The notes beneath the pieces were generated by a model. It was not told the DNA's origin. It was given only the letters and a program-made list of their open reading frames with translations, and searched no databases. From the NCBI RefSeq assembly GCF_006345815.1, contig NZ_VCIG01000007.1, positions 124,001 through 188,000 on the forward strand: DNA of 64,000 bases. Reading direction: 5' to 3'. Origin of the DNA: Ochrobactrum sp. CGA5. Lineage in GTDB: Bacteria; Pseudomonadota; Alphaproteobacteria; Rhizobiales; Rhizobiaceae. Made by a program: the position numbers and the translations under genes. Shown here one piece after another: positions 1 to 64,000 of this stretch (position 1 is its first letter; each line of letters begins with the position of its first letter).

Positions 1-23
1 TTCTCCGCAAAGTTCGACTCACC

Positions 24-53
24 GTGCAAGGCGTCCGCGAGGGCGTCTTGCAC
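24..53 (+). other. 10-bp inverted repeat at left edge
   Basis: Two 10-base arms (24-33 and 44-53) can pair with one G-U wobble when transcribed on the plus strand, around a 10-base loop. There is no following U-run, so a simple terminator is unlikely. The first 149 bases otherwise hold no gene that I can support; all three plus frames are open for over 100 bases, but none gives a recognisable protein. Confidence 0.3.
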
Positions 54-149
54 GCATTCAGGTCATTCCCGCCTGCCAGCGTGTCAATACTGCTTTACGC
101 TTTCCTGTGTCAGGCATCCGGTTATCGTAGAAGCATGATCTGAAACTTC

Positions 150-464
150 TCAGCGCCGCGTGGCCTCACCCGGAGCGGAAGGCTCAAGCGCCAGCGCATG
201 GACGCCGCTGTCCAGTTCTTCCTTCAAAAGTGCATTGATGGCGCGATGGCGCTCGATGCGACTCATTTTGGCGAAAGCGTCGGCAACGATGCGGATACGG
301 AAATGCGTTTCGCCGGTGCCGTCATAGACTTCATGATGACCGCGCTCCTCGTGGTGATGCCCGGCGTGGAGGTGGCTTTCATTGATGACCTCGAGCCGTT
401 CGGGAGCGAAAGCCGTGGTCAGTTTCGCTTCCATCGCGCTTTGTTTGCTATTGTGAATGGACAT
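150..464 (-). CDS. BolA family protein
   Basis: A small BolA-fold protein of 104 residues, close to the family size. BolA proteins act in the cytoplasm, usually with monothiol glutaredoxins, in iron-sulfur cluster and iron homeostasis; some influence cell shape. Visible family features are the E-SHLHAGH segment near residues 30-37 (conserved Ser/His ligand region), the THFRIRIV strand and the R-ERHRAINALL helix. I start at the ATG at 464, because GGGAGAAG lies 8 bases upstream of it; the in-frame GTG at 473 would be too close to that ribosome site. The gene diverges from the J-domain gene across about 186 bases. The family is clear; its specific partner is not. Confidence 0.9.
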   Translation of the reverse strand: MSIHNSKQSAMEAKLTTAFAPERLEVINESHLHAGHHHEERGHHEVYDGTGETHFRIRIVADAFAKMSRIERHRAINALLKEELDSGVHALALEPSAPGEATRR

Positions 465-650
465 TTGGACCACTTCTCCCCATATAGACGCTGTGCCTCA
501 TATAACGTTGCTTCGGCAGCAAAAGGTGGGGCAAATCCGCACAGGAAAGCAACCTGCTTCAAAATTTCGCCCCGTTGAAATGGCCAAAAGCCAGATCGGA
601 CGAAATGTCAATTCTTGTTCAGCAACTCATAATCCGCATAATCCGATTCG

Positions 651-1280
651 ATGACAACGAACTCAAAATTTTTCGACAGTATCCGCATCAAGCCCAAGAA
701 GACCGCGGAAGCGAAGGCTTCGGGGCCTTGCTGCCAGTGGGACGGGTGTGACAAGCCAGGCACGCATCGCGCGCCTGTCGGACGCATGCGCGAAGGCGAG
801 TATTTCCGCTTCTGTGTTGATCACGTGCGGGAATATAACAAGAATTTCAATTACTTCTCTGGGCTTTCGGACGGTGACATCGCGAAGTTCCAGAAGGATG
901 CAATCACGGGTCATCGCCCGACCTGGTCGACGACGGCGAACTCTACCGCCAAGCCGCGCACGTCGCCGGATATGGCGAAGATGCGTTCCGGCTCGGCTTC
1001 CTATCACAATCGTATCCGCGATCCCTTCAACCTTTTCAAGGAAGCCAAGGGACATGCGCCGGGCCAGAAGGGGCAGCGCAAGCCGCGTACGCTTGAGATA
1101 AAGGCGCTGGCGACACTCGGTCTTGAACCAAATTCGACTGGCGATAAGATCAAGGCGCGCTATAAAGAACTGGTAAAACAGCACCACCCGGATGCAAATG
1201 GTGGTGATCGCGGATCGGAGGAAAGATTTCGCGATGTAATTCAGGCTTATCAATTGCTCAAGCAGGCAGGTTTTTGCTAA
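651..1280 (+). CDS. DnaJ-domain protein
   Basis: A 209-residue protein with a C-terminal J domain (about residues 147-207). It includes the diagnostic HPD tripeptide in the KQHHPDANGG segment and a DVIQAYQLLKQ helix. J domains stimulate ATP hydrolysis by DnaK-type Hsp70. The N-terminal part has two CxxxxC-like cysteine positions (CCQWDGC, then FCVDH) but no DnaJ G/F linker or zinc finger, so this is a type III J protein rather than DnaJ. It sits directly before the cobS/cobT region, a position I recall from other Rhizobiales. No strong ribosome site precedes the ATG. The client is unknown. Confidence 0.85.
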   Translation: MTTNSKFFDSIRIKPKKTAEAKASGPCCQWDGCDKPGTHRAPVGRMREGEYFRFCVDHVREYNKNFNYFSGLSDGDIAKFQKDAITGHRPTWSTTANSTAKPRTSPDMAKMRSGSASYHNRIRDPFNLFKEAKGHAPGQKGQRKPRTLEIKALATLGLEPNSTGDKIKARYKELVKQHHPDANGGDRGSEERFRDVIQAYQLLKQAGFC

Positions 1281-1323
1281 ACCCTGTTTGGGTCTGACAG
1301 GCCGGTTATAGGAGCTGTCGCCG

Positions 1324-2474
<1,151 letters not shown>

Positions 2475-2577
2475 TGTGGAAGAAGCCTGCCGCCTGATCA
2501 TATCCGGCGGCAGCGCACTGTCTGATGCGGGGGTAGTAAGCTTCGCCCTTGCTTGAAAGCGAAGTCAGGATAGGCAT

Positions 2578-4491
2578 ATGTCGGCCCAGAAGTCAGGAAT
2601 AGGCGATAATTCGCGCGAGCGTAAATCGGGACCGGCGGATTCCGAACCGTTCAAGCGCGCCCTAACGGCTTGCATCCGCGCCGTTTCCGGCGAGCATGAG
2701 CTGGAAGTCGCGTTTACCAACGATCGTCCGGCCTTGAGCGCCAATCGCGCCCGTCTTCCCGATCTGTCGAAGCGCCCCACGGCGCACGATATCGCCGTCA
2801 CACGCGGCCTCGGCGATTCTATGGCGCTCCGTCAGGCGCGTCACAATCCGCGCATTCATGCGAGCCTAGCGCCGGAAGGCAAGCAGGCGCGTGCGATTTA
2901 TGACGCTGTAGAGCAGGCGCGTGTGGAAGCCATCGGCGCCCGCGCCATGGCTGGCATGGCGGATAACCTGTCCACCATGCTTGCGGATAAATATTCGAAA
3001 GCCAATTTCTCAGCCGTCACGACCAAGGAAGACGCACCGCTGGAGGAAGCCGTGTCGCTTCTGCTGCGTGAAAAACTGACCGGACAGCCTGCGCCTGCCG
3101 AAGCCGGACAGGTGCTCGAACTATGGCGCGACTGGATTGAGCAGAAGGCCGCAGCCGACATTGCGCGTCTCGGCGACAATCTCGAAGACCAGCAGGCTTT
3201 TGCGCGTACGGTGCGTGACATGCTCGCCTCCATGGATATGGCGGAAGAGTTGTCGCAGGAAGAACCAAGTGACGAGGAAGAGCAGAACGACGAACAGACG
3301 CCCGATTCCGACGAGAACGAGGAAGGTGGCGACGAGAGCCAGGAAGGTTCCGATTCCGCTGAAAGCGAGGAATCCGACAGTTCGAGCGATGAAGGCGAGC
3401 AGGGCGAAATGGATGCCGCCGATGCTTCCGCTGACGACATGGACGACAGCGACGATATTGACGCGGAAACGCCGGGCGATACGCGCCGTCCGAACCAGCC
3501 TTTCGCCAATTTTGCCGAGCATGTCGACTACAAGGTTTTTACGCGTGAGTTTGACGAAGAGGTCGAGGCGACTGATCTTTGCGAAGAGGCGGAACTGGAC
3601 CGTCTGCGCGGCTTCCTCGACAAGCAGCTTGCCAATCTGCAGGGAGTGGTCGGGCGTCTCGCCAACCGTTTGCAGCGCCGCCTGATGGCGCAGCAGAACC
3701 GCTCCTGGGACTTCGATCTGGAAGAGGGGTATCTCGATTCGGCTCGTCTGGTGCGCATTGTCATTGATCCGACGCAGCCGCTTTCCTACAAGCAGGAGCG
3801 CGATACGGATTTCCGCGATACGGTCGTGACGCTGGTGCTGGACAATTCGGGCTCCATGCGCGGACGGCCGATCACGGTCGCCGCGACCTGCGCGGATATT
3901 CTGGCACGCACACTGGAGCGCTGTGGCGTGAAGGTCGAGATTCTGGGCTTCACCACCAAGGCGTGGAAGGGTGGCCAGTCGCGCGAAGCGTGGCTCGGAC
4001 GCGGCAAGCCTGCCAATCCGGGCCGACTCAATGATCTGCGCCATATCGTCTACAAAAGCGCGGATGCGCCGTGGCGGCGTGCGCGGCGCAATCTCGGTCT
4101 GATGATGCGCGAAGGTCTTCTCAAGGAGAACATTGATGGCGAGGCGCTGATCTGGGCGCATCAGCGGTTGCTGGCGCGTCCTGAACAGCGCAAGATTCTG
4201 ATGATGATTTCGGATGGCGCTCCCGTCGATGACTCGACGCTTTCCGTCAATCCAGGAAACTATCTCGAGCGCCACCTGCGCGCCGTGATCGAGGAAATTG
4301 AAACGCGTTCGCCGGTGGAGCTGATTGCAATCGGTATCGGTCATGATGTCACGCGCTATTATCAGCGTGCCGTCACCATCGTAGATGCGGAAGAGCTGGC
4401 TGGCGCCATGACCGAGCAGCTTGCCTCATTGTTCGAGGAGCAAGGTGCTGCAGCATCCGGCAAAGGCAAACGCCGAGCCGGCAGACGATGA
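2578..4491 (+). CDS. cobT: Aerobic cobaltochelatase subunit CobT
   Basis: CobT is the partner of CobS in the cobaltochelatase and carries a von Willebrand A (integrin-I) domain. It has 637 residues, the usual length. A strongly acidic Glu/Asp/Ser region spans about residues 220-300. The C-terminal VWA domain begins with the metal-ion-dependent adhesion motif DNSGSMRG near residue 421 and continues through [13 protein letters not shown]. The acidic linker is typical of CobT and magnesium-chelatase D subunits. The gene ends at a bidirectional hairpin terminator facing the SDR gene, so cobS-cobT form one transcription unit. Confidence 0.95.
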
Positions 4492-4501
4492 ACTTAGGGA
4501 T

Positions 4502-4528
4502 AAAAAGGGCGCTTGAAGCGCCCTTTTT
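4502..4528. terminator. bidirectional terminator cobT / SDR
   Basis: A perfect 11-bp stem (AAAAAGGGCGC / GCGCCCTTTTT) with loop TTGAA lies between the convergent ends of cobT and the SDR gene. It has U-runs in both directions. Confidence 0.85.
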
Positions 4529-5268
4529 CATGCCTGCTGTTTCGTCGCAGCCAGAACGATTTCGCGTATGCACACGCCCTGTGGCTGTTCATAGGCATAG
4601 AGAATGGCGCGAGCCACATCGTCGGCCGAAAGAACAGGCGCGCCCATTTCCTTTTTCCATTCTTCGTAACCGGCCTTGATGCCAGCGTCGCTGGTATGGC
4701 TCAGAAGTTCCGTTTCCACAGCACCGGGCGCAATCGTCACGACACGGACATTGTGCGGGGAAAGCTCCTCACGCAGATTCTCCGACATGCCATGCACGGC
4801 GAACTTTGTGCCGACATAAGCTACATGGTTGGCGAAGGTTTTGCGGCCAGCCACCGAGCTGATGTTGATGATGGTTCCGTGCTTGCGCGCGACCATGCCC
4901 GCCGATACGGCATGAATGCCATTCAGGAGGCCCTTGACATTCACTTCCAGCATCCTGTCCCACTCATCCGGGCTTTGCTTCGTCACTTCACCCAGCAACA
5001 TGACACCTGCATTGTTGACGATAGCGTCGGCAGGGCCAAACTTTGCTTCGGCTTCCTGAACGGCGGCTACAAGCGCCTTGCGGTCGGTAACGTCAACCGA
5101 TTTGCAGAGCGTGTTCGGGAGATTGAGCTTTTCCATCGCGTCCAGTCGGCGCGCCAGAAGCAGCAGCGGATGACCACGTTGCGCAAGCAGTTTAGCGGTA
5201 GCAAGACCAATGCCAGAACTTGCACCAGTTACGATGACGAGTGGAAGTTTTTCTTTATTAAAAGACAC
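4528..5268 (-). CDS. SDR family NAD(P)-dependent oxidoreductase
   Basis: A classical short-chain dehydrogenase of 246 residues. It shows the nucleotide-binding TGASSGIG near residues 14-21, NNAG near residue 88, the catalytic Ser in INISSVAG and the YVGTK active-site pair near residues 153-157. RR after the second strand (LLLLARR) suggests NADP(H), which is inference. The start is GTG at 5268, with AAGGA 8 bases upstream; no ATG is well placed. The flanking DNA at 5269-5400 is more AT-rich than average. The substrate cannot be named from sequence. Confidence 0.85.
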   Translation of the reverse strand: MSFNKEKLPLVIVTGASSGIGLATAKLLAQRGHPLLLLARRLDAMEKLNLPNTLCKSVDVTDRKALVAAVQEAEAKFGPADAIVNNAGVMLLGEVTKQSPDEWDRMLEVNVKGLLNGIHAVSAGMVARKHGTIINISSVAGRKTFANHVAYVGTKFAVHGMSENLREELSPHNVRVVTIAPGAVETELLSHTSDAGIKAGYEEWKKEMGAPVLSADDVARAILYAYEQPQGVCIREIVLAATKQQA

Positions 5269-5380
5269 CTAATCAATCCTTATCTAAATATAAACGTAAT
5301 CATGCGGAAACCAAAAAGCTGGATCTTGAGTGTATTCAAGCGTCTTTTGATTTCCGTACGTAATATAGAAATCTGGTCCA

Positions 5381-5413
5381 ATAAAGAAAGACCGCAAGAA
5401 AAACCTGCGGTCT
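5381..5413 (-). terminator. probable terminator of yhhQ
   Basis: An 8-bp perfect stem (AGACCGCA / TGCGGTCT; arms at 5389-5396 and 5406-5413) is followed on the minus strand by a T-rich tail (TTCTTTATT). It lies about 85 bases past the yhhQ stop. Confidence 0.55.
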
Positions 5414-5497
5414 ATCGAAGTTCGGTTCATACAGGAGATTTTTATTGAGAAAACACGTTTCCATTGGGATCAACGGATCGTGATTCTGGAAAGTGCA

Positions 5498-6148
5498 TCA
5501 GCCAGCTTTTGTGCGGTTTGGTGCGTAAAGCGTTGGAGCGAAGACGGCGAGGATAGCGCCGTAGGGGATCAGCATCAGTGTTCCCATGATGACCTTCACG
5601 AAAAAGTCACCAAAGGCCAGCGATCCCCAGAGCGGCACGCCCAGGCCCAGAAAGGAGGACGGCTCGGCAAGTGAGGAATCGGGCATGCCGGTCAATTTGT
5701 CGATCCAGGCGAAACCGGCTGCGAAGGCAATCGAGAAGAACAGGATCGTATCAAGCACCGAACCGAACATGGCGGCGGCAAATGGAGCCTTCCACCACGT
5801 CTTGCGACGCAAGCGGTCGAAGACAGTAATGTCCATCATCTGTGCGAGAAGGAAAGCAGAGCCCGAGGCAATAGCGATACGCGGTGTGGCGAGCCAGATC
5901 GACATGATGACGCCAAGAACGAAACCGGCATAAACGACTTTGCGCGCGGCGGCAGGGCCGAAGCGGCGATTCGTCAGATCATTGACCAGAAACGCGATGG
6001 GGTAGGTAAAGGCACCGTAGGTCAGCACTTCACCGAGACCAAAATGCTGGAATGGATATTGGACAAGAATGTTGGACGCAGCAACCGCCACGCACATGGC
6101 CAGTATCGCAGGCATGAGCCTGGAGAAAGAGGGTGTCTCGATTGACAT
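5498..6148 (-). CDS. yhhQ: Queuosine precursor transporter (YhhQ/VUT family)
   Basis: A predicted inner-membrane protein of 216 residues with about six hydrophobic segments. It matches the YhhQ/VUT family (COG1738), which imports queuosine precursors such as preQ0/preQ1. Family marks are YPIAFLVNDLTNRRFG near residue 48 and the DTILFFSIAFAAG segment. I start at the ATG at 6148; an upstream in-frame ATG at 6208 lies inside the rpmB terminator hairpin. AGGA, 7 bases before 6148, can serve as ribosome site and sits inside a preQ1-I-like fold that includes the start codon, which fits preQ1 feedback. It lies downstream of rpmB on the same strand. Confidence 0.88.
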   Translation of the reverse strand: MSIETPSFSRLMPAILAMCVAVAASNILVQYPFQHFGLGEVLTYGAFTYPIAFLVNDLTNRRFGPAAARKVVYAGFVLGVIMSIWLATPRIAIASGSAFLLAQMMDITVFDRLRRKTWWKAPFAAAMFGSVLDTILFFSIAFAAGFAWIDKLTGMPDSSLAEPSSFLGLGVPLWGSLAFGDFFVKVIMGTLMLIPYGAILAVFAPTLYAPNRTKAG

Positions 6149-6174
6149 TTTTTTATCCTGGGTGATGGAACCAG
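6146..6174 (-). promoter_or_regulatory. candidate preQ1-I-type riboswitch over yhhQ start
   Basis: On the minus strand the leader reads CUGG-UUCCAUCAC-CCAG-GAUAAAAAAAUG. The CUGG/CCAG stem, GGUUCC loop start, unpaired C before the 3' arm and A-rich tail parallel the preQ1-I aptamer. The loop CAU can pair with the start codon AUG to give the expected pseudoknot, which would hide both the AGGA and the AUG. The downstream gene is a queuosine-precursor transporter. This comparison was made from memory; no covariance-model search was run. Confidence 0.6.
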
Positions 6175-6203
6175 AAAAAAAGCCGACAGAAGCCGGCTTT
6201 TTT
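6175..6203 (-). terminator. rpmB terminator
   Basis: A GCCG/CGGC hairpin flanked by A and T runs directly follows rpmB. On the minus strand it ends in seven Ts, immediately before the aptamer-like sequence of yhhQ. yhhQ transcription from the rpmB promoter would therefore need read-through. Confidence 0.75.
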
Positions 6204-6225
6204 GTCAAAACTTTTGACCGGAAGC

Positions 6226-6522
6226 TTAGGCAGCGACTGCTTCAGCCTGCTTCTTTGCGATCTGACGCTTCAGCAGGCGAGCGCGCTGCGAGAGTTCCTT
6301 GTCATCAGACTTGACGAGGAACGCATCGAGACCGCCGCGATGTTCAACCGAACGCAGGGCGTTGGCGGAAATGCGCAGACGATAGCTCTGGCCGAGCGTT
6401 TCGGAGATCAGCGTAACATTGCAGAGGTTCGGCAGAAAGCGGCGACGCGTCTTGTTGTTCGCGTGGCTGACATTGTTGCCGTACTGGACCGACTTGCCGG
6501 TCAATTCACAAGCGCGGGACAT
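6226..6522 (-). CDS. rpmB: 50S ribosomal protein L28
   Basis: Bacterial L28, 98 residues, a large-subunit ribosomal protein. It starts [10 protein letters not shown], the standard L28 opening, and has the [14 protein letters not shown] segment near residues 16-29. The Ala/Glu-rich C-terminal tail is common in alphaproteobacteria. The start is the ATG at 6522; the longer upstream frame has no L28 similarity. A good sigma-70-like promoter lies 125-150 bases upstream on the minus strand, and a strong terminator follows the stop. Confidence 0.97.
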
Positions 6523-6870
6523 TTTGGTCTCACCTTCAATTACGTTCTTCAGGCCCCGACCCGAATGTCCGAATTCAAGCAATCAACGCAGTTTGATGCT
6601 GCTGGCGCGCGATCTCGGACAGGCGGCCTATTGGGAAAGTCGCGTTTCTATAGTGACAGCAGCCGTTGCAGTCAAGTGAGATTCCGTATCCATCGCGCAA
6701 AGACGCGGTTTTCTGGCTTTCGCACAGTCTTTACGAAAGCTTGCGATCATAACTTCGCCGATTTTGCTTGGCTTACACAGATACGGTATCGAAGAATCCC
6801 ACGCAACTTTCTGGCGGTTCGATGTGGTTGAAAACCTTCATTGGAAAAGCTGGCGAAAGGAATGCCGAGT
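6523..6870. other. intergenic region rpmB / DUF3108 gene
   Basis: 348 bases between divergent genes. It contains the rpmB promoter candidate and a GAAAGGA ribosome site at the right edge. I see no other gene. Confidence 0.6.
6647..6675 (-). promoter_or_regulatory. candidate rpmB promoter
   Basis: The minus strand shows TTGACT (6670-6675) and TATAGA (6647-6652) separated by exactly 17 bases, upstream of rpmB. This is one of the best sigma-70-type matches in the window. Confidence 0.6.
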
Positions 6871-7701
6871 ATGATCGAATCTTCGCATATGTTGAAGCCC
6901 GTCCAGCGCCGGCTTGCGCATTATTGCTTGGCGACAGTGGCGGGACTGGCTTTGGCGGGCGTGACATTTGCGAGCGGACCGGCGCGGGCCGACGATCTTT
7001 ACCGGACGGAATATGATATCTCCATTTTCGGGATTTCTATCGCGCGGTCTGCCATAGAAACCACGGTTAATGGTGCGAACTATAACCTTAATGGCCGTTT
7101 TCTAACTTCCGGTCTGGCACGGGTGTTCGACGATACGGACGGCACCGTACACGTTACCGGCAGCGCCATCAGCGGCAAGGTTGTGCCGAAGAGCTTCGAC
7201 CTCGTCTATAAGCATGGCCGCAAAAACAAGAGCACCACAATCCGCTTCGCCAATGGCAATGTCATCTCGGCGGAAAACCAGCCTCCGGTAAAGAAGCGCG
7301 ATCCATGGGTGGAAACTACGCCGCCGGATCTTCTCAACGTCAGCGATCCGCTGAGTGCGCTCATGATCCCTGCAAAGAACGGTCGCGCAGTCTGCGACCG
7401 TTCGCTGAGTGTGTTTGACGGGCAGACGCGGGCGGAGATCAAGCTTTCCTTCAATGGCACTGAATCCTTCACGACTGATGGCTTCACCGGCGAATCAGTC
7501 ATCTGCTCTGCTAAGTTCATTCCGATTTCCGGTTATCAGAAAGGCAAGAAAGCCATTGATTATCTGAGCAATCGCAGTCGAATGACCATCTCCTTCGCAT
7601 CGCTCGGCAATTCCGGCATCTATGCGCCCGTGGTGGCACGAATCGGCACACGGATCGGCACGCTAAAAATCCAGGCCACCCGCTTTTCCAAGGTGAATTG
7701 A
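6871..7701 (+). CDS. Secreted DUF3108 protein
   Basis: A 276-residue exported protein of the DUF3108 family, whose function is unknown. The N-terminus has a positive, then hydrophobic signal segment (CLATVAGLALAGVTFASG) ending at an Ala-X-Ala-like ARA-DD cleavage site near residue 41. The mature part is beta-rich with a pair of cysteines (ICSAKF and CDRS). I prefer the ATG at 6871, with GAAAGGA 9 bases upstream, over the ATG at 6862, which abuts that site. It runs convergently into the MerR gene with only a 14-base gap and no evident terminator. Confidence 0.75.
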   Translation: MIESSHMLKPVQRRLAHYCLATVAGLALAGVTFASGPARADDLYRTEYDISIFGISIARSAIETTVNGANYNLNGRFLTSGLARVFDDTDGTVHVTGSAISGKVVPKSFDLVYKHGRKNKSTTIRFANGNVISAENQPPVKKRDPWVETTPPDLLNVSDPLSALMIPAKNGRAVCDRSLSVFDGQTRAEIKLSFNGTESFTTDGFTGESVICSAKFIPISGYQKGKKAIDYLSNRSRMTISFASLGNSGIYAPVVARIGTRIGTLKIQATRFSKVN

Positions 7702-7715
7702 CCGGACCGTACAGC

Positions 7716-8141
7716 TTAATGCTTGGGATGCACACACTCATCATGGTTGCCGAGGATTTCGATCACGCGGCACTGGTCGATGCGGCCATGGGCGGTACAT
7801 TCAAGCATGCGCTGCAATTCCGCTTTAAGCGATAGCAGTTTTGCGATGCGGTGTTCGACATCGGTCAAGCGCGCGCGTGCAATGGCGTCGGCTGCCACAC
7901 AGGATTGGTCGGGATTATCCTGAAGGTCGAGTAGGGTGCGGATGGCATCGACCTCGAAACCCAGATCGCGTGCATGGCGAATGAAAAGCAACCGCTGAAC
8001 ATCCTGTCCGTCATAGAGGCGGCGATTGCCGTCGCTGCGTGGCGGTGAGGGCAGCAGACCGATCTGCTCGTAATAGCGAATCGTCGGAACCTTGACGCCG
8101 CTCGCTTTCGATGCTTCGCCGATCGATATATTCGTGGTCAT
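7716..8141 (-). CDS. MerR-family heavy-metal regulator (ZntR/CadR/PbrR-like)
   Basis: A 141-residue MerR-type transcription factor. The N-terminal winged helix covers ISIGEASKASGV and PTIRYYEQIGLLP; a dimerisation helix follows. Metal-site cysteines fit the ZntR/CadR/PbrR subgroup: SCVAAD near residue 81, CTAHG near 115, QCRV near 123 and a C-terminal CVHPKH. It diverges from the P-type ATPase gene and a perfect 8-1-8 palindrome lies between them. This implies metal-dependent activation of the exporter by promoter distortion. Zinc, cadmium or lead is likely; sequence alone does not separate them. Confidence 0.9.
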   Translation of the reverse strand: MTTNISIGEASKASGVKVPTIRYYEQIGLLPSPPRSDGNRRLYDGQDVQRLLFIRHARDLGFEVDAIRTLLDLQDNPDQSCVAADAIARARLTDVEHRIAKLLSLKAELQRMLECTAHGRIDQCRVIEILGNHDECVHPKH

Positions 8142-8149
8142 TTTCTGCT

Positions 8150-8176
8150 TGCTCCTCTAGTCACTAGAGGATGTAG
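8150..8176 (+). promoter_or_regulatory. MerR operator/promoter for the metal exporter
   Basis: A perfect palindrome CCTCTAGT-C-ACTAGAGG (8154-8170) lies in the 80-base divergent gap. TTGCTC (from 8149) precedes it and a TAGAC element follows after about 19 bases. An overlong 19-20 base spacer filled by a dyad is the hallmark of MerR-activated promoters. Confidence 0.7.
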
Positions 8177-8221
8177 ACCTTGCTCAAGACAATTCAAGAG
8201 CGATCCTGAAAAGAGCAGATC

Positions 8222-10738
<2,517 letters not shown>

Positions 10739-10743
10739 AGCAA

Positions 10744-10769
10744 AAGAACCGGCGATTTCGCCGGTTCTT
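10744..10769. terminator. bidirectional terminator
   Basis: A perfect 12-bp stem (AAGAACCGGCGA / TCGCCGGTTCTT) with a two-base loop lies between the convergent ATPase gene and the secreted-protein gene. Confidence 0.75.
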
Positions 10770-10787
10770 CTCATCCTTCGAGATGCG

Positions 10788-11282
10788 TTACTCGCCGATC
10801 AGAACGCGGATACGCTCGCTATACTGCTTGCCGAAGGCGAGGTGCTCGGGATTGATGTCCTTCAATTCGTCCACCAATTGCGCTTCGCCTTCCGCATCAG
10901 CCGCCGCAAGGCTGCTCATCAGGGCAAAATAGCCGAAAATATAATCGCTGGGCGTAATGTTCTGGGCTTTGAGTACTTCCACCACCTGCGGCCGGGATTC
11001 GATGCTTTTCACCATCTTATCGAAGGAAGGCGTGGCATCCTGTCCTTCCTCTTCCGTTGCGCTGATGTCCATAGCGCTCAGCTTTTCCTGAATCTTTTCC
11101 ATCCGCGACAGGAAATCTTCGCTCAGCTTGAAATTGTTGATTTCGGCGGGCGTCTGTTTCGGCGCAACGTCCAGCAGTAGGTCATCGGCGAAGGCGACAT
11201 TGGCGGAAACGGGCATGGCAGCAAGTGAAAGGCCAAGGAAAACGGCGCAGCCTGCAATCTTGAAACGGGATAACACCGTCAT
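10788..11282 (-). CDS. Hypothetical exported protein
   Basis: A 164-residue protein I do not recognise. A clear signal peptide (FKIAGCAVFLGLSLAAM) ends near ANVAFA-DD, residues 27-33. The mature part is acidic, mostly helical and cysteine-free, with segments PAEINNFKLSEDFLSRMEKI and ITPSDYIFGYFALMSSLAAA, resembling a small periplasmic helical protein. The start is the ATG at 11282. It lies downstream of gloB on the same strand with a 58-base gap, and ends at a shared terminator. Function is unknown. Confidence 0.7.
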   Translation of the reverse strand: MTVLSRFKIAGCAVFLGLSLAAMPVSANVAFADDLLLDVAPKQTPAEINNFKLSEDFLSRMEKIQEKLSAMDISATEEEGQDATPSFDKMVKSIESRPQVVEVLKAQNITPSDYIFGYFALMSSLAAADAEGEAQLVDELKDINPEHLAFGKQYSERIRVLIGE

Positions 11283-11340
11283 TCATCTATCCTCGAAACT
11301 GTAGAGAGCACGAACGATTCGTCGGCTAACATAGCATATG

Positions 11341-12123
11341 TCAGAACATGTCCTTGCGCTTGCGGATTTCGGCAAATACGGCTTCGTCAGGCGCATCCTG
11401 CAGGCCGAGGCGGCTGCGAATGCCTGCATCATGCCAGCGCAGGAAGGGATTTGTCGCCATTTCAAGTGCAATACTGGACGGCAATGTCATGCGATCAGCG
11501 GCGCGAAGCCGAGCGATCTCGCTTGCGCGCTCCTTGAGTGCGGAATTGGCCGGATCGATGGTGAGCGCAAAGCGAGCGTTGCTTTCGGTATATTCATGGC
11601 CACAATAAACCGCCGTATCGCCGGGAAGCGCAACCAGTTTCTGCAACGACTGGAACATGGTCAGCGGCGTTCCCTCGAAAAGCCGACCGCAGCCGAGCGC
11701 GAACAGCGTATCGCCCGTGAAGACGGCTTTCGCATCGGGAAGATAATAGGATACTTCGCCCGCCGTATGTCCCGGCGTTGCTATTGTCTTGACGCCGAAG
11801 AGGCCGAAGGTGAATTCGTCGCCATCTTTCACCGTTCGGTCGATGCCGGGAATCTTTGTTTCTTCCGCCTTGGGGCCGATGATGCTGACCCCATACTTTG
11901 CCTTCAGCGCTTGATTGCCCTCAACATGGTCGAGATGATGGTGCGTGGTGAAGATAAAATCCAGTGTCCAGCCGCGTCGCTTGAGCGCCGCTTCGACAGC
12001 GGCTGCATCGGGCGCATCGATGGATGCGGTCAGCGCACTTTGCGGATCGTGGATGAGGACGCCGTAATTATCGCTGCGGCAGATGAATTGTTCGATTTCA
12101 AGCCGTGGTGCGATCTCGTTCAT
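11341..12123 (-). CDS. gloB: Hydroxyacylglutathione hydrolase (glyoxalase II)
   Basis: Glyoxalase II hydrolyses S-D-lactoylglutathione to D-lactate and glutathione, completing methylglyoxal detoxification. At 260 residues it is normal length. The metallo-beta-lactamase metal motif THHHLDH is near residues 58-64, followed by TPGHTAGEVSYY near 114-125, TGDTLFALGCGRLFEG near 135-150 and CGHEYT near 172. These supply the binuclear metal ligands. It is a cytosolic enzyme. It follows ispZ with a 73-base gap containing a dispersed-repeat copy, so it may have its own promoter. Confidence 0.96.
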   Translation of the reverse strand: MNEIAPRLEIEQFICRSDNYGVLIHDPQSALTASIDAPDAAAVEAALKRRGWTLDFIFTTHHHLDHVEGNQALKAKYGVSIIGPKAEETKIPGIDRTVKDGDEFTFGLFGVKTIATPGHTAGEVSYYLPDAKAVFTGDTLFALGCGRLFEGTPLTMFQSLQKLVALPGDTAVYCGHEYTESNARFALTIDPANSALKERASEIARLRAADRMTLPSSIALEMATNPFLRWHDAGIRSRLGLQDAPDEAVFAEIRKRKDMF

Positions 12124-12136
12124 GGCGTCCTTCCTC

Positions 12137-12181
12137 CTAAAGTGTGTCGCATTATCCGACGCAAAACCGTTTCACACTTTT
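12137..12181. repeat. dispersed hairpin repeat, copy 1
   Basis: The outer arms AAAGTGTG/CACACTTT and the core AAAACCGTTTCACACTTTT (12163-12181) lie in the ispZ-gloB gap. The 19-base core is identical to the one at 46290-46308. Confidence 0.7.
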
Positions 12182-12196
12182 GCTGGAAATGCTCGA

Positions 12197-12859
12197 TTAC
12201 GATGCGGACCTGTTGTCTTCCGTCAGTGAATGCTTCTGAATAAGCGGCATTTGTAAAAGCGTGAAGACAATGGTGATGGGCATGATGCCCCATACCTTGA
12301 ACGACACCCAGGCATCGGTTGAGAAGTTTCGCCAGACAACCTCGTTGACCACTGCGAGGAAAATGAAGAACAGGCCCCAGCGCAGCGTCAGTTTTCGCCA
12401 GCCTTCGGCATCGAGACGGAAGGCCGAATCGAATACATAACCGAGCAGCGACTTGCCGAAGAAGAGGCCGCCGAGCAGGATCGCGCCGAACAGCGTATTG
12501 ACGATGGTGGGCTTCATCTTGATGAAGGTGTCGTTGTGCAACCAGAGTGTCAGCGCGCCGAACACCAGCACGACAATACCGGAGACAAGCGGCATGATAG
12601 GCAGGGTGCGTGTCATTGACCACGAAATGGCGAGCGCGATCACAGTTGCGGCCATGAACAGGGCCGTTGCCAGAAAGATCGGTGCGCCGATGGAAGCAAG
12701 CACCGGAAAACGCTCGATCAGCATTTCGCCGCGTGCATTGGCAAAGAAGAAGACAAGAAGCGGGCCCAGTTCCAGCGCCAGCTTGAGCAGCGGCGGCACT
12801 TCCCGGCGTTCGGCTTCGCTTTTCTGTGCCGGATCGCGTTCGAAAACGGGATGCTCCAT
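12197..12859 (-). CDS. ispZ: Inner-membrane septation protein IspZ/YciB
   Basis: A 220-residue protein with five or six membrane segments of the YciB/IspZ family, an inner-membrane protein linked to cell-envelope synthesis and intracellular septation (intracellular spread in Shigella). Family signatures are [16 protein letters not shown] near residues 29-44, the [17 protein letters not shown] segment near 109-125, and [19 protein letters not shown] near 170-188. Its ATG overlaps the ftsY stop (ATGA), implying translational coupling in the dapF-mtaB-ftsY-ispZ run. Confidence 0.93.
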
Positions 12860-14319
12860 CAGGCAACTCCTGCTATGGCGCGGGCAAAATCCTTGGCCGC
12901 AAAAGGTTCCAGATCGTCGACACCTTCGCCGACGCCAATGAAATAGATCGGCAGTTTATGCTTGGCCGAAATCGCCACCAGAATGCCGCCCCGTGCCGTG
13001 CCGTCAAGCTTGGTCATGACCAGACCGTTGACACCGGCAATATTCTTGAAGATTTCGACCTGATTGAGGGCATTCTGGCCGGTGGTGGCATCGAGTGTCT
13101 GCAGGACCGTATGCGGAGCCTCGGGATCGTGCTTACCGAGTACTCGCACGATCTTTGCCAGCTCGTCCATCAGTTCGGCCTTGTTCTGGAGACGACCTGC
13201 CGTGTCAATGATGAGAACGTCACTGCCTGCTTCCTTGGCCTTTTCCCAAGCATCATAGGCAAGCCCTGCTGCGTCGGCACCGAGCTTGGAGGAGACGACC
13301 GGCGAACCGGTGCGTTCACCCCAGATATGAAGTTGCTCAATGGCTGCGGCACGGAACGTATCGCCAGCCGCAAGCATGACCTTGAGACCGCCTGCGGTAA
13401 GCTTTGCGGCAAGCTTGCCGATAGTCGTTGTCTTGCCGGTGCCGTTGACACCGACGACGAGGATGACATGCGGCTTGTGCGATAGATCGAGTTCCAGCGG
13501 CTTTGCCACCGGGCCGAGGACCTTTTCGATTTCCGCGCCCATGATGGTGCGCACTTCCTCGCCTGTTACATCCTTGCCGTAGCGACCCGAGGCGAGCGCA
13601 TCGGTCACGCGCATGGCTGTTTCGAGTCCGAGATCGGCCTGAATGAGTACGTCTTCGAGATCCTGCAACGTGTCGTCATCGAGCTTGCGCTTGGTGAAAA
13701 TACCGCCGATGGATTCGCTCAATGAATTCGATGAACGGAGCAGGCCGCGACGCAGCCGCTCGAACCAGGACAGCTTTGGCTCAGGTGCTGTCTCAACCGG
13801 CGCGTCTTCCTTTTGTTCCTCGACCGCCTTGGCGACTTTCACCTTTTTGGGCTTAACCGGCTCCGGCTGTGGCGCGGGTTCGACCGCCTCCTCGACTACA
13901 GGTACATCAGGAGCTTTGGCGACCTCGGGCTGTTCGGGTTCAGCAGCAGGTTTCGGCTCGGGCTCGACAACAGTCTCTGGCGCAGGCGCTTCGACCGCGA
14001 TTGGCTCCATCACCGGAGGCTGTTCAATCGGGATTTCAATCTCGGCAACCGGATGCTCAGGTTCTGCCTTTTCTTCCTTAACCGTTTCTGGCGGAGACTC
14101 TTCAATTACCTCAGGCTCGCTGACGATCACGGGGGCTTCCGGTTCGGGAATGACCACTTCAACGAGGGTGTTTTCAGTTTCCTTGGGCGCTTCGGCGATT
14201 TCGGTTCGCTGCGTTTCTAAAGCCGTTTCCACAGCATCGGGAGCTGGTTGTTCGACCGGCTTTTCTTCGACCTCCTTCTTGCCGAAGGAGAACATTTTCT
14301 TGATGAAACCCATTGCCAT
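12859..14319 (-). CDS. ftsY: Signal recognition particle receptor FtsY
   Basis: FtsY is the SRP receptor GTPase that docks ribosome-SRP complexes at the membrane. The C-terminal NG domain (about residues 190-486) has [15 protein letters not shown] near 293, the AGDTFRAAA motif, [16 protein letters not shown] and [10 protein letters not shown]. The N-terminal 185 residues are a long Glu/Pro/Val-rich acidic region, with KKVKVAK as a basic break. That acidic A region is normal in alphaproteobacteria and aids membrane contact. At 486 residues it is longer than many homologues because of this region. Confidence 0.96.
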
Positions 14320-14340
14320 GAAATCTGATGCCCTTAAGCT

Positions 14341-15624
14341 TTATGCCGCTTGCGGCTCTGCCTGACGGGTGAGGAGTTTTTCACCGTCATGGCCTGTCAC
14401 GATACGTTCGATGATTTCGCCCGGTGCGCCGCCGTCAACCGATGCCAGCGTAAAGCCTTCCGTGCGCGCAATGCCTTCCTTTTCGACAAGAAGGCGCTGC
14501 ATGGTGCCATTCAGCGCGCCGAGATGTTTTTCATAAGCGCGGTCGCCTTCCGCCCGCAGGCGGGCAGCGCGCTCCTTGACGACTTCGCGCCGCACCTGCG
14601 GCATGCGGGCGGCGGGCGTGCCTTCACGCGCACTGTATGGGAAGACATGCAGATGCGACAGCCCGCATTCCTCGACGATCTTCAGCGAATTCTGGAACAT
14701 TTCTTCGGTTTCGGTCGGAAAACCGGCGATGATATCCGCGCCGAAGACGATATCGGGACGAAGCCCGCGCACCGTTTCGCAGAAGCGGATCGAATCGTCG
14801 CGCAGATGGCGGCGCTTCATGCGCTTCAGGATCATGTCGTCTCCCGCCTGCAATGACAGATGCAGATGCGGCATCAGGCGCTTTTCATTGGCAATCGCAT
14901 CCATCAGATCGTCATCGGCCTCGATGGAATCGATGGAGGAAAGACGCAGGCGCTGCAGGTCCGGCACTTGATTGAGAACAGTCTTCACCAATTTGCCGAG
15001 GCGCAGATTGCCGGGAAGATCGGGACCGTAGGAGGTCATGTCCACGCCGGTCAGCACCACTTCGGCATAGCCATTGCCGACGAGACGCTTGACCTGGTCC
15101 ACCACAGCACCCATCGGAACCGAGCGGGAATTGCCGCGACCATAGGGAATGATGCAGAAGGTGCAGCGATGATCGCAACCATTCTGCACCTGCACGAATG
15201 CACGCGCGCGCCCTTCGATAGCGTCGACCATGTGGCTCGCGGTTTCGCGCACTTCCATGATGTCGTTGACGCGCACCTTCTCGAACTGGTTGACGCCGAA
15301 ATCCGGCAGCATCCGGTAGGAGTTTGATTTCAGTTTTTCCTCATTGCCGAGGATGAGGTCGACTTCGTCCATGGCGGCAAAATTGTCCGCCTCGGTCTGC
15401 GCTGCGCAACCGGTGACGATAATGCGCGCTTCCGGGTTCTCGCGGCGCGCCTTGCGGATCGCCTGGCGTGCCTGGCGCACGGCTTCCGCCGTCACGGCGC
15501 ATGTGTTGAAGATAATCGCGCCGTCCTTCAGTTCGCCAAGCCCAGCGGCATCGGCTTCGCGTTTCATCACCTCTGATTCATAGGTGTTGAGACGGCATCC
15601 AAATGTTACGACTTCCACCGACAT
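14341..15624 (-). CDS. mtaB: tRNA t6A37 methylthiotransferase MtaB
   Basis: A radical-SAM methylthiotransferase (MiaB/MtaB/RimO family) that converts t6A to ms2t6A at position 37 of ANN-decoding tRNAs. The N-terminal UPF0004 domain has FGCRLNTYES near residue 8, NTCAVT near 40 and GCAAQTEAD near 73, supplying cysteines for one cluster. The radical-SAM CxxxCxxC is CDHRCTFC near 148-155. A C-terminal TRAM-like segment follows. GCRLN and the 427-residue length fit MtaB rather than MiaB. The ATG overlaps the dapF stop by ATGA. Confidence 0.93.
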   Translation of the reverse strand: MSVEVVTFGCRLNTYESEVMKREADAAGLGELKDGAIIFNTCAVTAEAVRQARQAIRKARRENPEARIIVTGCAAQTEADNFAAMDEVDLILGNEEKLKSNSYRMLPDFGVNQFEKVRVNDIMEVRETASHMVDAIEGRARAFVQVQNGCDHRCTFCIIPYGRGNSRSVPMGAVVDQVKRLVGNGYAEVVLTGVDMTSYGPDLPGNLRLGKLVKTVLNQVPDLQRLRLSSIDSIEADDDLMDAIANEKRLMPHLHLSLQAGDDMILKRMKRRHLRDDSIRFCETVRGLRPDIVFGADIIAGFPTETEEMFQNSLKIVEECGLSHLHVFPYSAREGTPAARMPQVRREVVKERAARLRAEGDRAYEKHLGALNGTMQRLLVEKEGIARTEGFTLASVDGGAPGEIIERIVTGHDGEKLLTRQAEPQAA

Positions 15625-16514
15625 CAGGCTGCGCCCTCGTCATTTTGGGCGTCGCGGTTCCATTCACCGGTTGCGGGATCGAAAGTGCCTGAGAATTCCC
15701 ACTCGGCGGGGCCCGTCATCATGACATGATCGTCGTCGCGCCATTCGATCCTGAGTGGGCCGCCGGGAACATTGACGGTGACCGTGCGCCCGGTGCGTCG
15801 CGTGCGTACTGCCGATACAGCAGCGGCGCAGGCGGCGGAACCACAGGCGCGAGTAAGACCCGCACCGCGTTCCCATGTGCGCAAATCGATTGTCTCCGGT
15901 GAGGTGACATGAGCGATGGATATATTGGCACGCTCTGGAAAGATCGGATGATGCTCCAGAAGCGGTCCAAATTTTTCCAGCTCGTAGGACCAGACGTCGC
16001 GGTCGACCCAGAAGATTGCATGCGGATTGCCCATCGATGCGACCGATGGCGAATGCAGCACCGGCGCGTCGATTGGGCCAACTTGCAGCTCGATCATGCG
16101 CGTATCACGAAACTCTTCGGCGAGCGGAATGTCCTGCCAGTCGAAGCGCGGCTTGCCCATATCGACTGAAATAAGGCCATCGTCGTGTTCGGTTGCGGTC
16201 AGAATTCCGGCGCGGGTCTCAAAGGTGAAATCGTGCCTGCCGGTTTCCGCGGCCAGTGCCTGCACGACACAACGTGTGCCATTGCCGCAAGCCTGCGCTT
16301 CCGAGCCGTCGCAATTGATGATCGCAATATAGTTATCGGTCCCCGCCGTGCGGGGATCGTGGATCGCCATGATCTGATCGAAGGCGGTTTCGCTGTCGCC
16401 TGCAAGACGGATCGCGGCTTCAGGCGTAATTCGGTCCGCACGGCCGCGCATGTCGGCAACGATGATCTGATTGCCGAGCCCGTTCATCTTGGCGAAGGCT
16501 GCCTTGGTGGCCAT
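15624..16514 (-). CDS. dapF: Diaminopimelate epimerase
   Basis: DapF interconverts LL- and meso-diaminopimelate for lysine and peptidoglycan synthesis in the cytoplasm. At 296 residues it is slightly long but typical for Rhizobiales. Both catalytic cysteines are visible: ACGNGTRC near residues 75-82 and RACGSAAC near 223-230. The N-terminal [12 protein letters not shown] matches the family opening. It heads the minus-strand run dapF-mtaB-ftsY-ispZ, with ATGA overlaps indicating coupled translation. Confidence 0.96.
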
Positions 16515-16880
16515 AACTATCGTGGTTCCGTTTTTCCTGTGGCTTTGATCGACAAAAGCCTATGGGACAATTAGCGTCTATATGGCGGAAAAGCCCGCAA
16601 ATTGCCAGTACCCGCATCAGATTGCGAAAAGTTGCAGCCCGAGGAACCTGTAGAACAGGCGCCAATATCAGAGAAACTGTGGCCTTCTGGTCCCAGTTTC
16701 AAGATTATTAAACGGTTTCAAGCGTTCTTGAAGAGTTTGGACGCCAAAAATGACCGGTACCGGTGTTGCTTTTTTAACCATATGGCCATTTTATCGGTCC
16801 ACTATTGTCACATTGCAGGACTTCGGTAGGAAGTCCGGGGCATCCCCACCCCTGATGAAAATGCGGAAATGGAGAACCAG
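16515..16880. other. intergenic region dapF / omp19
   Basis: 366 bases between divergent genes, which must hold both promoters. I see AT-rich tracts near 16760-16810 and the GGAG ribosome site of omp19 at the right end, but no confident promoter pair, no RNA gene and no ORF that I support. Confidence 0.5.
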
Positions 16881-17420
16881 ATGGGAATTTCGAAAGCAAG
16901 TCTGCTCAGCCTCGCGGCGGCTGGCATTGTCCTGGCCGGGTGCCAGAGCTCCCGGTTCGGCAATCTCGACACGGTTTCGCCGCCACCGCCGCCACCGCCC
17001 GTCAGAGCGGCTCCGGCAGGCACTGTGCAGAAGGGTAATCTTTCTTCTCCTAATGCTTCGCAGTTTCCGACGGCTCCGACCACAAACCCGAATGCGCAGC
17101 CCGGCACACAGGTTGCAAGCCTGCCGCCAGCATCCGCGCCCGATTTGACGCCAGGCTCTGTTGCCGGTGTCTGGAACGCATCGCTTGGCGGCCAGAGCTG
17201 CAAGATCGCGACGCCGCAGACCAAATATGGTCAGGGCTACCGCGCCGGCCCGCTGCGTTGCCCGGGTGAACTCGGTAATCTTGCCTCTTGGGCCGTCAAT
17301 GGGAAGCAACTCGTCCTTTATGATGCGAATGGCGGCACCGTCGCTTCTCTCTATTCTTCGGGACAAGGCCGCTTCGACGGACAGACTTCCGGCGGGCAGG
17401 CCGTGTCGCTTTCGCGCTAA
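16881..17420 (+). CDS. omp19: Outer-membrane lipoprotein Omp19 (AprI/Inh-type protease inhibitor)
   Basis: Omp19 is a surface-exposed lipoprotein of Brucella and relatives with an AprI/Inh-like protease-inhibitor domain. The signal sequence ends in the lipobox LAGC near residues 18-21, so Cys21 is the lipidated residue. A Pro-rich linker with seven consecutive prolines follows (about residues 34-40). The C-terminal domain (about 90-179) contains GVWNASLGGQSCKIATPQ and GYRAGPLRCPGEL, whose two cysteines likely form the disulfide. I chose the ATG at 16881 (GGAG 7 bases upstream) over an in-frame ATG 12 bases earlier. The linker diverges from my recollection of the Brucella protein. Confidence 0.95.
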   Translation: MGISKASLLSLAAAGIVLAGCQSSRFGNLDTVSPPPPPPPVRAAPAGTVQKGNLSSPNASQFPTAPTTNPNAQPGTQVASLPPASAPDLTPGSVAGVWNASLGGQSCKIATPQTKYGQGYRAGPLRCPGELGNLASWAVNGKQLVLYDANGGTVASLYSSGQGRFDGQTSGGQAVSLSR

Positions 17421-17502
17421 GACATTCTTTCGCTTAAAGACAGGCGGATCATCGTGAGATGGTCCGCCGTTTTTGCAATTGAAAGGTTGAACGGAAGCAA
17501 TC

Positions 17503-18666
17503 ATGTCTTTCGACGGTAATCTGAAAGCCTTCCCCTCCGTTCGCGAGCATTACGATGCGATGGTCGTGGCGGGGGACGTAGAATCCGATCCTGCTCAACT
17601 CGAACTCACCATACGTTACGACCGGCTGATCGAGGAAATCTGCACCAAACGCCTGTCACGCAAGTCGAGCGCGCTCGGCTGGCTGTTCGGCAAGCGCAAG
17701 GAGGCAACGAGCATCATCAAGGGGCTTTATGTGCACGGCGAGGTCGGGCGTGGCAAGACCATGTTGATGGACATGTTCTTTTCGCTTCTCCCGGTGGAAC
17801 GCAAGCGCCGCGCCCATTTCAACGATTTCATGGCCGACGTGCATGAGCGCATCTATGCGCACCGTCAAGCGCATAAGCGCGGCGAGACCAAGCAGGACGA
17901 TCCGATCCCGCCAGTCGCCGATGCCTTGAGCCAGCAGGCCTGGGTTCTGTGTTTCGACGAATTCACCGTGACAGATATTGCCGATGCGATGATCCTGTCG
18001 CGCCTGTTCAGCGCCTTGTTCGCGCGTGGGGTCGTGCTGGTTGCGACATCCAACGTTGCGCCGGACAATCTTTATCGCGACGGTCTGAACCGGCAGCTTT
18101 TCCTGCCCTTCATCGGCATTCTCAAACAGCATGTCGATGTGATCGACCTCGATTCACGCACTGATTATCGCCTCGAAAAGCTCGACCGCCAGCCGGTCTA
18201 TCTGTCGCCGCTGGGGTCTGAGACCACCAAGCGCATGGATGCGGCCTGGGCGGCGCAAAAGGATGGCGCGCATGAAAAGCCGGATGTCATCCGCATCAAG
18301 GGACGCGACATCGAGGTTGCCCGTGCAGTGTGCGGTGCGGCGCGCTTCACTTTCGACGCACTCTGTTCCAGGCCGCTCGGTGCCTCGGACTATATCGCCA
18401 TCGTGAAACACTATCCGACCTTGTTCATCGATGACGTTCCGGTGCTGGACTATTCGCGCCGCAATGAAGCCAAGCGCTTCATTCTGCTGGTCGACGTACT
18501 CTATGATCACCATGCACGGGTGTTCATTTCTGCAGAAGCGCAACCGGAGAAGCTCTATCTTGCCAACAAGGGCACGGAAGCCTTTGAATTTGACCGCACT
18601 GCTTCCCGTCTCTTTGAGATGCAGAGTGCGGACTATCTGGCCGAACCGCCTGGCAAGGCCGGCTAA
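17503..18666 (+). CDS. zapE: Cell division protein ZapE (AFG1-like ATPase)
   Basis: A 387-residue AFG1/LACE1-family P-loop ATPase. In gamma-proteobacteria ZapE acts at the division ring; mitochondrial AFG1 acts in protein quality control. Walker A is GEVGRGKTMLMD near residues 77-88, the Walker B-like segment is WVLCFDEFTVTDIADAM near 147, and VATSNVAP near 181 is sensor 1. Its position just before mdh is one I recall from many alphaproteobacteria. The ATG is preceded by AAAGG. Cytoplasmic. Confidence 0.92.
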   Translation: MSFDGNLKAFPSVREHYDAMVVAGDVESDPAQLELTIRYDRLIEEICTKRLSRKSSALGWLFGKRKEATSIIKGLYVHGEVGRGKTMLMDMFFSLLPVERKRRAHFNDFMADVHERIYAHRQAHKRGETKQDDPIPPVADALSQQAWVLCFDEFTVTDIADAMILSRLFSALFARGVVLVATSNVAPDNLYRDGLNRQLFLPFIGILKQHVDVIDLDSRTDYRLEKLDRQPVYLSPLGSETTKRMDAAWAAQKDGAHEKPDVIRIKGRDIEVARAVCGAARFTFDALCSRPLGASDYIAIVKHYPTLFIDDVPVLDYSRRNEAKRFILLVDVLYDHHARVFISAEAQPEKLYLANKGTEAFEFDRTASRLFEMQSADYLAEPPGKAG

Positions 18667-20084
<1,418 letters not shown>

Positions 20085-20094
20085 AATCCCAGAC

Positions 20095-20133
20095 AAGGCC
20101 GGATGGTCGCCTGCGGGCGGCTCCGGCCTTTTC
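20095..20133 (+). terminator. hairpin after mdh
   Basis: A stem AAGGCCGGA / TCCGGCCTT (20095-20103, 20122-20130) with a GC-rich internal stem and a short T-run. It may partly terminate mdh transcripts or stabilise their 3' ends before sucC. Confidence 0.6.
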
Positions 20134-20214
20134 CGGCTGTCAATTATTGGTCGAAGATTTGGGCCGTACCGGTTTCGTTGCGAAACGGGCCGGGAATCCG
20201 CAGAGGACAACCAG

Positions 20215-21411
20215 ATGAATATTCACGAATACCAGGCCAAGCGCCTGCTTCACACCTATGGCGCGCCGATCGCCAACGGTGTGGCTGTCTATTCCGTCGA
20301 ACAGGCGGAAGAATGGGCAAAGACGCTTCCCGGCCCGCTTTATGTCGTCAAGAGCCAGATCCATGCTGGCGGTCGCGGCAAGGGCAAGTTCAAGGAACTC
20401 GGCCCGGACGCCAAGGGCGGCGTGCGCCTCGCCAAGTCGGTTGAGGAAGTGGTTGCCAATGCGAAGGAAATGCTGGGCAACACGCTCGTCACCAAGCAGA
20501 CCGGCCCTGCGGGCAAGCAGGTCAATCGTCTTTACATCGAAGACGGCGCTGACATTGATCGCGAGCTCTACCTCTCGATCCTGATCGACCGCACTGTTGG
20601 CCGTCCGGCTTTCGTCGTTTCGACCGAAGGCGGCATGGACATCGAAGCCGTTGCCGAAGAAACCCCTGAAAAGATCGTGACTGTCGCCATCGATCCGGCC
20701 AAGGGCGTGACCGACGCCGACGCCAACAAGCTCGCCGACGCGCTGAAGCTTGAAGGTCAGGCTCGTGAAGACGGCCTCAAGCTGTTCCCGATCCTCTACA
20801 AGGCGTTCACCGAAAAGGACATGAGCCTTCTCGAGATCAATCCGCTGATCGTCATGACCGATGGTCGCGTGCGTGTTCTTGATGCCAAGGTGTCGTTCGA
20901 CGGCAATGCGCTGTTCCGTCATCCTGACATTCAGGAACTGCGCGATCTGTCGGAAGAAGACGAAAAAGAGATCGAAGCGTCCAAGTACGACCTCGCTTAC
21001 GTCGCTCTCGACGGCAACATTGGCTGCATGGTCAACGGCGCAGGCCTTGCCATGGCAACGATGGACATCATCAAGCTCTACGGTGCAGAACCTGCCAACT
21101 TCCTCGACGTTGGTGGCGGCGCTTCCAAGGAGAAGGTGACGGCTGCGTTCAAGATCATCACCGCTGATCCGGCTGTCCAGGGCATTCTGGTCAACATCTT
21201 CGGTGGCATCATGAAGTGCGACGTGATCGCTGAAGGCGTTATCGCTGCGGTCAAGGAAGTCGGCCTCAAGGTTCCATTGGTTGTCCGTCTTGAAGGCACC
21301 AATGTCGAGCTTGGCAAGAAGATCATCAACGAGAGCGGCCTGAACGTCATTTCGGCTGACGATCTCGACGATGCGGCGCAGAAAATCGTCGCTGCAGTGA
21401 AGGGGAATTAA
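20215..21411 (+). CDS. sucC: Succinyl-CoA synthetase, beta subunit
   Basis: SucC is the ATP-grasp beta subunit of succinyl-CoA ligase, which makes succinate and ATP or GTP from succinyl-CoA. At 398 residues it is standard. It opens [12 protein letters not shown], carries [14 protein letters not shown] near residues 45-58 (nucleotide loop), EINPLIV near 206 and [13 protein letters not shown] near 326. It overlaps nothing and is followed three bases later by sucD, forming the alpha/beta enzyme. Confidence 0.98.
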
Positions 21412-21414
21412 GGC

Positions 21415-22317
21415 ATGTCCATTCTCGTTAACAAGGACACCAAGGTTCTCGTACAGGGCCTGACCGGCAAGACCGGCACTTTCCATACCGAACAGGCGCT
21501 TGCCTATTATGGCACGCAGATGGTTGGCGGTATTCACCCGAAAAAAGGTGGAGAAACCTGGGAAGGTTCCAAGGGCGAAAAGCTTCCGATCTTCGCAACT
21601 GTTGCCGAAGCCAAGGAACGCACAGGTGCAGACGCATCGGTAATCTACGTTCCGCCAGCAGGCGCTGCGGATGCGATCATCGAAGCGATCGAAGCGGAAG
21701 TCAGCTTCATCGTCTGCATCACCGAAGGCATTCCGGTTATGGATATGGTTCGCGTCAAGGAGCGTCTGGAACGCTCGAAGTCGCGCCTGCTCGGACCAAA
21801 CTGCCCCGGCATCCTGACCCCTGAAGAATGCAAGATCGGCATCATGCCGGGCAATATCTTCAAGAAGGGTTCGGTGGGTGTTGTTTCCCGCTCCGGCACA
21901 CTTACCTATGAAGCAGTGTTCCAGACCTCGAACGAAGGTCTCGGCCAGACCACCGCTGTGGGTATCGGCGGCGATCCGGTCAAAGGCACCGAGTTCATTG
22001 ATGTGCTGGAAATGTTCCTGGCGGACGACGAAACCAAGTCGATCGTCATGATCGGTGAAATCGGCGGTTCGGCTGAAGAAGATGCGGCTCAGTTCCTCAA
22101 GGACGAAGCCAAGCGTGGCCGCAAGAAGCCGATGGTCGGCTTCATCGCTGGCCGCACGGCTCCTGCCGGACGCACCATGGGCCATGCTGGCGCCGTGATT
22201 TCGGGCGGCAAGGGTGGCGCGGAAGACAAGATTGCCGCCATGGAATCGGCCGGCATTCGCGTGTCTCCTTCGCCGGCGCAGCTTGGCAAGACGCTGGTCG
22301 AAGTTCTCAAGGGCTAA
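21415..22317 (+). CDS. sucD: Succinyl-CoA synthetase, alpha subunit
   Basis: SucD binds CoA and carries the phosphohistidine of succinyl-CoA ligase. At 300 residues it is standard. The CoA-binding [13 protein letters not shown] is near residues 17-29, [12 protein letters not shown] near 122-133, and the active-site [17 protein letters not shown] near 245-261 includes the phosphorylated His. It starts three bases after the sucC stop, a spacing that implies coupled translation and equal subunit production. Confidence 0.98.
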
Positions 22318-22339
22318 GATCGCGTATTGGTCTGAATAT

Positions 22340-22370
22340 CCCGGCTGCGGCGAAAGCCGCTGCCGGGTTT
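22340..22370 (+). terminator. strong GC hairpin between sucD and sucA
   Basis: Stem CCCGGC-T-GCGGC / GCCGC-T-GCCGGG with a GAAA tetraloop and only three following Ts. It looks more like an attenuator or RNA-processing or stability element than a full terminator. Confidence 0.6.
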
Positions 22371-22554
22371 GGCATGAAAGCCGGGCCATTCCGGCGACAA
22401 GGGAACGGATACGACCGTTCCGACGCGTAGAGTTTAGTTATGCCGGGGTCTGTAGCGGTTCCTCCCCGGCGGCGTGAGGGATGAAGGTCAAAAGCTTCCG
22501 GCCCGCGCAAAATGAACCGCTGACAAGGAGACGGAGCTAGGCTCCGGGTAGGCT

Positions 22555-25500
22555 ATGGCAAGGCAGGAACAAGCCAACGACGTTTTCGCCCTCACCTCGT
22601 TCCTCTATGGTGGCAACGCCGACTATATCGAGGAGCTGTACGCCAAATATGAGGACGATCCGAATTCGGTCGATCCGCAGTGGCGCGATTTCTTCGCGAA
22701 GCTGGGCGATAATGCCGATGATGTGAAGAAGAATGCGCAAGGCGCAAGCTGGGCTAGAAAGAACTGGCCGATTGCCGCCAATGGCGAACTCGTTTCTGCA
22801 CTCGACGGAAACTGGGCCGAAGTTGAAAAGCATGTCACCGACAAGCTGAAAGGCAAGGCTGCAAAGGGCGAAGCGAAGGGTGCAACCGGCGCCGCCCTTA
22901 CCAGCGAAGAGATCACGCAGGCTGCACGCGACAGCGTTCGCGCCATTATGATGATCCGTGCCTATCGCATGCGCGGCCACCTGCACGCTAATCTCGATCC
23001 GCTCGGTCTCTCTGAAAAGCCGAACGACTACAACGAGCTGGAACCGGAAAATTACGGTTTCACGCCTGCCGACTACAACCGCAAGATTTTCATCGACAAC
23101 GTGCTCGGCCTCGAATACGCGACCGTGCCGGAAATGCTCGACATCTTGAAGCGTACCTATTGCGGCACGATCGGCGTCGAATTCATGCATATCTCCGATC
23201 CGGCTGAAAAGGCGTGGATTCAGGAACGTATCGAAGGTCCGGACAAAAAGGTTGCTTTCACGCCAGAAGGCAAGAAGGCCATCCTGTCGAAGCTGATCGA
23301 AGCGGAAGGCTTCGAGCAGTTCATTGACGTCAAATACAAGGGCACCAAGCGTTTCGGCCTCGACGGTGGTGAATCGCTGATCCCGGCCCTTGAGCAGATC
23401 GTCAAGCGCGGCGGTGCCATGGGCGTTAAGGAAGTCATCTTTGGCATGGCCCACCGTGGCCGTCTGAACGTGCTCAGCCAAGTCATGGGCAAGCCGCATC
23501 GCGCCATCTTCCACGAGTTCAAGGGCGGCTCCTATGCGCCGGATGATGTGGAAGGCTCGGGCGATGTGAAGTACCATTTGGGTGCCTCGTCTGACCGTGA
23601 ATTCGACGGCAACAAGGTCCACCTGTCGCTGACAGCCAACCCGTCGCACCTTGAAATCGTCAACCCGGTCGTGATGGGAAAGGCTCGTGCCAAGCAGGAT
23701 CTGCTGGCCGGTCGCACCCGCGACGACATGGTTCCGCTCGCAACGCGCGCCAAGGTTCTGCCGCTGCTCCTGCATGGCGATGCAGCCTTTGCCGGTCAGG
23801 GAGTTGTGGCCGAATGCCTCGGTCTTTCGGGCCTGAAGGGGCACCGCGTTGCCGGTACGGTTCACTTCATCATCAATAACCAGATCGGCTTCACCACCAA
23901 TCCGGCTTTCTCGCGTTCGTCGCCTTATCCGTCGGATGTGGCGAAGATGATCGAAGCGCCGATCTTCCATGTCAACGGCGATGATCCGGAAGCCGTTGTC
24001 TTTGCGGCCAAGGTGGCGACCGAATTCCGCATGACCTTCCACAAGCCGGTGGTCATCGACATGTTCTGCTATCGCCGCTTCGGTCACAACGAAGGCGACG
24101 AGCCGTCCTTCACCCAGCCGCTGATGTATAAGGCGATCCGTGCGCACAAGACCACGGTTCAGCTCTACAGCGACAAGCTGATCGCTGAAGGCCTGATCAA
24201 GCAGGAAGAAATCGACCAGATGAAAGCGCAGTGGCGCGAAAATCTGGAAACTGAATTTGAGGCTGGACAGAGCTACAAGCCAAACAAGGCCGACTGGCTG
24301 GACGGCGCGTGGGCTGGCTTGCGCACGGCTGACAATGCCGACGAACAGCGTCGCGGCAAGACCGCCGTGCCGATGAAGACGCTCAAGGAAATAGGCAAGA
24401 AGCTTGTTGAAGTGCCGAAGGACTTCCATGTCCATCGCACAATCCAGCGCTTCCTCGATAACCGTGCCAAGATGATGGAAACGGGTGAGGGGATTGATTG
24501 GGCAACGGCTGAATCGCTTGCGTTCGGATCGCTGGTTGCCGAAGGTAGCCCGATCCGTCTGTCCGGTCAGGATGTCGAGCGTGGCACCTTCTCGCAGCGT
24601 CATACGGTTCTCTACGATCAGGAAACCCAGAACCGCTACATCCCGCTCAACAATATCCAGAAGGGGCAGGCGATCTACGAGGCTATCAATTCGATGCTCT
24701 CGGAAGAAGCGGTCCTAGGCTACGAATACGGCTATTCGCTGTCCGATCCGCGTGCGCTGGTTCTGTGGGAAGCCCAGTTTGGCGATTTCGCCAACGGTGC
24801 ACAGGTCGTGTTCGACCAGTTCATCTCGTCGGGCGAACGCAAGTGGTTGCGTATGTCCGGTCTCGTCTGCCTTCTGCCGCACGGCTATGAAGGTCAGGGA
24901 CCGGAACACTCCTCGGCCCGTCTGGAACGTTATCTCCAGCTCTGCGCCGAAGATAATATGCAGGTTGCGAACGTCACGACGCCGGCCAACTACTTCCATA
25001 TTCTGCGCCGCCAGATGAAGCGTGACTTCCGCAAGCCGCTCATCATGATGACGCCGAAGTCACTGCTCCGTCACAAGCGCGCTGTTTCGACGCTTGCCGA
25101 AATGTCAGGCGAATCCTCGTTCCACCGCCTGCTGTGGGACGATGCGCAGTACAACAAGGACGAAGGCATCAAGCTCCAGAAGGACGCAAAGATCCGTCGC
25201 GTCGTTCTCTGCTCGGGCAAGGTCTATTACGACCTTTACGAGGAGCGCGAAAAACGCGGTATCGACGATGTCTACCTGCTGCGCGTCGAACAGCTCTATC
25301 CGTTCCCGGCCAAGGCGCTCATCAACGAGCTGTCGCGGTTCCGTCAGGCGGAGATGGTCTGGTGCCAGGAAGAGCCGAAGAACATGGGTGCATGGTCGTT
25401 CATCGACCCGTATCTCGAGTGGGTTCTGGCTCATATCGATGCCAAGCATCAGCGCGTACGCTATGCGGGCCGTCCGGCTGCAGCATCGCCAGCAACAGGT

Positions 25501-25560
25501 CTGATGTCGAAGCATCTTGCGCAGCTCGCCGCTTTCCTTGAGGATGCGCTCGGTAACTGA
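22555..25560 (+). CDS. sucA: 2-oxoglutarate dehydrogenase E1
   Basis: The thiamine-diphosphate-dependent E1 of the 2-oxoglutarate dehydrogenase complex, 1001 residues. The N-terminal TSFLYGGNADYIEELY helix is the E2-binding region. FGMAHRGRLNVL near residue 298, HGDAAFAGQGVVAE near 404 (ThDP Asp), NNQIGFTTNP near 440 and RRFGHNEGDEPSFTQP near 505 are the cofactor and active-site segments, and HGYEGQGPEHSSARLER near 780 is the classic C-terminal motif. It is 237 bases downstream of sucD. Together with sucB and lpd it makes the complete complex. Confidence 0.98.
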   Translation: MARQEQANDVFALTSFLYGGNADYIEELYAKYEDDPNSVDPQWRDFFAKLGDNADDVKKNAQGASWARKNWPIAANGELVSALDGNWAEVEKHVTDKLKGKAAKGEAKGATGAALTSEEITQAARDSVRAIMMIRAYRMRGHLHANLDPLGLSEKPNDYNELEPENYGFTPADYNRKIFIDNVLGLEYATVPEMLDILKRTYCGTIGVEFMHISDPAEKAWIQERIEGPDKKVAFTPEGKKAILSKLIEAEGFEQFIDVKYKGTKRFGLDGGESLIPALEQIVKRGGAMGVKEVIFGMAHRGRLNVLSQVMGKPHRAIFHEFKGGSYAPDDVEGSGDVKYHLGASSDREFDGNKVHLSLTANPSHLEIVNPVVMGKARAKQDLLAGRTRDDMVPLATRAKVLPLLLHGDAAFAGQGVVAECLGLSGLKGHRVAGTVHFIINNQIGFTTNPAFSRSSPYPSDVAKMIEAPIFHVNGDDPEAVVFAAKVATEFRMTFHKPVVIDMFCYRRFGHNEGDEPSFTQPLMYKAIRAHKTTVQLYSDKLIAEGLIKQEEIDQMKAQWRENLETEFEAGQSYKPNKADWLDGAWAGLRTADNADEQRRGKTAVPMKTLKEIGKKLVEVPKDFHVHRTIQRFLDNRAKMMETGEGIDWATAESLAFGSLVAEGSPIRLSGQDVERGTFSQRHTVLYDQETQNRYIPLNNIQKGQAIYEAINSMLSEEAVLGYEYGYSLSDPRALVLWEAQFGDFANGAQVVFDQFISSGERKWLRMSGLVCLLPHGYEGQGPEHSSARLERYLQLCAEDNMQVANVTTPANYFHILRRQMKRDFRKPLIMMTPKSLLRHKRAVSTLAEMSGESSFHRLLWDDAQYNKDEGIKLQKDAKIRRVVLCSGKVYYDLYEEREKRGIDDVYLLRVEQLYPFPAKALINELSRFRQAEMVWCQEEPKNMGAWSFIDPYLEWVLAHIDAKHQRVRYAGRPAAASPATGLMSKHLAQLAAFLEDALGN

Positions 25561-25574
25561 TCCGGGTTAGAGTT

Positions 25575-25602
25575 TTGGAGCAGTTCCTAAGAACTGCTCC
25601 AA
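25575..25602 (+). other. perfect 12-bp hairpin between sucA and sucB
   Basis: Arms TTGGAGCAGTTC / GAACTGCTCCAA with loop CTAA. There is no T-run after it, so it is more likely an RNA-stability or processing element, or a repeat remnant, than a terminator. Confidence 0.6.
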
Positions 25603-25653
25603 CCTGAATTGAACACAAAATCCAAAGTTTGAAGATCAACGGAAGAAGAAACC

Positions 25654-26886
25654 ATGGCCACCGAAATTCGCGTTCCCACGCTTGGGGAGTCCGTTACTGA
25701 GGCAACCATCGGAAAATGGTTCAAGAAGGTTGGCGACGCCATCGCCATTGACGAACCGCTGGTGGAACTGGAAACCGACAAGGTGACAGTCGAAGTTCCG
25801 GCGGCTGCTGCTGGCGTGCTGGCTGAAATCACGGCCAAGGAAGGCGACACGGTCGAGGTCAACGCGCTTCTCGGCCAGATTTCCACCGACGGCTCTGCCA
25901 CCGCTGCGGCTCCATCTGCTAAGAAGGAAGAAGCCAAACCTGCTGCCGCTGCGCCGGCTGCGTCTGCTGCCGCTTCGTCTTCGTCAGGCCCGGTCATGCA
26001 GCCCGCGCCTGCTGCTTCGAAACTGCTTTCAGAAAACAACCTCTCCGCTGATCAGGTGGAAGGTTCGGGCAAGCGCGGTCAGGTTCTCAAGGGTGACGTT
26101 CTCGACGCCATCGCCAAGGGTGTTTCGGTTGCTCCGGCTCCGGTCGCTGCGGCTGCTGCCCGTCCGGCTTCCCCGGCTGACGACGCATCGCGTGAAGAAC
26201 GCGTGAAGATGACCCGCCTGCGCCAGACCATCGCCAAGCGTCTGAAGGATGCCCAGAACACAGCCGCCATGCTGACGACCTATAACGAAGTCGACATGTC
26301 TGCGGTGATGGAACTGCGCACCAAGTACAAGGATGTATTCGAGAAGAAGCATGGCGTGAAGCTCGGCTTCATGGGCTTCTTTACCAAGGCCGTGACCCAC
26401 GCGCTGAAGGAAATCCCTGCCGTTAATGCCGAAATCGATGGTACGGACATCATCTACAAGAACTTCGCCCATGTTGGCATGGCCGTCGGCACGGACAAGG
26501 GCCTTGTGGTTCCTGTCATTCGCGATGCCGACCAGCTTTCGATCGCAGGCGTTGAAAAGGAACTGGGACGTCTTGCCAAGGCAGCGCGCGACGGGACGCT
26601 TTCGGTTGCCGACATGCAGGGCGGTACATTCACCATTACCAATGGCGGTGTGTACGGTTCGCTGATGTCCTCGCCGATTCTGAACGCTCCGCAGTCCGGT
26701 ATTCTCGGCATGCACAAAATCCAGGAACGTCCGGTTGTCGTCGGCGGTCAGATCGTCATCCGTCCGATGATGTATCTTGCTCTGTCCTACGATCACCGCA
26801 TCGTAGACGGCAAGGAAGCCGTGACATTCCTCGTGCGCGTCAAGGAAAGCCTGGAAGATCCAGAACGTCTGGTTCTCGATCTCTAA
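25654..26886 (+). CDS. sucB: Dihydrolipoyl succinyltransferase E2
   Basis: E2 core of the 2-oxoglutarate dehydrogenase complex, 410 residues. A single lipoyl domain has the lipoylated Lys in [13 protein letters not shown] near residue 43. An Ala/Pro linker follows, then a peripheral subunit-binding domain ([19 protein letters not shown] near 128-146). The catalytic domain ends with [11 protein letters not shown] near 382-392 (active-site His and Asp). It transfers succinyl groups to CoA. It sits after sucA and before a MAPEG gene. Confidence 0.98.
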
Positions 26887-26895
26887 GGACGAACG

Positions 26896-27312
26896 ATGGA
26901 GCCGGTCGTCTTCTCCGCATCGCCGTTTTTGCCGCTGGTTGGCCTGAGCGTTGTCCTGCTGGTGGTTCATATCCTCCTGCAGGGTTTTGCGGCGACGAAG
27001 GAGCTCGGCTCGCAATGGAATGCCGGTCCGCGCGACGAGGGGTTGAAACCCTCCGGTAAATTTGCCGGGCGCGCGGAACGGGCCTCCGCCAATTTCCGTG
27101 AGACCTATCCGGCTTTCATCGGTCTGGCGCTGGCGCTCGTGCTGAAAGGCGACCCCTCAGGATGGGGCATCCTCGGGGCTTGGCTCTGGTTTTTCAGCCG
27201 CATCGTCTATATCCCGCTTTATCTGGCGGGCATTCCCTATTTCCGTTCCTTCGTCTGGCTCATTAGTCTGGTGGGGCTCGGGGTTATGCTTCTGGCGCTG
27301 ATTTTTTCATGA
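26896..27312 (+). CDS. MAPEG family membrane protein
   Basis: A 138-residue protein with about four membrane helices of the MAPEG superfamily (membrane-associated proteins in eicosanoid and glutathione metabolism). Bacterial members are mostly uncharacterised. The ERASANFRETYPAFIGLALAL segment near residues 62-82 is the recognisable family block, with a second pair of helices around RIVYIPLYLAGIPYFRS. It starts 10 bases after sucB, so it is probably co-transcribed with the TCA genes. A biochemical role cannot be stated. Confidence 0.85.
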   Translation: MEPVVFSASPFLPLVGLSVVLLVVHILLQGFAATKELGSQWNAGPRDEGLKPSGKFAGRAERASANFRETYPAFIGLALALVLKGDPSGWGILGAWLWFFSRIVYIPLYLAGIPYFRSFVWLISLVGLGVMLLALIFS

Positions 27313-27350
27313 CAGCCCGTGCGTAAGACACGCGCAACGAAGGAAAAACG

Positions 27351-27989
27351 ATGCATCCCTATCTGTTCGAACTTGCATCCCTGATGGCCATTTTCGTCTT
27401 TGCCATCGTTTCCCCCGGCGCCGACCTCGCCATGGTCATTCGGCAATCGCTGCTGCATGGCCGCCGCGAGGCGATCATCACCAGCTTTGGCATCGGCGCT
27501 GCGCTGATGATGCATGTTACTTATACCGTGTTGGGACTCGGGCTCATCATTTCCAAGTCGATCTATCTGTTCAATATCGTCAAGTGGTGCGGCGTGGCTT
27601 ATCTGGTCTATATCGGCATCAAGGCGCTGATGGCCGGAACCACAAGGATCGACGTTGAAGCGGCGCCGAAGGAACCGCGCAGGCAGCAAAGTTTCGCCAA
27701 GGCGTTCGGCCTCGGCTTTGCTGCAAATGCGCTCAATCCAAAGGCTGTGTTCTTCTTTCTGTCGATTTTCTCGACGGTCGTTGATGCCCATACGCCGACC
27801 GACGTGAAACTTGGCTACGGCGTCGTGATGGCGACTGCGCTGATCTCCTGGTTCGTCGGTGTCAGCCTCTTCATGACCACGCCGACAATGCGCACGGCTT
27901 TCTCGCGCGCTTCTAAATGGATTGATCGGACCAGCGGCGTTGTCTTCATCGCGCTGGGGCTTAAACTTGCCACTGAAAAGGCTATGTAA
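27351..27989 (+). CDS. LysE/RhtB family amino-acid exporter
   Basis: A 212-residue inner-membrane protein of the LysE/RhtB family, which exports amino acids or their derivatives. The hallmark SPGADLAMVIRQSLLHGRREAI begins near residue 22, six hydrophobic segments are visible, and NALNPKAVFFFLSIF near 125-139 is the second family motif. It is preceded by AAGGAAA. It lies inside the sucB-lpd interval, probably in the same transcript. The substrate cannot be read from sequence. Confidence 0.9.
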   Translation: MHPYLFELASLMAIFVFAIVSPGADLAMVIRQSLLHGRREAIITSFGIGAALMMHVTYTVLGLGLIISKSIYLFNIVKWCGVAYLVYIGIKALMAGTTRIDVEAAPKEPRRQQSFAKAFGLGFAANALNPKAVFFFLSIFSTVVDAHTPTDVKLGYGVVMATALISWFVGVSLFMTTPTMRTAFSRASKWIDRTSGVVFIALGLKLATEKAM

Positions 27990-28067
27990 GAAGCAACGGG
28001 TTCGGTTTCACTGATCTCGATTCGCTGCCGGAAACACTCAACCGGAAAATTCAGGGAGTACCGACGG

Positions 28068-28610
28068 ATGCATGCTGCAGATAAGCTTTTCAGGACCGCG
28101 GCCGTTTCGGTTCTCGCCCTCACCGTGTTCTCGACTGCCGTTCAGGCAGCTTGCACACAGAACCGGGCGATCTATCGCGATCGTGACGACGCATATACCC
28201 TGACCTTTCGCCCGGAGCAGCCGAATGACCTGAAAATGTCCCCGGCGCCAACGAATGAATTCACCATCACGGCTAATGACAAGCCGGAGTTCAAGCTGAA
28301 TGGAATGGTGATCTGGCCGGAAGAAGGCGTGGCGCGTCCCTATGCGTTGCTAACCTTCAACTGCAAGGGTGATGGTTCCAATCCGGAAGATCTCGACGAT
28401 TGCAGCATATGGCAGAGTGTCATCTACGCGCTGAAGGAAGGTGCGGAAGCTGACGTCCTGCCCAAGGCTGACGAACCGGCAGCGCAGGCGATCCTGCTGC
28501 CCGATCTGGTGACGGCACTCGATGGTTATGATTTTGGGGCGGCAAAGCCTGAAAAGCCGCTTCAGTGGGAAGCATTCCGCTTTCAGGGATGCTCGCCCGA
28601 CAAGGAATGA
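28068..28610 (+). CDS. Hypothetical exported protein
   Basis: A 180-residue protein with a signal peptide (AAVSVLALTVFSTAVQA, cleavage near residue 26). The mature region contains four cysteines (ACTQNR, NCKGD, DCSI, GCSPD), suggesting two disulfides in the periplasm. I do not recognise the family. It lies between the LysE-type gene and lpd on the same strand, so it is probably carried along with the TCA operon; a role in that pathway is not implied. Confidence 0.7.
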   Translation: MHAADKLFRTAAVSVLALTVFSTAVQAACTQNRAIYRDRDDAYTLTFRPEQPNDLKMSPAPTNEFTITANDKPEFKLNGMVIWPEEGVARPYALLTFNCKGDGSNPEDLDDCSIWQSVIYALKEGAEADVLPKADEPAAQAILLPDLVTALDGYDFGAAKPEKPLQWEAFRFQGCSPDKE

Positions 28611-28659
28611 CCGGATGTCGTAAAGAGTGCCGGTTGCATGTGAATAATTTCAAATGAAG

Positions 28660-28686
28660 GAACGCGCCCGGATGGCCGGGGCGTTC
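28660..28686 (+). other. GC hairpin upstream of lpd
   Basis: Imperfect stem GAACGCGCCCGG / CCGGGGCGTTC before the lpd ribosome site. It is another inter-cistronic hairpin of the TCA block, without a T-run. Confidence 0.45.
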
Positions 28687-28723
28687 AGAAAACGTTCAGG
28701 ACAGACTGAAGAAGGATAGTTCA

Positions 28724-30127
28724 ATGTCATACGATGTGGTTGTCATCGGTACAGGCCCCGGCGGTTATGTCGCCGCGATCAAGGCTGCACAGCTTGGTCT
28801 TTCCGTTGCTGTTGTGGAGAAGCGCAAGACCTTCGGTGGCACCTGCCTGAATATCGGTTGCATTCCCTCCAAAGCACTTCTGCATGCATCGGAGGTTTTC
28901 GCCGAAGCCGGTCACTCCTTCGATACACTCGGCGTGGAAGTGACGCCGAAACTCAATCTGGGAAAGATGCTGGCGCACAAGGACACGACAGTAAAGGCCA
29001 ATGTCACGGGTGTCGAATTCCTGTTCAAGAAGAACAAGATCACGGCTTTCATCGGCACCGGCAAGATCGTCGGCAAGGGCAAGGTTTCCGTGACCGCCGA
29101 AGACGGCAAGGTTGAGGAAATCGAAGCAAAGAACATCATCATTGCCACTGGTTCCGATGTTGCAGGCATTCCGGGCGTAAAGGTTGATCTCGATGAGAAG
29201 GTCATCGTTTCCTCAACCGGCGCGCTTTCTTTCGACAAGGTCCCCGGCAGCCTGATCGTTGTCGGCGGCGGCGTGATCGGTCTGGAACTTGGTTCCGTCT
29301 GGGCGCGTCTCGGTGCGAAGGTCACGGTTGTCGAGTATCTTGACAAGGTGCTTGGCCCGATGGATGGCGAAGTGTCGAAGCAGTTCCAGCGCCTGCTCGA
29401 AAAGCAGGGCATCGCGTTCAAGCTCGGCGCCAAGGTGACCGGCGTGGAGAAGGCAGGCAAGGGTGCGAAAGTGACCTTTGAACCGGTGAAGGGCGGCGCA
29501 GCTGAAACGCTTGAAGCTGATGCAGTTCTGATCGCGACCGGTCGCCGTCCATACACGGACGGTCTCGGCCTGCAGGAAGCCGGTGTGAATCTCGATGACC
29601 GCGGCCGCGTCGCTATTGATGGTCACTGGCGCACCAATGTCGAAGGCATTTATGCCATCGGCGACGTAGTGCAGGGACCGATGCTGGCGCACAAGGCCGA
29701 AGATGAAGGCATTGCGGTTGCCGAAATCATTGCCGGTCAGGCCGGTCACGTGAATTTCGATGTTATTCCGAGTGTCGTCTATACGCAGCCGGAAGTCGCT
29801 TCGGTAGGCAAGACCGAAGAAGAGCTGAAGGCCGCCGGTATCGAATACAAGATCGGTAAGTTCCCGTTCACTGCCAATGGCCGTGCACGCGCCATGCTGC
29901 ACACCGATGGTTTCGTAAAGATCCTCGCCGACAAGGCGACGGACCGCGTTCTTGGCGCTCATATCCTCGGCTACAATGCCGGTGAAATGATCCACGAATT
30001 GGCAGTTCTGATGGAGTTCGGCGGCTCGTCCGAAGATCTGGCCCGCACCTGCCACGCCCATCCGACCATGTCGGAAGCCGTGCGGGAATCCGCCTTGGCG
30101 ACCTTCACAAAGCCGATCCATATGTAA
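28724..30127 (+). CDS. lpdA: Dihydrolipoyl dehydrogenase E3
   Basis: The FAD/NAD flavoprotein that reoxidises dihydrolipoamide in the 2-oxoglutarate dehydrogenase complex, 467 residues. The FAD motif GTGPGGYVAA is near residues 9-18, the redox-active disulfide is in GGTCLNIGCIPSK near 39-51, the NAD motif GGGVIGLELGSVW near 183, and HAHPTMSEA near 446 holds the catalytic His-Glu pair. It completes the E1-E2-E3 set with sucA and sucB. A strong terminator follows. Confidence 0.97.
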   Translation: MSYDVVVIGTGPGGYVAAIKAAQLGLSVAVVEKRKTFGGTCLNIGCIPSKALLHASEVFAEAGHSFDTLGVEVTPKLNLGKMLAHKDTTVKANVTGVEFLFKKNKITAFIGTGKIVGKGKVSVTAEDGKVEEIEAKNIIIATGSDVAGIPGVKVDLDEKVIVSSTGALSFDKVPGSLIVVGGGVIGLELGSVWARLGAKVTVVEYLDKVLGPMDGEVSKQFQRLLEKQGIAFKLGAKVTGVEKAGKGAKVTFEPVKGGAAETLEADAVLIATGRRPYTDGLGLQEAGVNLDDRGRVAIDGHWRTNVEGIYAIGDVVQGPMLAHKAEDEGIAVAEIIAGQAGHVNFDVIPSVVYTQPEVASVGKTEEELKAAGIEYKIGKFPFTANGRARAMLHTDGFVKILADKATDRVLGAHILGYNAGEMIHELAVLMEFGGSSEDLARTCHAHPTMSEAVRESALATFTKPIHM

Positions 30128-30148
30128 TCGGTTTTTACGGTTTGATTG

Positions 30149-30176
30149 AAAAAGGCCCGCTTGTTCGGGCCTTTTT
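30149..30176. terminator. terminator after lpd
   Basis: Perfect 11-bp stem AAAAAGGCCCG / CGGGCCTTTTT with a six-base loop. It also faces the convergent small gene at 30182-30463. Confidence 0.85.
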
Positions 30177-30181
30177 GCCGT

Positions 30182-30463
30182 TCAGTTTTGCGCCGGTTGG
30201 GTAGGAGTCGGCGTCGCAGGCTCGCTCTGTGTTGCCGGTGGGGGTGGAGCCGCTGTATTCGTTTCACTGCCATTTCGGTAGAAAAAGTAAGCTAGGATGA
30301 TTATCGCCGCCAGAAGCACGGCCCCGAGCAGATAGCCGCTTCCCCCACGTGGGGGCGGAGGTGGCGGCATCCCAGATTGGCCGGATTGGCCGGATGAGTC
30401 GGGCTGGCGCGGATCGTTCGTCGTGCGGGGATCATTGTTTCGCGGATCAAGGGGATCAACCAT
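30182..30463 (-). CDS. Small Pro-rich membrane protein
   Basis: A 93-residue hypothetical protein: a polar N-terminus rich in Asp/Arg/Asn/Pro, a Gly/Pro stretch, one membrane helix (LLGAVLLAAIIILAYFF near residues 46-62) and a Pro/Thr/Ala tail outside the membrane. Orientation is inferred. I do not recognise it; similar small Pro-rich single-pass proteins are common in Rhizobiales. The ATG at 30463 has GGAGGAAC just upstream on the minus strand, which supports expression. Confidence 0.6.
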   Translation of the reverse strand: MVDPLDPRNNDPRTTNDPRQPDSSGQSGQSGMPPPPPPRGGSGYLLGAVLLAAIIILAYFFYRNGSETNTAAPPPPATQSEPATPTPTQPAQN

Positions 30464-30874
30464 AACGGGTTCCTCCAGTGTCTCTTTCCATCATCAAGAT
30501 GATAGTTGGGTAGCGATAATTGCCGGGCTTCTACAGTCATTCCTGAGCTAACCTGTGCTCAGACCACCTCCATGTGTGTTGCCCTGCATTGCGATAACAA
30601 ACCCAGTGTATACTAATGCAAAAAAAGGCGTGTAGTTCCCAGATCGATAATATCAGAAGGAATAAGCGCTAATCGCTGTGCGAAGGTGACGGGAGAAGAC
30701 GTCGTTAACCCGGTCGAAACTGGGAATCGCTATGTATATTCAATCGTGTAAGCGGTCTTGTAATCGAATATATGGTCGATCAACTGGCTATTCGGGCCTT
30801 ATCACTGTAAAGCACGGGTAGAGCGGATCGTTGCAAGCGATCAGATACGACGCCGAAATTTAAGGAACGACATA
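30464..30874. other. intergenic region, 411 bases
   Basis: No ORF that I support and no RNA gene recognised. It must contain the divergent promoters of the Pro-rich membrane protein and the 66-codon gene. Base composition is somewhat AT-rich around 30600-30780. Confidence 0.5.
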
Positions 30875-31075
30875 ATGCCGTCGAAAGAGAACCTGAAAAC
30901 CATTGAACGTTTTGAAAAGCTTTCATCACTGTTGCGGGATGAACAGTTCAAGCTTCTGGATGAAGCGGCCAGCGAAGAAGCGCTTCCGGGAAAATCCATA
31001 TTGAGACAGATTGCTGAACTTGAACTCAATATTACGGCTATAGAGAACAGCATTACCGATCTGAAAGCCGGTTAG
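30875..31075 (+). CDS. Small helical protein, 66 aa
   Basis: A short frame with ATG at 30875 preceded by AAGGAACG. The product is acidic and strongly helical with heptad-like spacing of Leu/Ile (RFEKLSSLLRDEQFKLLDEA; ILRQIAELELNITAIENSI), suggesting a small coiled coil. There is no signal peptide. I do not recognise the family. Regular amino-acid composition and a ribosome site make it more likely real than not. Confidence 0.55.
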   Translation: MPSKENLKTIERFEKLSSLLRDEQFKLLDEAASEEALPGKSILRQIAELELNITAIENSITDLKAG

Positions 31076-31097
31076 AACTATTCAAGCATATAGATTT

Positions 31098-32105
31098 CTA
31101 TAGCGGGGTCACCCGATAGCCTTTTGCACGCAGCAATTCTATTATACCTTCCTTGCCCGGTAGATGCAGTGCACCGACAGCGATAAAGGCATTGCCTTTG
31201 TCGATGATCGGAACGGCACGATCCGCCATGACGTGATTACGGTCTGAAATGAGATACTTTAGAAATAGCTCGTAGTCTTCTTCGGAGAGGCTGTCGGGAA
31301 CAATTTTTCGGAGTGACGGCATGATCATGCCAATCTCGCCCTTGAGGTAGAGTGCAGTCGTGGTTTCCAGGGCGTCCTCAATCTTGTCGCCATAGTCGAC
31401 GGTGGCCACGAGATTGCGGAGATGGAAGTCGAGCGGCATGCGATTCATCGCTTCCAGTTGTTCCGCCGCACTTTCCAGCCCCAAAACGCTACGGCCCTCC
31501 GTCTGCGCGTCGAGCGCCAGCCGTTCGTCAAGCGATTTCTCGCCCTCGCTTTTGCGCTCCCTCTCGCATTCTGGAAGTGCCAGCAGGCTGGTCAGTACCC
31601 ACGGCTTCATCTTTGCAACCGCATCGAGAACGATACCGCGCTCGGCAAGTTTCTGTTCGATCTCCGCACGTCGCTCGGGCGGAATATGGGATTTCAGGGT
31701 GCTGCCATCAGTGAAAAGCAGCAGGTCGGGCTGTTCGAGTTTGAGGCGCAGGAAGGTCTTTGGGTCTAGAACATCTGTCGTTTCGATGACGACTGTGCTC
31801 GCCGACCGATAGGCATCAATGGCCGCCCTCGATAGTGTCAAAACACGCGGATCGGAAAGATGGATCGTGCCGAAGAGATAGGAAGGCGCGACGCCGTCTT
31901 TGTCGACTTTCCAGAGAAGTCCTCTGCGATTGGGAACAGCATCAGCTTCGCGCTGCAATTCTTGCCAGCTTGCCGGATCCCTAGTTTCCAGCCCGTCGAT
32001 GAGATTGACGCCATGCACGGCACAAGTAGCAGGCGCATCATCGGCGCGCACGGAGCCGGTGCCTGCCAAGCAGGCAAAGAGAAGAACGAGAAGCAGCTTT
32101 TTCAT
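31098..32105 (-). CDS. TraB/GumN family exported protein
   Basis: A 335-residue TraB/GumN-family protein (a hydrolase-like fold related to the Tiki/PrgY/TraB group; bacterial function is poorly known). A signal peptide (LLLVLLFACLAGTGSVRA) is evident. The family block SYLFGTIHLSDPRVL near residue 75 carries the GTIH motif, with the matching C-terminal FIAVGALHLPGKEGIIELLRAKGYRV near 305-330. Cysteines near residues 28 and 200 could pair. It is likely periplasmic. It follows xerC on the minus strand. Confidence 0.88.
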   Translation of the reverse strand: MKKLLLVLLFACLAGTGSVRADDAPATCAVHGVNLIDGLETRDPASWQELQREADAVPNRRGLLWKVDKDGVAPSYLFGTIHLSDPRVLTLSRAAIDAYRSASTVVIETTDVLDPKTFLRLKLEQPDLLLFTDGSTLKSHIPPERRAEIEQKLAERGIVLDAVAKMKPWVLTSLLALPECERERKSEGEKSLDERLALDAQTEGRSVLGLESAAEQLEAMNRMPLDFHLRNLVATVDYGDKIEDALETTTALYLKGEIGMIMPSLRKIVPDSLSEEDYELFLKYLISDRNHVMADRAVPIIDKGNAFIAVGALHLPGKEGIIELLRAKGYRVTPL

Positions 32106-32146
32106 AAGGGTAATTATAAGGTCGGTTTTTGTCGGGGCCAGCCTCT

Positions 32147-33094
32147 TCAGGCCCGTGGATGAGCTTTATCATAGACCTCAAGCAGCCGCTCCGTGTCCAC
32201 GCCGGTATAGACTTGCGTGGTCGAGAGGCTTGCATGGCCAAGCAGCTCTTGGATAGTCCGAAGATCGCCACCTCGCCCCAGAAGGTGAGTGGCAAAGGAA
32301 TGGCGCAGCGCATGCGGGGTCGCGCTGTTGGGCAGGCCGAGACCGGCACGCAGTTTTTGCATTTCGCGCTGGATGATCGCAGCATGCAGCACGCCACCCT
32401 TGGCGCCGCGGAAAAGTGGCTTGTCGGCAGAAAGATCAAACGGACAAAGCGCTCTATATTGCGAAACGGCGCGGTGCACGATGGGCAGCAACGGCACAAG
32501 ACGCGCCTTGTTGCCTTTGCCCGTGATGGTAATTGAAAGAGCCGTCCCGTCGGACAGTGCATTACCCATCAGCCCGAGCGCTTCCGATATGCGCAGGCCG
32601 CAACCATAGAGCAAGGTCAGTACGGCTGCATTGCGCGCCGCGATCCACGGTTCCTCTGCCATCTGGCCGTCGGCCGCAACCACGCGCCGGGCGTCTTCTG
32701 CTGTCAACGGCTTCGGCAATGACTTCGGCTGGCGCGGCGCACGCATGGCGCTTGCGCCCGCAGCATTGGCAAGACCGCGCTTTTCCAGGTGGCGCAACAA
32801 CGAACGCACACCGGCAAGGCCGCGCCCCAGCGTGCGAGCACCAACGCCTTCATTGCGACGGCTGGCCAGAAAAGAGCGCAGATCGGCAATCCGCAGATTG
32901 CCGACATCTTTGAGCGACGGTGGCTCTCCCAGGTGGCCAGTCAGAAAATTGAGGAACTGGCGCGTATCGCGCTCATAGGCTTCAAGCGTATTTTCTGACA
33001 GACGACGCGCATCTTTCAGCGTCTTTAGCCATTCTTCACGTGCGGCTGCAAGGTCGGCGCGGGCAGGGATCAGAAATTCACTGTTCGTCGTCAT
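32147..33094 (-). CDS. xerC: Tyrosine recombinase XerC
   Basis: XerC, with XerD and FtsK, resolves chromosome dimers at dif. At 315 residues it is normal length. An N-terminal SAM-like core-binding domain (EEWLKTLKDARRLSENTLEAY) is followed by the catalytic domain with R in CGLRISEALGL near residue 172, K in GKGNKARLVPL, HALRHSFATHLL near 260-271, and LGHASLSTTQVYT near 285-297 ending in the nucleophilic Tyr. Its place in ordinary core context, with no att-like repeats, argues for the cellular recombinase. ftsK is in the same window. Confidence 0.95.
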   Translation of the reverse strand: MTTNSEFLIPARADLAAAREEWLKTLKDARRLSENTLEAYERDTRQFLNFLTGHLGEPPSLKDVGNLRIADLRSFLASRRNEGVGARTLGRGLAGVRSLLRHLEKRGLANAAGASAMRAPRQPKSLPKPLTAEDARRVVAADGQMAEEPWIAARNAAVLTLLYGCGLRISEALGLMGNALSDGTALSITITGKGNKARLVPLLPIVHRAVSQYRALCPFDLSADKPLFRGAKGGVLHAAIIQREMQKLRAGLGLPNSATPHALRHSFATHLLGRGGDLRTIQELLGHASLSTTQVYTGVDTERLLEVYDKAHPRA

Positions 33095-33266
33095 AATCTA
33101 GCCGGTTGTACACTCTGGATGGAAACACAGTCTGCCAGCGATAGGTTACTGGCTGGTTGTTCGCGAGGTGAAAAGTACTATTCTCAAGAATTGAGGTGAA
33201 TTGAGCTGACGAAAGGGCTATTGAACGAAAAATAGTTCTATCCCAACAGAAGAAACAAGGTTGGCA

Positions 33267-33836
33267 ATGCCGCGTCCAGAAAACCCGATCCAGCTCGCCG
33301 TCATCGGTGCCGCCCATGGCACGCGCGGCGAAGTGCGCGTGAAGACTTTTACCGGCGATCCGCTGGCGATCACGGAATACGGCCTGCTCTATGACGAACA
33401 GGGCAAGAGCTACGAGGTTCTGGAAGCTCGTCCTGCAAAGACTGTCGTGGTCGTGCGTTTCAAGGGCATCAATGACCGCAATGCCGCAGAGGCGCTGAAT
33501 GGCATCGAACTTTTCATCGATCGTTCGCAACTGCCTGACGATGAACTTGATGAAGACGAGTTCTTCCAGGCAGACCTGATCGGGTTGCTGGCGGTGGATG
33601 CCGAAGGCAATACCTATGGCGTGGTGAGCGCCCTGTTCGACTTCGGTGGCGGTGATCTCATCGAGCTTAGTGAAAAGGGCAAGCGTCCGATGCTTATTCC
33701 TTTCACGGAAGCAGCCGTACCGGAAATCGATCTGGACAAGGGTACGTTGCTGGTCGAGCCCTATGCTGCCGGATTGATCGCCGACGATGATGACGAACGT
33801 CCACAGAATGAAAAGAAAAAGCCGAAGAAGTCATGA
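33267..33836 (+). CDS. rimM: Ribosome maturation factor RimM
   Basis: RimM assists 30S head assembly and binds ribosomal protein S19. At 189 residues it fits. The N-terminal RimM domain has [21 protein letters not shown] near residues 11-31, and a C-terminal PRC-barrel has [15 protein letters not shown] and [15 protein letters not shown]. The lysine-rich tail is usual. The ATG at 33267 has AAGG 6 bases upstream; a TTG two codons earlier is less likely. It overlaps trmD by ATGA. The gene usually in front, rpsP, is absent here. Confidence 0.96.
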
Positions 33837-34564
33837 CCGAAGTTGCGAAGGTTGATGATGAGGCCGGTTGCTTTCATGCATCGGTGCTGACGCTTTATCC
33901 CGAAATGTTTCCTGGCCCCCTTGGCATTTCACTTGCCGGCAAGGCGCTTGCCGAAAACATCTGGTCGCTTGATACAATCCAGATTCGTGACTTCGCTGAA
34001 GGCAAGCATCGCATGGTTGACGATACGCCCTCCGGCGGTGGTGCTGGCATGGTGATGAAGCCCGATGTGGTGGCGCGTGCGCTCGATTCGGTTGCTGATG
34101 ATCGCCGTCCCATGCTGCTGATGAGCCCGCGGGGAAAGCCGCTGACGCAGAAGCGCGTGCGCGAACTGGCTGACGGGCCGGGCGCGATCATTCTCTGCGG
34201 CCGTTTTGAAGGTGTGGACGAGCGCGTCATCGAGGCACGCAATCTCGAAGAAGTCTCGATCGGCGACTACATCCTGTCAGGTGGTGAAACGGCTGCAATC
34301 GTTCTGCTCGATGCAATCGTGCGGCTTTTGCCTGGCGTGATGGGCAATCGCGAATCCGGCGAGACCGAAAGTTTCGAAACCGGTTTGCTTGAGCATCCGC
34401 ATTATACCCGTCCACAGGTGTGGGAAGATCGACCTATTCCCGAAATTCTGACTTCCGGCAATCATGGGGCCATCGACAAATGGCGGCATGAGCAGGCAGA
34501 AAGAATCACGAAGGAACGGCGCTCCGATCTTTGGGAAGCTTATAGCAAGGGTAAACGAAAATGA
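33833..34564 (+). CDS. trmD: tRNA (guanine-N1-)-methyltransferase TrmD
   Basis: TrmD makes m1G37 in tRNAs with G at 36 and prevents +1 frameshifts. At 243 residues it is standard. The SPOUT knot segments are visible: [12 protein letters not shown] near residue 20, [16 protein letters not shown] near 62, [14 protein letters not shown] near 121, and the [15 protein letters not shown]-like segment (residues 139-153, SAM site). It overlaps rimM upstream and the DUF4260 gene downstream by four bases each, so all three are translationally coupled. Confidence 0.97.
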
Positions 34565-34911
34565 ACCTGATCCAGCGGATCGAAAGTCTTTCCCTGGCGC
34601 TTCTGGCGCTTGGTGCGTATTGGATCAGTGGCGCCAGTTGGTGGCTTTTCGCAATACTTATACTGGCGCCCGATCTGTCGTTCTTCGGCTATTTAAAAGG
34701 ACCGCGCACTGGTGCAGTCGTCTATAATATTGCTCATAGCTGGATTGGCGTTGTACTTCTGGCAGTGCTGGGCTGGGCGATGAACTGGCAGGTCTGTATC
34801 CCTATGGCGCTGATCTGGGCCGTGCATATCGGCGTTGATCGCGCTCTGGGCTTTGGTCTTAAATATGGATCAGGTTTTCAGGACACGCATCTTGGCCGGA
34901 TTGGCCGGTAG
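34561..34911 (+). CDS. DUF4260 membrane protein
   Basis: A 116-residue protein with about four membrane segments of the DUF4260 family, function unknown. The [22 protein letters not shown] block near residues 39-60 and the C-terminal [21 protein letters not shown] region near 95-113 are typical. Its ATG overlaps the trmD stop (ATGA). It is thus in the rimM-trmD transcript, which then ends at a strong hairpin. Confidence 0.85.
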
Positions 34912-34916
34912 ATGAA

Positions 34917-34944
34917 AAAATGCCCGGTCTATGCCGGGCATTTT
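34917..34944. terminator. bidirectional terminator
   Basis: AAAATGCCCGG / CCGGGCATTTT with a six-base loop lies between the DUF4260 gene and the convergent NCS1 transporter. Confidence 0.85.
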
Positions 34945-34955
34945 CGTTTCGTATA

Positions 34956-36419
34956 TCAGGCAGAGTGCTGATGTGCGGGTTCGCGAAGCTCTGTCTGCGA
35001 TCTGCGCAGTACATAATAGACGCTGCCGCCGATACCTACGCCGAAGAACCAGCCATAGGTTGCCCACCATGCGGGCAGAATATTGGTGGCCATCGGCAGG
35101 ACGGATGAGAACAAGGCACCGATAGCAAAAGCGATGAAGGCCTTGATGTGCCAACCGTTCTGGAACCGGAACTCACCGTTCTCCTGATAAAGATCAGCCA
35201 CATTCAACTGCCCGCGACGCAGCAGATAATAGTCGACCATCATGATTCCGAAGATTGGCCCCATGGTTGAGCCGAGGAAGTTGACGAAATGCGCTGCCCC
35301 GGTTTCCCATGGCGCGAACGGATAGAGGATCAATGCGATCAGCGCTGCAATGAAACCACCCCGCTTGAACGAGACTTTCTGCGGGAATGTGTTGGAGAAG
35401 TCGAAGGCCGCGGAAACGAAATTTGCAACCACGTTGATGCCGAGCGTTGCGACGGTGAACGTCAGTGCGGCAAGGAGCGCAAGGAACCAGCTATCGAACT
35501 TTGCCGAAATCTGGTCTGGATGAAGCAGGACTTCGCCATAGACGGTGAAGGCGGCGGTGGTTGTGACGCCCGCGACAAGGCAGAAGGCGAGAAGGTTGAC
35601 TGGCAGGCCCCAAAGGTTACCACGCCGCAAGGATGCTTCATCCTTGGCATAGCGCGAGAAGTCGCAGAAATTCAGATAAAGCGCTGCGAAATAGGTGATC
35701 CAGGTGGCCGCGACGGCAGCAAGTGCTGCAAAAGAACCCGGCTCTCCCATGACGCCGGCATCTTTGGTTTTCTCAAGAAGCACGTCGCGCGGGATTTCGC
35801 TACCAAAGGAGAAGGTGCCGGCTTTGATGACCAGATAAACAGCGAGGATAAGCATCATGATCCACACGGCCGGACCTGCCCAATCCTGAAACTTGCGCAC
35901 GGTTTCCATGCCGCGCTGGATGATGAGAAGCTGCGCCGCCCAGACCAGAACATAGCAGATGACTTCCAGGGTAGAGTGGCCGAGAAGATGGCTGTTCTGA
36001 TGGAAGGACAGTATGTCTTCATTGCGGATAAGCAGCGCGACCAGTGCACCGGAGGCCGCTGCCGTCTGCGCGCCATACCAGAAGCAGGCGACGACACCGC
36101 GCACGAGCGCCGGAAAATTGGCGCCGAACGTGCCGAACGATGCTCGCGCCAGTACCGGGAACGGCACTCCTGTTCGTACGCCAGCATTTCCCACCAAACT
36201 CATCAGAAAAAAGATGACCAGTGATCCCGCACCGATCGCTATAATAAAGTTCAGGAAGCTTCCGCATAGAAGAAACAGGCTTGCGGCAAGATAATAGCCC
36301 CAGAGGCTATGAACATCCGATGTCCATACATTGAAAATACTGAAGGCGCCCCATTTGCGCTCTTCAGCGGGTGCCAAATCCTCATTATACAATGAGGGTG
36401 ATGGATTTTTTATTGTCAT
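34956..36419 (-). CDS. NCS1 nucleobase:cation symporter
   Basis: A 487-residue, 12-helix transporter of the NCS1 family (cytosine, purines, allantoin, hydantoins). The N-terminal SLYNEDLAPAEERKWG motif is near residue 9, followed by FNVWTSDVHSLWGYYLAASLF near 29-49, typical of the purine/allantoin NCS1 branch. Charged tails flank the membrane core. The substrate cannot be assigned with certainty. It separates trmD from rplS, which are often neighbours, and is a likely insertion or rearrangement at that locus. Confidence 0.88.
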   Translation of the reverse strand: MTIKNPSPSLYNEDLAPAEERKWGAFSIFNVWTSDVHSLWGYYLAASLFLLCGSFLNFIIAIGAGSLVIFFLMSLVGNAGVRTGVPFPVLARASFGTFGANFPALVRGVVACFWYGAQTAAASGALVALLIRNEDILSFHQNSHLLGHSTLEVICYVLVWAAQLLIIQRGMETVRKFQDWAGPAVWIMMLILAVYLVIKAGTFSFGSEIPRDVLLEKTKDAGVMGEPGSFAALAAVAATWITYFAALYLNFCDFSRYAKDEASLRRGNLWGLPVNLLAFCLVAGVTTTAAFTVYGEVLLHPDQISAKFDSWFLALLAALTFTVATLGINVVANFVSAAFDFSNTFPQKVSFKRGGFIAALIALILYPFAPWETGAAHFVNFLGSTMGPIFGIMMVDYYLLRRGQLNVADLYQENGEFRFQNGWHIKAFIAFAIGALFSSVLPMATNILPAWWATYGWFFGVGIGGSVYYVLRRSQTELREPAHQHSA

Positions 36420-36746
36420 AGCGTCCCCATTTTAGTGACAACTTTAAAAGTTGTTTACGATTTTAGATTTTATTGTTGATGATTACTGTGGCACAGTCCT
36501 TTGTCTCTGGCTACGAAAATTTCTGACAGGGCGTGACAAATCCTCTTCGATGCTGTATTTGCCTGCCAGCTCGAGAAAACTCGGCGTGCAACAACTCGTT
36601 CGGGCAAAGCCCGAGACGTCCGTAAACCAATAAATGGTGTACCGCTCCTGCCTGAAATTGAAGGCATAGCCGCAGGGCCAAGGATTGCTTGGCGGCAAGT
36701 GCAGAGCGCTCTGACCGTTTGAGAAGAATACAGAAGGAGTCAGACG
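36420..36746. other. intergenic region NCS1 gene / rplS
   Basis: 327 bases between divergent genes. It holds the AAGGAG ribosome site of rplS near its right end and a small CCAAG/CTTGG hairpin near 36679-36693. I see no gene, and the 60-65 codon frames here look random. Confidence 0.5.
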
Positions 36747-37184
36747 ATGACCGATATCATTCGTCAGCTTGAAGCCGAACAGGCAGCAAAGATCGAAGAA
36801 AAGCGCAAGCTTCCAGATTTCCAGCCGGGTGACACGGTTCGCGTTCAGGTTCGCGTTACCGAAGGCACGCGCACCCGCGTGCAGGCATACGAAGGCGTCT
36901 GCATTGCCCGTTCCGGCGCTGGCCTCAACGAAAACTTCACCGTTCGCAAGATTTCTTACGGCGAAGGCGTAGAGCGCGTATTCCCGGTCTACTCGCCGAT
37001 CGTTGAAGGCGTTGAACTCGTCCGTCGCGGTAAGGTTCGTCGTGCGAAGCTTTACTACCTTCGTGGGCTTACCGGTAAGGCTGCACGTATCGCTGAAAAG
37101 AAAGACAACCGTACCAAGGCCGAGCGCGAAGCCGACAAGGCTGCCGCTGCCAAGGCTGAAGCTGCCAAGGCTGCTGCGGAATAA
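36747..37184 (+). CDS. rplS: 50S ribosomal protein L19
   Basis: L19 sits at the 30S-50S interface. The core is standard: [10 protein letters not shown] opening, [15 protein letters not shown] near residues 24-38, [25 protein letters not shown] near 47 and [15 protein letters not shown] near 101. The Lys/Ala-rich C-terminal tail (about residues 115-145) is an alphaproteobacterial extension. The ATG is preceded by AAGGAG. It stands alone as a transcript, with its own terminator. Confidence 0.97.
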
Positions 37185-37204
37185 GTTTCACAGTGTTTTG
37201 TTTG

Positions 37205-37233
37205 AAAAAGGCGGCCTTGGGTCGCCTTTTTTA
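37205..37233 (+). terminator. rplS terminator
   Basis: AAAAAGGCG / CGCCTTTTTT hairpin with a long T-run, about 20 bases after the rplS stop. Confidence 0.8.
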
Positions 37234-37327
37234 TTTGCCAAACGCTACTGGCTGCGTAACATGTGGCATAATTCTGCCGATATTTTGTAAGATTGTTACT
37301 GCGACACCCTGTTGCGGTTTCAGTTTC

Positions 37328-37356
37328 TTGACGAAATGTGACGGCGGGTGCATATG
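37328..37356 (+). promoter_or_regulatory. candidate leuC promoter
   Basis: TTGACG (37328-37333) and CATATG (37351-37356) are spaced by 17 bases, about 40 bases before the leuC ATG. I see no leucine-rich leader ORF or attenuator. Confidence 0.4.
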
Positions 37357-37394
37357 ACAGCCAAAGTTAAGAACTATTCAAAGGACCTCTCGCA

Positions 37395-38804
37395 ATGAGC
37401 GCGCCGCGTACACTTTACGACAAGATCTGGGACGACCATGTAGTGGATCAGCAGGAAGACGGAACCTGCCTCCTTTATATTGATCGCCATCTTGTGCACG
37501 AAGTGACAAGCCCGCAGGCTTTTGAAGGCCTGCGCATGGCTGGCCGCAAGGTGCGCCATCCAGAGCGTACGCTGGCTGTTGTCGATCATAATGTACCGAC
37601 CTCGCCGGATCGCATCAACGGAATCAAGAACGAGGAAAGCCGCATTCAGGTTGAGGCTCTGGCCAAGAATGCCGCTGATTTCGGCGTTGAGTATTATTCC
37701 GAGCGCGATAAGCGTCAGGGCGTCGTGCACATCGTCGGGCCGGAACAGGGCTTCACCCTACCGGGCATGACTATCGTATGCGGCGACAGCCACACCTCCA
37801 CGCACGGCGCATTCGGTTCGCTGGCGCATGGTATCGGAACCTCCGAGGTGGAACATGTTCTGGCAACGCAGACGCTGATCCAGAAAAAGGCCAAGAACAT
37901 GCTGGTGCGTGTGAATGGCAAGCTGGCTCCCGGCGTCACCGCCAAGGACATCACGCTCGCTATCATCGGCGAAATCGGTACGGCCGGCGGCACCGGCTAT
38001 GTGATCGAATATGCGGGCGATGCCATTCGCTCCCTGTCGATGGAAGGCCGCATGACGGTCTGCAACATGTCGATTGAAGGCGGCGCTCGCGCAGGCCTGA
38101 TCGCACCGGACGAAACGACTTTCGCCTATGTGCAGGGAAAGCCGCGGGCACCGAAGGGCGAAGCGCTGGAACAGGCGATTTCCTACTGGAAGACCTTGCA
38201 TTCGGATGAAGGCGCGCATTTCGACAAAATCGTTGAGCTCGACGCTGCCAAGATTTCGCCGGTCGTTTCCTGGGGCTCATCGCCGGAAGACGTGGTTTTC
38301 GTTACCGATGTTGTTCCGAACCCGGATGAGATCAAAGACGAGACCAAACGTGCATCCAAGTGGCGTGCGCTCGATTATATGGGCCTGAAGCCTGGCACCA
38401 AAATGACTGACATCAAGATCGACCGCGTCTTCATCGGCTCCTGTACCAACGGCCGTATCGAAGATCTGCGCGATGCCGCGCGCATGGCGGAAGGCAAGAA
38501 AGTTTCTGCTGGTGTAAACGCCATGATCGTGCCGGGATCCGGTCTGGTGAAGGAGCAGGCGGAAGCCGAAGGTCTTGACAAGATTTTCATCGAAGCCGGT
38601 TTCGACTGGCGCGAGCCGGGCTGCTCCATGTGCCTCGCCATGAATGATGACCGCCTGAAGCCGGGTGAACGTTGCGCTTCCACCTCGAACCGCAATTTCG
38701 AGGGTCGTCAGGGTTTCAAGGGCCGCACGCATCTTGTGTCGCCAGCCATGGCTGCCGCCGCTGCTATTGCCGGACATTTCGTCGACATTCGCGAATGGAA
38801 CTAA
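37395..38804 (+). CDS. leuC: 3-isopropylmalate dehydratase large subunit
   Basis: LeuC is the [4Fe-4S] large subunit of isopropylmalate isomerase in leucine synthesis. At 469 residues it is normal. It opens [13 protein letters not shown], with [25 protein letters not shown]-like residues near 117-140, and the cluster cysteines in FIGSCTNGR near 346 and GCSMCLAMN near 407-415. The small subunit leuD is not adjacent, as is usual in Rhizobiales. A strong terminator follows. Confidence 0.97.
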
Positions 38805-38850
38805 GGCTTCATGCCAGATAAAGCGCTATTGAAGTGCTTTCAAAAGATTA

Positions 38851-38878
38851 AACCGCCGGTTCATCCCGGCGGTTTTTC
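38851..38878 (+). terminator. leuC terminator
   Basis: Perfect 9-bp stem AACCGCCGG / CCGGCGGTT with a six-base loop and a T-run. Confidence 0.85.
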
Positions 38879-39080
38879 TTTGGATGTACATTAGCGGCTT
38901 CTTCACGCTTTGATTGTAAGGAGGAATGGGTGGCCACAGCATCGGCCTGACAATCGGAACGGATTTTCAGAAAGCACGATGCGTAGATTCAAGGGTTTAG
39001 AACGTCCTTTGTGCGTCCTTAGGGCGCGCGGGGCTCTAGTGTCCGGAAGCCTTTGACAGCCAGCGTGGGGAAGAGCGTCG

Positions 39081-40286
39081 ATGAATGGAGCGGATTTTAT
39101 ACTCCTGATCAACATGACCGTTTCCGGTCTGTTTGCTTTCGCATTTCTCGGTATTGCCGTTTATGCGCGGGATAATGCGGCAGCGCCTGTCTTCGCCATC
39201 GGCTTCATTTTCGCAATGCTCTATTTCCTGACAGAGCTTGCCATGCCCACCATTCCCCACCCCCGTCTCGGCTACATGCTCGCCTTTTCGGCGTATTACC
39301 TGACATTGTCCTGTCTGGTCGTCGGTCTCGCGCGAATGTATGTTCAGCCGGTACCATGGATCGCGCTCGGTCTACTGACGATTATGTCGCTTCCAGTCGT
39401 CTACGGCATATATGACATTGCCCGCAGCCGGATGATCGGCATGGTGCTTTATCAGGCACCCTATTTTCTTGTGCTGCTGCTCGCGGTGCGGCTGATCCTG
39501 CGGGTGGATCGCAACGGCATCGACACGCTAATGGCGGTGCTTTTCGGCTTTAGTGCGGTCCATTTTCTGTTCAAACCCGCCATCGCCGTTCTGTCGGGAG
39601 GGACAGGGGCTGAACCCGGAGACTATATCGATACGACCTATGCAATGTTCTCGCAGTCTATTGGTGCCGCTCTTTCCGTTGCGGGTGGGCTGCTTTTGCT
39701 CTTGAGCCTCATGCGCGAACTGATCGCCAATATGTTGATCCGCTCCGAAACTGACCAGCTATCGGCGCTGCTCAACCGTCGCGGGTTCGAGTTTCGCGCC
39801 GAAGCTGCTATCGAAAAATCGAAACGCATGCGGCAAGCGCTGTCGCTTGTTCTGTGCGACATTGATCACTTCAAGGCAATTAATGACACGCATGGACATG
39901 CGCTGGGAGATCGTGTCATCGCTGCTTTCTCTGCTGAGTTGCACAAGGCGGCGACTGCAAAGGGGGGCATTGCCGCGCGTATAGGCGGCGAGGAATTCGC
40001 GATCATCCTGCCGGGCAACACGATCCAGTCCGCATGGCGATTTGCGGACAAGACCCGCCTTGTCTGCCGCGACATCCATATTCCCGGCATGAATGGCGCG
40101 ATTGAATTCACTGCGAGCTTCGGTATCGCGGAAATGGAATTCGACGATGTGTTTTCCGATCTATACAAGCGGGCCGACGGGGCGCTTTATGAAGCGAAGA
40201 AAGGTGGACGCAACTGTGTCCGCAGCGCTCTGCCGATACTGATGGACGAAAACGTGGTTGAATTCCGTTCAAAGGCCGGGCGTTGA
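39081..40286 (+). CDS. Membrane diguanylate cyclase (GGDEF)
   Basis: A 401-residue inner-membrane protein. Seven or so hydrophobic segments fill residues 1-215. A GGDEF domain follows, starting DQLSALLNRRGFEF near 228, with DIDHFKAINDTHGHALGD near 260 and the active-site variant RIGGEEFAI near 299-307. GGEEF is a catalytically competent form, so it should make cyclic di-GMP. The RxxD inhibitory site normally just upstream is not present. The sensory signal is unknown. It is a single-gene unit. Confidence 0.92.
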   Translation: MNGADFILLINMTVSGLFAFAFLGIAVYARDNAAAPVFAIGFIFAMLYFLTELAMPTIPHPRLGYMLAFSAYYLTLSCLVVGLARMYVQPVPWIALGLLTIMSLPVVYGIYDIARSRMIGMVLYQAPYFLVLLLAVRLILRVDRNGIDTLMAVLFGFSAVHFLFKPAIAVLSGGTGAEPGDYIDTTYAMFSQSIGAALSVAGGLLLLLSLMRELIANMLIRSETDQLSALLNRRGFEFRAEAAIEKSKRMRQALSLVLCDIDHFKAINDTHGHALGDRVIAAFSAELHKAATAKGGIAARIGGEEFAIILPGNTIQSAWRFADKTRLVCRDIHIPGMNGAIEFTASFGIAEMEFDDVFSDLYKRADGALYEAKKGGRNCVRSALPILMDENVVEFRSKAGR

Positions 40287-40293
40287 ACCGATC

Positions 40294-40653
40294 TTATCGA
40301 TAGCTGCATCCTGCGTGGTCGAGAACCGGCGTTTGTCCTCGGTCGATCCCATACACGAAAGAGCGTCCTCGCAGCACGACTGCGCTTTCGCAGGTGCTGT
40401 TGGGCTTGGCGACGATATAGGCGACGGCATTAGCGCGTGGAGCAGAAATGACCCTGATGCGCTGCGGCAGGGACGAAACGGTCTTCTGCGCCTGGCCGAC
40501 AAGGATGATCTTGGCGCCGTTATCCGGCATCTGGATAACGAGATTTCCTGATGCATCGATAGAGCGCATCGCTCCTTCGGCAAGCGCGGGACCGGTCAGC
40601 GCAAGAGCACTGACGACAATCAGGCCAAGCATCTTTCGTTCGCGTTTTGCCAT
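40294..40653 (-). CDS. Hypothetical small exported protein
   Basis: A 119-residue protein with a signal peptide (MLGLIVVSALALTGPALA, cleavage near residue 26). The mature part of about 93 residues has two cysteines (TCESAVV and AGCSYR) and is basic and beta-rich. I do not recognise it. The ATG at 40653 gives a normal signal peptide; the longer frame reaching 40824 has unconvincing upstream sequence overlapping the promoter region of the acetyltransferase gene. Convergent with the diguanylate cyclase gene, 7 bases apart. Confidence 0.65.
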   Translation of the reverse strand: MAKRERKMLGLIVVSALALTGPALAEGAMRSIDASGNLVIQMPDNGAKIILVGQAQKTVSSLPQRIRVISAPRANAVAYIVAKPNSTCESAVVLRGRSFVYGIDRGQTPVLDHAGCSYR

Positions 40654-40816
40654 CGTTGATCGAACTCCGTCGTGCATGATTCCAAAGAGAATGAGGATGA
40701 GTTTAACTCTTTCTTTACCTTTGTCACCGGTGCTGGCTAAAATCGAACCGGTCTTCCCGTGCACTACTGCTTCGCAGGGCGCGTGCGGAGGAGCTGGAAA
40801 CGCCAAGGAACGTCCA

Positions 40817-41275
40817 ATGACCAAAGATCATGCCGTCGATATTGCGCTCCTCCATCTGCGCGATGCCCACGAATTCGCGCCGCTGCTGGCAAGCTATGCG
40901 CAGGCGCTGAAGCGTGGTGCTCCACGCCGCCCTGATGATTTTTATGCCGAGCACCTGCTTCAGGATCGTGCCGCGGAAACTTTGGGGGCCAGGGTCGATG
41001 GAAATCTGGTCGGCTTCGTGATCTTCTACGATCTGCCCGAACCTGTGACGGGCCTGCGTGCAGGACAAGTGGACCATATCTATGTACATCACGATCATCG
41101 CGGAAAGGGCATAGCCAAGGCGCTGATCGACGTGCTGGCCGATAAGGCTGAAGAGCGCAGCTGGTCCAAGCTGGTGCTCAACGCACCGCGCGTGCCGGAA
41201 GACGGGCGCAAGCTCTACGAACAGATTGCCACGGCTGCCGACTGGTCGAGCTATGTGATTCGATTCGGCAATTAA
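40817..41275 (+). CDS. GNAT family N-acetyltransferase
   Basis: A 152-residue GCN5-related acetyltransferase. The acetyl-CoA pyrophosphate loop is HDHRGKGIAKALID near residues 93-106, preceded by the beta4 strand VDHIYVHH. AAGGAA lies 8 bases before the ATG at 40817. The C-terminal KLYEQIATAADWSSYVIRF matches the final GNAT strand. Small molecule or protein substrate is unknown. Confidence 0.88.
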   Translation: MTKDHAVDIALLHLRDAHEFAPLLASYAQALKRGAPRRPDDFYAEHLLQDRAAETLGARVDGNLVGFVIFYDLPEPVTGLRAGQVDHIYVHHDHRGKGIAKALIDVLADKAEERSWSKLVLNAPRVPEDGRKLYEQIATAADWSSYVIRFGN

Positions 41276-41316
41276 TCGATTTCTCAAAAGTAGATGAAAT
41301 TACACATGTTTTTGCC

Positions 41317-41350
41317 GATTGCGGTCTTCAATCGTTTGAATGCCGCAATC
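41317..41350 (+). other. imperfect palindrome before the sdh operon
   Basis: Outer arms GATTGCGG / CCGCAATC and inner arms TTCAA / TTGAA form a near-complete 34-base hairpin. It has no T-run. It could end acetyltransferase transcripts or act as an operator. Confidence 0.45.
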
Positions 41351-41407
41351 ACGCGAATGTGTCGTGCAGGTGCGACCAATTGTTAGTCTTTTCGTGAAAA
41401 AGCTTCT

Positions 41408-41436
41408 TTGACGTGATGGTAAAAGCGCAGTAGAAA
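41408..41436 (+). promoter_or_regulatory. candidate sdh promoter
   Basis: TTGACG (41408-41413) and TAGAAA (41431-41436) are separated by 17 bases, about 190 bases before sdhC, leaving a long leader. Confidence 0.5.
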
Positions 41437-41629
41437 GCGCCACATAGGGCCGTACGCCACGGCCCAGCCATATTTGTTGGGTCGCACCGGCGCGGAATCG
41501 TAAAGTCCGGTTCTCTGTGCTTTGGTCGACGTCGAACTGGGGTTCGAGAGAATCCGTCATCTGGCTGCTTCGCTGATCTTCGTCTGCGGGGTGTGGCCGG
41601 AGAGAAACGTCAGGGAAGCCTACAGAGCC

Positions 41630-42028
41630 ATGACACAACCGACTGTAACGCGCCAGCGTCCTTTGTCGCCGCACCTGTCCATCTACAAGCCGGTCATTAC
41701 GATGACGATGTCCATCGTCCATCGAATTACGGGCGGCGCCCTTTATTTCGGTACCCTTTTGCTGGCGGCCTGGCTGATCTCGGCTGCGGTCAGCGAAGAG
41801 TGCTTCAATTTCGTCAACACATTTTTCTCGTCCTGGATCGGTCGCCTGATCCTGTTCGGCTATACTTGGGCACTCCTGCACCATCTGGCCGGTGGTGTTC
41901 GCCACCTGATCTGGGATACGGGCGCTGGACTTGAGAAGCACACGGCTTCCAAGATTGCCTGGGCGACTGTCGTTTTCTCCGTTATCGCCACGATCCTCGT
42001 CTGGGTTGTTGCCTATTCGGTGCGCTAA
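41630..42028 (+). CDS. sdhC: Succinate dehydrogenase cytochrome b556 subunit
   Basis: SdhC is a membrane anchor of complex II that helps bind heme b and ubiquinone. It has 132 residues and three membrane helices. RPLSPHLSIYKP near residues 9-20 and SIVHRITGGALYF near 28-40 are the family signatures; LLHHLAGGVRHLIWD near 82-96 contains the heme-ligand His candidate. Start ATG at 41630. First gene of sdhCDAB; sdhD begins 13 bases after its stop. Confidence 0.95.
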   Translation: MTQPTVTRQRPLSPHLSIYKPVITMTMSIVHRITGGALYFGTLLLAAWLISAAVSEECFNFVNTFFSSWIGRLILFGYTWALLHHLAGGVRHLIWDTGAGLEKHTASKIAWATVVFSVIATILVWVVAYSVR

Positions 42029-42041
42029 GGGAGCTGGTTTC

Positions 42042-42437
42042 ATGAACAGTATGAACAATGATATGCGTACCCCACTCGGCAAGGTTCGCGGTCTGGGATC
42101 GGCCAAGGAAGGTACCGGTCATTTCTGGTATCAGCGCCTGAGCGCCGTCGCTCTTGTGCCGCTGGTTATGTTTTTCATCGGCCTTGTCATTTCGCTCAAT
42201 GGCGCAAGCTATGCGGAAGTCCGGGCTGCCCTGTCGCATCCCTTTACAGCAATCGTGATGGCGCTGTTCATTCTGACCGGCGTTTATCACATGCGTCTTG
42301 GTATGCAGGTCATTATTGAAGATTATGCGCATAGCGAAGGCATGAAGGTCGTGCTGGTGATGCTGAACACCTTCTTTACGGCGGTGGTCGGCTTTGCCTG
42401 CATCTTTGCGATCCTCAAGCTGAGCTTCGGAGGTTGA
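42042..42437 (+). CDS. sdhD: Succinate dehydrogenase hydrophobic anchor subunit
   Basis: SdhD, 131 residues, second membrane anchor of complex II with three helices. [21 protein letters not shown] near residues 11-31 is the alphaproteobacterial SdhD signature, and [16 protein letters not shown] near 85-100 carries the conserved heme/quinone-site region. I start at the ATG at 42042, with GGGAG upstream; two further in-frame ATGs follow within 21 bases. sdhA begins 7 bases after the stop. Confidence 0.95.
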
Positions 42438-42444
42438 TAGCCCG

Positions 42445-44289
42445 ATGGCTAGTGCAGTAAACAATGCGGCCAATGCCGCTGTGGCAAGCAAATACACTTA
42501 TGTTGATCATAAGTTCGATGTGGTGGTGGTCGGCGCCGGTGGCGCGGGCTTACGTGCAACACTCGGCATGGCTGAGCAGGGTCTGAAGACGGCCTGCATC
42601 ACCAAGGTTTTCCCAACCCGTTCGCACACGGTTGCCGCACAGGGCGGTATCGCCGCCTCGCTCAAGAACATGGGCCCGGATAGCTGGCAGTGGCATATGT
42701 ACGATACCGTCAAGGGATCGGACTGGCTTGGCGACACCGATGCGATGGAATATCTGGCGCGTGAAGCGCCTGCCGCCGTCTACGAACTGGAACACTATGG
42801 TGTGCCTTTCTCGCGTACGGAAGAAGGCAAGATTTATCAGCGCCCGTTCGGGGGCCACATGCAGAATTTCGGCGACGGTCCTCCGGTTCAGCGCACATGC
42901 GCTGCCGCTGACCGTACCGGTCACGCGATCCTGCATACGCTCTATGGCCAGTCGCTGAAAAACAACGCGCAGTTCTTTATCGAATATTTCGCGCTTGATC
43001 TCATCATGACGGATGGCGTGTGCACCGGCGTCGTGGCGTGGAACCTCGATGATGGCACGATCCATCGTTTCTCCGCCAAGATGGTGGTTCTGGCGACGGG
43101 CGGCTATGGCCGCGCCTATTTCTCGGCAACTTCTGCCCATACCTGCACCGGCGACGGCGGCGGCATGGTTGCTCGTGCCGGTCTGCCGCTACAGGACATG
43201 GAATTCGTACAGTTCCATCCGACCGGCATCTATGGTGCGGGCTGCCTGATCACCGAGGGTGCTCGCGGCGAAGGTGGTTATCTGGTCAATTCCGAAGGTG
43301 AGCGTTTCATGGAGCGTTATGCCCCTTCGGCCAAGGACCTTGCCTCGCGTGACGTTGTTTCGCGCTGCATGACGATGGAAATCCGTGCGGGCCGTGGCGT
43401 CGGCAAGAACAAGGACCACATCTTCCTGCATCTCGACCATCTCGATCCGGCTGTTCTGCATGAACGCCTGCCGGGTATTTCCGAGTCGGCCAAGATTTTC
43501 GCAGGCGTCGACGTGACCAAGGAACCGATTCCGGTTCTGCCGACCGTTCACTACAATATGGGCGGTATTCCGACCAATTACTGGGGCGAAGTGCTGAACC
43601 CTACCGAAGCCGATCCCGACCGCGTACAGCCGGGCCTGATGGCCGTTGGCGAAGCAGGCTGTGCTTCTGTGCACGGTGCAAACCGTCTTGGTTCCAACTC
43701 GCTGATCGATCTCGTGGTGTTCGGTCGCGCGGCTGCAATCCGCGCCGGTCAGGTCATTGACCGCAAGTCGAAGATCCCTGACCTCAATCTCGATGCTTGC
43801 GACAAGATCATGGAACGCTTCGATCGTCTGCGTTTTGCCAATGGCTCACAGCCGACCGCAGAACTGCGCGAAAAGATGCAGCGCACGATGCAGGAAGATG
43901 CCGCTGTGTTCCGTACGTCGGAATCGCTCAAGCAGGGCGTCGAGCGCATGGAAAAGCTCTGGAAAGAGCTGCCGGACATCAAGGTTACCGACCGTTCGAT
44001 GGTTTGGAACTCTGATCTTGTCGAAACACTCGAGCTGGAAAACCTCATGGCCAACGCGCTGACGACGGTTGTTTCCGCCGAAGCGCGTCAGGAAAGCCGT
44101 GGCGCCCACGCGCATGAGGACTTCCCGGATCGCAACGATGCCGAGTGGCGCAAGCATACCCTGTCCTGGCTGTCGCCGGATGGGAAGGTCAAGCTTGACT
44201 ATCGCCCCGTCCACCTTGATCCGTTGACGACGGAAGAGGAAGGCGGCATCAGCCTCGCCAAGATTGCGCCGAAGAAGCGCGTTTACTAA
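42445..44289 (+). CDS. sdhA: Succinate dehydrogenase flavoprotein
   Basis: SdhA oxidises succinate to fumarate with covalently bound FAD. At 614 residues it is standard. [15 protein letters not shown] near residue 31 binds FAD; the FAD-linked His is in [15 protein letters not shown] near 58-72; [21 protein letters not shown] near 255-275 and the catalytic Arg region follow; [19 protein letters not shown] is near 410-428. It sits in the inner membrane on the cytoplasmic face with SdhB. Confidence 0.98.
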
Positions 44290-44304
44290 TCAAGGGAAAG
44301 AGCA

Positions 44305-45084
44305 ATGGTTGAACTCGCACTTCCCAAGAATTCGCGCCCGCAAGAGGGCAAGACCTGGCCGCGTCCCGATGGTGCGAAGCGGGTCACCGAATTCCGTATC
44401 TATCGCTGGTCTCCTGACGACGACGCCAATCCGAGCATCGACACCTATTATGTCGACCGCGATGATTGCGGCCCGATGGTTCTGGACGGCTTGCTCTATA
44501 TCAAGAACAAGATCGATCCGACGCTGACGCTGCGCCGTTCATGCCGTGAAGGCATTTGCGGTTCCTGCGCTATGAATATCGACGGCGCGAATACGCTGGC
44601 ATGCACCAAGGGTATGGACGACATCAAGGGCGCCATCAAGGTCTACCCGCTGCCGCACATGCCGGTGGTGAAGGACCTTGTGCCGGACCTCAACAACTTC
44701 TACGCCCAACACCGTTCCATTGAGCCTTGGCTCAAGACGGTTTCACCGGAGCCGCAGAAGGAATGGCTGCAGAGCCATGAGGACCGTCAGAAGCTTGATG
44801 GTCTTTATGAGTGCATTCTGTGCGCCTGCTGCTCGACCTCGTGCCCGAGCTATTGGTGGAACGGCGACCGTTATCTGGGCCCTGCCGTGCTGCTTCAGGC
44901 CTATCGCTGGCTGATCGACAGCCGCGACGAAGCCAAGGGTGAACGCCTCGACAATCTCGAGGATCCGTTCCGGCTCTATCGTTGCCACACGATCATGAAT
45001 TGTGCTCAGACCTGCCCGAAGGGTCTGAATCCAGCCAAGGCGATTGCCGAAATCAAGAAGATGATGGTCGAGCGCCGCGTTTAA
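44305..45084 (+). CDS. sdhB: Succinate dehydrogenase iron-sulfur protein
   Basis: SdhB passes electrons from FAD to ubiquinone through three clusters. At 259 residues it is standard. Ligands are visible: [2Fe-2S] in [13 protein letters not shown] near residues 75-87, [4Fe-4S] in [12 protein letters not shown] near 171-182, and [3Fe-4S] in [17 protein letters not shown] near 230-246. It ends the sdhCDAB operon, and a long perfect hairpin with a T-run follows. Confidence 0.98.
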
Positions 45085-45106
45085 TCGCGATACCGAACCA
45101 AAGATC

Positions 45107-45138
45107 AAAAGGGGAAGGTTCATACCTTCCCCTTTTTT
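45107..45138 (+). terminator. sdh operon terminator
   Basis: Perfect 13-bp stem AAAAGGGGAAGGT / ACCTTCCCCTTTT with a four-base loop and six Ts. Confidence 0.9.
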
Positions 45139-45228
45139 ATTTGGACGCGGTTGCTTCGTCGCAGGCTTGATCTTTGGGAAAGCGCCGATATCTCATTGAA
45201 GAACAGATTCATCGGAGACAGGGCAACT

Positions 45229-45600
45229 ATGCTCGATCATATCGGTTTCAACATTTCCAGCATGGCCAAGTCGCGCAAGTTTTATGATGAAGCGCTTGCC
45301 CCATTGGGCATTTCCCGCGCCATGGAGTTTGGCGACTGGGTGGGGTACGGCCGCAATGGCAAGCCGGAATTCTGGATCGGCAAGCAGAAGGGAGCCAAAC
45401 TCGAAGGCGTGCTGCATGTGGCCTTTTCAGCGGGCACGCGATCCGAGGTTGACCGTTTTTATGAGGCTGCACTTGCGGCAGGCGGGCGTGATAATGGCAA
45501 ACCGGGAATCCGCGAGCACTATCATCCCGATTATTATGCGGCTTTTGTCATTGATCCTGACGGGCACAATATTGAGGCCGTCTGCCACCTTCCAGAGTGA
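45229..45600 (+). CDS. VOC (glyoxalase/dioxygenase) family protein
   Basis: A 123-residue vicinal-oxygen-chelate protein. It opens MLDHIGFNISSMAKSRKFYDEALAP-like, with the first metal-ligand His in DHIGF, and ends in YYAAFVIDPDGHNIEAVCH near residues 102-120 with the DPDGHNIE signature. It is similar to the glyoxalase/bleomycin-resistance type of unknown substrate. Start ATG at 45229. It is separated from sdhB by the operon terminator, so it is transcribed separately. Confidence 0.88.
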   Translation: MLDHIGFNISSMAKSRKFYDEALAPLGISRAMEFGDWVGYGRNGKPEFWIGKQKGAKLEGVLHVAFSAGTRSEVDRFYEAALAAGGRDNGKPGIREHYHPDYYAAFVIDPDGHNIEAVCHLPE

Positions 45601-45606
45601 TTGGGT

Positions 45607-46131
45607 CTATTTTGTCTGAGCTTTGAAATCGAAGACAACTACCCCGTCCTTTTCCGCGAGAAGCGGACCGACAAAGTCTTTGAATTTCTGATGGGCGGGA
45701 TCGTAGAACTTGGAATTGGTCACAATAGGCGATCCCACATAATAATTACGGTCACCCTCAGAACGGAAGGTTACGATGAAGCCTTCCTGTAAGCCGTGAT
45801 CTGCTCCTTCACCGCTGCTTTGGGCCCCTGCTTCAAGCTGCTTGATATAGGGCTTTCCATTTCTTTTGGCCTCAGTCTTCAAGGCCAGAAAACGTTGGCG
45901 GACATCCCTGATTTGCGCCGCGGTAACTGATTTTTTGAATTTGAACAAAACAATGTGCTGGATTGTGCCTGGCTTATAATCAGATGCCGTGAATGCGCCT
46001 GTTCCGACTTTTTGCTGTGTCTTATCCAGCATCTGCCTTACTGTTTGAGTATGGGCTGTCTCAGCTATAGCGAAAGAATGTGCTAATAAACTAACAGTAA
46101 TGGCGGCAAAAATAACTGACTTTTTTCGCAT
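45607..46131 (-). CDS. Exported Dabb (stress-responsive alpha/beta barrel) protein
   Basis: A 174-residue protein with a signal peptide (VIFAAITVSLLAHSFAIA, cleavage near residue 23) and a Dabb domain starting IQHIVLFKFKKSVTAAQI near 58-75 and ending in YYVGSPI-PAHQKFKDFVGPLL near 130-157. Dabb domains are small ferredoxin-like dimeric barrels, some of which bind or cleave small organic molecules; an exported one is unusual. Base composition is lower in GC than its neighbours, and the upstream 150 bases are very AT-rich, so this gene may be a transferred segment. Confidence 0.8.
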   Translation of the reverse strand: MRKKSVIFAAITVSLLAHSFAIAETAHTQTVRQMLDKTQQKVGTGAFTASDYKPGTIQHIVLFKFKKSVTAAQIRDVRQRFLALKTEAKRNGKPYIKQLEAGAQSSGEGADHGLQEGFIVTFRSEGDRNYYVGSPIVTNSKFYDPAHQKFKDFVGPLLAEKDGVVVFDFKAQTK

Positions 46132-46285
46132 TATATTTTCCTATTAAAAATGATTTTGCTTATATTTTAATTCGTGTGGAGTGCAATGAATATTAATAAG
46201 ATTATGTTTTAAGTAAATAGGTTTAAAGTATAGATCATATCTGATAAGATATGCGATCTAACTATCTATTTTAACACGAATTTTT
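46132..46285. other. AT-rich intergenic segment
   Basis: About 150 bases dominated by A/T (runs such as TTATATTTTAATTC), in strong contrast to the surrounding sequence. It precedes the exported Dabb gene and abuts a dispersed hairpin repeat. No ORF is seen. Confidence 0.8.
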
Positions 46286-46312
46286 TCCGAAAACCGTTTC
46301 ACACTTTTCGGA
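46286..46312. repeat. dispersed hairpin repeat, copy 2
   Basis: TCCGAAAA / TTTTCGGA hairpin enclosing CCGTTTCACAC. The 19-base core AAAACCGTTTCACACTTTT is identical to 12163-12181. Confidence 0.75.
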
Positions 46313-46323
46313 ATGCGCTCTGA

Positions 46324-46761
46324 TTAAACCAGCTTGGCGTCCAATGTTACTTCAATGGCACCCAGTGCCTTGGACAGCGGGCAGGATTCCTTCGCTTTTT
46401 TTGCCAGCTCCGCAAAATCAGCTTCTTCAATGCCGGGGATTGTGGCTGTGAGCGTTATTGCGCTTTTGCTGATTGCAAAACCACCACCCGAAGCCGGGCC
46501 GATGCTGATAGCCGCTGTTGCTTCAAGCTTCTCCGGCGGTGTGCCGTGTTCTGTCAAAAGCGCTGAAAGCTGCATGGCGAAACAACCGGCATGCGCTGCC
46601 CCTAAAAGTTCTTCAGGATTGGTGCCTGCGCGGCCGCGTTCGTCTTCAAAGCGCGCCTTGAAATCATAGGGAAGATCTTTGAGCGCTCCGCTCTGCGTAT
46701 TGAGCGTGCCTTTGCCTTCCTTGAGTGTGCCTTTCCAGACTGCGGTTGCTTTTCTGTCCAT
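46324..46761 (-). CDS. OsmC family peroxiredoxin
   Basis: A 145-residue OsmC/Ohr-fold thiol peroxidase that reduces organic hydroperoxides. The two catalytic cysteines are in GAAHAGCFAMQLSALL near residues 53-68 and ESCPLSKAL near 126-134; the motifs and length fit the OsmC subgroup (osmotically inducible) rather than Ohr. The opening RKATAVWKGTLKEGKGTL is typical. GGAGGAG lies close before the ATG at 46761. Cytoplasmic. Confidence 0.93.
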   Translation of the reverse strand: MDRKATAVWKGTLKEGKGTLNTQSGALKDLPYDFKARFEDERGRAGTNPEELLGAAHAGCFAMQLSALLTEHGTPPEKLEATAAISIGPASGGGFAISKSAITLTATIPGIEEADFAELAKKAKESCPLSKALGAIEVTLDAKLV

Positions 46762-46824
46762 TGGGAAGCTCCTCCTGATTGGTTCCTACCAACCAGATAG
46801 GGCAGCTTCCCCAAGCTTCCAGAT

Positions 46825-48069
46825 TTAAATCGCCTCGCCCTGCAAAAGACGCGGCGTATCGCCCGAAAGACCGGCAGCCTGCTTGATGAAGAAGGATTTG
46901 AGGCTTGGCACACGATCCACAAGGCCGAGGCCTATGTCGCGAATGGTGCGCACTGCGGGATTGTCGTTGGAGAACAACTTGGTCAGCACGTCAGTCGTTA
47001 CTCCCATTTGCACGGTGTCAAAACGGCGCCAGGCCTGATAGCGTTCAAGCGCTGCAAATGAACCAATGTCGAGGCCGAGACGTTCCGTTTCGACAATGAC
47101 TTCAGCAATGGCTGCTGCATCCCGGAAACCGAGGTTCAGTCCCTGACCGGCAATCGGGTGAATGCGGTGGGCTGCGTCTCCCACGAGAGCAAAGCGTGGC
47201 TTTACGAATTCTCGCGCCAGTGTCAGGCCAAGCGGGAACGCGCGGCGGGGGCCTTCAACGTGTAGCGCGCCAAGGCGATGGCCAAAACGCTGTTCAAGTT
47301 CGGCGTCGAAGATGAAATCATCTTCGCGGATCAGGCGTTCAGCATCGGCTCTGCGTTCTGTCCAGACGAGCGAACTGCGATTGCCTTTGAGCGGGAGGAT
47401 GGCAAAGGGACCAGCAGGCAGGAAATGTTCATCCGCGCGGCCACCATGCGGACGCTCATGTGCAACATTGCAGACGATGCCGGACTGATCATAGTCCCAG
47501 TTAACCGTTTTAATGCCGGCAATGTCACGCAGGCGTGATTTTGCACCGTCAGCAGCAATCAGCAGGCGTGTGATGAGCGTTTCGCCATTTGCCAGTTTGA
47601 CGATGACGGATTCGGGATTGGTTTCGAAGTTCTCGACGCTCACGCCTTCGATGAAGGTGATGCCAAGCTCATCGGCCTGTTTGTGAAGGGCGGTGTTCAG
47701 TACACGATTTTCGACCATGTGTGCGAAAGGTTCGCCGGGGTTCACATCGCCTGAAAAGGTCAGAAAGACCGGGCGAACTGGATCAGAGGTACGGGAATCG
47801 GTGACGACCATTTCTGTAATCGGCTGCGCGTCGGCAACGATCTCTTGCCAGCAGCCGAGTTTGTCGAGCATGCGCGATGCGGCTGCAGCAATGGAGGAAG
47901 CTCGCGGATCGTTCCTCCAGGCACCGGCGGGTGCACCGTCGATGACAGTAACGGAAAGATGCGGGGCCCCCGACTTGATAGCAACTGCCGTGACGAGGCC
48001 GACATAGCCGCCGCCTGCAATCACCACATCGTTATCGCGTGCTGCTTCCTGCTTCTTTCGGGCGGCCAT
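46825..48069 (-). CDS. UbiH/UbiF-family FAD-dependent hydroxylase
   Basis: A 414-residue flavin monooxygenase of the UbiH/UbiF/VisC group, which hydroxylates the ubiquinone ring. FAD motif VVIAGGGYVGLVTAVA near residues 14-29, RLLIAADGAKSRLRD near 170-184, and FALVGDAAHRIHPIAGQGLNLGFRDA near 290-315 (GD motif) are evident. I start at 48069, because GAAAGGAA is 6 bases upstream; an ATG two codons earlier abuts that site. Which ring position it hydroxylates cannot be assigned here. Confidence 0.88.
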   Translation of the reverse strand: MAARKKQEAARDNDVVIAGGGYVGLVTAVAIKSGAPHLSVTVIDGAPAGAWRNDPRASSIAAAASRMLDKLGCWQEIVADAQPITEMVVTDSRTSDPVRPVFLTFSGDVNPGEPFAHMVENRVLNTALHKQADELGITFIEGVSVENFETNPESVIVKLANGETLITRLLIAADGAKSRLRDIAGIKTVNWDYDQSGIVCNVAHERPHGGRADEHFLPAGPFAILPLKGNRSSLVWTERRADAERLIREDDFIFDAELEQRFGHRLGALHVEGPRRAFPLGLTLAREFVKPRFALVGDAAHRIHPIAGQGLNLGFRDAAAIAEVIVETERLGLDIGSFAALERYQAWRRFDTVQMGVTTDVLTKLFSNDNPAVRTIRDIGLGLVDRVPSLKSFFIKQAAGLSGDTPRLLQGEAI

Positions 48070-48295
48070 TATCATTTCCTTTCGAGAATCCATCTCACAA
48101 GCGCTGTTTTGGCATATATCGTGGTCCAATAAACCCGATATTTTGCCGCGGTGCCTATCGGAACGCGAGTCGCCAAAGGGAGGTATCCGGGCCTCCGCCA
48201 ATACAGCTTTTACCGCACGGTTCTTGACAGGTTCCAACGCTCCGGCTCAAACATGAACCCAAAGCATATATATGGTTGCAGGAGACAGGCTGTCC

Positions 48296-49198
48296 ATGAC
48301 CGATCAAGAAAAGTCCGCAGATGCTCAAACCGACGCAATGCGTGAGCTTCTTTCCACCCTCGACCTCGAAACGCTTGAGGTGGACCTGTTTCGCGGCAAC
48401 AGTCCTCAGGTCGGCTGGCAGCGAGTTTTTGGCGGGCAGGTGATTGGGCAAGCGCTGATCGCTGCACAACGCACCGTCGAAGACGAGCGACATGTCCATT
48501 CCCTGCATGCCTATTTCGTTCGTCCGGGTGATCCGGCGCTCCCGATCGTCTATGAGGTGGATCGTATTCGCGACGGATCGAGCTTCAGCACACGGCGTGT
48601 TCTGGCAAAGCAGCATGGCAAGGCCATTTTCACCTTGTCGGCCTCGTTTCAGGTGGATGAAGGCGGACTTGATCACCAGCTTCCTATGCCGGAAGGGCTG
48701 CCAATGCCCGAACAGCTTGTCGGTGATCGCGATATCAAGGAACAATATCTCCATATGGCCCCGCCCAATGTCCGCAAGTATTGGGAGCGGGAACGGCCAA
48801 TCGAGATCAAGCCTGTGTCGCTGACCCATTATTTTTCGCGTGAGAAGCTCGAGCCTGCACAGCATGTTTGGGTTAGGGCGCGGGGCATCGTACCGGATGA
48901 CCGGGCGCTGCAGGCCGCCATTCTCGCCTATCTCTCTGACATGACGCTGCTTGATACGTCCTTGCATCCACATGGCCGCACGATTTTCGACCGTGATTTG
49001 CAAGTTGCAAGCCTTGATCACGCCATGTGGTTTCATCGGCCGTGCAGGCTTGATGACTGGCTGCTCTATACGCAGGATACGCCGAGTGCGTCCGGTGCGC
49101 GCGGCTTTAACCGCGGCGCGCTTTATTCGCGCGACGGCGTGCTGATCGCATCGGTCGCACAGGAAGGACTGATCCGTGTCCATGACGAAAAGAGTTGA
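48296..49198 (+). CDS. tesB: Acyl-CoA thioesterase II
   Basis: A 300-residue TesB-type double-hotdog thioesterase that releases free acids from acyl-CoA. The N-terminal FGGQVIGQALIAAQRTV near residues 45-61 and HSLHAYFVRPGDPALPIVYEVDRIRDG near 67-93 are the hallmark, with SFSTRRVLAKQHGKAIF following. The C-terminal hotdog includes ASLDHAMWFHRP-DDWLLY with the active-site Asp. I start at MTDQEK (48296; AGGAG about 11 bases upstream). It is directly upstream of amtB, separated by 301 bases. Confidence 0.93.
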   Translation: MTDQEKSADAQTDAMRELLSTLDLETLEVDLFRGNSPQVGWQRVFGGQVIGQALIAAQRTVEDERHVHSLHAYFVRPGDPALPIVYEVDRIRDGSSFSTRRVLAKQHGKAIFTLSASFQVDEGGLDHQLPMPEGLPMPEQLVGDRDIKEQYLHMAPPNVRKYWERERPIEIKPVSLTHYFSREKLEPAQHVWVRARGIVPDDRALQAAILAYLSDMTLLDTSLHPHGRTIFDRDLQVASLDHAMWFHRPCRLDDWLLYTQDTPSASGARGFNRGALYSRDGVLIASVAQEGLIRVHDEKS

Positions 49199-49499
49199 TT
49201 AAATTTTAATCGACCGTCGGCCTATCGATTAAAAATAGGGCATCTATCTGCCGGTTAGCGGAATGCCCGTGGTGCAAAAACCGAATCGAATGAATCACTT
49301 AAGGTATCATTGGGTTCGAAATTGCAGCGGAGGCATCTCTTCAACGGCCCGGAATTTACGCATTCGGCACGTCGAATATCAGAAAATTTGCAGTTAATTT
49401 GCTGATCGGGGCCAACTGGCACGATTTTTGTTTCTCTCTGTTTGAACCGGTTTTTCCAGCGCAGCCGCGTTTGAAGCCGCCCTTCGACGGAGATATTCG
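49199..49499. other. intergenic region tesB / amtB
   Basis: 301 bases with no gene, too short for the 112-residue PII protein GlnK that commonly precedes amtB. It contains a sigma-54-like element at 49417-49432 and a TGGTGCA half-site near 49270-49276. Confidence 0.6.
49417..49432 (+). promoter_or_regulatory. candidate sigma-54 promoter of amtB
   Basis: TGGCAC-N5-TTGTT matches the -24/-12 pattern TGGCAC-N5-TTGCW with one change at the -12 C. It lies about 70 bases before the amtB ATG. Nitrogen-controlled amt genes normally use sigma-54 with NtrC. Confidence 0.5.
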
Positions 49500-50801
49500 A
49501 TGCTCATAACAGGAAGAAACAAGCAAACGGCCCTTCTGGCTACCTTGCCTGCGCTCGTCGCCATGGCCGGGACGGCAATGGCACAAGACGCCGCACCGAC
49601 ACCAACCCTCGATACGGGCGATACGGCGTGGATGCTGACTTCAACCGCGCTTGTGTTGATGATGACCATACCCGGCCTCGCACTTTTCTATGGCGGCATG
49701 GTGCGCAAGAAGAACGTGCTGTCCACTGTAATGCAGAGCTTTGCCATTACCTGTCTCATGTCCATTCTGTGGATGGTCGCAGGTTACTCGCTGGCTTTTA
49801 CCGACGGTGGATCGCTCAACTCTTATATAGGAGGTCTTTCCAAGGCCTTCTTCTCGGGCGTCACGATGGAATCACTGACGGGAACGATCCCCGAATATGT
49901 GTTCATCACCTTCCAGATGACCTTTGCCATTATTACGCCCGCGCTCATAGCCGGTTCGTTTGCCGAGCGAATGAAGTTTTCCTCCATGCTGGTCTTCCTG
50001 ACCCTCTGGCTCTTCATCGTCTACATCCCGGTTGCGCATTGGGTTTGGGGCGGTGGTTTCATGGCGTCGGATGGCGTGCTTGATTTTGCCGGCGGTACGG
50101 TGGTTCATATCAATGCCGGCGTCGCTGGTTTGGTTGCCGCCCTTATTATCGGCAAGCGCGACGGCTACGGCCATACCAACATGGCGCCGCATAACCTTGT
50201 TCTCTCGGTCATCGGTGCAGCTCTTCTGTGGGTCGGCTGGTTCGGCTTCAATGCTGGTTCCGCTGTTGGCGCCAATGCGCTCGCTGGCATAGCTATGCTT
50301 AACACCCAGGTTGCAACTGCAGGTGCGGCTCTGGCCTGGATGTTCGTGGAATGGGCGATTGCGGGCAAGCCAAGCGTACTCGGCATCATTTCCGGCGCGG
50401 TGGCAGGCCTTGTCGCCGTCACGCCCGCCGCCGGCTTCGTCAACCCGATGGGCGCGCTCATCATCGGCATCGTCGCCGGTGTGGTTTGCTATGTGGCTGC
50501 CGTGAAGATCAAGCACGCGCTCGGCTATGACGATTCGCTTGATGCGTTTGGCGTCCATGGTGTCGGCGGCTTTGTCGGTGCCGTACTGACTGGCCTGTTT
50601 GCCGACGCGGCAATCAACCCGGCCAGCGAAGGTGCAACCATCGGTAAGCAGTTCTTCGGTGCCGCCATCACGATTGTCTATACGGCGATCGCTACCGCGA
50701 TTATTCTTTACGTGATCAAGGCCGTCATGGGTCTGCGGCCAAGCAAGCAGGCCGAGATTGAAGGCCTCGACATCGCTTTGCACGGCGAGTCCGTCCAGTA
50801 G
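49500..50801 (+). CDS. amtB: Ammonium transporter AmtB
   Basis: A 433-residue ammonium channel of the Amt/Rh family. A cleavable N-terminal segment (TLPALVAMAGTAMAQ) precedes 11 membrane helices, as in other proteobacterial Amt. DTAWMLTSTALVLMM near residue 38, the GGMVRKKNVLS loop near 64, HWVWGGGF near 180 (pore His), and DSLDAFGVHGVGGFVGAVLTG near 343-363 (second pore His) are diagnostic. A sigma-54-like site precedes it and a strong terminator follows. The usual glnK partner is absent from this locus. Confidence 0.95.
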   Translation: MLITGRNKQTALLATLPALVAMAGTAMAQDAAPTPTLDTGDTAWMLTSTALVLMMTIPGLALFYGGMVRKKNVLSTVMQSFAITCLMSILWMVAGYSLAFTDGGSLNSYIGGLSKAFFSGVTMESLTGTIPEYVFITFQMTFAIITPALIAGSFAERMKFSSMLVFLTLWLFIVYIPVAHWVWGGGFMASDGVLDFAGGTVVHINAGVAGLVAALIIGKRDGYGHTNMAPHNLVLSVIGAALLWVGWFGFNAGSAVGANALAGIAMLNTQVATAGAALAWMFVEWAIAGKPSVLGIISGAVAGLVAVTPAAGFVNPMGALIIGIVAGVVCYVAAVKIKHALGYDDSLDAFGVHGVGGFVGAVLTGLFADAAINPASEGATIGKQFFGAAITIVYTAIATAIILYVIKAVMGLRPSKQAEIEGLDIALHGESVQ

Positions 50802-50820
50802 GACGGGGTTGTCTCAAAAG

Positions 50821-50850
50821 GAAAAAGGCGCGGGAAACCGCGCCTTTTTC
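50821..50850 (+). terminator. amtB terminator
   Basis: Perfect 13-bp stem GAAAAAGGCGCGG / CCGCGCCTTTTTC with a four-base loop. Confidence 0.85.
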
Positions 50851-50992
50851 AATTCATCAACGGTTTTGTTTGCGGCTTCTTGCATGGTTAATGAGGAATT
50901 AACCATCCGGCGACTAGGATCGGACCGATTCAATGTACCCCGAGCGTTGCTGCCCAGGGTCCAGCAGATACTATCGGTTCGGGACAGGCTAT

Positions 50993-53569
50993 ATGCGCCA
51001 AGGATATTCGCCATCATACCCGCTGCGTGACGAGCGGATTACGGAAGACAGGCTGAAACTGGCCAATCTCTTCCGCAGGCAGTTCTATATTCTGTTCGGC
51101 TTAGGGCTTCTGGCGCTCACTGGCATGGCTGTGGGCGCATTGGCGACATGGAATGTCGCCGATCCGAGTTTCAGTCACGCAACTGACAATCCGGTCACGA
51201 ATGCGCTTGGCTATCCCGGCGCTGTGTTCTCCGACATTGCTATGCAGTTTTTCGGTCTGGCGAGTGTTCCCGCTCTGCTTCCGCTCGCTGTCTGGTCGCT
51301 GCTGTTGATGACGCGCGGTGGCATTGGACGGGTCGCCAAGCGTAGCTTCGCATGGCTTGGCGCTGCTTTGCTATTCGCAGCCATCGCTAGCTGCTTCGCC
51401 GTACCTGCAAGCTGGCCGATGCCGATCGGTCTCGGTGGCGTTTTCGGTGACATGATCCTGAAGTTTCCGGGGCTCTTCCTGGGTAGCTTCCCGCAGGGCG
51501 CCATCGCATCGGGCATTGCGCTTATCCTTGCAGTCCCGGCTTTCTGGCTCTGTCTTTTCGCCAGCGGTATCATTGGGCGCGGTGCGGGGATCGTCAATCC
51601 TGCGCAGCCTTCTGCCCGGCGTGGTGCGGAGGAAGATGATTTCGCGGCGAATGACGAGGACGATGAAGCATCAGCCGGTGGCGGTTTCCAGCTTATGGGC
51701 GCACTCACCCATCTGGCACTGACCACGACCGCGAACTTCAAGCGCCTGACCGGGCTTGGCCGACGTCGCCCGCGTGCGGAAGATTTCGACGATATGCGCG
51801 TCGTGCGCCGCAATGCCGAAACACGCAACGCGCCGCGCCGTGAACCCGGTTTCGGTGCGCCTGCCGCTGCCGATGACGAACCGCCTTTCGATATGGACGA
51901 TATGGATGACGGCGCGCCGCTCGCCGGTCAGGAATGGCACGATGCGCCGCCGCCGCGGAGCCGCAAGGCCCGCGTGGAACAGGCCGCCCCATCGCCTAAG
52001 CCCGGTCCACGCGCCCAGCGCGAGGCACAGCCATCCTTCCTCAAGGACAACGGCGTCTTCGAAATGCCATCACTGCATTTCCTTGCCGAGCCGAAGCTTG
52101 TCCAGCGCGATCCTGCGCTTTCCAAGGATGCGCTGGAACAGAACGCCCGTTTGCTGGAAGGTGTTCTGGAAGATTTCGGTGTGCGTGGTGAAATCATCAA
52201 TGTGAAACCTGGCCCGGTCGTCACGCTTTACGAACTGGAACCTGCGCCGGGTATCAAGTCTTCACGCGTCATCGGCCTTGCCGACGATATCGCCCGCTCG
52301 ATGAGCGCGATTGCGGCACGCGTGGCCGTCATTCCGGGACGCAATGCCATCGGCATCGAACTGCCGAACCCGAAGCGTGAAATGGTTTATCTGCGCGAAA
52401 TGCTGGCAAGCCGCGACTTCGAACAGTCCAAGGCGAAACTGGCGCTTGCGCTCGGCAAGACCATCAATGGTGAGCCGGTCATCGCCGATATTGCGAAGAT
52501 GCCGCATGTTCTCGTTGCGGGTACAACCGGTTCGGGCAAGTCGGTGGCGATCAACACGATGATCCTGTCGCTGCTCTATCGCATGACGCCGCAGGAATGC
52601 CGCCTGATCATGATCGATCCGAAGATGCTGGAACTCTCCGTCTATGACGGTATTCCGCATCTGCTGACGCCCGTTGTGACCGATCCGAAGAAAGCTGTCG
52701 TTGCGCTCAAATGGACCGTTCGCGAAATGGAAGACCGCTATCGCAAGATGTCGAAGGTCGGCGTTCGCAATATTGACGGTTTCAATCAGCGTGTCGGCCT
52801 TGCGCAGAAGAAGGGCGAGCCGATCGCCCGCACCGTGCAGACGGGCTTTGACCGCAATACCGGCGAGGCGATTTACGAGACAGAAGAACTCGATCTCGAG
52901 CCGATGCCGTATATCGTCGTGATTATCGACGAAATGGCTGACCTGATGATGGTCGCTGGCAAGGATATCGAAGGTGCCGTGCAGCGTCTGGCGCAGATGG
53001 CCCGTGCGGCGGGAATCCACGTCATCATGGCGACGCAGCGTCCTTCGGTCGATGTCATCACCGGCACGATCAAGGCCAATTTCCCGACCCGTATTTCCTT
53101 CCAGGTGACGTCGAAAATCGACAGTCGCACCATTTTGGGCGAGCAGGGTGCCGAACAGCTTCTCGGTCAGGGCGATATGCTCTTCATGGCTGGCGGCGGT
53201 CGTATCCAGCGCGTGCACGGACCATTCGTCGGCGACGACGAGGTGGAACGCATCGTGCAGCATCTGAAGCTTCAGGGCGTGCCGGAATATCTCGACGCCA
53301 TCACCGAGGATGAAGAAGACGACGAAGGCGGCAGCGGTCCGGCTGGTACTGGCAATCTGGAAGATTCTGACGATCCTTACGATCAGGCCGTTGCCGTGGT
53401 GCTGCGTGACAAGAAGGCTTCGACTTCCTACATCCAGCGTCGTCTCGGCATCGGTTATAACCGGGCTGCCTCAATCATCGAACGCATGGAAGAGGAGGGG
53501 ATTGTCGGTCCGGCCAACCATGCGGGCAAGCGTGAAATTTTGGTTCCGACTGGCGACGATGATTTCTGA
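50993..53569 (+). CDS. ftsK: DNA translocase FtsK
   Basis: FtsK anchors at the septum and pumps DNA towards dif, activating XerCD. I use the ATG at 50993 (858 residues); an in-frame ATG at 50933 is possible. Four N-terminal membrane helices span about residues 30-200, a variable Asp/Pro/Arg-rich linker covers about 215-380, and the motor has [16 protein letters not shown] near 510 (Walker A), [13 protein letters not shown] near 640 (Walker B) and [13 protein letters not shown]. The C-terminal gamma winged helix ([21 protein letters not shown]) binds KOPS sites. xerC lies 18 kb upstream. Confidence 0.95.
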
Positions 53570-53609
53570 TGGCCATACTCGCGCCCAACTGGCGGCGTAG
53601 TTAAACAGA

Positions 53610-54302
53610 ATGATGAAAAGAGAAAGTTTGTCGATGATGTTCTCCCGTTTCTCCGCCTTCGCGAAAGCTGGTCGTCTTGCAGCCGTGCTGGGAATGGGAG
53701 CGCTTGGCCTTGGTATGACGTCACTGTTGCTGGCGCCGGTCACGGCGATGGCGCAAGGGGCGGGCGGCGGCGCGGCGGCGCAACAGATTGCAGATCATTT
53801 CTCATCGGTGCGCACCATGACCGGCGAGTTCGTACAGTTCGGCCCGAAGGGCGAACAGACGGGCGGCACTTTCTATATCGAGCGTCCGGGCAAGATCCGC
53901 TTCAACTACAACAATTCTCCGATCCGGGTGATTTCGGACGGCGAATCGGTCGTCATCAACAATCGCAAGCTCGACACCTGGGACCTCTATCCGCTTTCAA
54001 AGACGCCCTTGAAGTTGCTGCTGGCGGATCGCATCGATCTGGGTGGCGGACGTCTTCAGAACGTGAAGCAGGAACCGGATATGACAACGCTGGTGCTGGG
54101 CGACAAGTCAATCTTCGGCGATTCAAAGATCACCATGATGTTCGATCCGAAGTCCTACGAGTTGAAGCAGTGGACCATCACCGACGCGCAAAAGCTTGAT
54201 ACCACTGTGATGATCTTCAACGTGCGCAGCGGTGTGCGCTTTACGGACGATATGTTCAAGATCGACTATCAGCGCATCGCCATGAAGCGCAAAGGTCAGT
54301 AA
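53610..54302 (+). CDS. lolA: Outer-membrane lipoprotein carrier LolA
   Basis: LolA ferries lipoproteins across the periplasm from LolCDE to the outer membrane. It is 230 residues from the first ATG; an in-frame ATG pair at 53634 is also possible and would leave a more typical signal peptide. Signal segment LAAVLGMGALGLGMTSLLL ends at AMA-QG near residue 49. The mature part has FSSVRTMTGEFVQFGPKGEQTGGTFYIERPGKIRF-like LolA beta strands near 65-95 (shown in pieces) and FDPKSYELKQWTITDAQ near 175. Its position after ftsK is one I recall from other Rhizobiales. Confidence 0.9.
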   Translation: MMKRESLSMMFSRFSAFAKAGRLAAVLGMGALGLGMTSLLLAPVTAMAQGAGGGAAAQQIADHFSSVRTMTGEFVQFGPKGEQTGGTFYIERPGKIRFNYNNSPIRVISDGESVVINNRKLDTWDLYPLSKTPLKLLLADRIDLGGGRLQNVKQEPDMTTLVLGDKSIFGDSKITMMFDPKSYELKQWTITDAQKLDTTVMIFNVRSGVRFTDDMFKIDYQRIAMKRKGQ

Positions 54303-54391
54303 CTGTCACCTTGCTATGGCAAGCTGTTTGCATTTGTCGGATAAATGATTAGGTTCGCGGCATCTTTTTCGTTGCTGCGAGTCCGATCTCC

Positions 54392-55198
54392 ATGGCTTTT
54401 TCCGTTGCTACCTGGAACATCAATTCCGTTCGTCTGCGTATGCCGCTTGTCGAACAGTTTCTGCGGGATTATCAGCCTGATGTTCTGTGTCTTCAGGAAA
54501 CAAAGTGCCCTGATAACCTGTTTCCGGCCAAGGGTTTTCGCGCGCTCGGCTATGAACACATCGCGATCAGCGGTCAGAAAGGTTATCACGGCGTTGCAAC
54601 AATTTCGCGGCGTCCGCTGACGGACGTGGAAAAGATTGGCTTCTGTGAAATGGGCGATTGCCGCCATTTGAGCGCGGTGGTGGAAGCCGGTAGTAAAAAG
54701 CTTCGTATTCATAATTTCTACGTTCCCGCGGGCGGTGATGAGCCGGACCCGGAGATCAATCCGAAGTTTGCTCATAAGCTTGCTTTTCTCGAAGAAATGC
54801 GCGCCATCGTCGCCGACCGGCAAGACGGGCACTCTTCCGTTCTCGTTGGCGATCTCAATATCGCTCCGCTTGAAAATGATGTCTGGTCCCATAAGCAACT
54901 ACTCAAGATTGTCAGCCATACGCCGATCGAAACTGAAACGCTGGAAGACCTGCGTGTGAAGGGTGGTTGGAGCGATCTGATGCGACAGCTTGTTCCTGCA
55001 GATCAGAAAATCTTCACCTGGTGGAGCTATCGTGCCAAGGACTGGGCAGAATCGGATCGCGGTCGCAGGCTGGATCACGTCTGGGGTTCTGCTGATCTCG
55101 AAGGGCACATGCAAGGTCTGCAAATCCTTCGCGATGCACGCGGTTGGGATCGCCCATCCGACCACGTGCCCGTTATTGCGACATTCGATCTGGATTGA
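54392..55198 (+). CDS. xthA: Exodeoxyribonuclease III
   Basis: An ExoIII-type AP endonuclease/3'-phosphodiesterase in base-excision repair, 268 residues. It opens FSVATWNINSVRLRMPL; metal-ligand Glu is in CLQETKC near residues 31-37; VLVGDLNIAPLENDVW near 149-164 carries the Asp-Asn pair; and the C-terminal RRLDHVWGSADL and SDHVPVIATF near 257-266 hold the catalytic Asp-His. Cytoplasmic. Confidence 0.96.
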   Translation: MAFSVATWNINSVRLRMPLVEQFLRDYQPDVLCLQETKCPDNLFPAKGFRALGYEHIAISGQKGYHGVATISRRPLTDVEKIGFCEMGDCRHLSAVVEAGSKKLRIHNFYVPAGGDEPDPEINPKFAHKLAFLEEMRAIVADRQDGHSSVLVGDLNIAPLENDVWSHKQLLKIVSHTPIETETLEDLRVKGGWSDLMRQLVPADQKIFTWWSYRAKDWAESDRGRRLDHVWGSADLEGHMQGLQILRDARGWDRPSDHVPVIATFDLD

Positions 55199-55248
55199 TC
55201 GCGTCGTAGGGCCTATATAGAGAGGAGTCTAACAAGGAGAGAAGAACG

Positions 55249-55353
55249 ATGGATCGGATTGCGCTGTTTCATATGACCAGTGTTATCAACGTTTCCATGG
55301 TTCGCGATGTCTGCTCTTCTTACTCTTCGGGATATTTCCTGCGTCACGGCTGA
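55249..55353 (+). CDS. 34-codon leader ORF overlapping the ABC-F start
   Basis: ATG at 55249 has AAGGAG (55234-55239) 9 bases upstream, the best ribosome site in this region. The frame encodes 34 residues beginning MDRIALFHMTSV and ending at TGA 55351-55353, 44 bases inside the ABC-F gene in another frame. The ABC-F ATG at 55307 lacks a ribosome site of its own. This suggests a leader peptide controlling ABC-F translation by coupling or attenuation. It is inference from sequence only. Confidence 0.45.
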   Translation: MDRIALFHMTSVINVSMVRDVCSSYSSGYFLRHG

Positions 55354-56887
55354 TGGTCGTAGTCTCTTCGAATCTATAAATTTCAGCATACCCGAAGGCC
55401 GTATTGGTCTGGTCGGGCGCAATGGTGTGGGTAAATCCACGCTGTTGCGCGTGATGAGTGGCGCGCTGCTCCCGACAAGCGGAAATGTGACGGTGAACGG
55501 AACTATCGGTGTGTTGCGGCAGAATATCGGCAGCGATGCTACCGAGACGCTAGCTGACCTTTTCGATGTGCGCACAGATTTCGATATACTGACGCGTGTA
55601 GCACAGGGCTTGGCCAGTGACACTGATCTGGATGAGGCCGACTGGCTTCTACCGCAGCGCTTTGCCGATGCACTACAGCAGCTTGGTTTGCCTGATATGG
55701 TTCCCGACATCTCTGTTTCAGCCTTGAGCGGAGGTCAGCAGACACGTGCAGCGCTTGCAGCCCTAATCTTCCACAAGCCCGATCTCATTCTTTTGGACGA
55801 GCCGACCAATAATCTCGATTGTGCCGGTCGCAAGGCGGTTGTCGAATTACTGACCGCTTGGTGCGGTGCTGCCGTGGTGGTCAGTCATGACCGCGAGCTG
55901 TTGAAATTCATGGATGCGATAGCTGAATTATCTTCCGATGGGCTGCGGTTCTATGGTGGTAACTGGGATTTTTATCACGAGAGAAAGACCGAGGAGCGCG
56001 AGATGGCTGCACGCGATCTTGCAACAGCGCGGCGCGAGGTCGAGCAGGTCGAACGCAAGGCGCAGGCGGCCGCTGAACGACAGGCGCGCAGTGACGCGCG
56101 GGGTCGCAGGTCGCGTACTGATGCTGGGATGAGCAAGATGCTGCTCGATGCGCGTAAGGATCGTGCGCAACGGTCGAAAGGCCGGGGCGATGTGCTCGCG
56201 GAGCGCCAGTCTTGCTGGGCCAGCGCGCGATTGCGGGAGGCCGAGGCAAAGGTCGAGCGGGTAAAGCCGATGCATTTCGATGTGGCGGGCGCAGTTCTGC
56301 CTCCCGGTCGCGTCATGCTCGATATGCAGAATGTTTCGGGCGGGCCGCAAGCCGATTATCCGGTGATCCGCGACCTGTCATTGAAGATCATGGGGGGCGA
56401 GCGTGTGGCTGTCGGGGGGCCGAATGGGGCGGGCAAGACCAGCCTTCTGCGGCTGATGACAGGGGAGCTTCAACCTGTGGCCGGAACCGTCATGCGCCCC
56501 GCGCGCATAGCAATGTTCGATCAACAGATGCACCTGATGAATCGTGACCAGACCCTTTATGAGAATTATCGGCGTCTCAACCCGGTATCGAACGACAATG
56601 ATGCGCGTGCAGCGCTGGCGCGCTTTTCATTTCGTGGCGAGGGTGCCTCACGGCTTGCCGGTAGTCTGAGCGGAGGAGAATTGTTGCGCGCGGCACTTGC
56701 CTGCGTCTTGGGCGGCACGGAGCGTCCTGAACTCCTGATCCTGGATGAACCGACCAATCATCTCGATCTCGATTCCATTGAAGCGCTGGAAGCCGCTCTC
56801 AATGCCTATGAAGGGGCATTGATCGTCGTGAGCCATGATCATTCTTTTCTTGATGCTATCGGGTTGGAAAGAGTGATTGAACTCTGA
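55307..56887 (+). CDS. ABC-F family ATPase
   Basis: A 526-residue soluble protein with two ABC modules and no membrane domain. Module 1: GRNGVGKSTLL near residue 38, LSGGQQTRAALAALI near 142, ILLDEPTNNLD near 163. The interdomain linker (about 225-330) is Arg/Ala/Glu-rich. Module 2: GPNGAGKTSLLRL near 370, LSGGELLRAALACV near 454, ILDEPTNHLD near 479. ABC-F proteins act on the ribosomal E site; some protect against antibiotics, others (Uup, Ettl-like) tune translation. The shortish linker does not settle which. The leader ORF upstream makes inducible control worth considering. Confidence 0.93.
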   Translation: MSALLTLRDISCVTADGRSLFESINFSIPEGRIGLVGRNGVGKSTLLRVMSGALLPTSGNVTVNGTIGVLRQNIGSDATETLADLFDVRTDFDILTRVAQGLASDTDLDEADWLLPQRFADALQQLGLPDMVPDISVSALSGGQQTRAALAALIFHKPDLILLDEPTNNLDCAGRKAVVELLTAWCGAAVVVSHDRELLKFMDAIAELSSDGLRFYGGNWDFYHERKTEEREMAARDLATARREVEQVERKAQAAAERQARSDARGRRSRTDAGMSKMLLDARKDRAQRSKGRGDVLAERQSCWASARLREAEAKVERVKPMHFDVAGAVLPPGRVMLDMQNVSGGPQADYPVIRDLSLKIMGGERVAVGGPNGAGKTSLLRLMTGELQPVAGTVMRPARIAMFDQQMHLMNRDQTLYENYRRLNPVSNDNDARAALARFSFRGEGASRLAGSLSGGELLRAALACVLGGTERPELLILDEPTNHLDLDSIEALEAALNAYEGALIVVSHDHSFLDAIGLERVIEL

Positions 56888-56920
56888 AAAGGGTAATCGC
56901 GCTTTGATCATTTATTTTAC

Positions 56921-56959
56921 GCGCATCCTGAAAACCGCTTGACCCTTTTCGGGATGCGC
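56921..56959. repeat. dispersed hairpin repeat, copy 3 (terminator position)
   Basis: Arms GCGCATCC-T-GAAAA and TTTTC-G-GGATGCGC enclose CCGCTTGACCC. It sits exactly between the convergent ABC-F and cyclic-nucleotide-binding genes and probably serves as their terminator. The core resembles copies 1 and 2. Confidence 0.75.
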
Positions 56960-57409
56960 TTAAAGGCGCGGTGCAACCTTTTCGATTTCGCCGATCAATT
57001 CCAGCAGGTTGCGACTGATATGCGTGTGGAGCGATGCCGCCACTTCGGGATATTCTTCCAGAATGCGTCGGAAGATTGCACGGCTGATGCGAATAACTTC
57101 GGTTTCCGTTTCGGCGATCGCACCCGTGAGACGCGAGGTCTGTGCGATCAACGCCATTTCTCCGATCATGGCACCGGGACCGACAGGGCGGATCGCAATC
57201 CGCCCTTCGTCTCGTTCGTGAAAAAGGGTGATACTGCCCGATACGACGATATAGGCGCAGTCGGCGCTTTGTCCTTCGCGGAAAAGCTCACGGCCAGCTC
57301 TCAGAACGAGGCGTTCCGCACCGAAGGCAAGCAACCGCAACTGTTCGGGCGCGAAAGACTCGAACAGGCCTACCGTGCCGAGAATACGAATATCGTCATC
57401 GAGCGCCAT
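56960..57409 (-). CDS. Cyclic-nucleotide-binding domain protein without DNA-binding domain
   Basis: A 149-residue single-domain protein of the cNMP-binding fold. LFESFAPEQLRLLAFGAERLVL near residues 15-36, GQSADCAYIVVSGSITLF near 46-63 and GPGAMIGEMALIAQTSRLTGAIA near 77-99 (phosphate-binding cassette, with GEMAL and an Arg-adjacent SRLTG) are clear. The helix-turn-helix of Crp/Fnr proteins is missing, so it is not itself a transcription factor. It follows cenR 34 bases downstream on the same strand. In Brucella a similar protein is reported in one operon with the CenR orthologue OtpR; that link is from memory. Confidence 0.85.
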   Translation of the reverse strand: MALDDDIRILGTVGLFESFAPEQLRLLAFGAERLVLRAGRELFREGQSADCAYIVVSGSITLFHERDEGRIAIRPVGPGAMIGEMALIAQTSRLTGAIAETETEVIRISRAIFRRILEEYPEVAASLHTHISRNLLELIGEIEKVAPRL

Positions 57410-57443
57410 GGATCGTCAATACACCTGCATCGGGCGCTGTCCA

Positions 57444-58127
57444 TCATGGGACAAGCTTGTATCCCCCGCTTTCTGTGACCAGAAGTGCCGCATTGGACGG
57501 ATCTTTTTCGATTTTCTGGCGCAGCCGATAGACGTGGGTTTCCAGCGTATGCGTGGTCACGCCCGAATTGTAGCCCCATACTTCTTCAAGGAGCACATCG
57601 CGACTGATAACTTTATCGCCGGCGCGATAGAGATATTTGATGATCGCCGCTTCCTTTTCGGTGAGGCGTATCTTGCTGCCCTTTTCGTCGATAAGAAGTT
57701 TCTGGCCCGGTTTGAATGTATAGGGACCAACAATGAACGTCGCGTCCTCGCTTTGTTCGTGCTGGCGTAGCTGCGCGCGCACGCGCGCCAGAAGCACCGC
57801 GAATTTGAACGGCTTGGTGACGTAATCATTGGCGCCCGATTCGAGGCCGAGAATCGTATCCGATTCCGTATCGTGACCTGTGAGCATAATGATAGGCGCC
57901 TTGAAACCACCTTTGCGCAGCAGTTTTACGGCTTCACGCCCATCCATATCCGGCAGGCCGACATCCATGATGAGGAGATCTACAATGCCGTTGCGCGCAG
58001 TCTGGATACCTTTTGTGGCATTGTCTTCCTGCAAAATCTGGAATTCTTCGCACAGCTCAAGCTGCTCGACGAGAATGGAGCGGAGGTCCTCGTCATCGTC
58101 CACAATCAGTATCGTACGGCCTGTCAT
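57444..58127 (-). CDS. cenR: OmpR-family response regulator, CenR/OtpR type
   Basis: A 227-residue response regulator. The receiver has acidic residues in ILIVDDDEDL near 5-14, the phosphorylated Asp in LLIMDVGLPDMDGREA near 54, Thr in IIMLTGHDTESD near 80-91 and Lys in ANDYVTKPF near 103. The winged helix includes RLTEKEAAIIKYLYR near 155 and GYNSGVTTHTLETHVYRLRQKIE near 188-210. The SEDATF-VGPYTF linker and DVGLPDMDGREA fit the essential alphaproteobacterial envelope regulator CenR (OtpR in Brucella). I start at 58127. Its histidine kinase is not adjacent. Confidence 0.85.
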   Translation of the reverse strand: MTGRTILIVDDDEDLRSILVEQLELCEEFQILQEDNATKGIQTARNGIVDLLIMDVGLPDMDGREAVKLLRKGGFKAPIIMLTGHDTESDTILGLESGANDYVTKPFKFAVLLARVRAQLRQHEQSEDATFIVGPYTFKPGQKLLIDEKGSKIRLTEKEAAIIKYLYRAGDKVISRDVLLEEVWGYNSGVTTHTLETHVYRLRQKIEKDPSNAALLVTESGGYKLVP

Positions 58128-58271
58128 GCCTGTCCTCGTTACTCTTTGATTTAAATGGCTCTTGGTGCTTTTATGACATTTAATGGTGACAAGTTGAAGC
58201 GGCGAAACGCGAAACCGTTTTTTGCTTTCGCCAACTACAACTTGGAACATGCATGACACGGAGGCGGAGGC

Positions 58272-58817
58272 TTGGCTAGATACAAAATTAGCCTGGGAAT
58301 CGGCGTTATCGATGTTCGGGCCAAACCGGGCCACAAGACTCGCGGTTTGCTTGTTGCAGGCAATCTGGTGCTGGAATGCGCTCTTGGCAAGGGGGGAATC
58401 AGTGCGTTCAAGCGCGAAGGCGACGGGGCGACACCTCTGGCATCCATGCGATTGCTCTATGGCTATAGGCGCGGAGACAAAGGCGCGCTGCCGTCATCGC
58501 GCCTGCCGCTCGGGCGTATCCGCCGTCTGGACGGCTGGTGCGATGCGCCTTCGGACGCCAATTACAATCGCCCGGTGCGCCTGCCCTACAAGGCAAGCCA
58601 TGAGGTCATGTGGCGGAACGACCATAATTACGATGTCTGCATTGTCATGGATTGGAACATTGTACCGCGCCGCCGCGGATGCGGCAGTGCGATATTCTTT
58701 CATCTTGCACGACCGGGCTATACGCCGACCGAAGGCTGCATAGCGCTGAAGCGCGCCGACATGGCGCGCCTCCTGCCTCATTTGACGGATCGGACTGTGA
58801 TCCGTGTTCTGCGATAG
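58272..58817 (+). CDS. L,D-transpeptidase family protein (YkuD domain)
   Basis: A 181-residue protein with a YkuD-like catalytic region: SAIFFHLARPGYTPTEGCIAL near residues 138-158 gives the His and the Cys nucleophile. L,D-transpeptidases cross-link peptidoglycan at 3-3 bonds or attach proteins to it. No ATG fits; the only sensible start is TTG at 58272, with GGAGG (58260-58264) 7 bases upstream. No signal peptide is seen, which is unusual for an enzyme acting on peptidoglycan, so another export route or a non-classical role is possible. Confidence 0.8.
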   Translation: MARYKISLGIGVIDVRAKPGHKTRGLLVAGNLVLECALGKGGISAFKREGDGATPLASMRLLYGYRRGDKGALPSSRLPLGRIRRLDGWCDAPSDANYNRPVRLPYKASHEVMWRNDHNYDVCIVMDWNIVPRRRGCGSAIFFHLARPGYTPTEGCIALKRADMARLLPHLTDRTVIRVLR

Positions 58818-58822
58818 TCTAC

Positions 58823-60307
58823 TCAATGTGCAGCAGCAACGACCCTGACCTCATTGCCATCAGCGTCATAGAGCTTGCCGTTCAGGAAATAATCGCCGTC
58901 ATGCAGCTCAGAGATGTTGTGGTGGCGGATGATGCGTTCCGTACCTTCCGCGAAGACTGACATCTGATTGCTATTGCCGAGCTTGATCTCATTGAACATC
59001 AGGTTGAGCGCCATAGCCATCAACGCTGCCGAGCTGATACCGGAATGAAAAATGGTTTCGAACCAGCTCGGAAAGTGGTGGTAGAACTGGGGTGCCGCGA
59101 TCGGGATCATGCCGAAGCCTATCGAGGTCGCGACGATGATGAGATTGACATTGTTCTCATAGTCCACTTTGGCGAGGGTACGGATGCCGCTTGCAGCTAC
59201 CGTGCCGAACAAGACGATACCTGCTCCCCCCAGAACCGAGGGAGGAACGCAGGCAATCACTCGGCCCATCACGGGCAGGAGGCCGAGCGTGATGAGGATC
59301 AGTCCGCCTGTTGCCACGACATAACGGCTTTTCACACCTGTCACCGCGACAAGTCCGACGTTCTGCGCGAAGGCGCTTTGTGTGAAAGAACCTACAACCG
59401 GCGAAAGGATGCTGGAAAGCATATCCGCTCGTAAGCCATTGGCGAGACGTCGGGAGTCCACTTTCGTGCCAAGGATTTCACCGACTGCCAGAATATCGGC
59501 GGAAGTCTCGACGAGTGTAACCATGATTACGATGAACATTGAAAGCGTTGCCGCAAGGCTGAACACTGGCATGCCGAAATGGAAGACCTCTGGCAGCGCC
59601 ATCATCGAACCTTCACCCACCCGCGAAAAATCGGTCATGCCGAGTGCCCAGGCAATAAAGGTTCCGATGACCATGGCGAACAGGATTGAAAGCCGGGAAA
59701 TCGTGGCATTGCCCATCTTGCTGAGAATGAGAACGATAACCAGTGTGAGGCCTGCAAGACCGATATTGGCCATGCTGCCGAACTCGGGGCTATTACTGTC
59801 TCCGCCCATCGCCCAACGCGCTGCAACAGGCATCAGCGTCAGGCCAATGGTGGTGATGACGATGCCTGTAACGAGTGGTGGAAAGAAGCGCGTGATGCGC
59901 GAGAATATCGGCGTGATGATAAGGCCGATCGCTGCCGCGGCGATCACGGCGCCAAGTACCACCTGCAAGCCCGCTTCACCTGTCTGGCTTGATGTGACGA
60001 TGGTCACCATGGTGGCGACACCTGCAAACGAGACACCCTGAACCAAAGGTAGCTGGCAGCCGAAAAAGGGAACGCCGATGGTTTGCAGGACAGTCGCGAC
60101 ACCGCCGGCAAAAAGCGATGCGGTGATGAGCAGGCCGATTTCAGTCGGGCTGAGGCCCGCTGCCTGACCGATGATCAGAGGAACCGCCACGATGCCACCA
60201 TACATTGTCAGCACATGCTGGAAGCCATATGCCAGATTGGCGGTCACAGATAGTTTTTCATCTTCGGGACGCGAAAGCGTATCCGCCCCGGACTGGTGCG
60301 TATTCAA
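58823..60307 (-). CDS. NCS2 nucleobase:cation symporter (xanthine/uric acid type)
   Basis: A 494-residue, 14-helix transporter of the NCS2/NAT family. LAYGFQHVLTMYGGIVAVPLII near residues 26-47 and QTIGVPFFGCQLPLVQGVSF near 86-105 are typical of the xanthine/uric acid branch, with QNVGLVAVTGVKSRYVV near 322-338 as the family signature loop. Start is TTG at 60307, preceded by GGAGGAAG. Substrate xanthine, urate or both is inferred. No purine riboswitch is seen upstream. Confidence 0.9.
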   Translation of the reverse strand: MNTHQSGADTLSRPEDEKLSVTANLAYGFQHVLTMYGGIVAVPLIIGQAAGLSPTEIGLLITASLFAGGVATVLQTIGVPFFGCQLPLVQGVSFAGVATMVTIVTSSQTGEAGLQVVLGAVIAAAAIGLIITPIFSRITRFFPPLVTGIVITTIGLTLMPVAARWAMGGDSNSPEFGSMANIGLAGLTLVIVLILSKMGNATISRLSILFAMVIGTFIAWALGMTDFSRVGEGSMMALPEVFHFGMPVFSLAATLSMFIVIMVTLVETSADILAVGEILGTKVDSRRLANGLRADMLSSILSPVVGSFTQSAFAQNVGLVAVTGVKSRYVVATGGLILITLGLLPVMGRVIACVPPSVLGGAGIVLFGTVAASGIRTLAKVDYENNVNLIIVATSIGFGMIPIAAPQFYHHFPSWFETIFHSGISSAALMAMALNLMFNEIKLGNSNQMSVFAEGTERIIRHHNISELHDGDYFLNGKLYDADGNEVRVVAAAH

Positions 60308-60541
60308 TGATACTTCCTCCCAGCAGGCGCGAACGTATCGACAACCTGCTCTCTCCGTTCTCCCTGCGCTGGATCGTCATGATGCCCTGTCTTTCGATGG
60401 GGAACCGACGATGAAATGCGCAATGTCTCCTCCAAAGACATGTGGCAGAAGTATACTCGCAGCCGTCCGGATGACTGTGCCTGTTTTGCTTGAAATTGTT
60501 TTCGATGCGGGAACGTGAATGTTGAGGGAGTTTTTCAGCTC

Positions 60542-62026
60542 TTATTTGGGGCGGGCTTCTATCATTGCATCGCGCAACACTGCAAAAATGCGCGGTTCCA
60601 GCGATTGCGCAACGTTGAAGCGGAGAAAACTGCTTGCCGTGCGTGATGGGCTGAAGACATCGCCCGGTGCCAGAAGAATGCCTTTTTCCAGAGCATGCCG
60701 GGCAATCTGGCCGGAGTCCAGCCCATCCGGCAATTCCGCCCAAAGAAACATACCGCCTTGCGGCTCTGTCCACAAAGTGAGTCCTTCAGCCTTCAGGCGG
60801 TTGGCCGTCAACGTCATGGCATCCGCCAGTTTGGCGCGCAGGCTGTCGATATGGCGGCGATAGGTGCCGTCGGTCAGAAGTGCATGCACGATCTGCGGTG
60901 ACAATGCATTGCCGCCGAAGCTGGTGGCGAGCTTCAGGTCGGTCAGCCCATCGATCCAGTCGTTACGCCCGGCAATATAGCCGACGCGGGCCGCTGCCGA
61001 CAGCGTCTTGGAGAAACTGCCGATATGCAGAACGCGATCAAATCCGTCCAGTTCGGCAAGCAGCGGCGCGGGCGAGGGGTGGAAATCGCCGAAGATATTG
61101 TCCTCGACGAGTGTGATGCCATGTGCTTCGGCGAGCTTCAGCAGACGGTGGGCTGTGGCTGGCGTCATAGAGCCGCCGGACGGATTGTGTAGCCCCGCGT
61201 TGGAAATATAGAGTTTTGGCGCGTGATTGCTGGCCGCTCTCGCAAAGGCTTCGAGATCCGGGCCGGTATGGGTATAAGGCACTCCGATCAGTTTGACGCG
61301 GTGTGTCAGAAGTACGGCCTGAAAGTTGAAGTAGCAGGGATCGTCGACCAGAACCGTATCGCCCGGCTGCAACAAATAGCGGCAGATCAGGTCGATGGCC
61401 TGCGTGCCGGAATCGGCCAGCAATATTTCTCCGCTCGAAACATCAATGCCCTGTTCGCCGAGCCGGTGAGCCAGATGCTGGCGCAACGGACGAAAACCGA
61501 GAGGTTCGCCATAGGTGGCAAGGTTGCTTGTCTCGTCGCGGGCAACCATGCGCATCGCGCGTCGGATCGCGTCCTGCGGAAGCCATTCGTCGGGTAGCCA
61601 GCCGCATCCCGGCTTAAGAGTGGCGTCGTCAGCCTCAAGCGATTGCCGCATGACCCAGAAAGGATCGATCTGCCGTTCCTTGTGCGGCGTCTTGGTGGCG
61701 AGTGAAAATGGCTGGCGTGCGCGTTCGGAAACATAAAATCCTGCACCGCGTCGCGACTGGATGATGCCTTCTGCCACCAGCCTGTCATAAGCTTCCACGA
61801 CCGTGGATTTCGAGACATTCATCGTTTCCGCGAGGCGCCGGATAGAGGGCAGTCGCGCGCCCGGCGCAAGGCTCATCGCCGTAATGCGCCCGCGAATAAT
61901 GCCCATCACCTTTTCAACCAGCGGGGTCCTGTTGGCGGTGGCGTTTTCGTCGCCGCGCTCGGTTTCTTCACTCGCGTAAGCGGCTTCTACAGCTTCAAGG
62001 CTGCGCAGCAGGCCCGTCGAAATCAT
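60542..62026 (-). CDS. MocR-type regulator (GntR wHTH + aminotransferase domain)
   Basis: A 494-residue chimeric regulator. The N-terminal GntR winged helix (about residues 35-110) contains ARLPSIRRLAETMNVSKSTVVEAYDRL-like motifs (SIRRLAETMNVSKSTV). A class-I aminotransferase-like domain (about 130-490) has DSGTQAIDLICRYLL, the Asp-Tyr-binding DDPCYFNF, and the PLP lysine in SFSKTLSAAARVGYIAG. Such regulators sense PLP or amino compounds. It diverges from an EamA exporter with a 7-bp inverted repeat at its start, so it probably controls that exporter. Confidence 0.92.
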   Translation of the reverse strand: MISTGLLRSLEAVEAAYASEETERGDENATANRTPLVEKVMGIIRGRITAMSLAPGARLPSIRRLAETMNVSKSTVVEAYDRLVAEGIIQSRRGAGFYVSERARQPFSLATKTPHKERQIDPFWVMRQSLEADDATLKPGCGWLPDEWLPQDAIRRAMRMVARDETSNLATYGEPLGFRPLRQHLAHRLGEQGIDVSSGEILLADSGTQAIDLICRYLLQPGDTVLVDDPCYFNFQAVLLTHRVKLIGVPYTHTGPDLEAFARAASNHAPKLYISNAGLHNPSGGSMTPATAHRLLKLAEAHGITLVEDNIFGDFHPSPAPLLAELDGFDRVLHIGSFSKTLSAAARVGYIAGRNDWIDGLTDLKLATSFGGNALSPQIVHALLTDGTYRRHIDSLRAKLADAMTLTANRLKAEGLTLWTEPQGGMFLWAELPDGLDSGQIARHALEKGILLAPGDVFSPSRTASSFLRFNVAQSLEPRIFAVLRDAMIEARPK

Positions 62027-62052
62027 CTGTACTATCCCTTGTACCAGTACAG
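62027..62052. promoter_or_regulatory. inverted repeat in MocR / EamA gap
   Basis: CTGTACT (62027-62033) and AGTACAG (62046-62052) form perfect 7-bp arms with a 12-base spacer, directly upstream of the MocR ATG and in front of the divergent exporter. A related ATACTGT follows near 62071. It is a plausible MocR operator. Confidence 0.5.
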
Positions 62053-62153
62053 TTTACCTGAATTGTCTGGATACTGTCTCTGATCATTCCGTCAGTTTCG
62101 CGACATTGTCTTACGAATCCTTATACGATTTTAGAGAAAGTCGAAAAGACACA

Positions 62154-63026
62154 ATGCGTGAGAATGTTGGGAATAAGAGCGCTGGATGGGTTAACGGGTT
62201 TTTGGGTGTATTGATTTTTTCCGGGTCGCTGCCGGCAACTCGGTTGGCGGTGATCGATATCGATCCGACTTTCCTGACGATGGCGCGCGCATCTATTGCA
62301 GGTGTGCTGGGACTGGCGATGCTGCTGGCGTTCCGGGAGCCTTTTCCACGCCGTAGCGATGCGATCTCGTTGATTGTTGTTGCGCTTGGCGTGGTCGTCG
62401 GCTTTCCGCTTCTGACGGGGCTTGCCCTTCAGCACATGACATCGGCCCATGCGATTGTCTTTATCGGACTGTTGCCGCTCGCCACGGCAATCTTCGCTGT
62501 CCTGCGCGGCGGAGAGCATCCGCGCCCGATGTTCTGGCTATTTTCTGTCTTGGGAAGCCTCATTGTCGCGTCCTATGCCTATGGACAGGGAAGCCAGTCC
62601 ACACTTCTGGGGGATGTGCTGATGATCGCTGCTGTTATTGTTTGCGGTCTGGGCTATGCAGAAGGTGCACAGCTTTCGCGCAGGCTCGGAGGCTGGCAGG
62701 TTATCTGCTGGGCGCTGGTGTTCTCGTTGCCGGTCATGCTGCCGCTGAGTGTGATGACGCGCCCTGAGACATGGACAGGCATCGGCACGCAAGCCTGGAT
62801 GAGCCTCGGCTATGTCTCCTTGTTTTCGATGCTGATCGGTTTTTTCTTCTGGTATCGCGGCCTTGCGCAGGGCGGCGCCGCTACTGTCGGCCAGTTGCAG
62901 CTTCTTCAGCCGTTCTTTGGCCTTATGCTCGCGGCCGGTATTGCGGGAGAACCCGTTAGTATGGGGATGGTCGGCACGGCAGCGGTGGTCGTCGTTTGCG
63001 TGGCCGGTGCAAAGCGGTTTGCCTGA
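62154..63026 (+). CDS. EamA/DMT family transporter
   Basis: A 290-residue drug/metabolite transporter with ten predicted helices in two EamA halves. FSGSLPATRLAV near residues 22-33 and the second-half FWYRGLAQGGAATVGQLQLLQPFFGLML near 232-259 are characteristic. I start at 62154; the frame extends to a TTG at 62106 without ribosome site. It is likely an exporter of an amino acid or metabolite, under the adjacent MocR regulator, which is inference. Confidence 0.9.
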   Translation: MRENVGNKSAGWVNGFLGVLIFSGSLPATRLAVIDIDPTFLTMARASIAGVLGLAMLLAFREPFPRRSDAISLIVVALGVVVGFPLLTGLALQHMTSAHAIVFIGLLPLATAIFAVLRGGEHPRPMFWLFSVLGSLIVASYAYGQGSQSTLLGDVLMIAAVIVCGLGYAEGAQLSRRLGGWQVICWALVFSLPVMLPLSVMTRPETWTGIGTQAWMSLGYVSLFSMLIGFFFWYRGLAQGGAATVGQLQLLQPFFGLMLAAGIAGEPVSMGMVGTAAVVVVCVAGAKRFA

Positions 63027-63037
63027 CTTTGTCTCCC

Positions 63038-63071
63038 ATAAGTGGAAACCGGTTTTGGAAGACATGCTCGA
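63038..63071 (-). repeat. inverted-repeat copy left of methyltransferase gene
   Basis: On the minus strand it reads GAGCATGTCTTCCAAAACC followed by GGTTTCCACTTATGGG. It is related to the opposite-oriented copy at 63776-63812 (GAGCATGTCT-CTCCAAAG-GGGAACCGGTTTGGG), so the pair brackets the methyltransferase gene. Confidence 0.6.
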
Positions 63072-63081
63072 AAACAAATAG

Positions 63082-63774
63082 TTAGAGCGGTTCCGACGAC
63101 TCCGTTTTAACCGGAACGGCCTCAAAGGCCCAAACGGTCGTGCGCTTCACTTCCGCGTCTTCGAGGGCGCGGGTGACCGGCACGGTATAGACGGCAAGGA
63201 ACTGCAGCCGCTCCTTGGGCAGATAGGCGCGTCCTGGGTCGCCTACTACGATACGCGCGCCGCGTGCGGCGAGCTTTGAAAACCAGGGAATAAGCCGCTC
63301 GGCGAGCGGCTTTTCATAAAAGACGTCGCCCGCCAGCACGACATCCCAGCCATCGTCCCTCCCAATAAGGTCATCCAGCGAAGGAATAACCGACACGCCA
63401 TTGGCCGATGCGTTGATCTCGATGGCGGGAAGCGCAAAGGGGTCGATGTCCGACGCAAGCGCACTTGATGCACCCGCTTGCATGGCAGCAATGGCGACAA
63501 GGCCGGAACCCGATGCGAAATCCAGTACCGTCTTGTCTTTGACTGTTTCGGGGTAATCCAGAACATAACGCGCCACGCCCTGTCCGCCCGCCCATGCGAA
63601 GGCCCAGAAAGGCGGCGGCAGGCCGATTGTGGCGAGTTCTTCCTCTGTTTTGTGCCAGAGGTCGTGCGCTTCATCGGCCAGATGCAAGCGAATTTCCGGC
63701 ACATGCGGCGGCGTTTGCAGACTGGTATTGGCCAGAATGAAATCACGCGCACCCTTATTTGCCGGGTCTGACAT
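63082..63774 (-). CDS. Class I SAM-dependent methyltransferase (ETFB-lysine type)
   Basis: A 230-residue methyltransferase. SAM-binding motif I is VLDFASGSGLVAIAAM near residues 83-98, followed by ASDIDPFALPAIEINASANG near 106 (acidic loop) and DVVLAGDVFYEKPLAERL near 140-157 (the post-motif DVFYE). The PPFWAFAWAGGQGVARYVLD lead-in matches the ETFB-lysine / nicotinamide N-methyltransferase-like group, which methylates the electron-transfer flavoprotein beta subunit. That target is inferred. Start ATG at 63774. Confidence 0.83.
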   Translation of the reverse strand: MSDPANKGARDFILANTSLQTPPHVPEIRLHLADEAHDLWHKTEEELATIGLPPPFWAFAWAGGQGVARYVLDYPETVKDKTVLDFASGSGLVAIAAMQAGASSALASDIDPFALPAIEINASANGVSVIPSLDDLIGRDDGWDVVLAGDVFYEKPLAERLIPWFSKLAARGARIVVGDPGRAYLPKERLQFLAVYTVPVTRALEDAEVKRTTVWAFEAVPVKTESSEPL

Positions 63775-63775
63775 C

Positions 63776-63812
63776 AGAGCATGTCTCTCCAAAGCGGGAA
63801 CCGGTTTGGGAA
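63776..63812 (+). repeat. inverted-repeat copy right of methyltransferase gene
   Basis: Contains CCAAAGCGGGAACCGGTTTGG, itself a partial hairpin, preceded by AGAGCATGTCT. Opposite orientation to the copy at 63038-63071. Confidence 0.6.
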
Positions 63813-63823
63813 TAAAGACACGC

Positions 63824-64000
63824 TCATGACAAGGCGTTCTTTGTGTCCAGCCCGCCCATACGGCAAACTTCGATCCATTCGTCTTCCGTTACCGGCTGCA
63901 CCGAAAGCCGCATCGAGGTGACAAGCGCCATCTTCTCCAATTTCGGATTGGCCTTCACATCTTTCAGCGTTACCGGCTTTGGCATGTCGCGAACGGCCTT
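63824..64000 (-). CDS. EVE-domain protein, C-terminal part (cut by window edge)
   Basis: The last 58 codons of a minus-strand gene continuing past 64000. The visible sequence (KPVTLKDVKANPKLEKMALV, TSMRLSVQPVTEDEW, EVCRMGG) matches the end of EVE-domain (PUA-like, thymocyte nuclear protein 1-like) proteins, which bind modified bases. LVTSMRLSVQPVT is the closing EVE motif. Too little is visible to say more. Confidence 0.8.
   Translation of the reverse strand, partial: KAVRDMPKPVTLKDVKANPKLEKMALVTSMRLSVQPVTEDEWIEVCRMGGLDTKNALS

What the first reader, a model, noticed from the sequence alone, without database searches (positions are those of the whole stretch)
6146..6174. preQ1-I-like aptamer that would hide the yhhQ start codon
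Seen: a 29-base element with a CUGG/CCAG stem, GGUUCC loop start, unpaired C before the 3' arm and an A-rich tail, ending in the AUG of a queuosine-precursor transporter. The loop CAU can pair with the AUG. Known: preQ1-I is the smallest natural riboswitch class and occurs before COG1738 genes. Here the pseudoknot partner appears to be the start codon itself, and the SD lies in the 3' stem strand. The aptamer also begins exactly where the rpmB terminator ends.
Basis: partly seen in the sequence, partly recalled or inferred. Interest (0 to 1): 0.7.

Follow-up and report, generated by a model that had tools for sequence, protein, structure and literature searches.

The report
Riboswitch hiding its gene's start codon
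A 29-base RNA switch, found across the Rhizobium-Brucella family just before a vitamin-like precursor transporter gene, appears to fold around the precursor preQ1 so that the gene's own start codon is locked inside the fold and the gene is not translated.

Summary
Minus-strand 6174-6146 (CUGGUUCCAUCACCCAGGAUAAAAAAAUG) ends in the AUG of yhhQ (5498-6148, queuosine-precursor transporter). Rfam's preQ1 model scores it at 15.6 bits (cut-off 39), but does not list the E. coli type III preQ1-I leader at all, so that test does not discriminate. Comparison does: of 136 leaders picked by gene alone, 120 match all 24 core positions, while the best reversed-leader match has 8 mismatches. The pattern is in 336 of 394 family genomes, reversed control 0, and was not found outside the family in the samples searched. 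Its loop equals E. coli's except for one P2 base pair: C-G becomes A-U, turning AAGG (Shine-Dalgarno) into AAUG (start codon). Covariation reaches into codon 2: with G at loop base 6, base 7 is complementary to the first base of codon 2 in 50 of 50 flank-distinct copies, with U in 0 of 63; three pair types occur. The Shine-Dalgarno overlaps P1, so the aptamer is the whole translation start region. I read it as a preQ1-sensing OFF switch, a start-codon-sequestering sibling of type III. Ligand binding is untested.

The parts
6171..6174 (-). P1 5' strand, CUGG (element bases 1-4)
   Evidence: CUGG in 126 of 126 gene-selected leaders that match the core within 3 mismatches, out of 136
6168..6170 (-). 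L1, bases 5-7 (UUC): U5 constant, bases 6-7 are UC here, G+N in other lineages; base 7 joins P2 in the G6 lineages
   Evidence: U5 126 of 126, base 6 U 74 / G 52
6165..6167 (-). P2 5' strand, CAU (bases 8-10), the anti-start-codon
   Evidence: 126 of 126; CAT in 148 of 148 regular listed rows although the pattern allowed any third base
6162..6164 (-). L2 (bases 11-12) and C13, the presumed preQ1 specificity base
   Evidence: C13 126 of 126, A12 116 of 126; role by analogy with PMC10622847
6158..6161 (-). P1 3' strand, CCAG (bases 14-17)
   Evidence: 126 of 126; compensatory CUAG/CUAG in one genome, G963
6156..6159 (-). Shine-Dalgarno AGGA (bases 16-19), half of it in the P1 3' strand, 7 nt before the AUG
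   Evidence: G18 125 of 126, A19 113 of 126
6149..6157 (-). L3, GAUAAAAAA (bases 18-26); A26 is the presumed pocket adenine
   Evidence: A22-A26 126 of 126, A21 124 of 126
6146..6148 (-). yhhQ start codon AUG = P2 3' strand (bases 27-29)
   Evidence: ATG in 148 of 148 regular listed rows although NTG was allowed; in frame with yhhQ in 72 of 73 fetched leaders that match
6145..6145 (-). Base 30, first base of codon 2: unpaired here (U), pairs with base 7 in lineages with G6
5498..6148 (-). yhhQ, 216-aa queuosine precursor transporter (Vut_1; COG1738 by recall)
   Evidence: TIGR00697 93.8 bits, cut-off 50.95; Pfam Vut_1
6176..6203 (-). rpmB terminator hairpin with its U run just upstream; not conserved as part of the element
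   Evidence: fold; unrelated sequence there in several family leaders
6226..6522 (-). rpmB (L28), upstream gene
   Evidence: TIGR00009 89.6 bits, cut-off 48.3

Best explanation
It is a class I preQ1 riboswitch of a start-codon-sequestering subtype. With little preQ1 the pseudoknot is mostly open, AGGA and AUG are accessible, and YhhQ is made and imports preQ0/preQ1. When preQ1 is plentiful it pairs with C13 on top of G4-C14, L1 uridines and L3 adenines close the pocket, and the H-type pseudoknot is completed by CAU pairing with the AUG. Half of the Shine-Dalgarno is then in P1, the start codon is P2, and translation is off. Lineages with G6 extend P2 by one pair into codon 2. Shown here: conservation, position on yhhQ, the one-pair swap relative to E. 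coli type III, complementarity 7:30, and presence of the preQ1 pathway genes queC, queF and tgt. Inferred: ligand, direction of control, loop contacts.
For: Of 136 leaders chosen by yhhQ alone, 120 match all 24 core positions and 6 more have 2-3 mismatches; the same leaders reversed never come closer than 8. Pattern in 336 of 394 family genomes and 94 of 109 genera, reversed control 0. AUG in frame with yhhQ in 72 of the 73 matching leaders among 80 fetched. Flanks near-random in 113 flank-distinct copies. The E. coli K-12 yhhQ leader GGGUUCCCUCACCCC...AAAAAGG has loop UUCCCUCAC versus UUCCAUCAC here, and AAGG versus AAUG is the compensating change; the contacts of those bases are crystallographic (PMC10622847 section 9). 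7:30: G-C 54/54, C-G 5/5, A-U 4/4 in G6 copies; G30 0/94 in U6C7 copies. Listed rows, overlapping these, give 65/65, 14/14 and 0/69. Codon 2 in G6G7 copies is Leu, Pro, Gln or Arg, so the constraint is on the base. P1: compensatory G3-C15 to A3-U15 in G963; U-G wobbles elsewhere. The genome encodes Tgt and QueC and QueF over cut-off.
Against: No ligand or expression data. RF00522 is under cut-off, and the family model R1 does not find the E. coli element, so the link to type III rests on base-by-base correspondence. P1 and the CAU:AUG pairs hardly vary, so they give almost no covariation of their own. On a tree of 110 proteins the G6/U6 trait changes 6 times, but only 3 independent pairs lie on supported branches (3 of 3 agree, sign test p 0.25). 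Mutual information at 7:30 (0.41) is not the top value, lineage-driven pairs reach 0.76. In U6 copies G is absent from base 31 as well as base 30 (0 of 63 each), so that avoidance is not specific to 7:30. In shuffles on A1 the number of pair types and of pairs changed on both sides is not exceptional. Ten of 136 gene-selected leaders do not match within 3 mismatches: 8 decayed or without it, 2 with one inserted base. In L275, L277, L285 and L087 the AUG is out of frame with yhhQ.
Confidence: 0.83

Rival explanations
1. An ordinary Shine-Dalgarno-occluding preQ1-I riboswitch: the fold hides AGGA, and the CAU:AUG match is a side effect of the element abutting the gene. (The rivals are not mutually exclusive.)
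For: AGGA overlaps P1; G18 is G in 125 of 126 gene-selected matches. E. coli type III works by burying the SD (PMC10622847).
Against: The helix extends past AUG into codon 2 with complementarity in three pair types. All seven g79 rows listed keep P1, CAU:AUG and C7:G30 although AGG has become AGC. P1 is expected to form without ligand (inference), so hiding half an SD in P1 would not switch.
Confidence: 0.1
2. A preQ0, queuine or other deazapurine sensor rather than a preQ1 sensor, perhaps with different ligands for the U6 and G6 loop types.
For: YhhQ is said to import preQ0 with preference over preQ1 (PMC10622847, passage); L1 bases 6-7 differ between lineages, and the E. coli counterpart of U6 contacts the pocket adenine.
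Against: C13, G4-C14, U5 and the L3 adenines are the same in both loop types; E. coli type III strongly prefers preQ1 over preQ0 (PMC10622847 abstract).
Confidence: 0.12
3. A binding site for a protein or small RNA, or simply an optimal translation start site under selection, without ligand sensing.
For: Almost invariant sequence with hardly any covariation in P1 and CAU:AUG.
Against: Loop identity but one base with a validated preQ1 aptamer on the same gene; in all 24 pattern-selected loci whose downstream DNA I checked the gene is yhhQ, in 3 of them in another frame; base 7:30 complementarity.
Confidence: 0.04

Closest known systems
Class I type III preQ1 riboswitch (E. coli yhhQ leader; PMC10622847)
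   Same: Same gene, same H-type pseudoknot plan, same 9-base loop except one base, UU after the 5' P1 strand, AC before the 3' strand, A-rich L3, P2 adjoining the ligand.
   Different: P2 partner is AAUG (start codon) instead of AAGG (SD); SD overlaps P1; P1 is 4 bp; an alphaproteobacterial family instead of almost only gammaproteobacteria; sub-lineages replace UC by GN and add a P2 pair with codon 2.
Class I type II preQ1 riboswitch (T. tengcongensis, B. subtilis)
   Same: Specificity C preceded by A, A-rich L3, H-type pseudoknot.
   Different: Larger loop; partial SD occlusion or transcription termination (PMC11625349 table, passage). A type II-like copy sits before queF in this same genome (L001).
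Rfam RF00522 (PreQ1)
   Same: Aligns end to end with the element.
   Different: 15.6 bits against a gathering score of 39.
Direct-occlusion riboswitches such as SAM-II/V, SAM-III, SAM-SAH (PMC10907184, part 1 of section 4)
   Same: Aptamer and ribosome-binding region are one unit.
   Different: There the RBS is described as typically embedded in P2; here the start codon is in P2.

Membership tests
preQ1-I riboswitch class | H-type pseudoknot: P1, loop strand pairing downstream of an A-rich L3 to form P2 | tested here: met
   sequence; complementarity at 7:30 and one P1 compensatory change; no structure probing
preQ1-I riboswitch class | Specificity C before the 3' P1 strand, U after the 5' P1 strand, pocket A in L3 | tested here: met
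   C13, U5 and A26 126 of 126 among matching gene-selected leaders; positions mapped from PMC10622847
preQ1-I riboswitch class | Binds preQ1 | not testable with these tools
   -
Rfam RF00522 | Score at or above gathering cut-off 39 bits | tested here: not met
   15.6 bits; the E. coli type III leader is not listed at all in the same kind of search
preQ1-I type III | UU after the 5' P1 strand and AC before the 3' P1 strand | tested here: met
   window copy UU...AC; in the family U6 in 74 and A12 in 116 of 126, so met only by the U6 lineages
preQ1-I type III | P2 formed with AAGG, the Shine-Dalgarno | tested here: not met
   P2 partner is AAUG here and in the 148 regular listed rows
preQ1-I type III | Regulates yhhQ | tested here: inconclusive
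   stands before yhhQ; regulation itself untested
preQ1-I type III | Found almost exclusively in gammaproteobacteria | tested here: not met
   family with Brucella, Phyllobacterium, Bartonella, Agrobacterium, Nitratireductor, Ciceribacter

The most novel reading that the evidence does not exclude
A fourth subtype of preQ1-I riboswitch in which the aptamer is the complete translation initiation region: SD overlapping P1, start codon as P2, and in many lineages the first base of codon 2 as a further P2 pair, so that part of the coding sequence is a conserved part of the aptamer. It differs from the E. coli SD-burying loop by one compensated base pair, and in some lineages (g79, L087) the same P2 strand AAUGGA may have become an SD for a downstream start, showing how the two modes interconvert.
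Probability: 0.72. Interest if true: 0.8.

Novelty: new variant of a known kind. Interest (0 to 1): 0.72.

Why it matters
It would show that a riboswitch can act on the start codon itself inside its ligand-binding pseudoknot, that one compensated base-pair change moves control from SD to AUG, and that a conserved aptamer can extend into coding sequence and shape codon 2. It predicts several hundred unannotated preQ1 switches (336 of 394 sampled genomes) in a family of symbionts and pathogens; Rfam reports none in this window. It also bears on the prediction in PMC11625349 (section 11) that translational riboswitches not relying on an SD remain to be found.

Tried and rejected
Rfam at the gathering threshold and RF00522 in the whole genome gave nothing over cut-off; E. 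coli served as the calibration. Lax hits STnc350, AgrB and others over the terminator on the plus strand look like matches to a hairpin with A/T runs and were set aside. Ordinary folding gives no signal for the leader. A purely hairpin reading of the GGUGGCAUCACC copies (GGUG/CACC) was rejected because copies with AACC, ACCC and UCCC break it. Weak R1 hits outside the family (15 hits of 28 bits or less, E 0.003-0.09, in 367 and 378 genomes) are fewer than E-values of 0.1 per genome would give by chance. I printed 11 of the 15 and saw no intact element; 14 have loci, and tblastn with six yhhQ proteins found none in them. The near-total invariance is partly circular, since its regex fixed 21 of the 29 positions (20 to one base, one to C/T or its like); I therefore repeated the count on leaders chosen by gene and cite that. 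Rows dropped: copies of other than 29 bases or with under 40/30 flanking bases, and copies with 70% or more flank identity to one kept (156 to 113), two irregular rows (G957, G963) out of 150; itself lists only part of its matches. One search needed a protein of 170 aa or more, so the L072-L151 leaders were left out of the tree. The 80 leaders were picked by me, one or a few per genus, from the listed part. (queF element in the genus) is void: I mis-spaced the pattern, and it did not match even the window's own genome.

Papers: PMC10622847 outline, abstract, passages, sections 4, 8, 9; PMC11625349 outline, passages, section 11; PMC10907184 passages and part 1 of section 4; PMC9495176 passages; all others search listings only. 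McCown et al. 2014 (PubMed 25036777; the three-class preQ1 survey, which I take from recall to be the source of the type III model) is not held, so it could already contain alphaproteobacterial copies. I found no description of this variant in the listings of seven paper searches; that covers only this library.

Full report
WHAT IS THERE. On the minus strand, window 6174-6146 reads CUGGUUCCAUCACCCAGGAUAAAAAAAUG. Its last three bases are the start codon of yhhQ (5498-6148, 216 aa), a queuosine precursor transporter by TIGR00697 (93.8 bits, cut-off 50.95) and Pfam Vut_1. The upstream gene is rpmB (6226-6522), with its terminator hairpin at 6203-6176 (fold). The yhhQ protein is 98% identical to one of Brucella tritici and the genome has 4.6 Mb, so I take it for an Ochrobactrum-type Brucella (inference).

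FOLD. Numbering the element 1-29: P1 pairs C1-G17, U2-A16, G3-C15, G4-C14. L1 is U5 U6 C7. C8 A9 U10 can pair with A27 U28 G29, the start codon. C11 A12 form L2, C13 is the base that reads preQ1 in known aptamers, and G18-A26 form the A-rich L3. AGGA (16-19) is a Shine-Dalgarno 7 nt before the AUG, half inside P1. P1 is in the minimum-energy fold of the 45-base leader, but that fold is no stabler than shuffles (z -0.28). Energy therefore decides nothing here.

RFAM. There is no hit at gathering scores in the window. In a lax search RF00522 aligns end to end with the element at 15.6 bits against a cut-off of 39. As a calibration I ran the same kind of search on 251 bases around the E. coli K-12 yhhQ start (fetched). 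RF00522 is not listed there at all, although that leader holds the loop and the linker GGUUAAUC of the E. coli riboswitch that binds preQ1 with a KD of 58 nM (PMC10622847 section 4; sequence). A low Rfam score is therefore not evidence against.

CONSERVATION. All 35 genus genomes searched have yhhQ. The leaders of the 30 with loci (L004-L033) show the element nearly unchanged while the terminator stem before it and the codons after it vary. In the family, yhhQ was found in 188 of 199 genomes. Of 80 further leaders that I fetched, 73 carry the element by a loose regex (one of them, L086, decayed), and in 72 of the 73 the AUG is in frame with yhhQ; the exception is L087. Taking the 136 leaders that were chosen by gene alone (L004-L059 and L072-L151), 120 have no mismatch over 24 core positions, 6 have 2 or 3, and 10 have 7 or more (8 decayed or absent, 2 with one inserted base). 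The same leaders read backwards never do better than 8. In the 126 good matches bases 1-5, 8-10, 13-17 and 22-26 never vary. A degenerate pattern that left the third base of CAU and the first base of AUG free matched 336 of 394 family genomes and 94 of 109 genera with up to 2 mismatches, against 0 matches for the reversed pattern; copies with an inserted base count as misses there. Of the 150 listed rows, 148 are regular and all 148 have CAT and ATG. In 113 copies whose flanks are under 70% alike, positions more than 10 bases upstream carry only 0.01-0.15 bits. The element columns are largely fixed by the selecting regex, so one search is the test of conservation.

RANGE. In 297 genomes of the order the near-exact pattern occurs in 12, all of the same family. 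A covariance model R1 built from 58 copies gives, in 367 class genomes, one strong hit (55.1 bits, the window's own), and in 378 phylum genomes 15 strong hits (51-56 bits), all in the family. The other 9 and 6 hits are 28 bits or less. With more than 40 genomes that tool uses stricter filters, which can lose weak matches. R1 finds no copy in 40 yhhQ leaders from outside the family (its one hit, 11.3 bits, is an A-run).

RELATION TO E. COLI TYPE III. The K-12 leader reads UUGGGUUCCCUCACCCCAAUGGUUAAUCAAAAAGGUACAAUAUG. Its loop UUCCCUCAC and the window's UUCCAUCAC differ at one base. In the crystal structure that base, C10, pairs with G29 of the Shine-Dalgarno AAGG (U11-A28, C10-G29, C9-G30; PMC10622847 section 9). 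Here the counterparts are U10-A27, A9-U28 and C8-G29, so the pair C-G has become A-U and AAGG has become AAUG. Mapping the other contacts: U6 is Eco U7, C7 is Eco C8, A12 is Eco A13, C13 is Eco C14, A26 is Eco A27. R1 does not recover the E. coli element. The claim rests on this position-by-position match, not on a profile score.

COVARIATION INTO CODON 2. Bases 6-7 are UC, GG, GC or GA. In 157 non-redundant copies, G7 (with G6) is followed after AUG by C in 54 of 54, C7 with G6 by G in 5 of 5, and A7 by U in 4 of 4. U6C7 copies have A 25, C 40, U 29 and G 0. In the flank-distinct set the complementarity of base 7 with base 30 is 50 of 50 in G6 copies and 0 of 63 in U6 copies; at the other 14 downstream positions tested the G6 count is 2-26 of 50. 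The listed rows, which overlap these sets, give 65/65, 14/14 and 0/69. Codon 2 in the G6G7 copies is Leu, Pro, Gln or Arg in many spellings, so the constraint is on the nucleotide. As a rough background, 13 of 49 long ATG ORFs in the window have G at this place. I conclude that the helix CAU:AUG is real and, in the G6 lineages, one pair longer. In U6C7 copies C7 probably makes the base triple seen for Eco C8 (inference). Limits: the copies are related. On a tree of 110 proteins the loop class changes 7 times, base 30 changes 25 times and G6/U6 6 times, but only 3 independent pairs lie on supported branches, all 3 in agreement (p 0.25). Mutual information at 7:30 (0.41) is lower than for some lineage-driven pairs (up to 0.76), and U6 copies lack G at base 31 too. 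Shuffles on the 58-row alignment are exceeded for cells paired (0 of 500 as high), less clearly for cells changed on both sides (7 of 500) and the covariation score (13 of 500), and not for the number of pair types or of pairs changed on both sides (498 of 500). P1 shows U-G wobbles and one full compensatory change, CUAG/CUAG in G963.

EXCEPTIONS THAT TEACH. In L275, L277, L285 (g79) and L087 (g39) the AUG of the element is out of frame, and the first ATG in the yhhQ frame lies 7-14 nt further on; L276, also g79, is in frame. These five copies have CAGC instead of CAGG but keep P1, CAU:AUG and C7:G30, as do the other g79 rows listed. The P2 strand AAUGGA there contains GGA, which could serve as a Shine-Dalgarno for the later start, closely spaced in L087. 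I read this as a return from start-codon to SD sequestration (inference). In Bartonella, 5 of 11 named loci keep the element with a wobble at C1 (L196, L197, L198, L201, L202) and 6 show decay.

PATHWAY. The genome encodes Tgt (471 bits, cut-off 306.75), QueC (182.8, cut-off 150.3) and QueF (152.2, cut-off 86.9). preQ1 should therefore be made and used; I did not search queD, queE or queA. The best RF00522 hit of the genome (21.8 bits, under cut-off) lies before queF and looks like a type II preQ1-I aptamer.

MECHANISM. A preQ1-dependent OFF switch at translation initiation: ligand on C13, pseudoknot closed by the start codon, Shine-Dalgarno half in P1. The anatomy is shown by comparison; ligand identity, direction and strength of control are inferred from the E. 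coli homologue and from the gene.

NOVELTY. The regulation modes in the table of PMC11625349 (passage) are indirect, partial or full SD occlusion, domain docking and transcription termination; none is the start codon, and the terms 'start codon' and 'AUG' have no occurrence in its main text. PMC10622847 calls type III almost exclusively gammaproteobacterial. The listings of seven searches show no account of a start codon as the P2 strand of a preQ1 aptamer. The 2014 survey that defined the subtypes (recalled) is not held. I file it as a new variant of a known kind: a preQ1-I riboswitch, not type III in the strict sense because the AAGG feature fails.

Noticed in passing
L001:1501-1540 (own genome G000:C31:726641-726680): A second, type II-like preQ1-I element (GGUCGCAGCCUACCCGGUUAAAACAAGG) before queF; between them a 14-codon ORF (ATG 1549) whose TAA overlaps the queF ATG (TAATG), suggesting control through a coupled leader peptide. 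A conservation search failed through my mis-spaced pattern.
   Followed up: partly
L261, L266, L267, L214: yhhQ leaders of another alphaproteobacterial group carry variants of a different preQ1-I-like element, of the form CCAAGU..CCGC..ACC..UUG..AAAACGG, with possible P1 CAAG:CUUG and P2 CCG:CGG (by eye).
   Followed up: no
L195-L205: Eleven named Bartonella yhhQ leaders show stages of decay of the element, from intact with a U-G wobble (5) to broken or unrecognisable (6), while yhhQ stays.
   Followed up: partly
L275, L277, L285, L087: Element kept but its AUG is out of frame with yhhQ; the P2 strand may now act as a Shine-Dalgarno for a start 7-14 nt downstream.
   Followed up: partly
L278, L279 (genome G872): Two yhhQ copies in one genome, each with its own G6G7 element.
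   Followed up: no
window 6203-6208 (minus strand) and L004-L033: TTGACA just before the rpmB terminator hairpin is kept in 23 of 30 genus leaders, including L013-L017 whose intergenic sequence upstream of it is otherwise replaced (counted by eye); promoter part or terminator A-tract is open.
   Followed up: no
G002; L211 (Brucella cytisi): The yhhQ matches of G002 come in three abutting or overlapping pieces, as a frame-shifted gene would give; separately, the L211 element has a U-G wobble in P1 (CCGG).
   Followed up: no
L156: A contig filed as a Comamonas MAG carries a Brucella-like yhhQ (95% identity), probably mis-binned.
   Followed up: no
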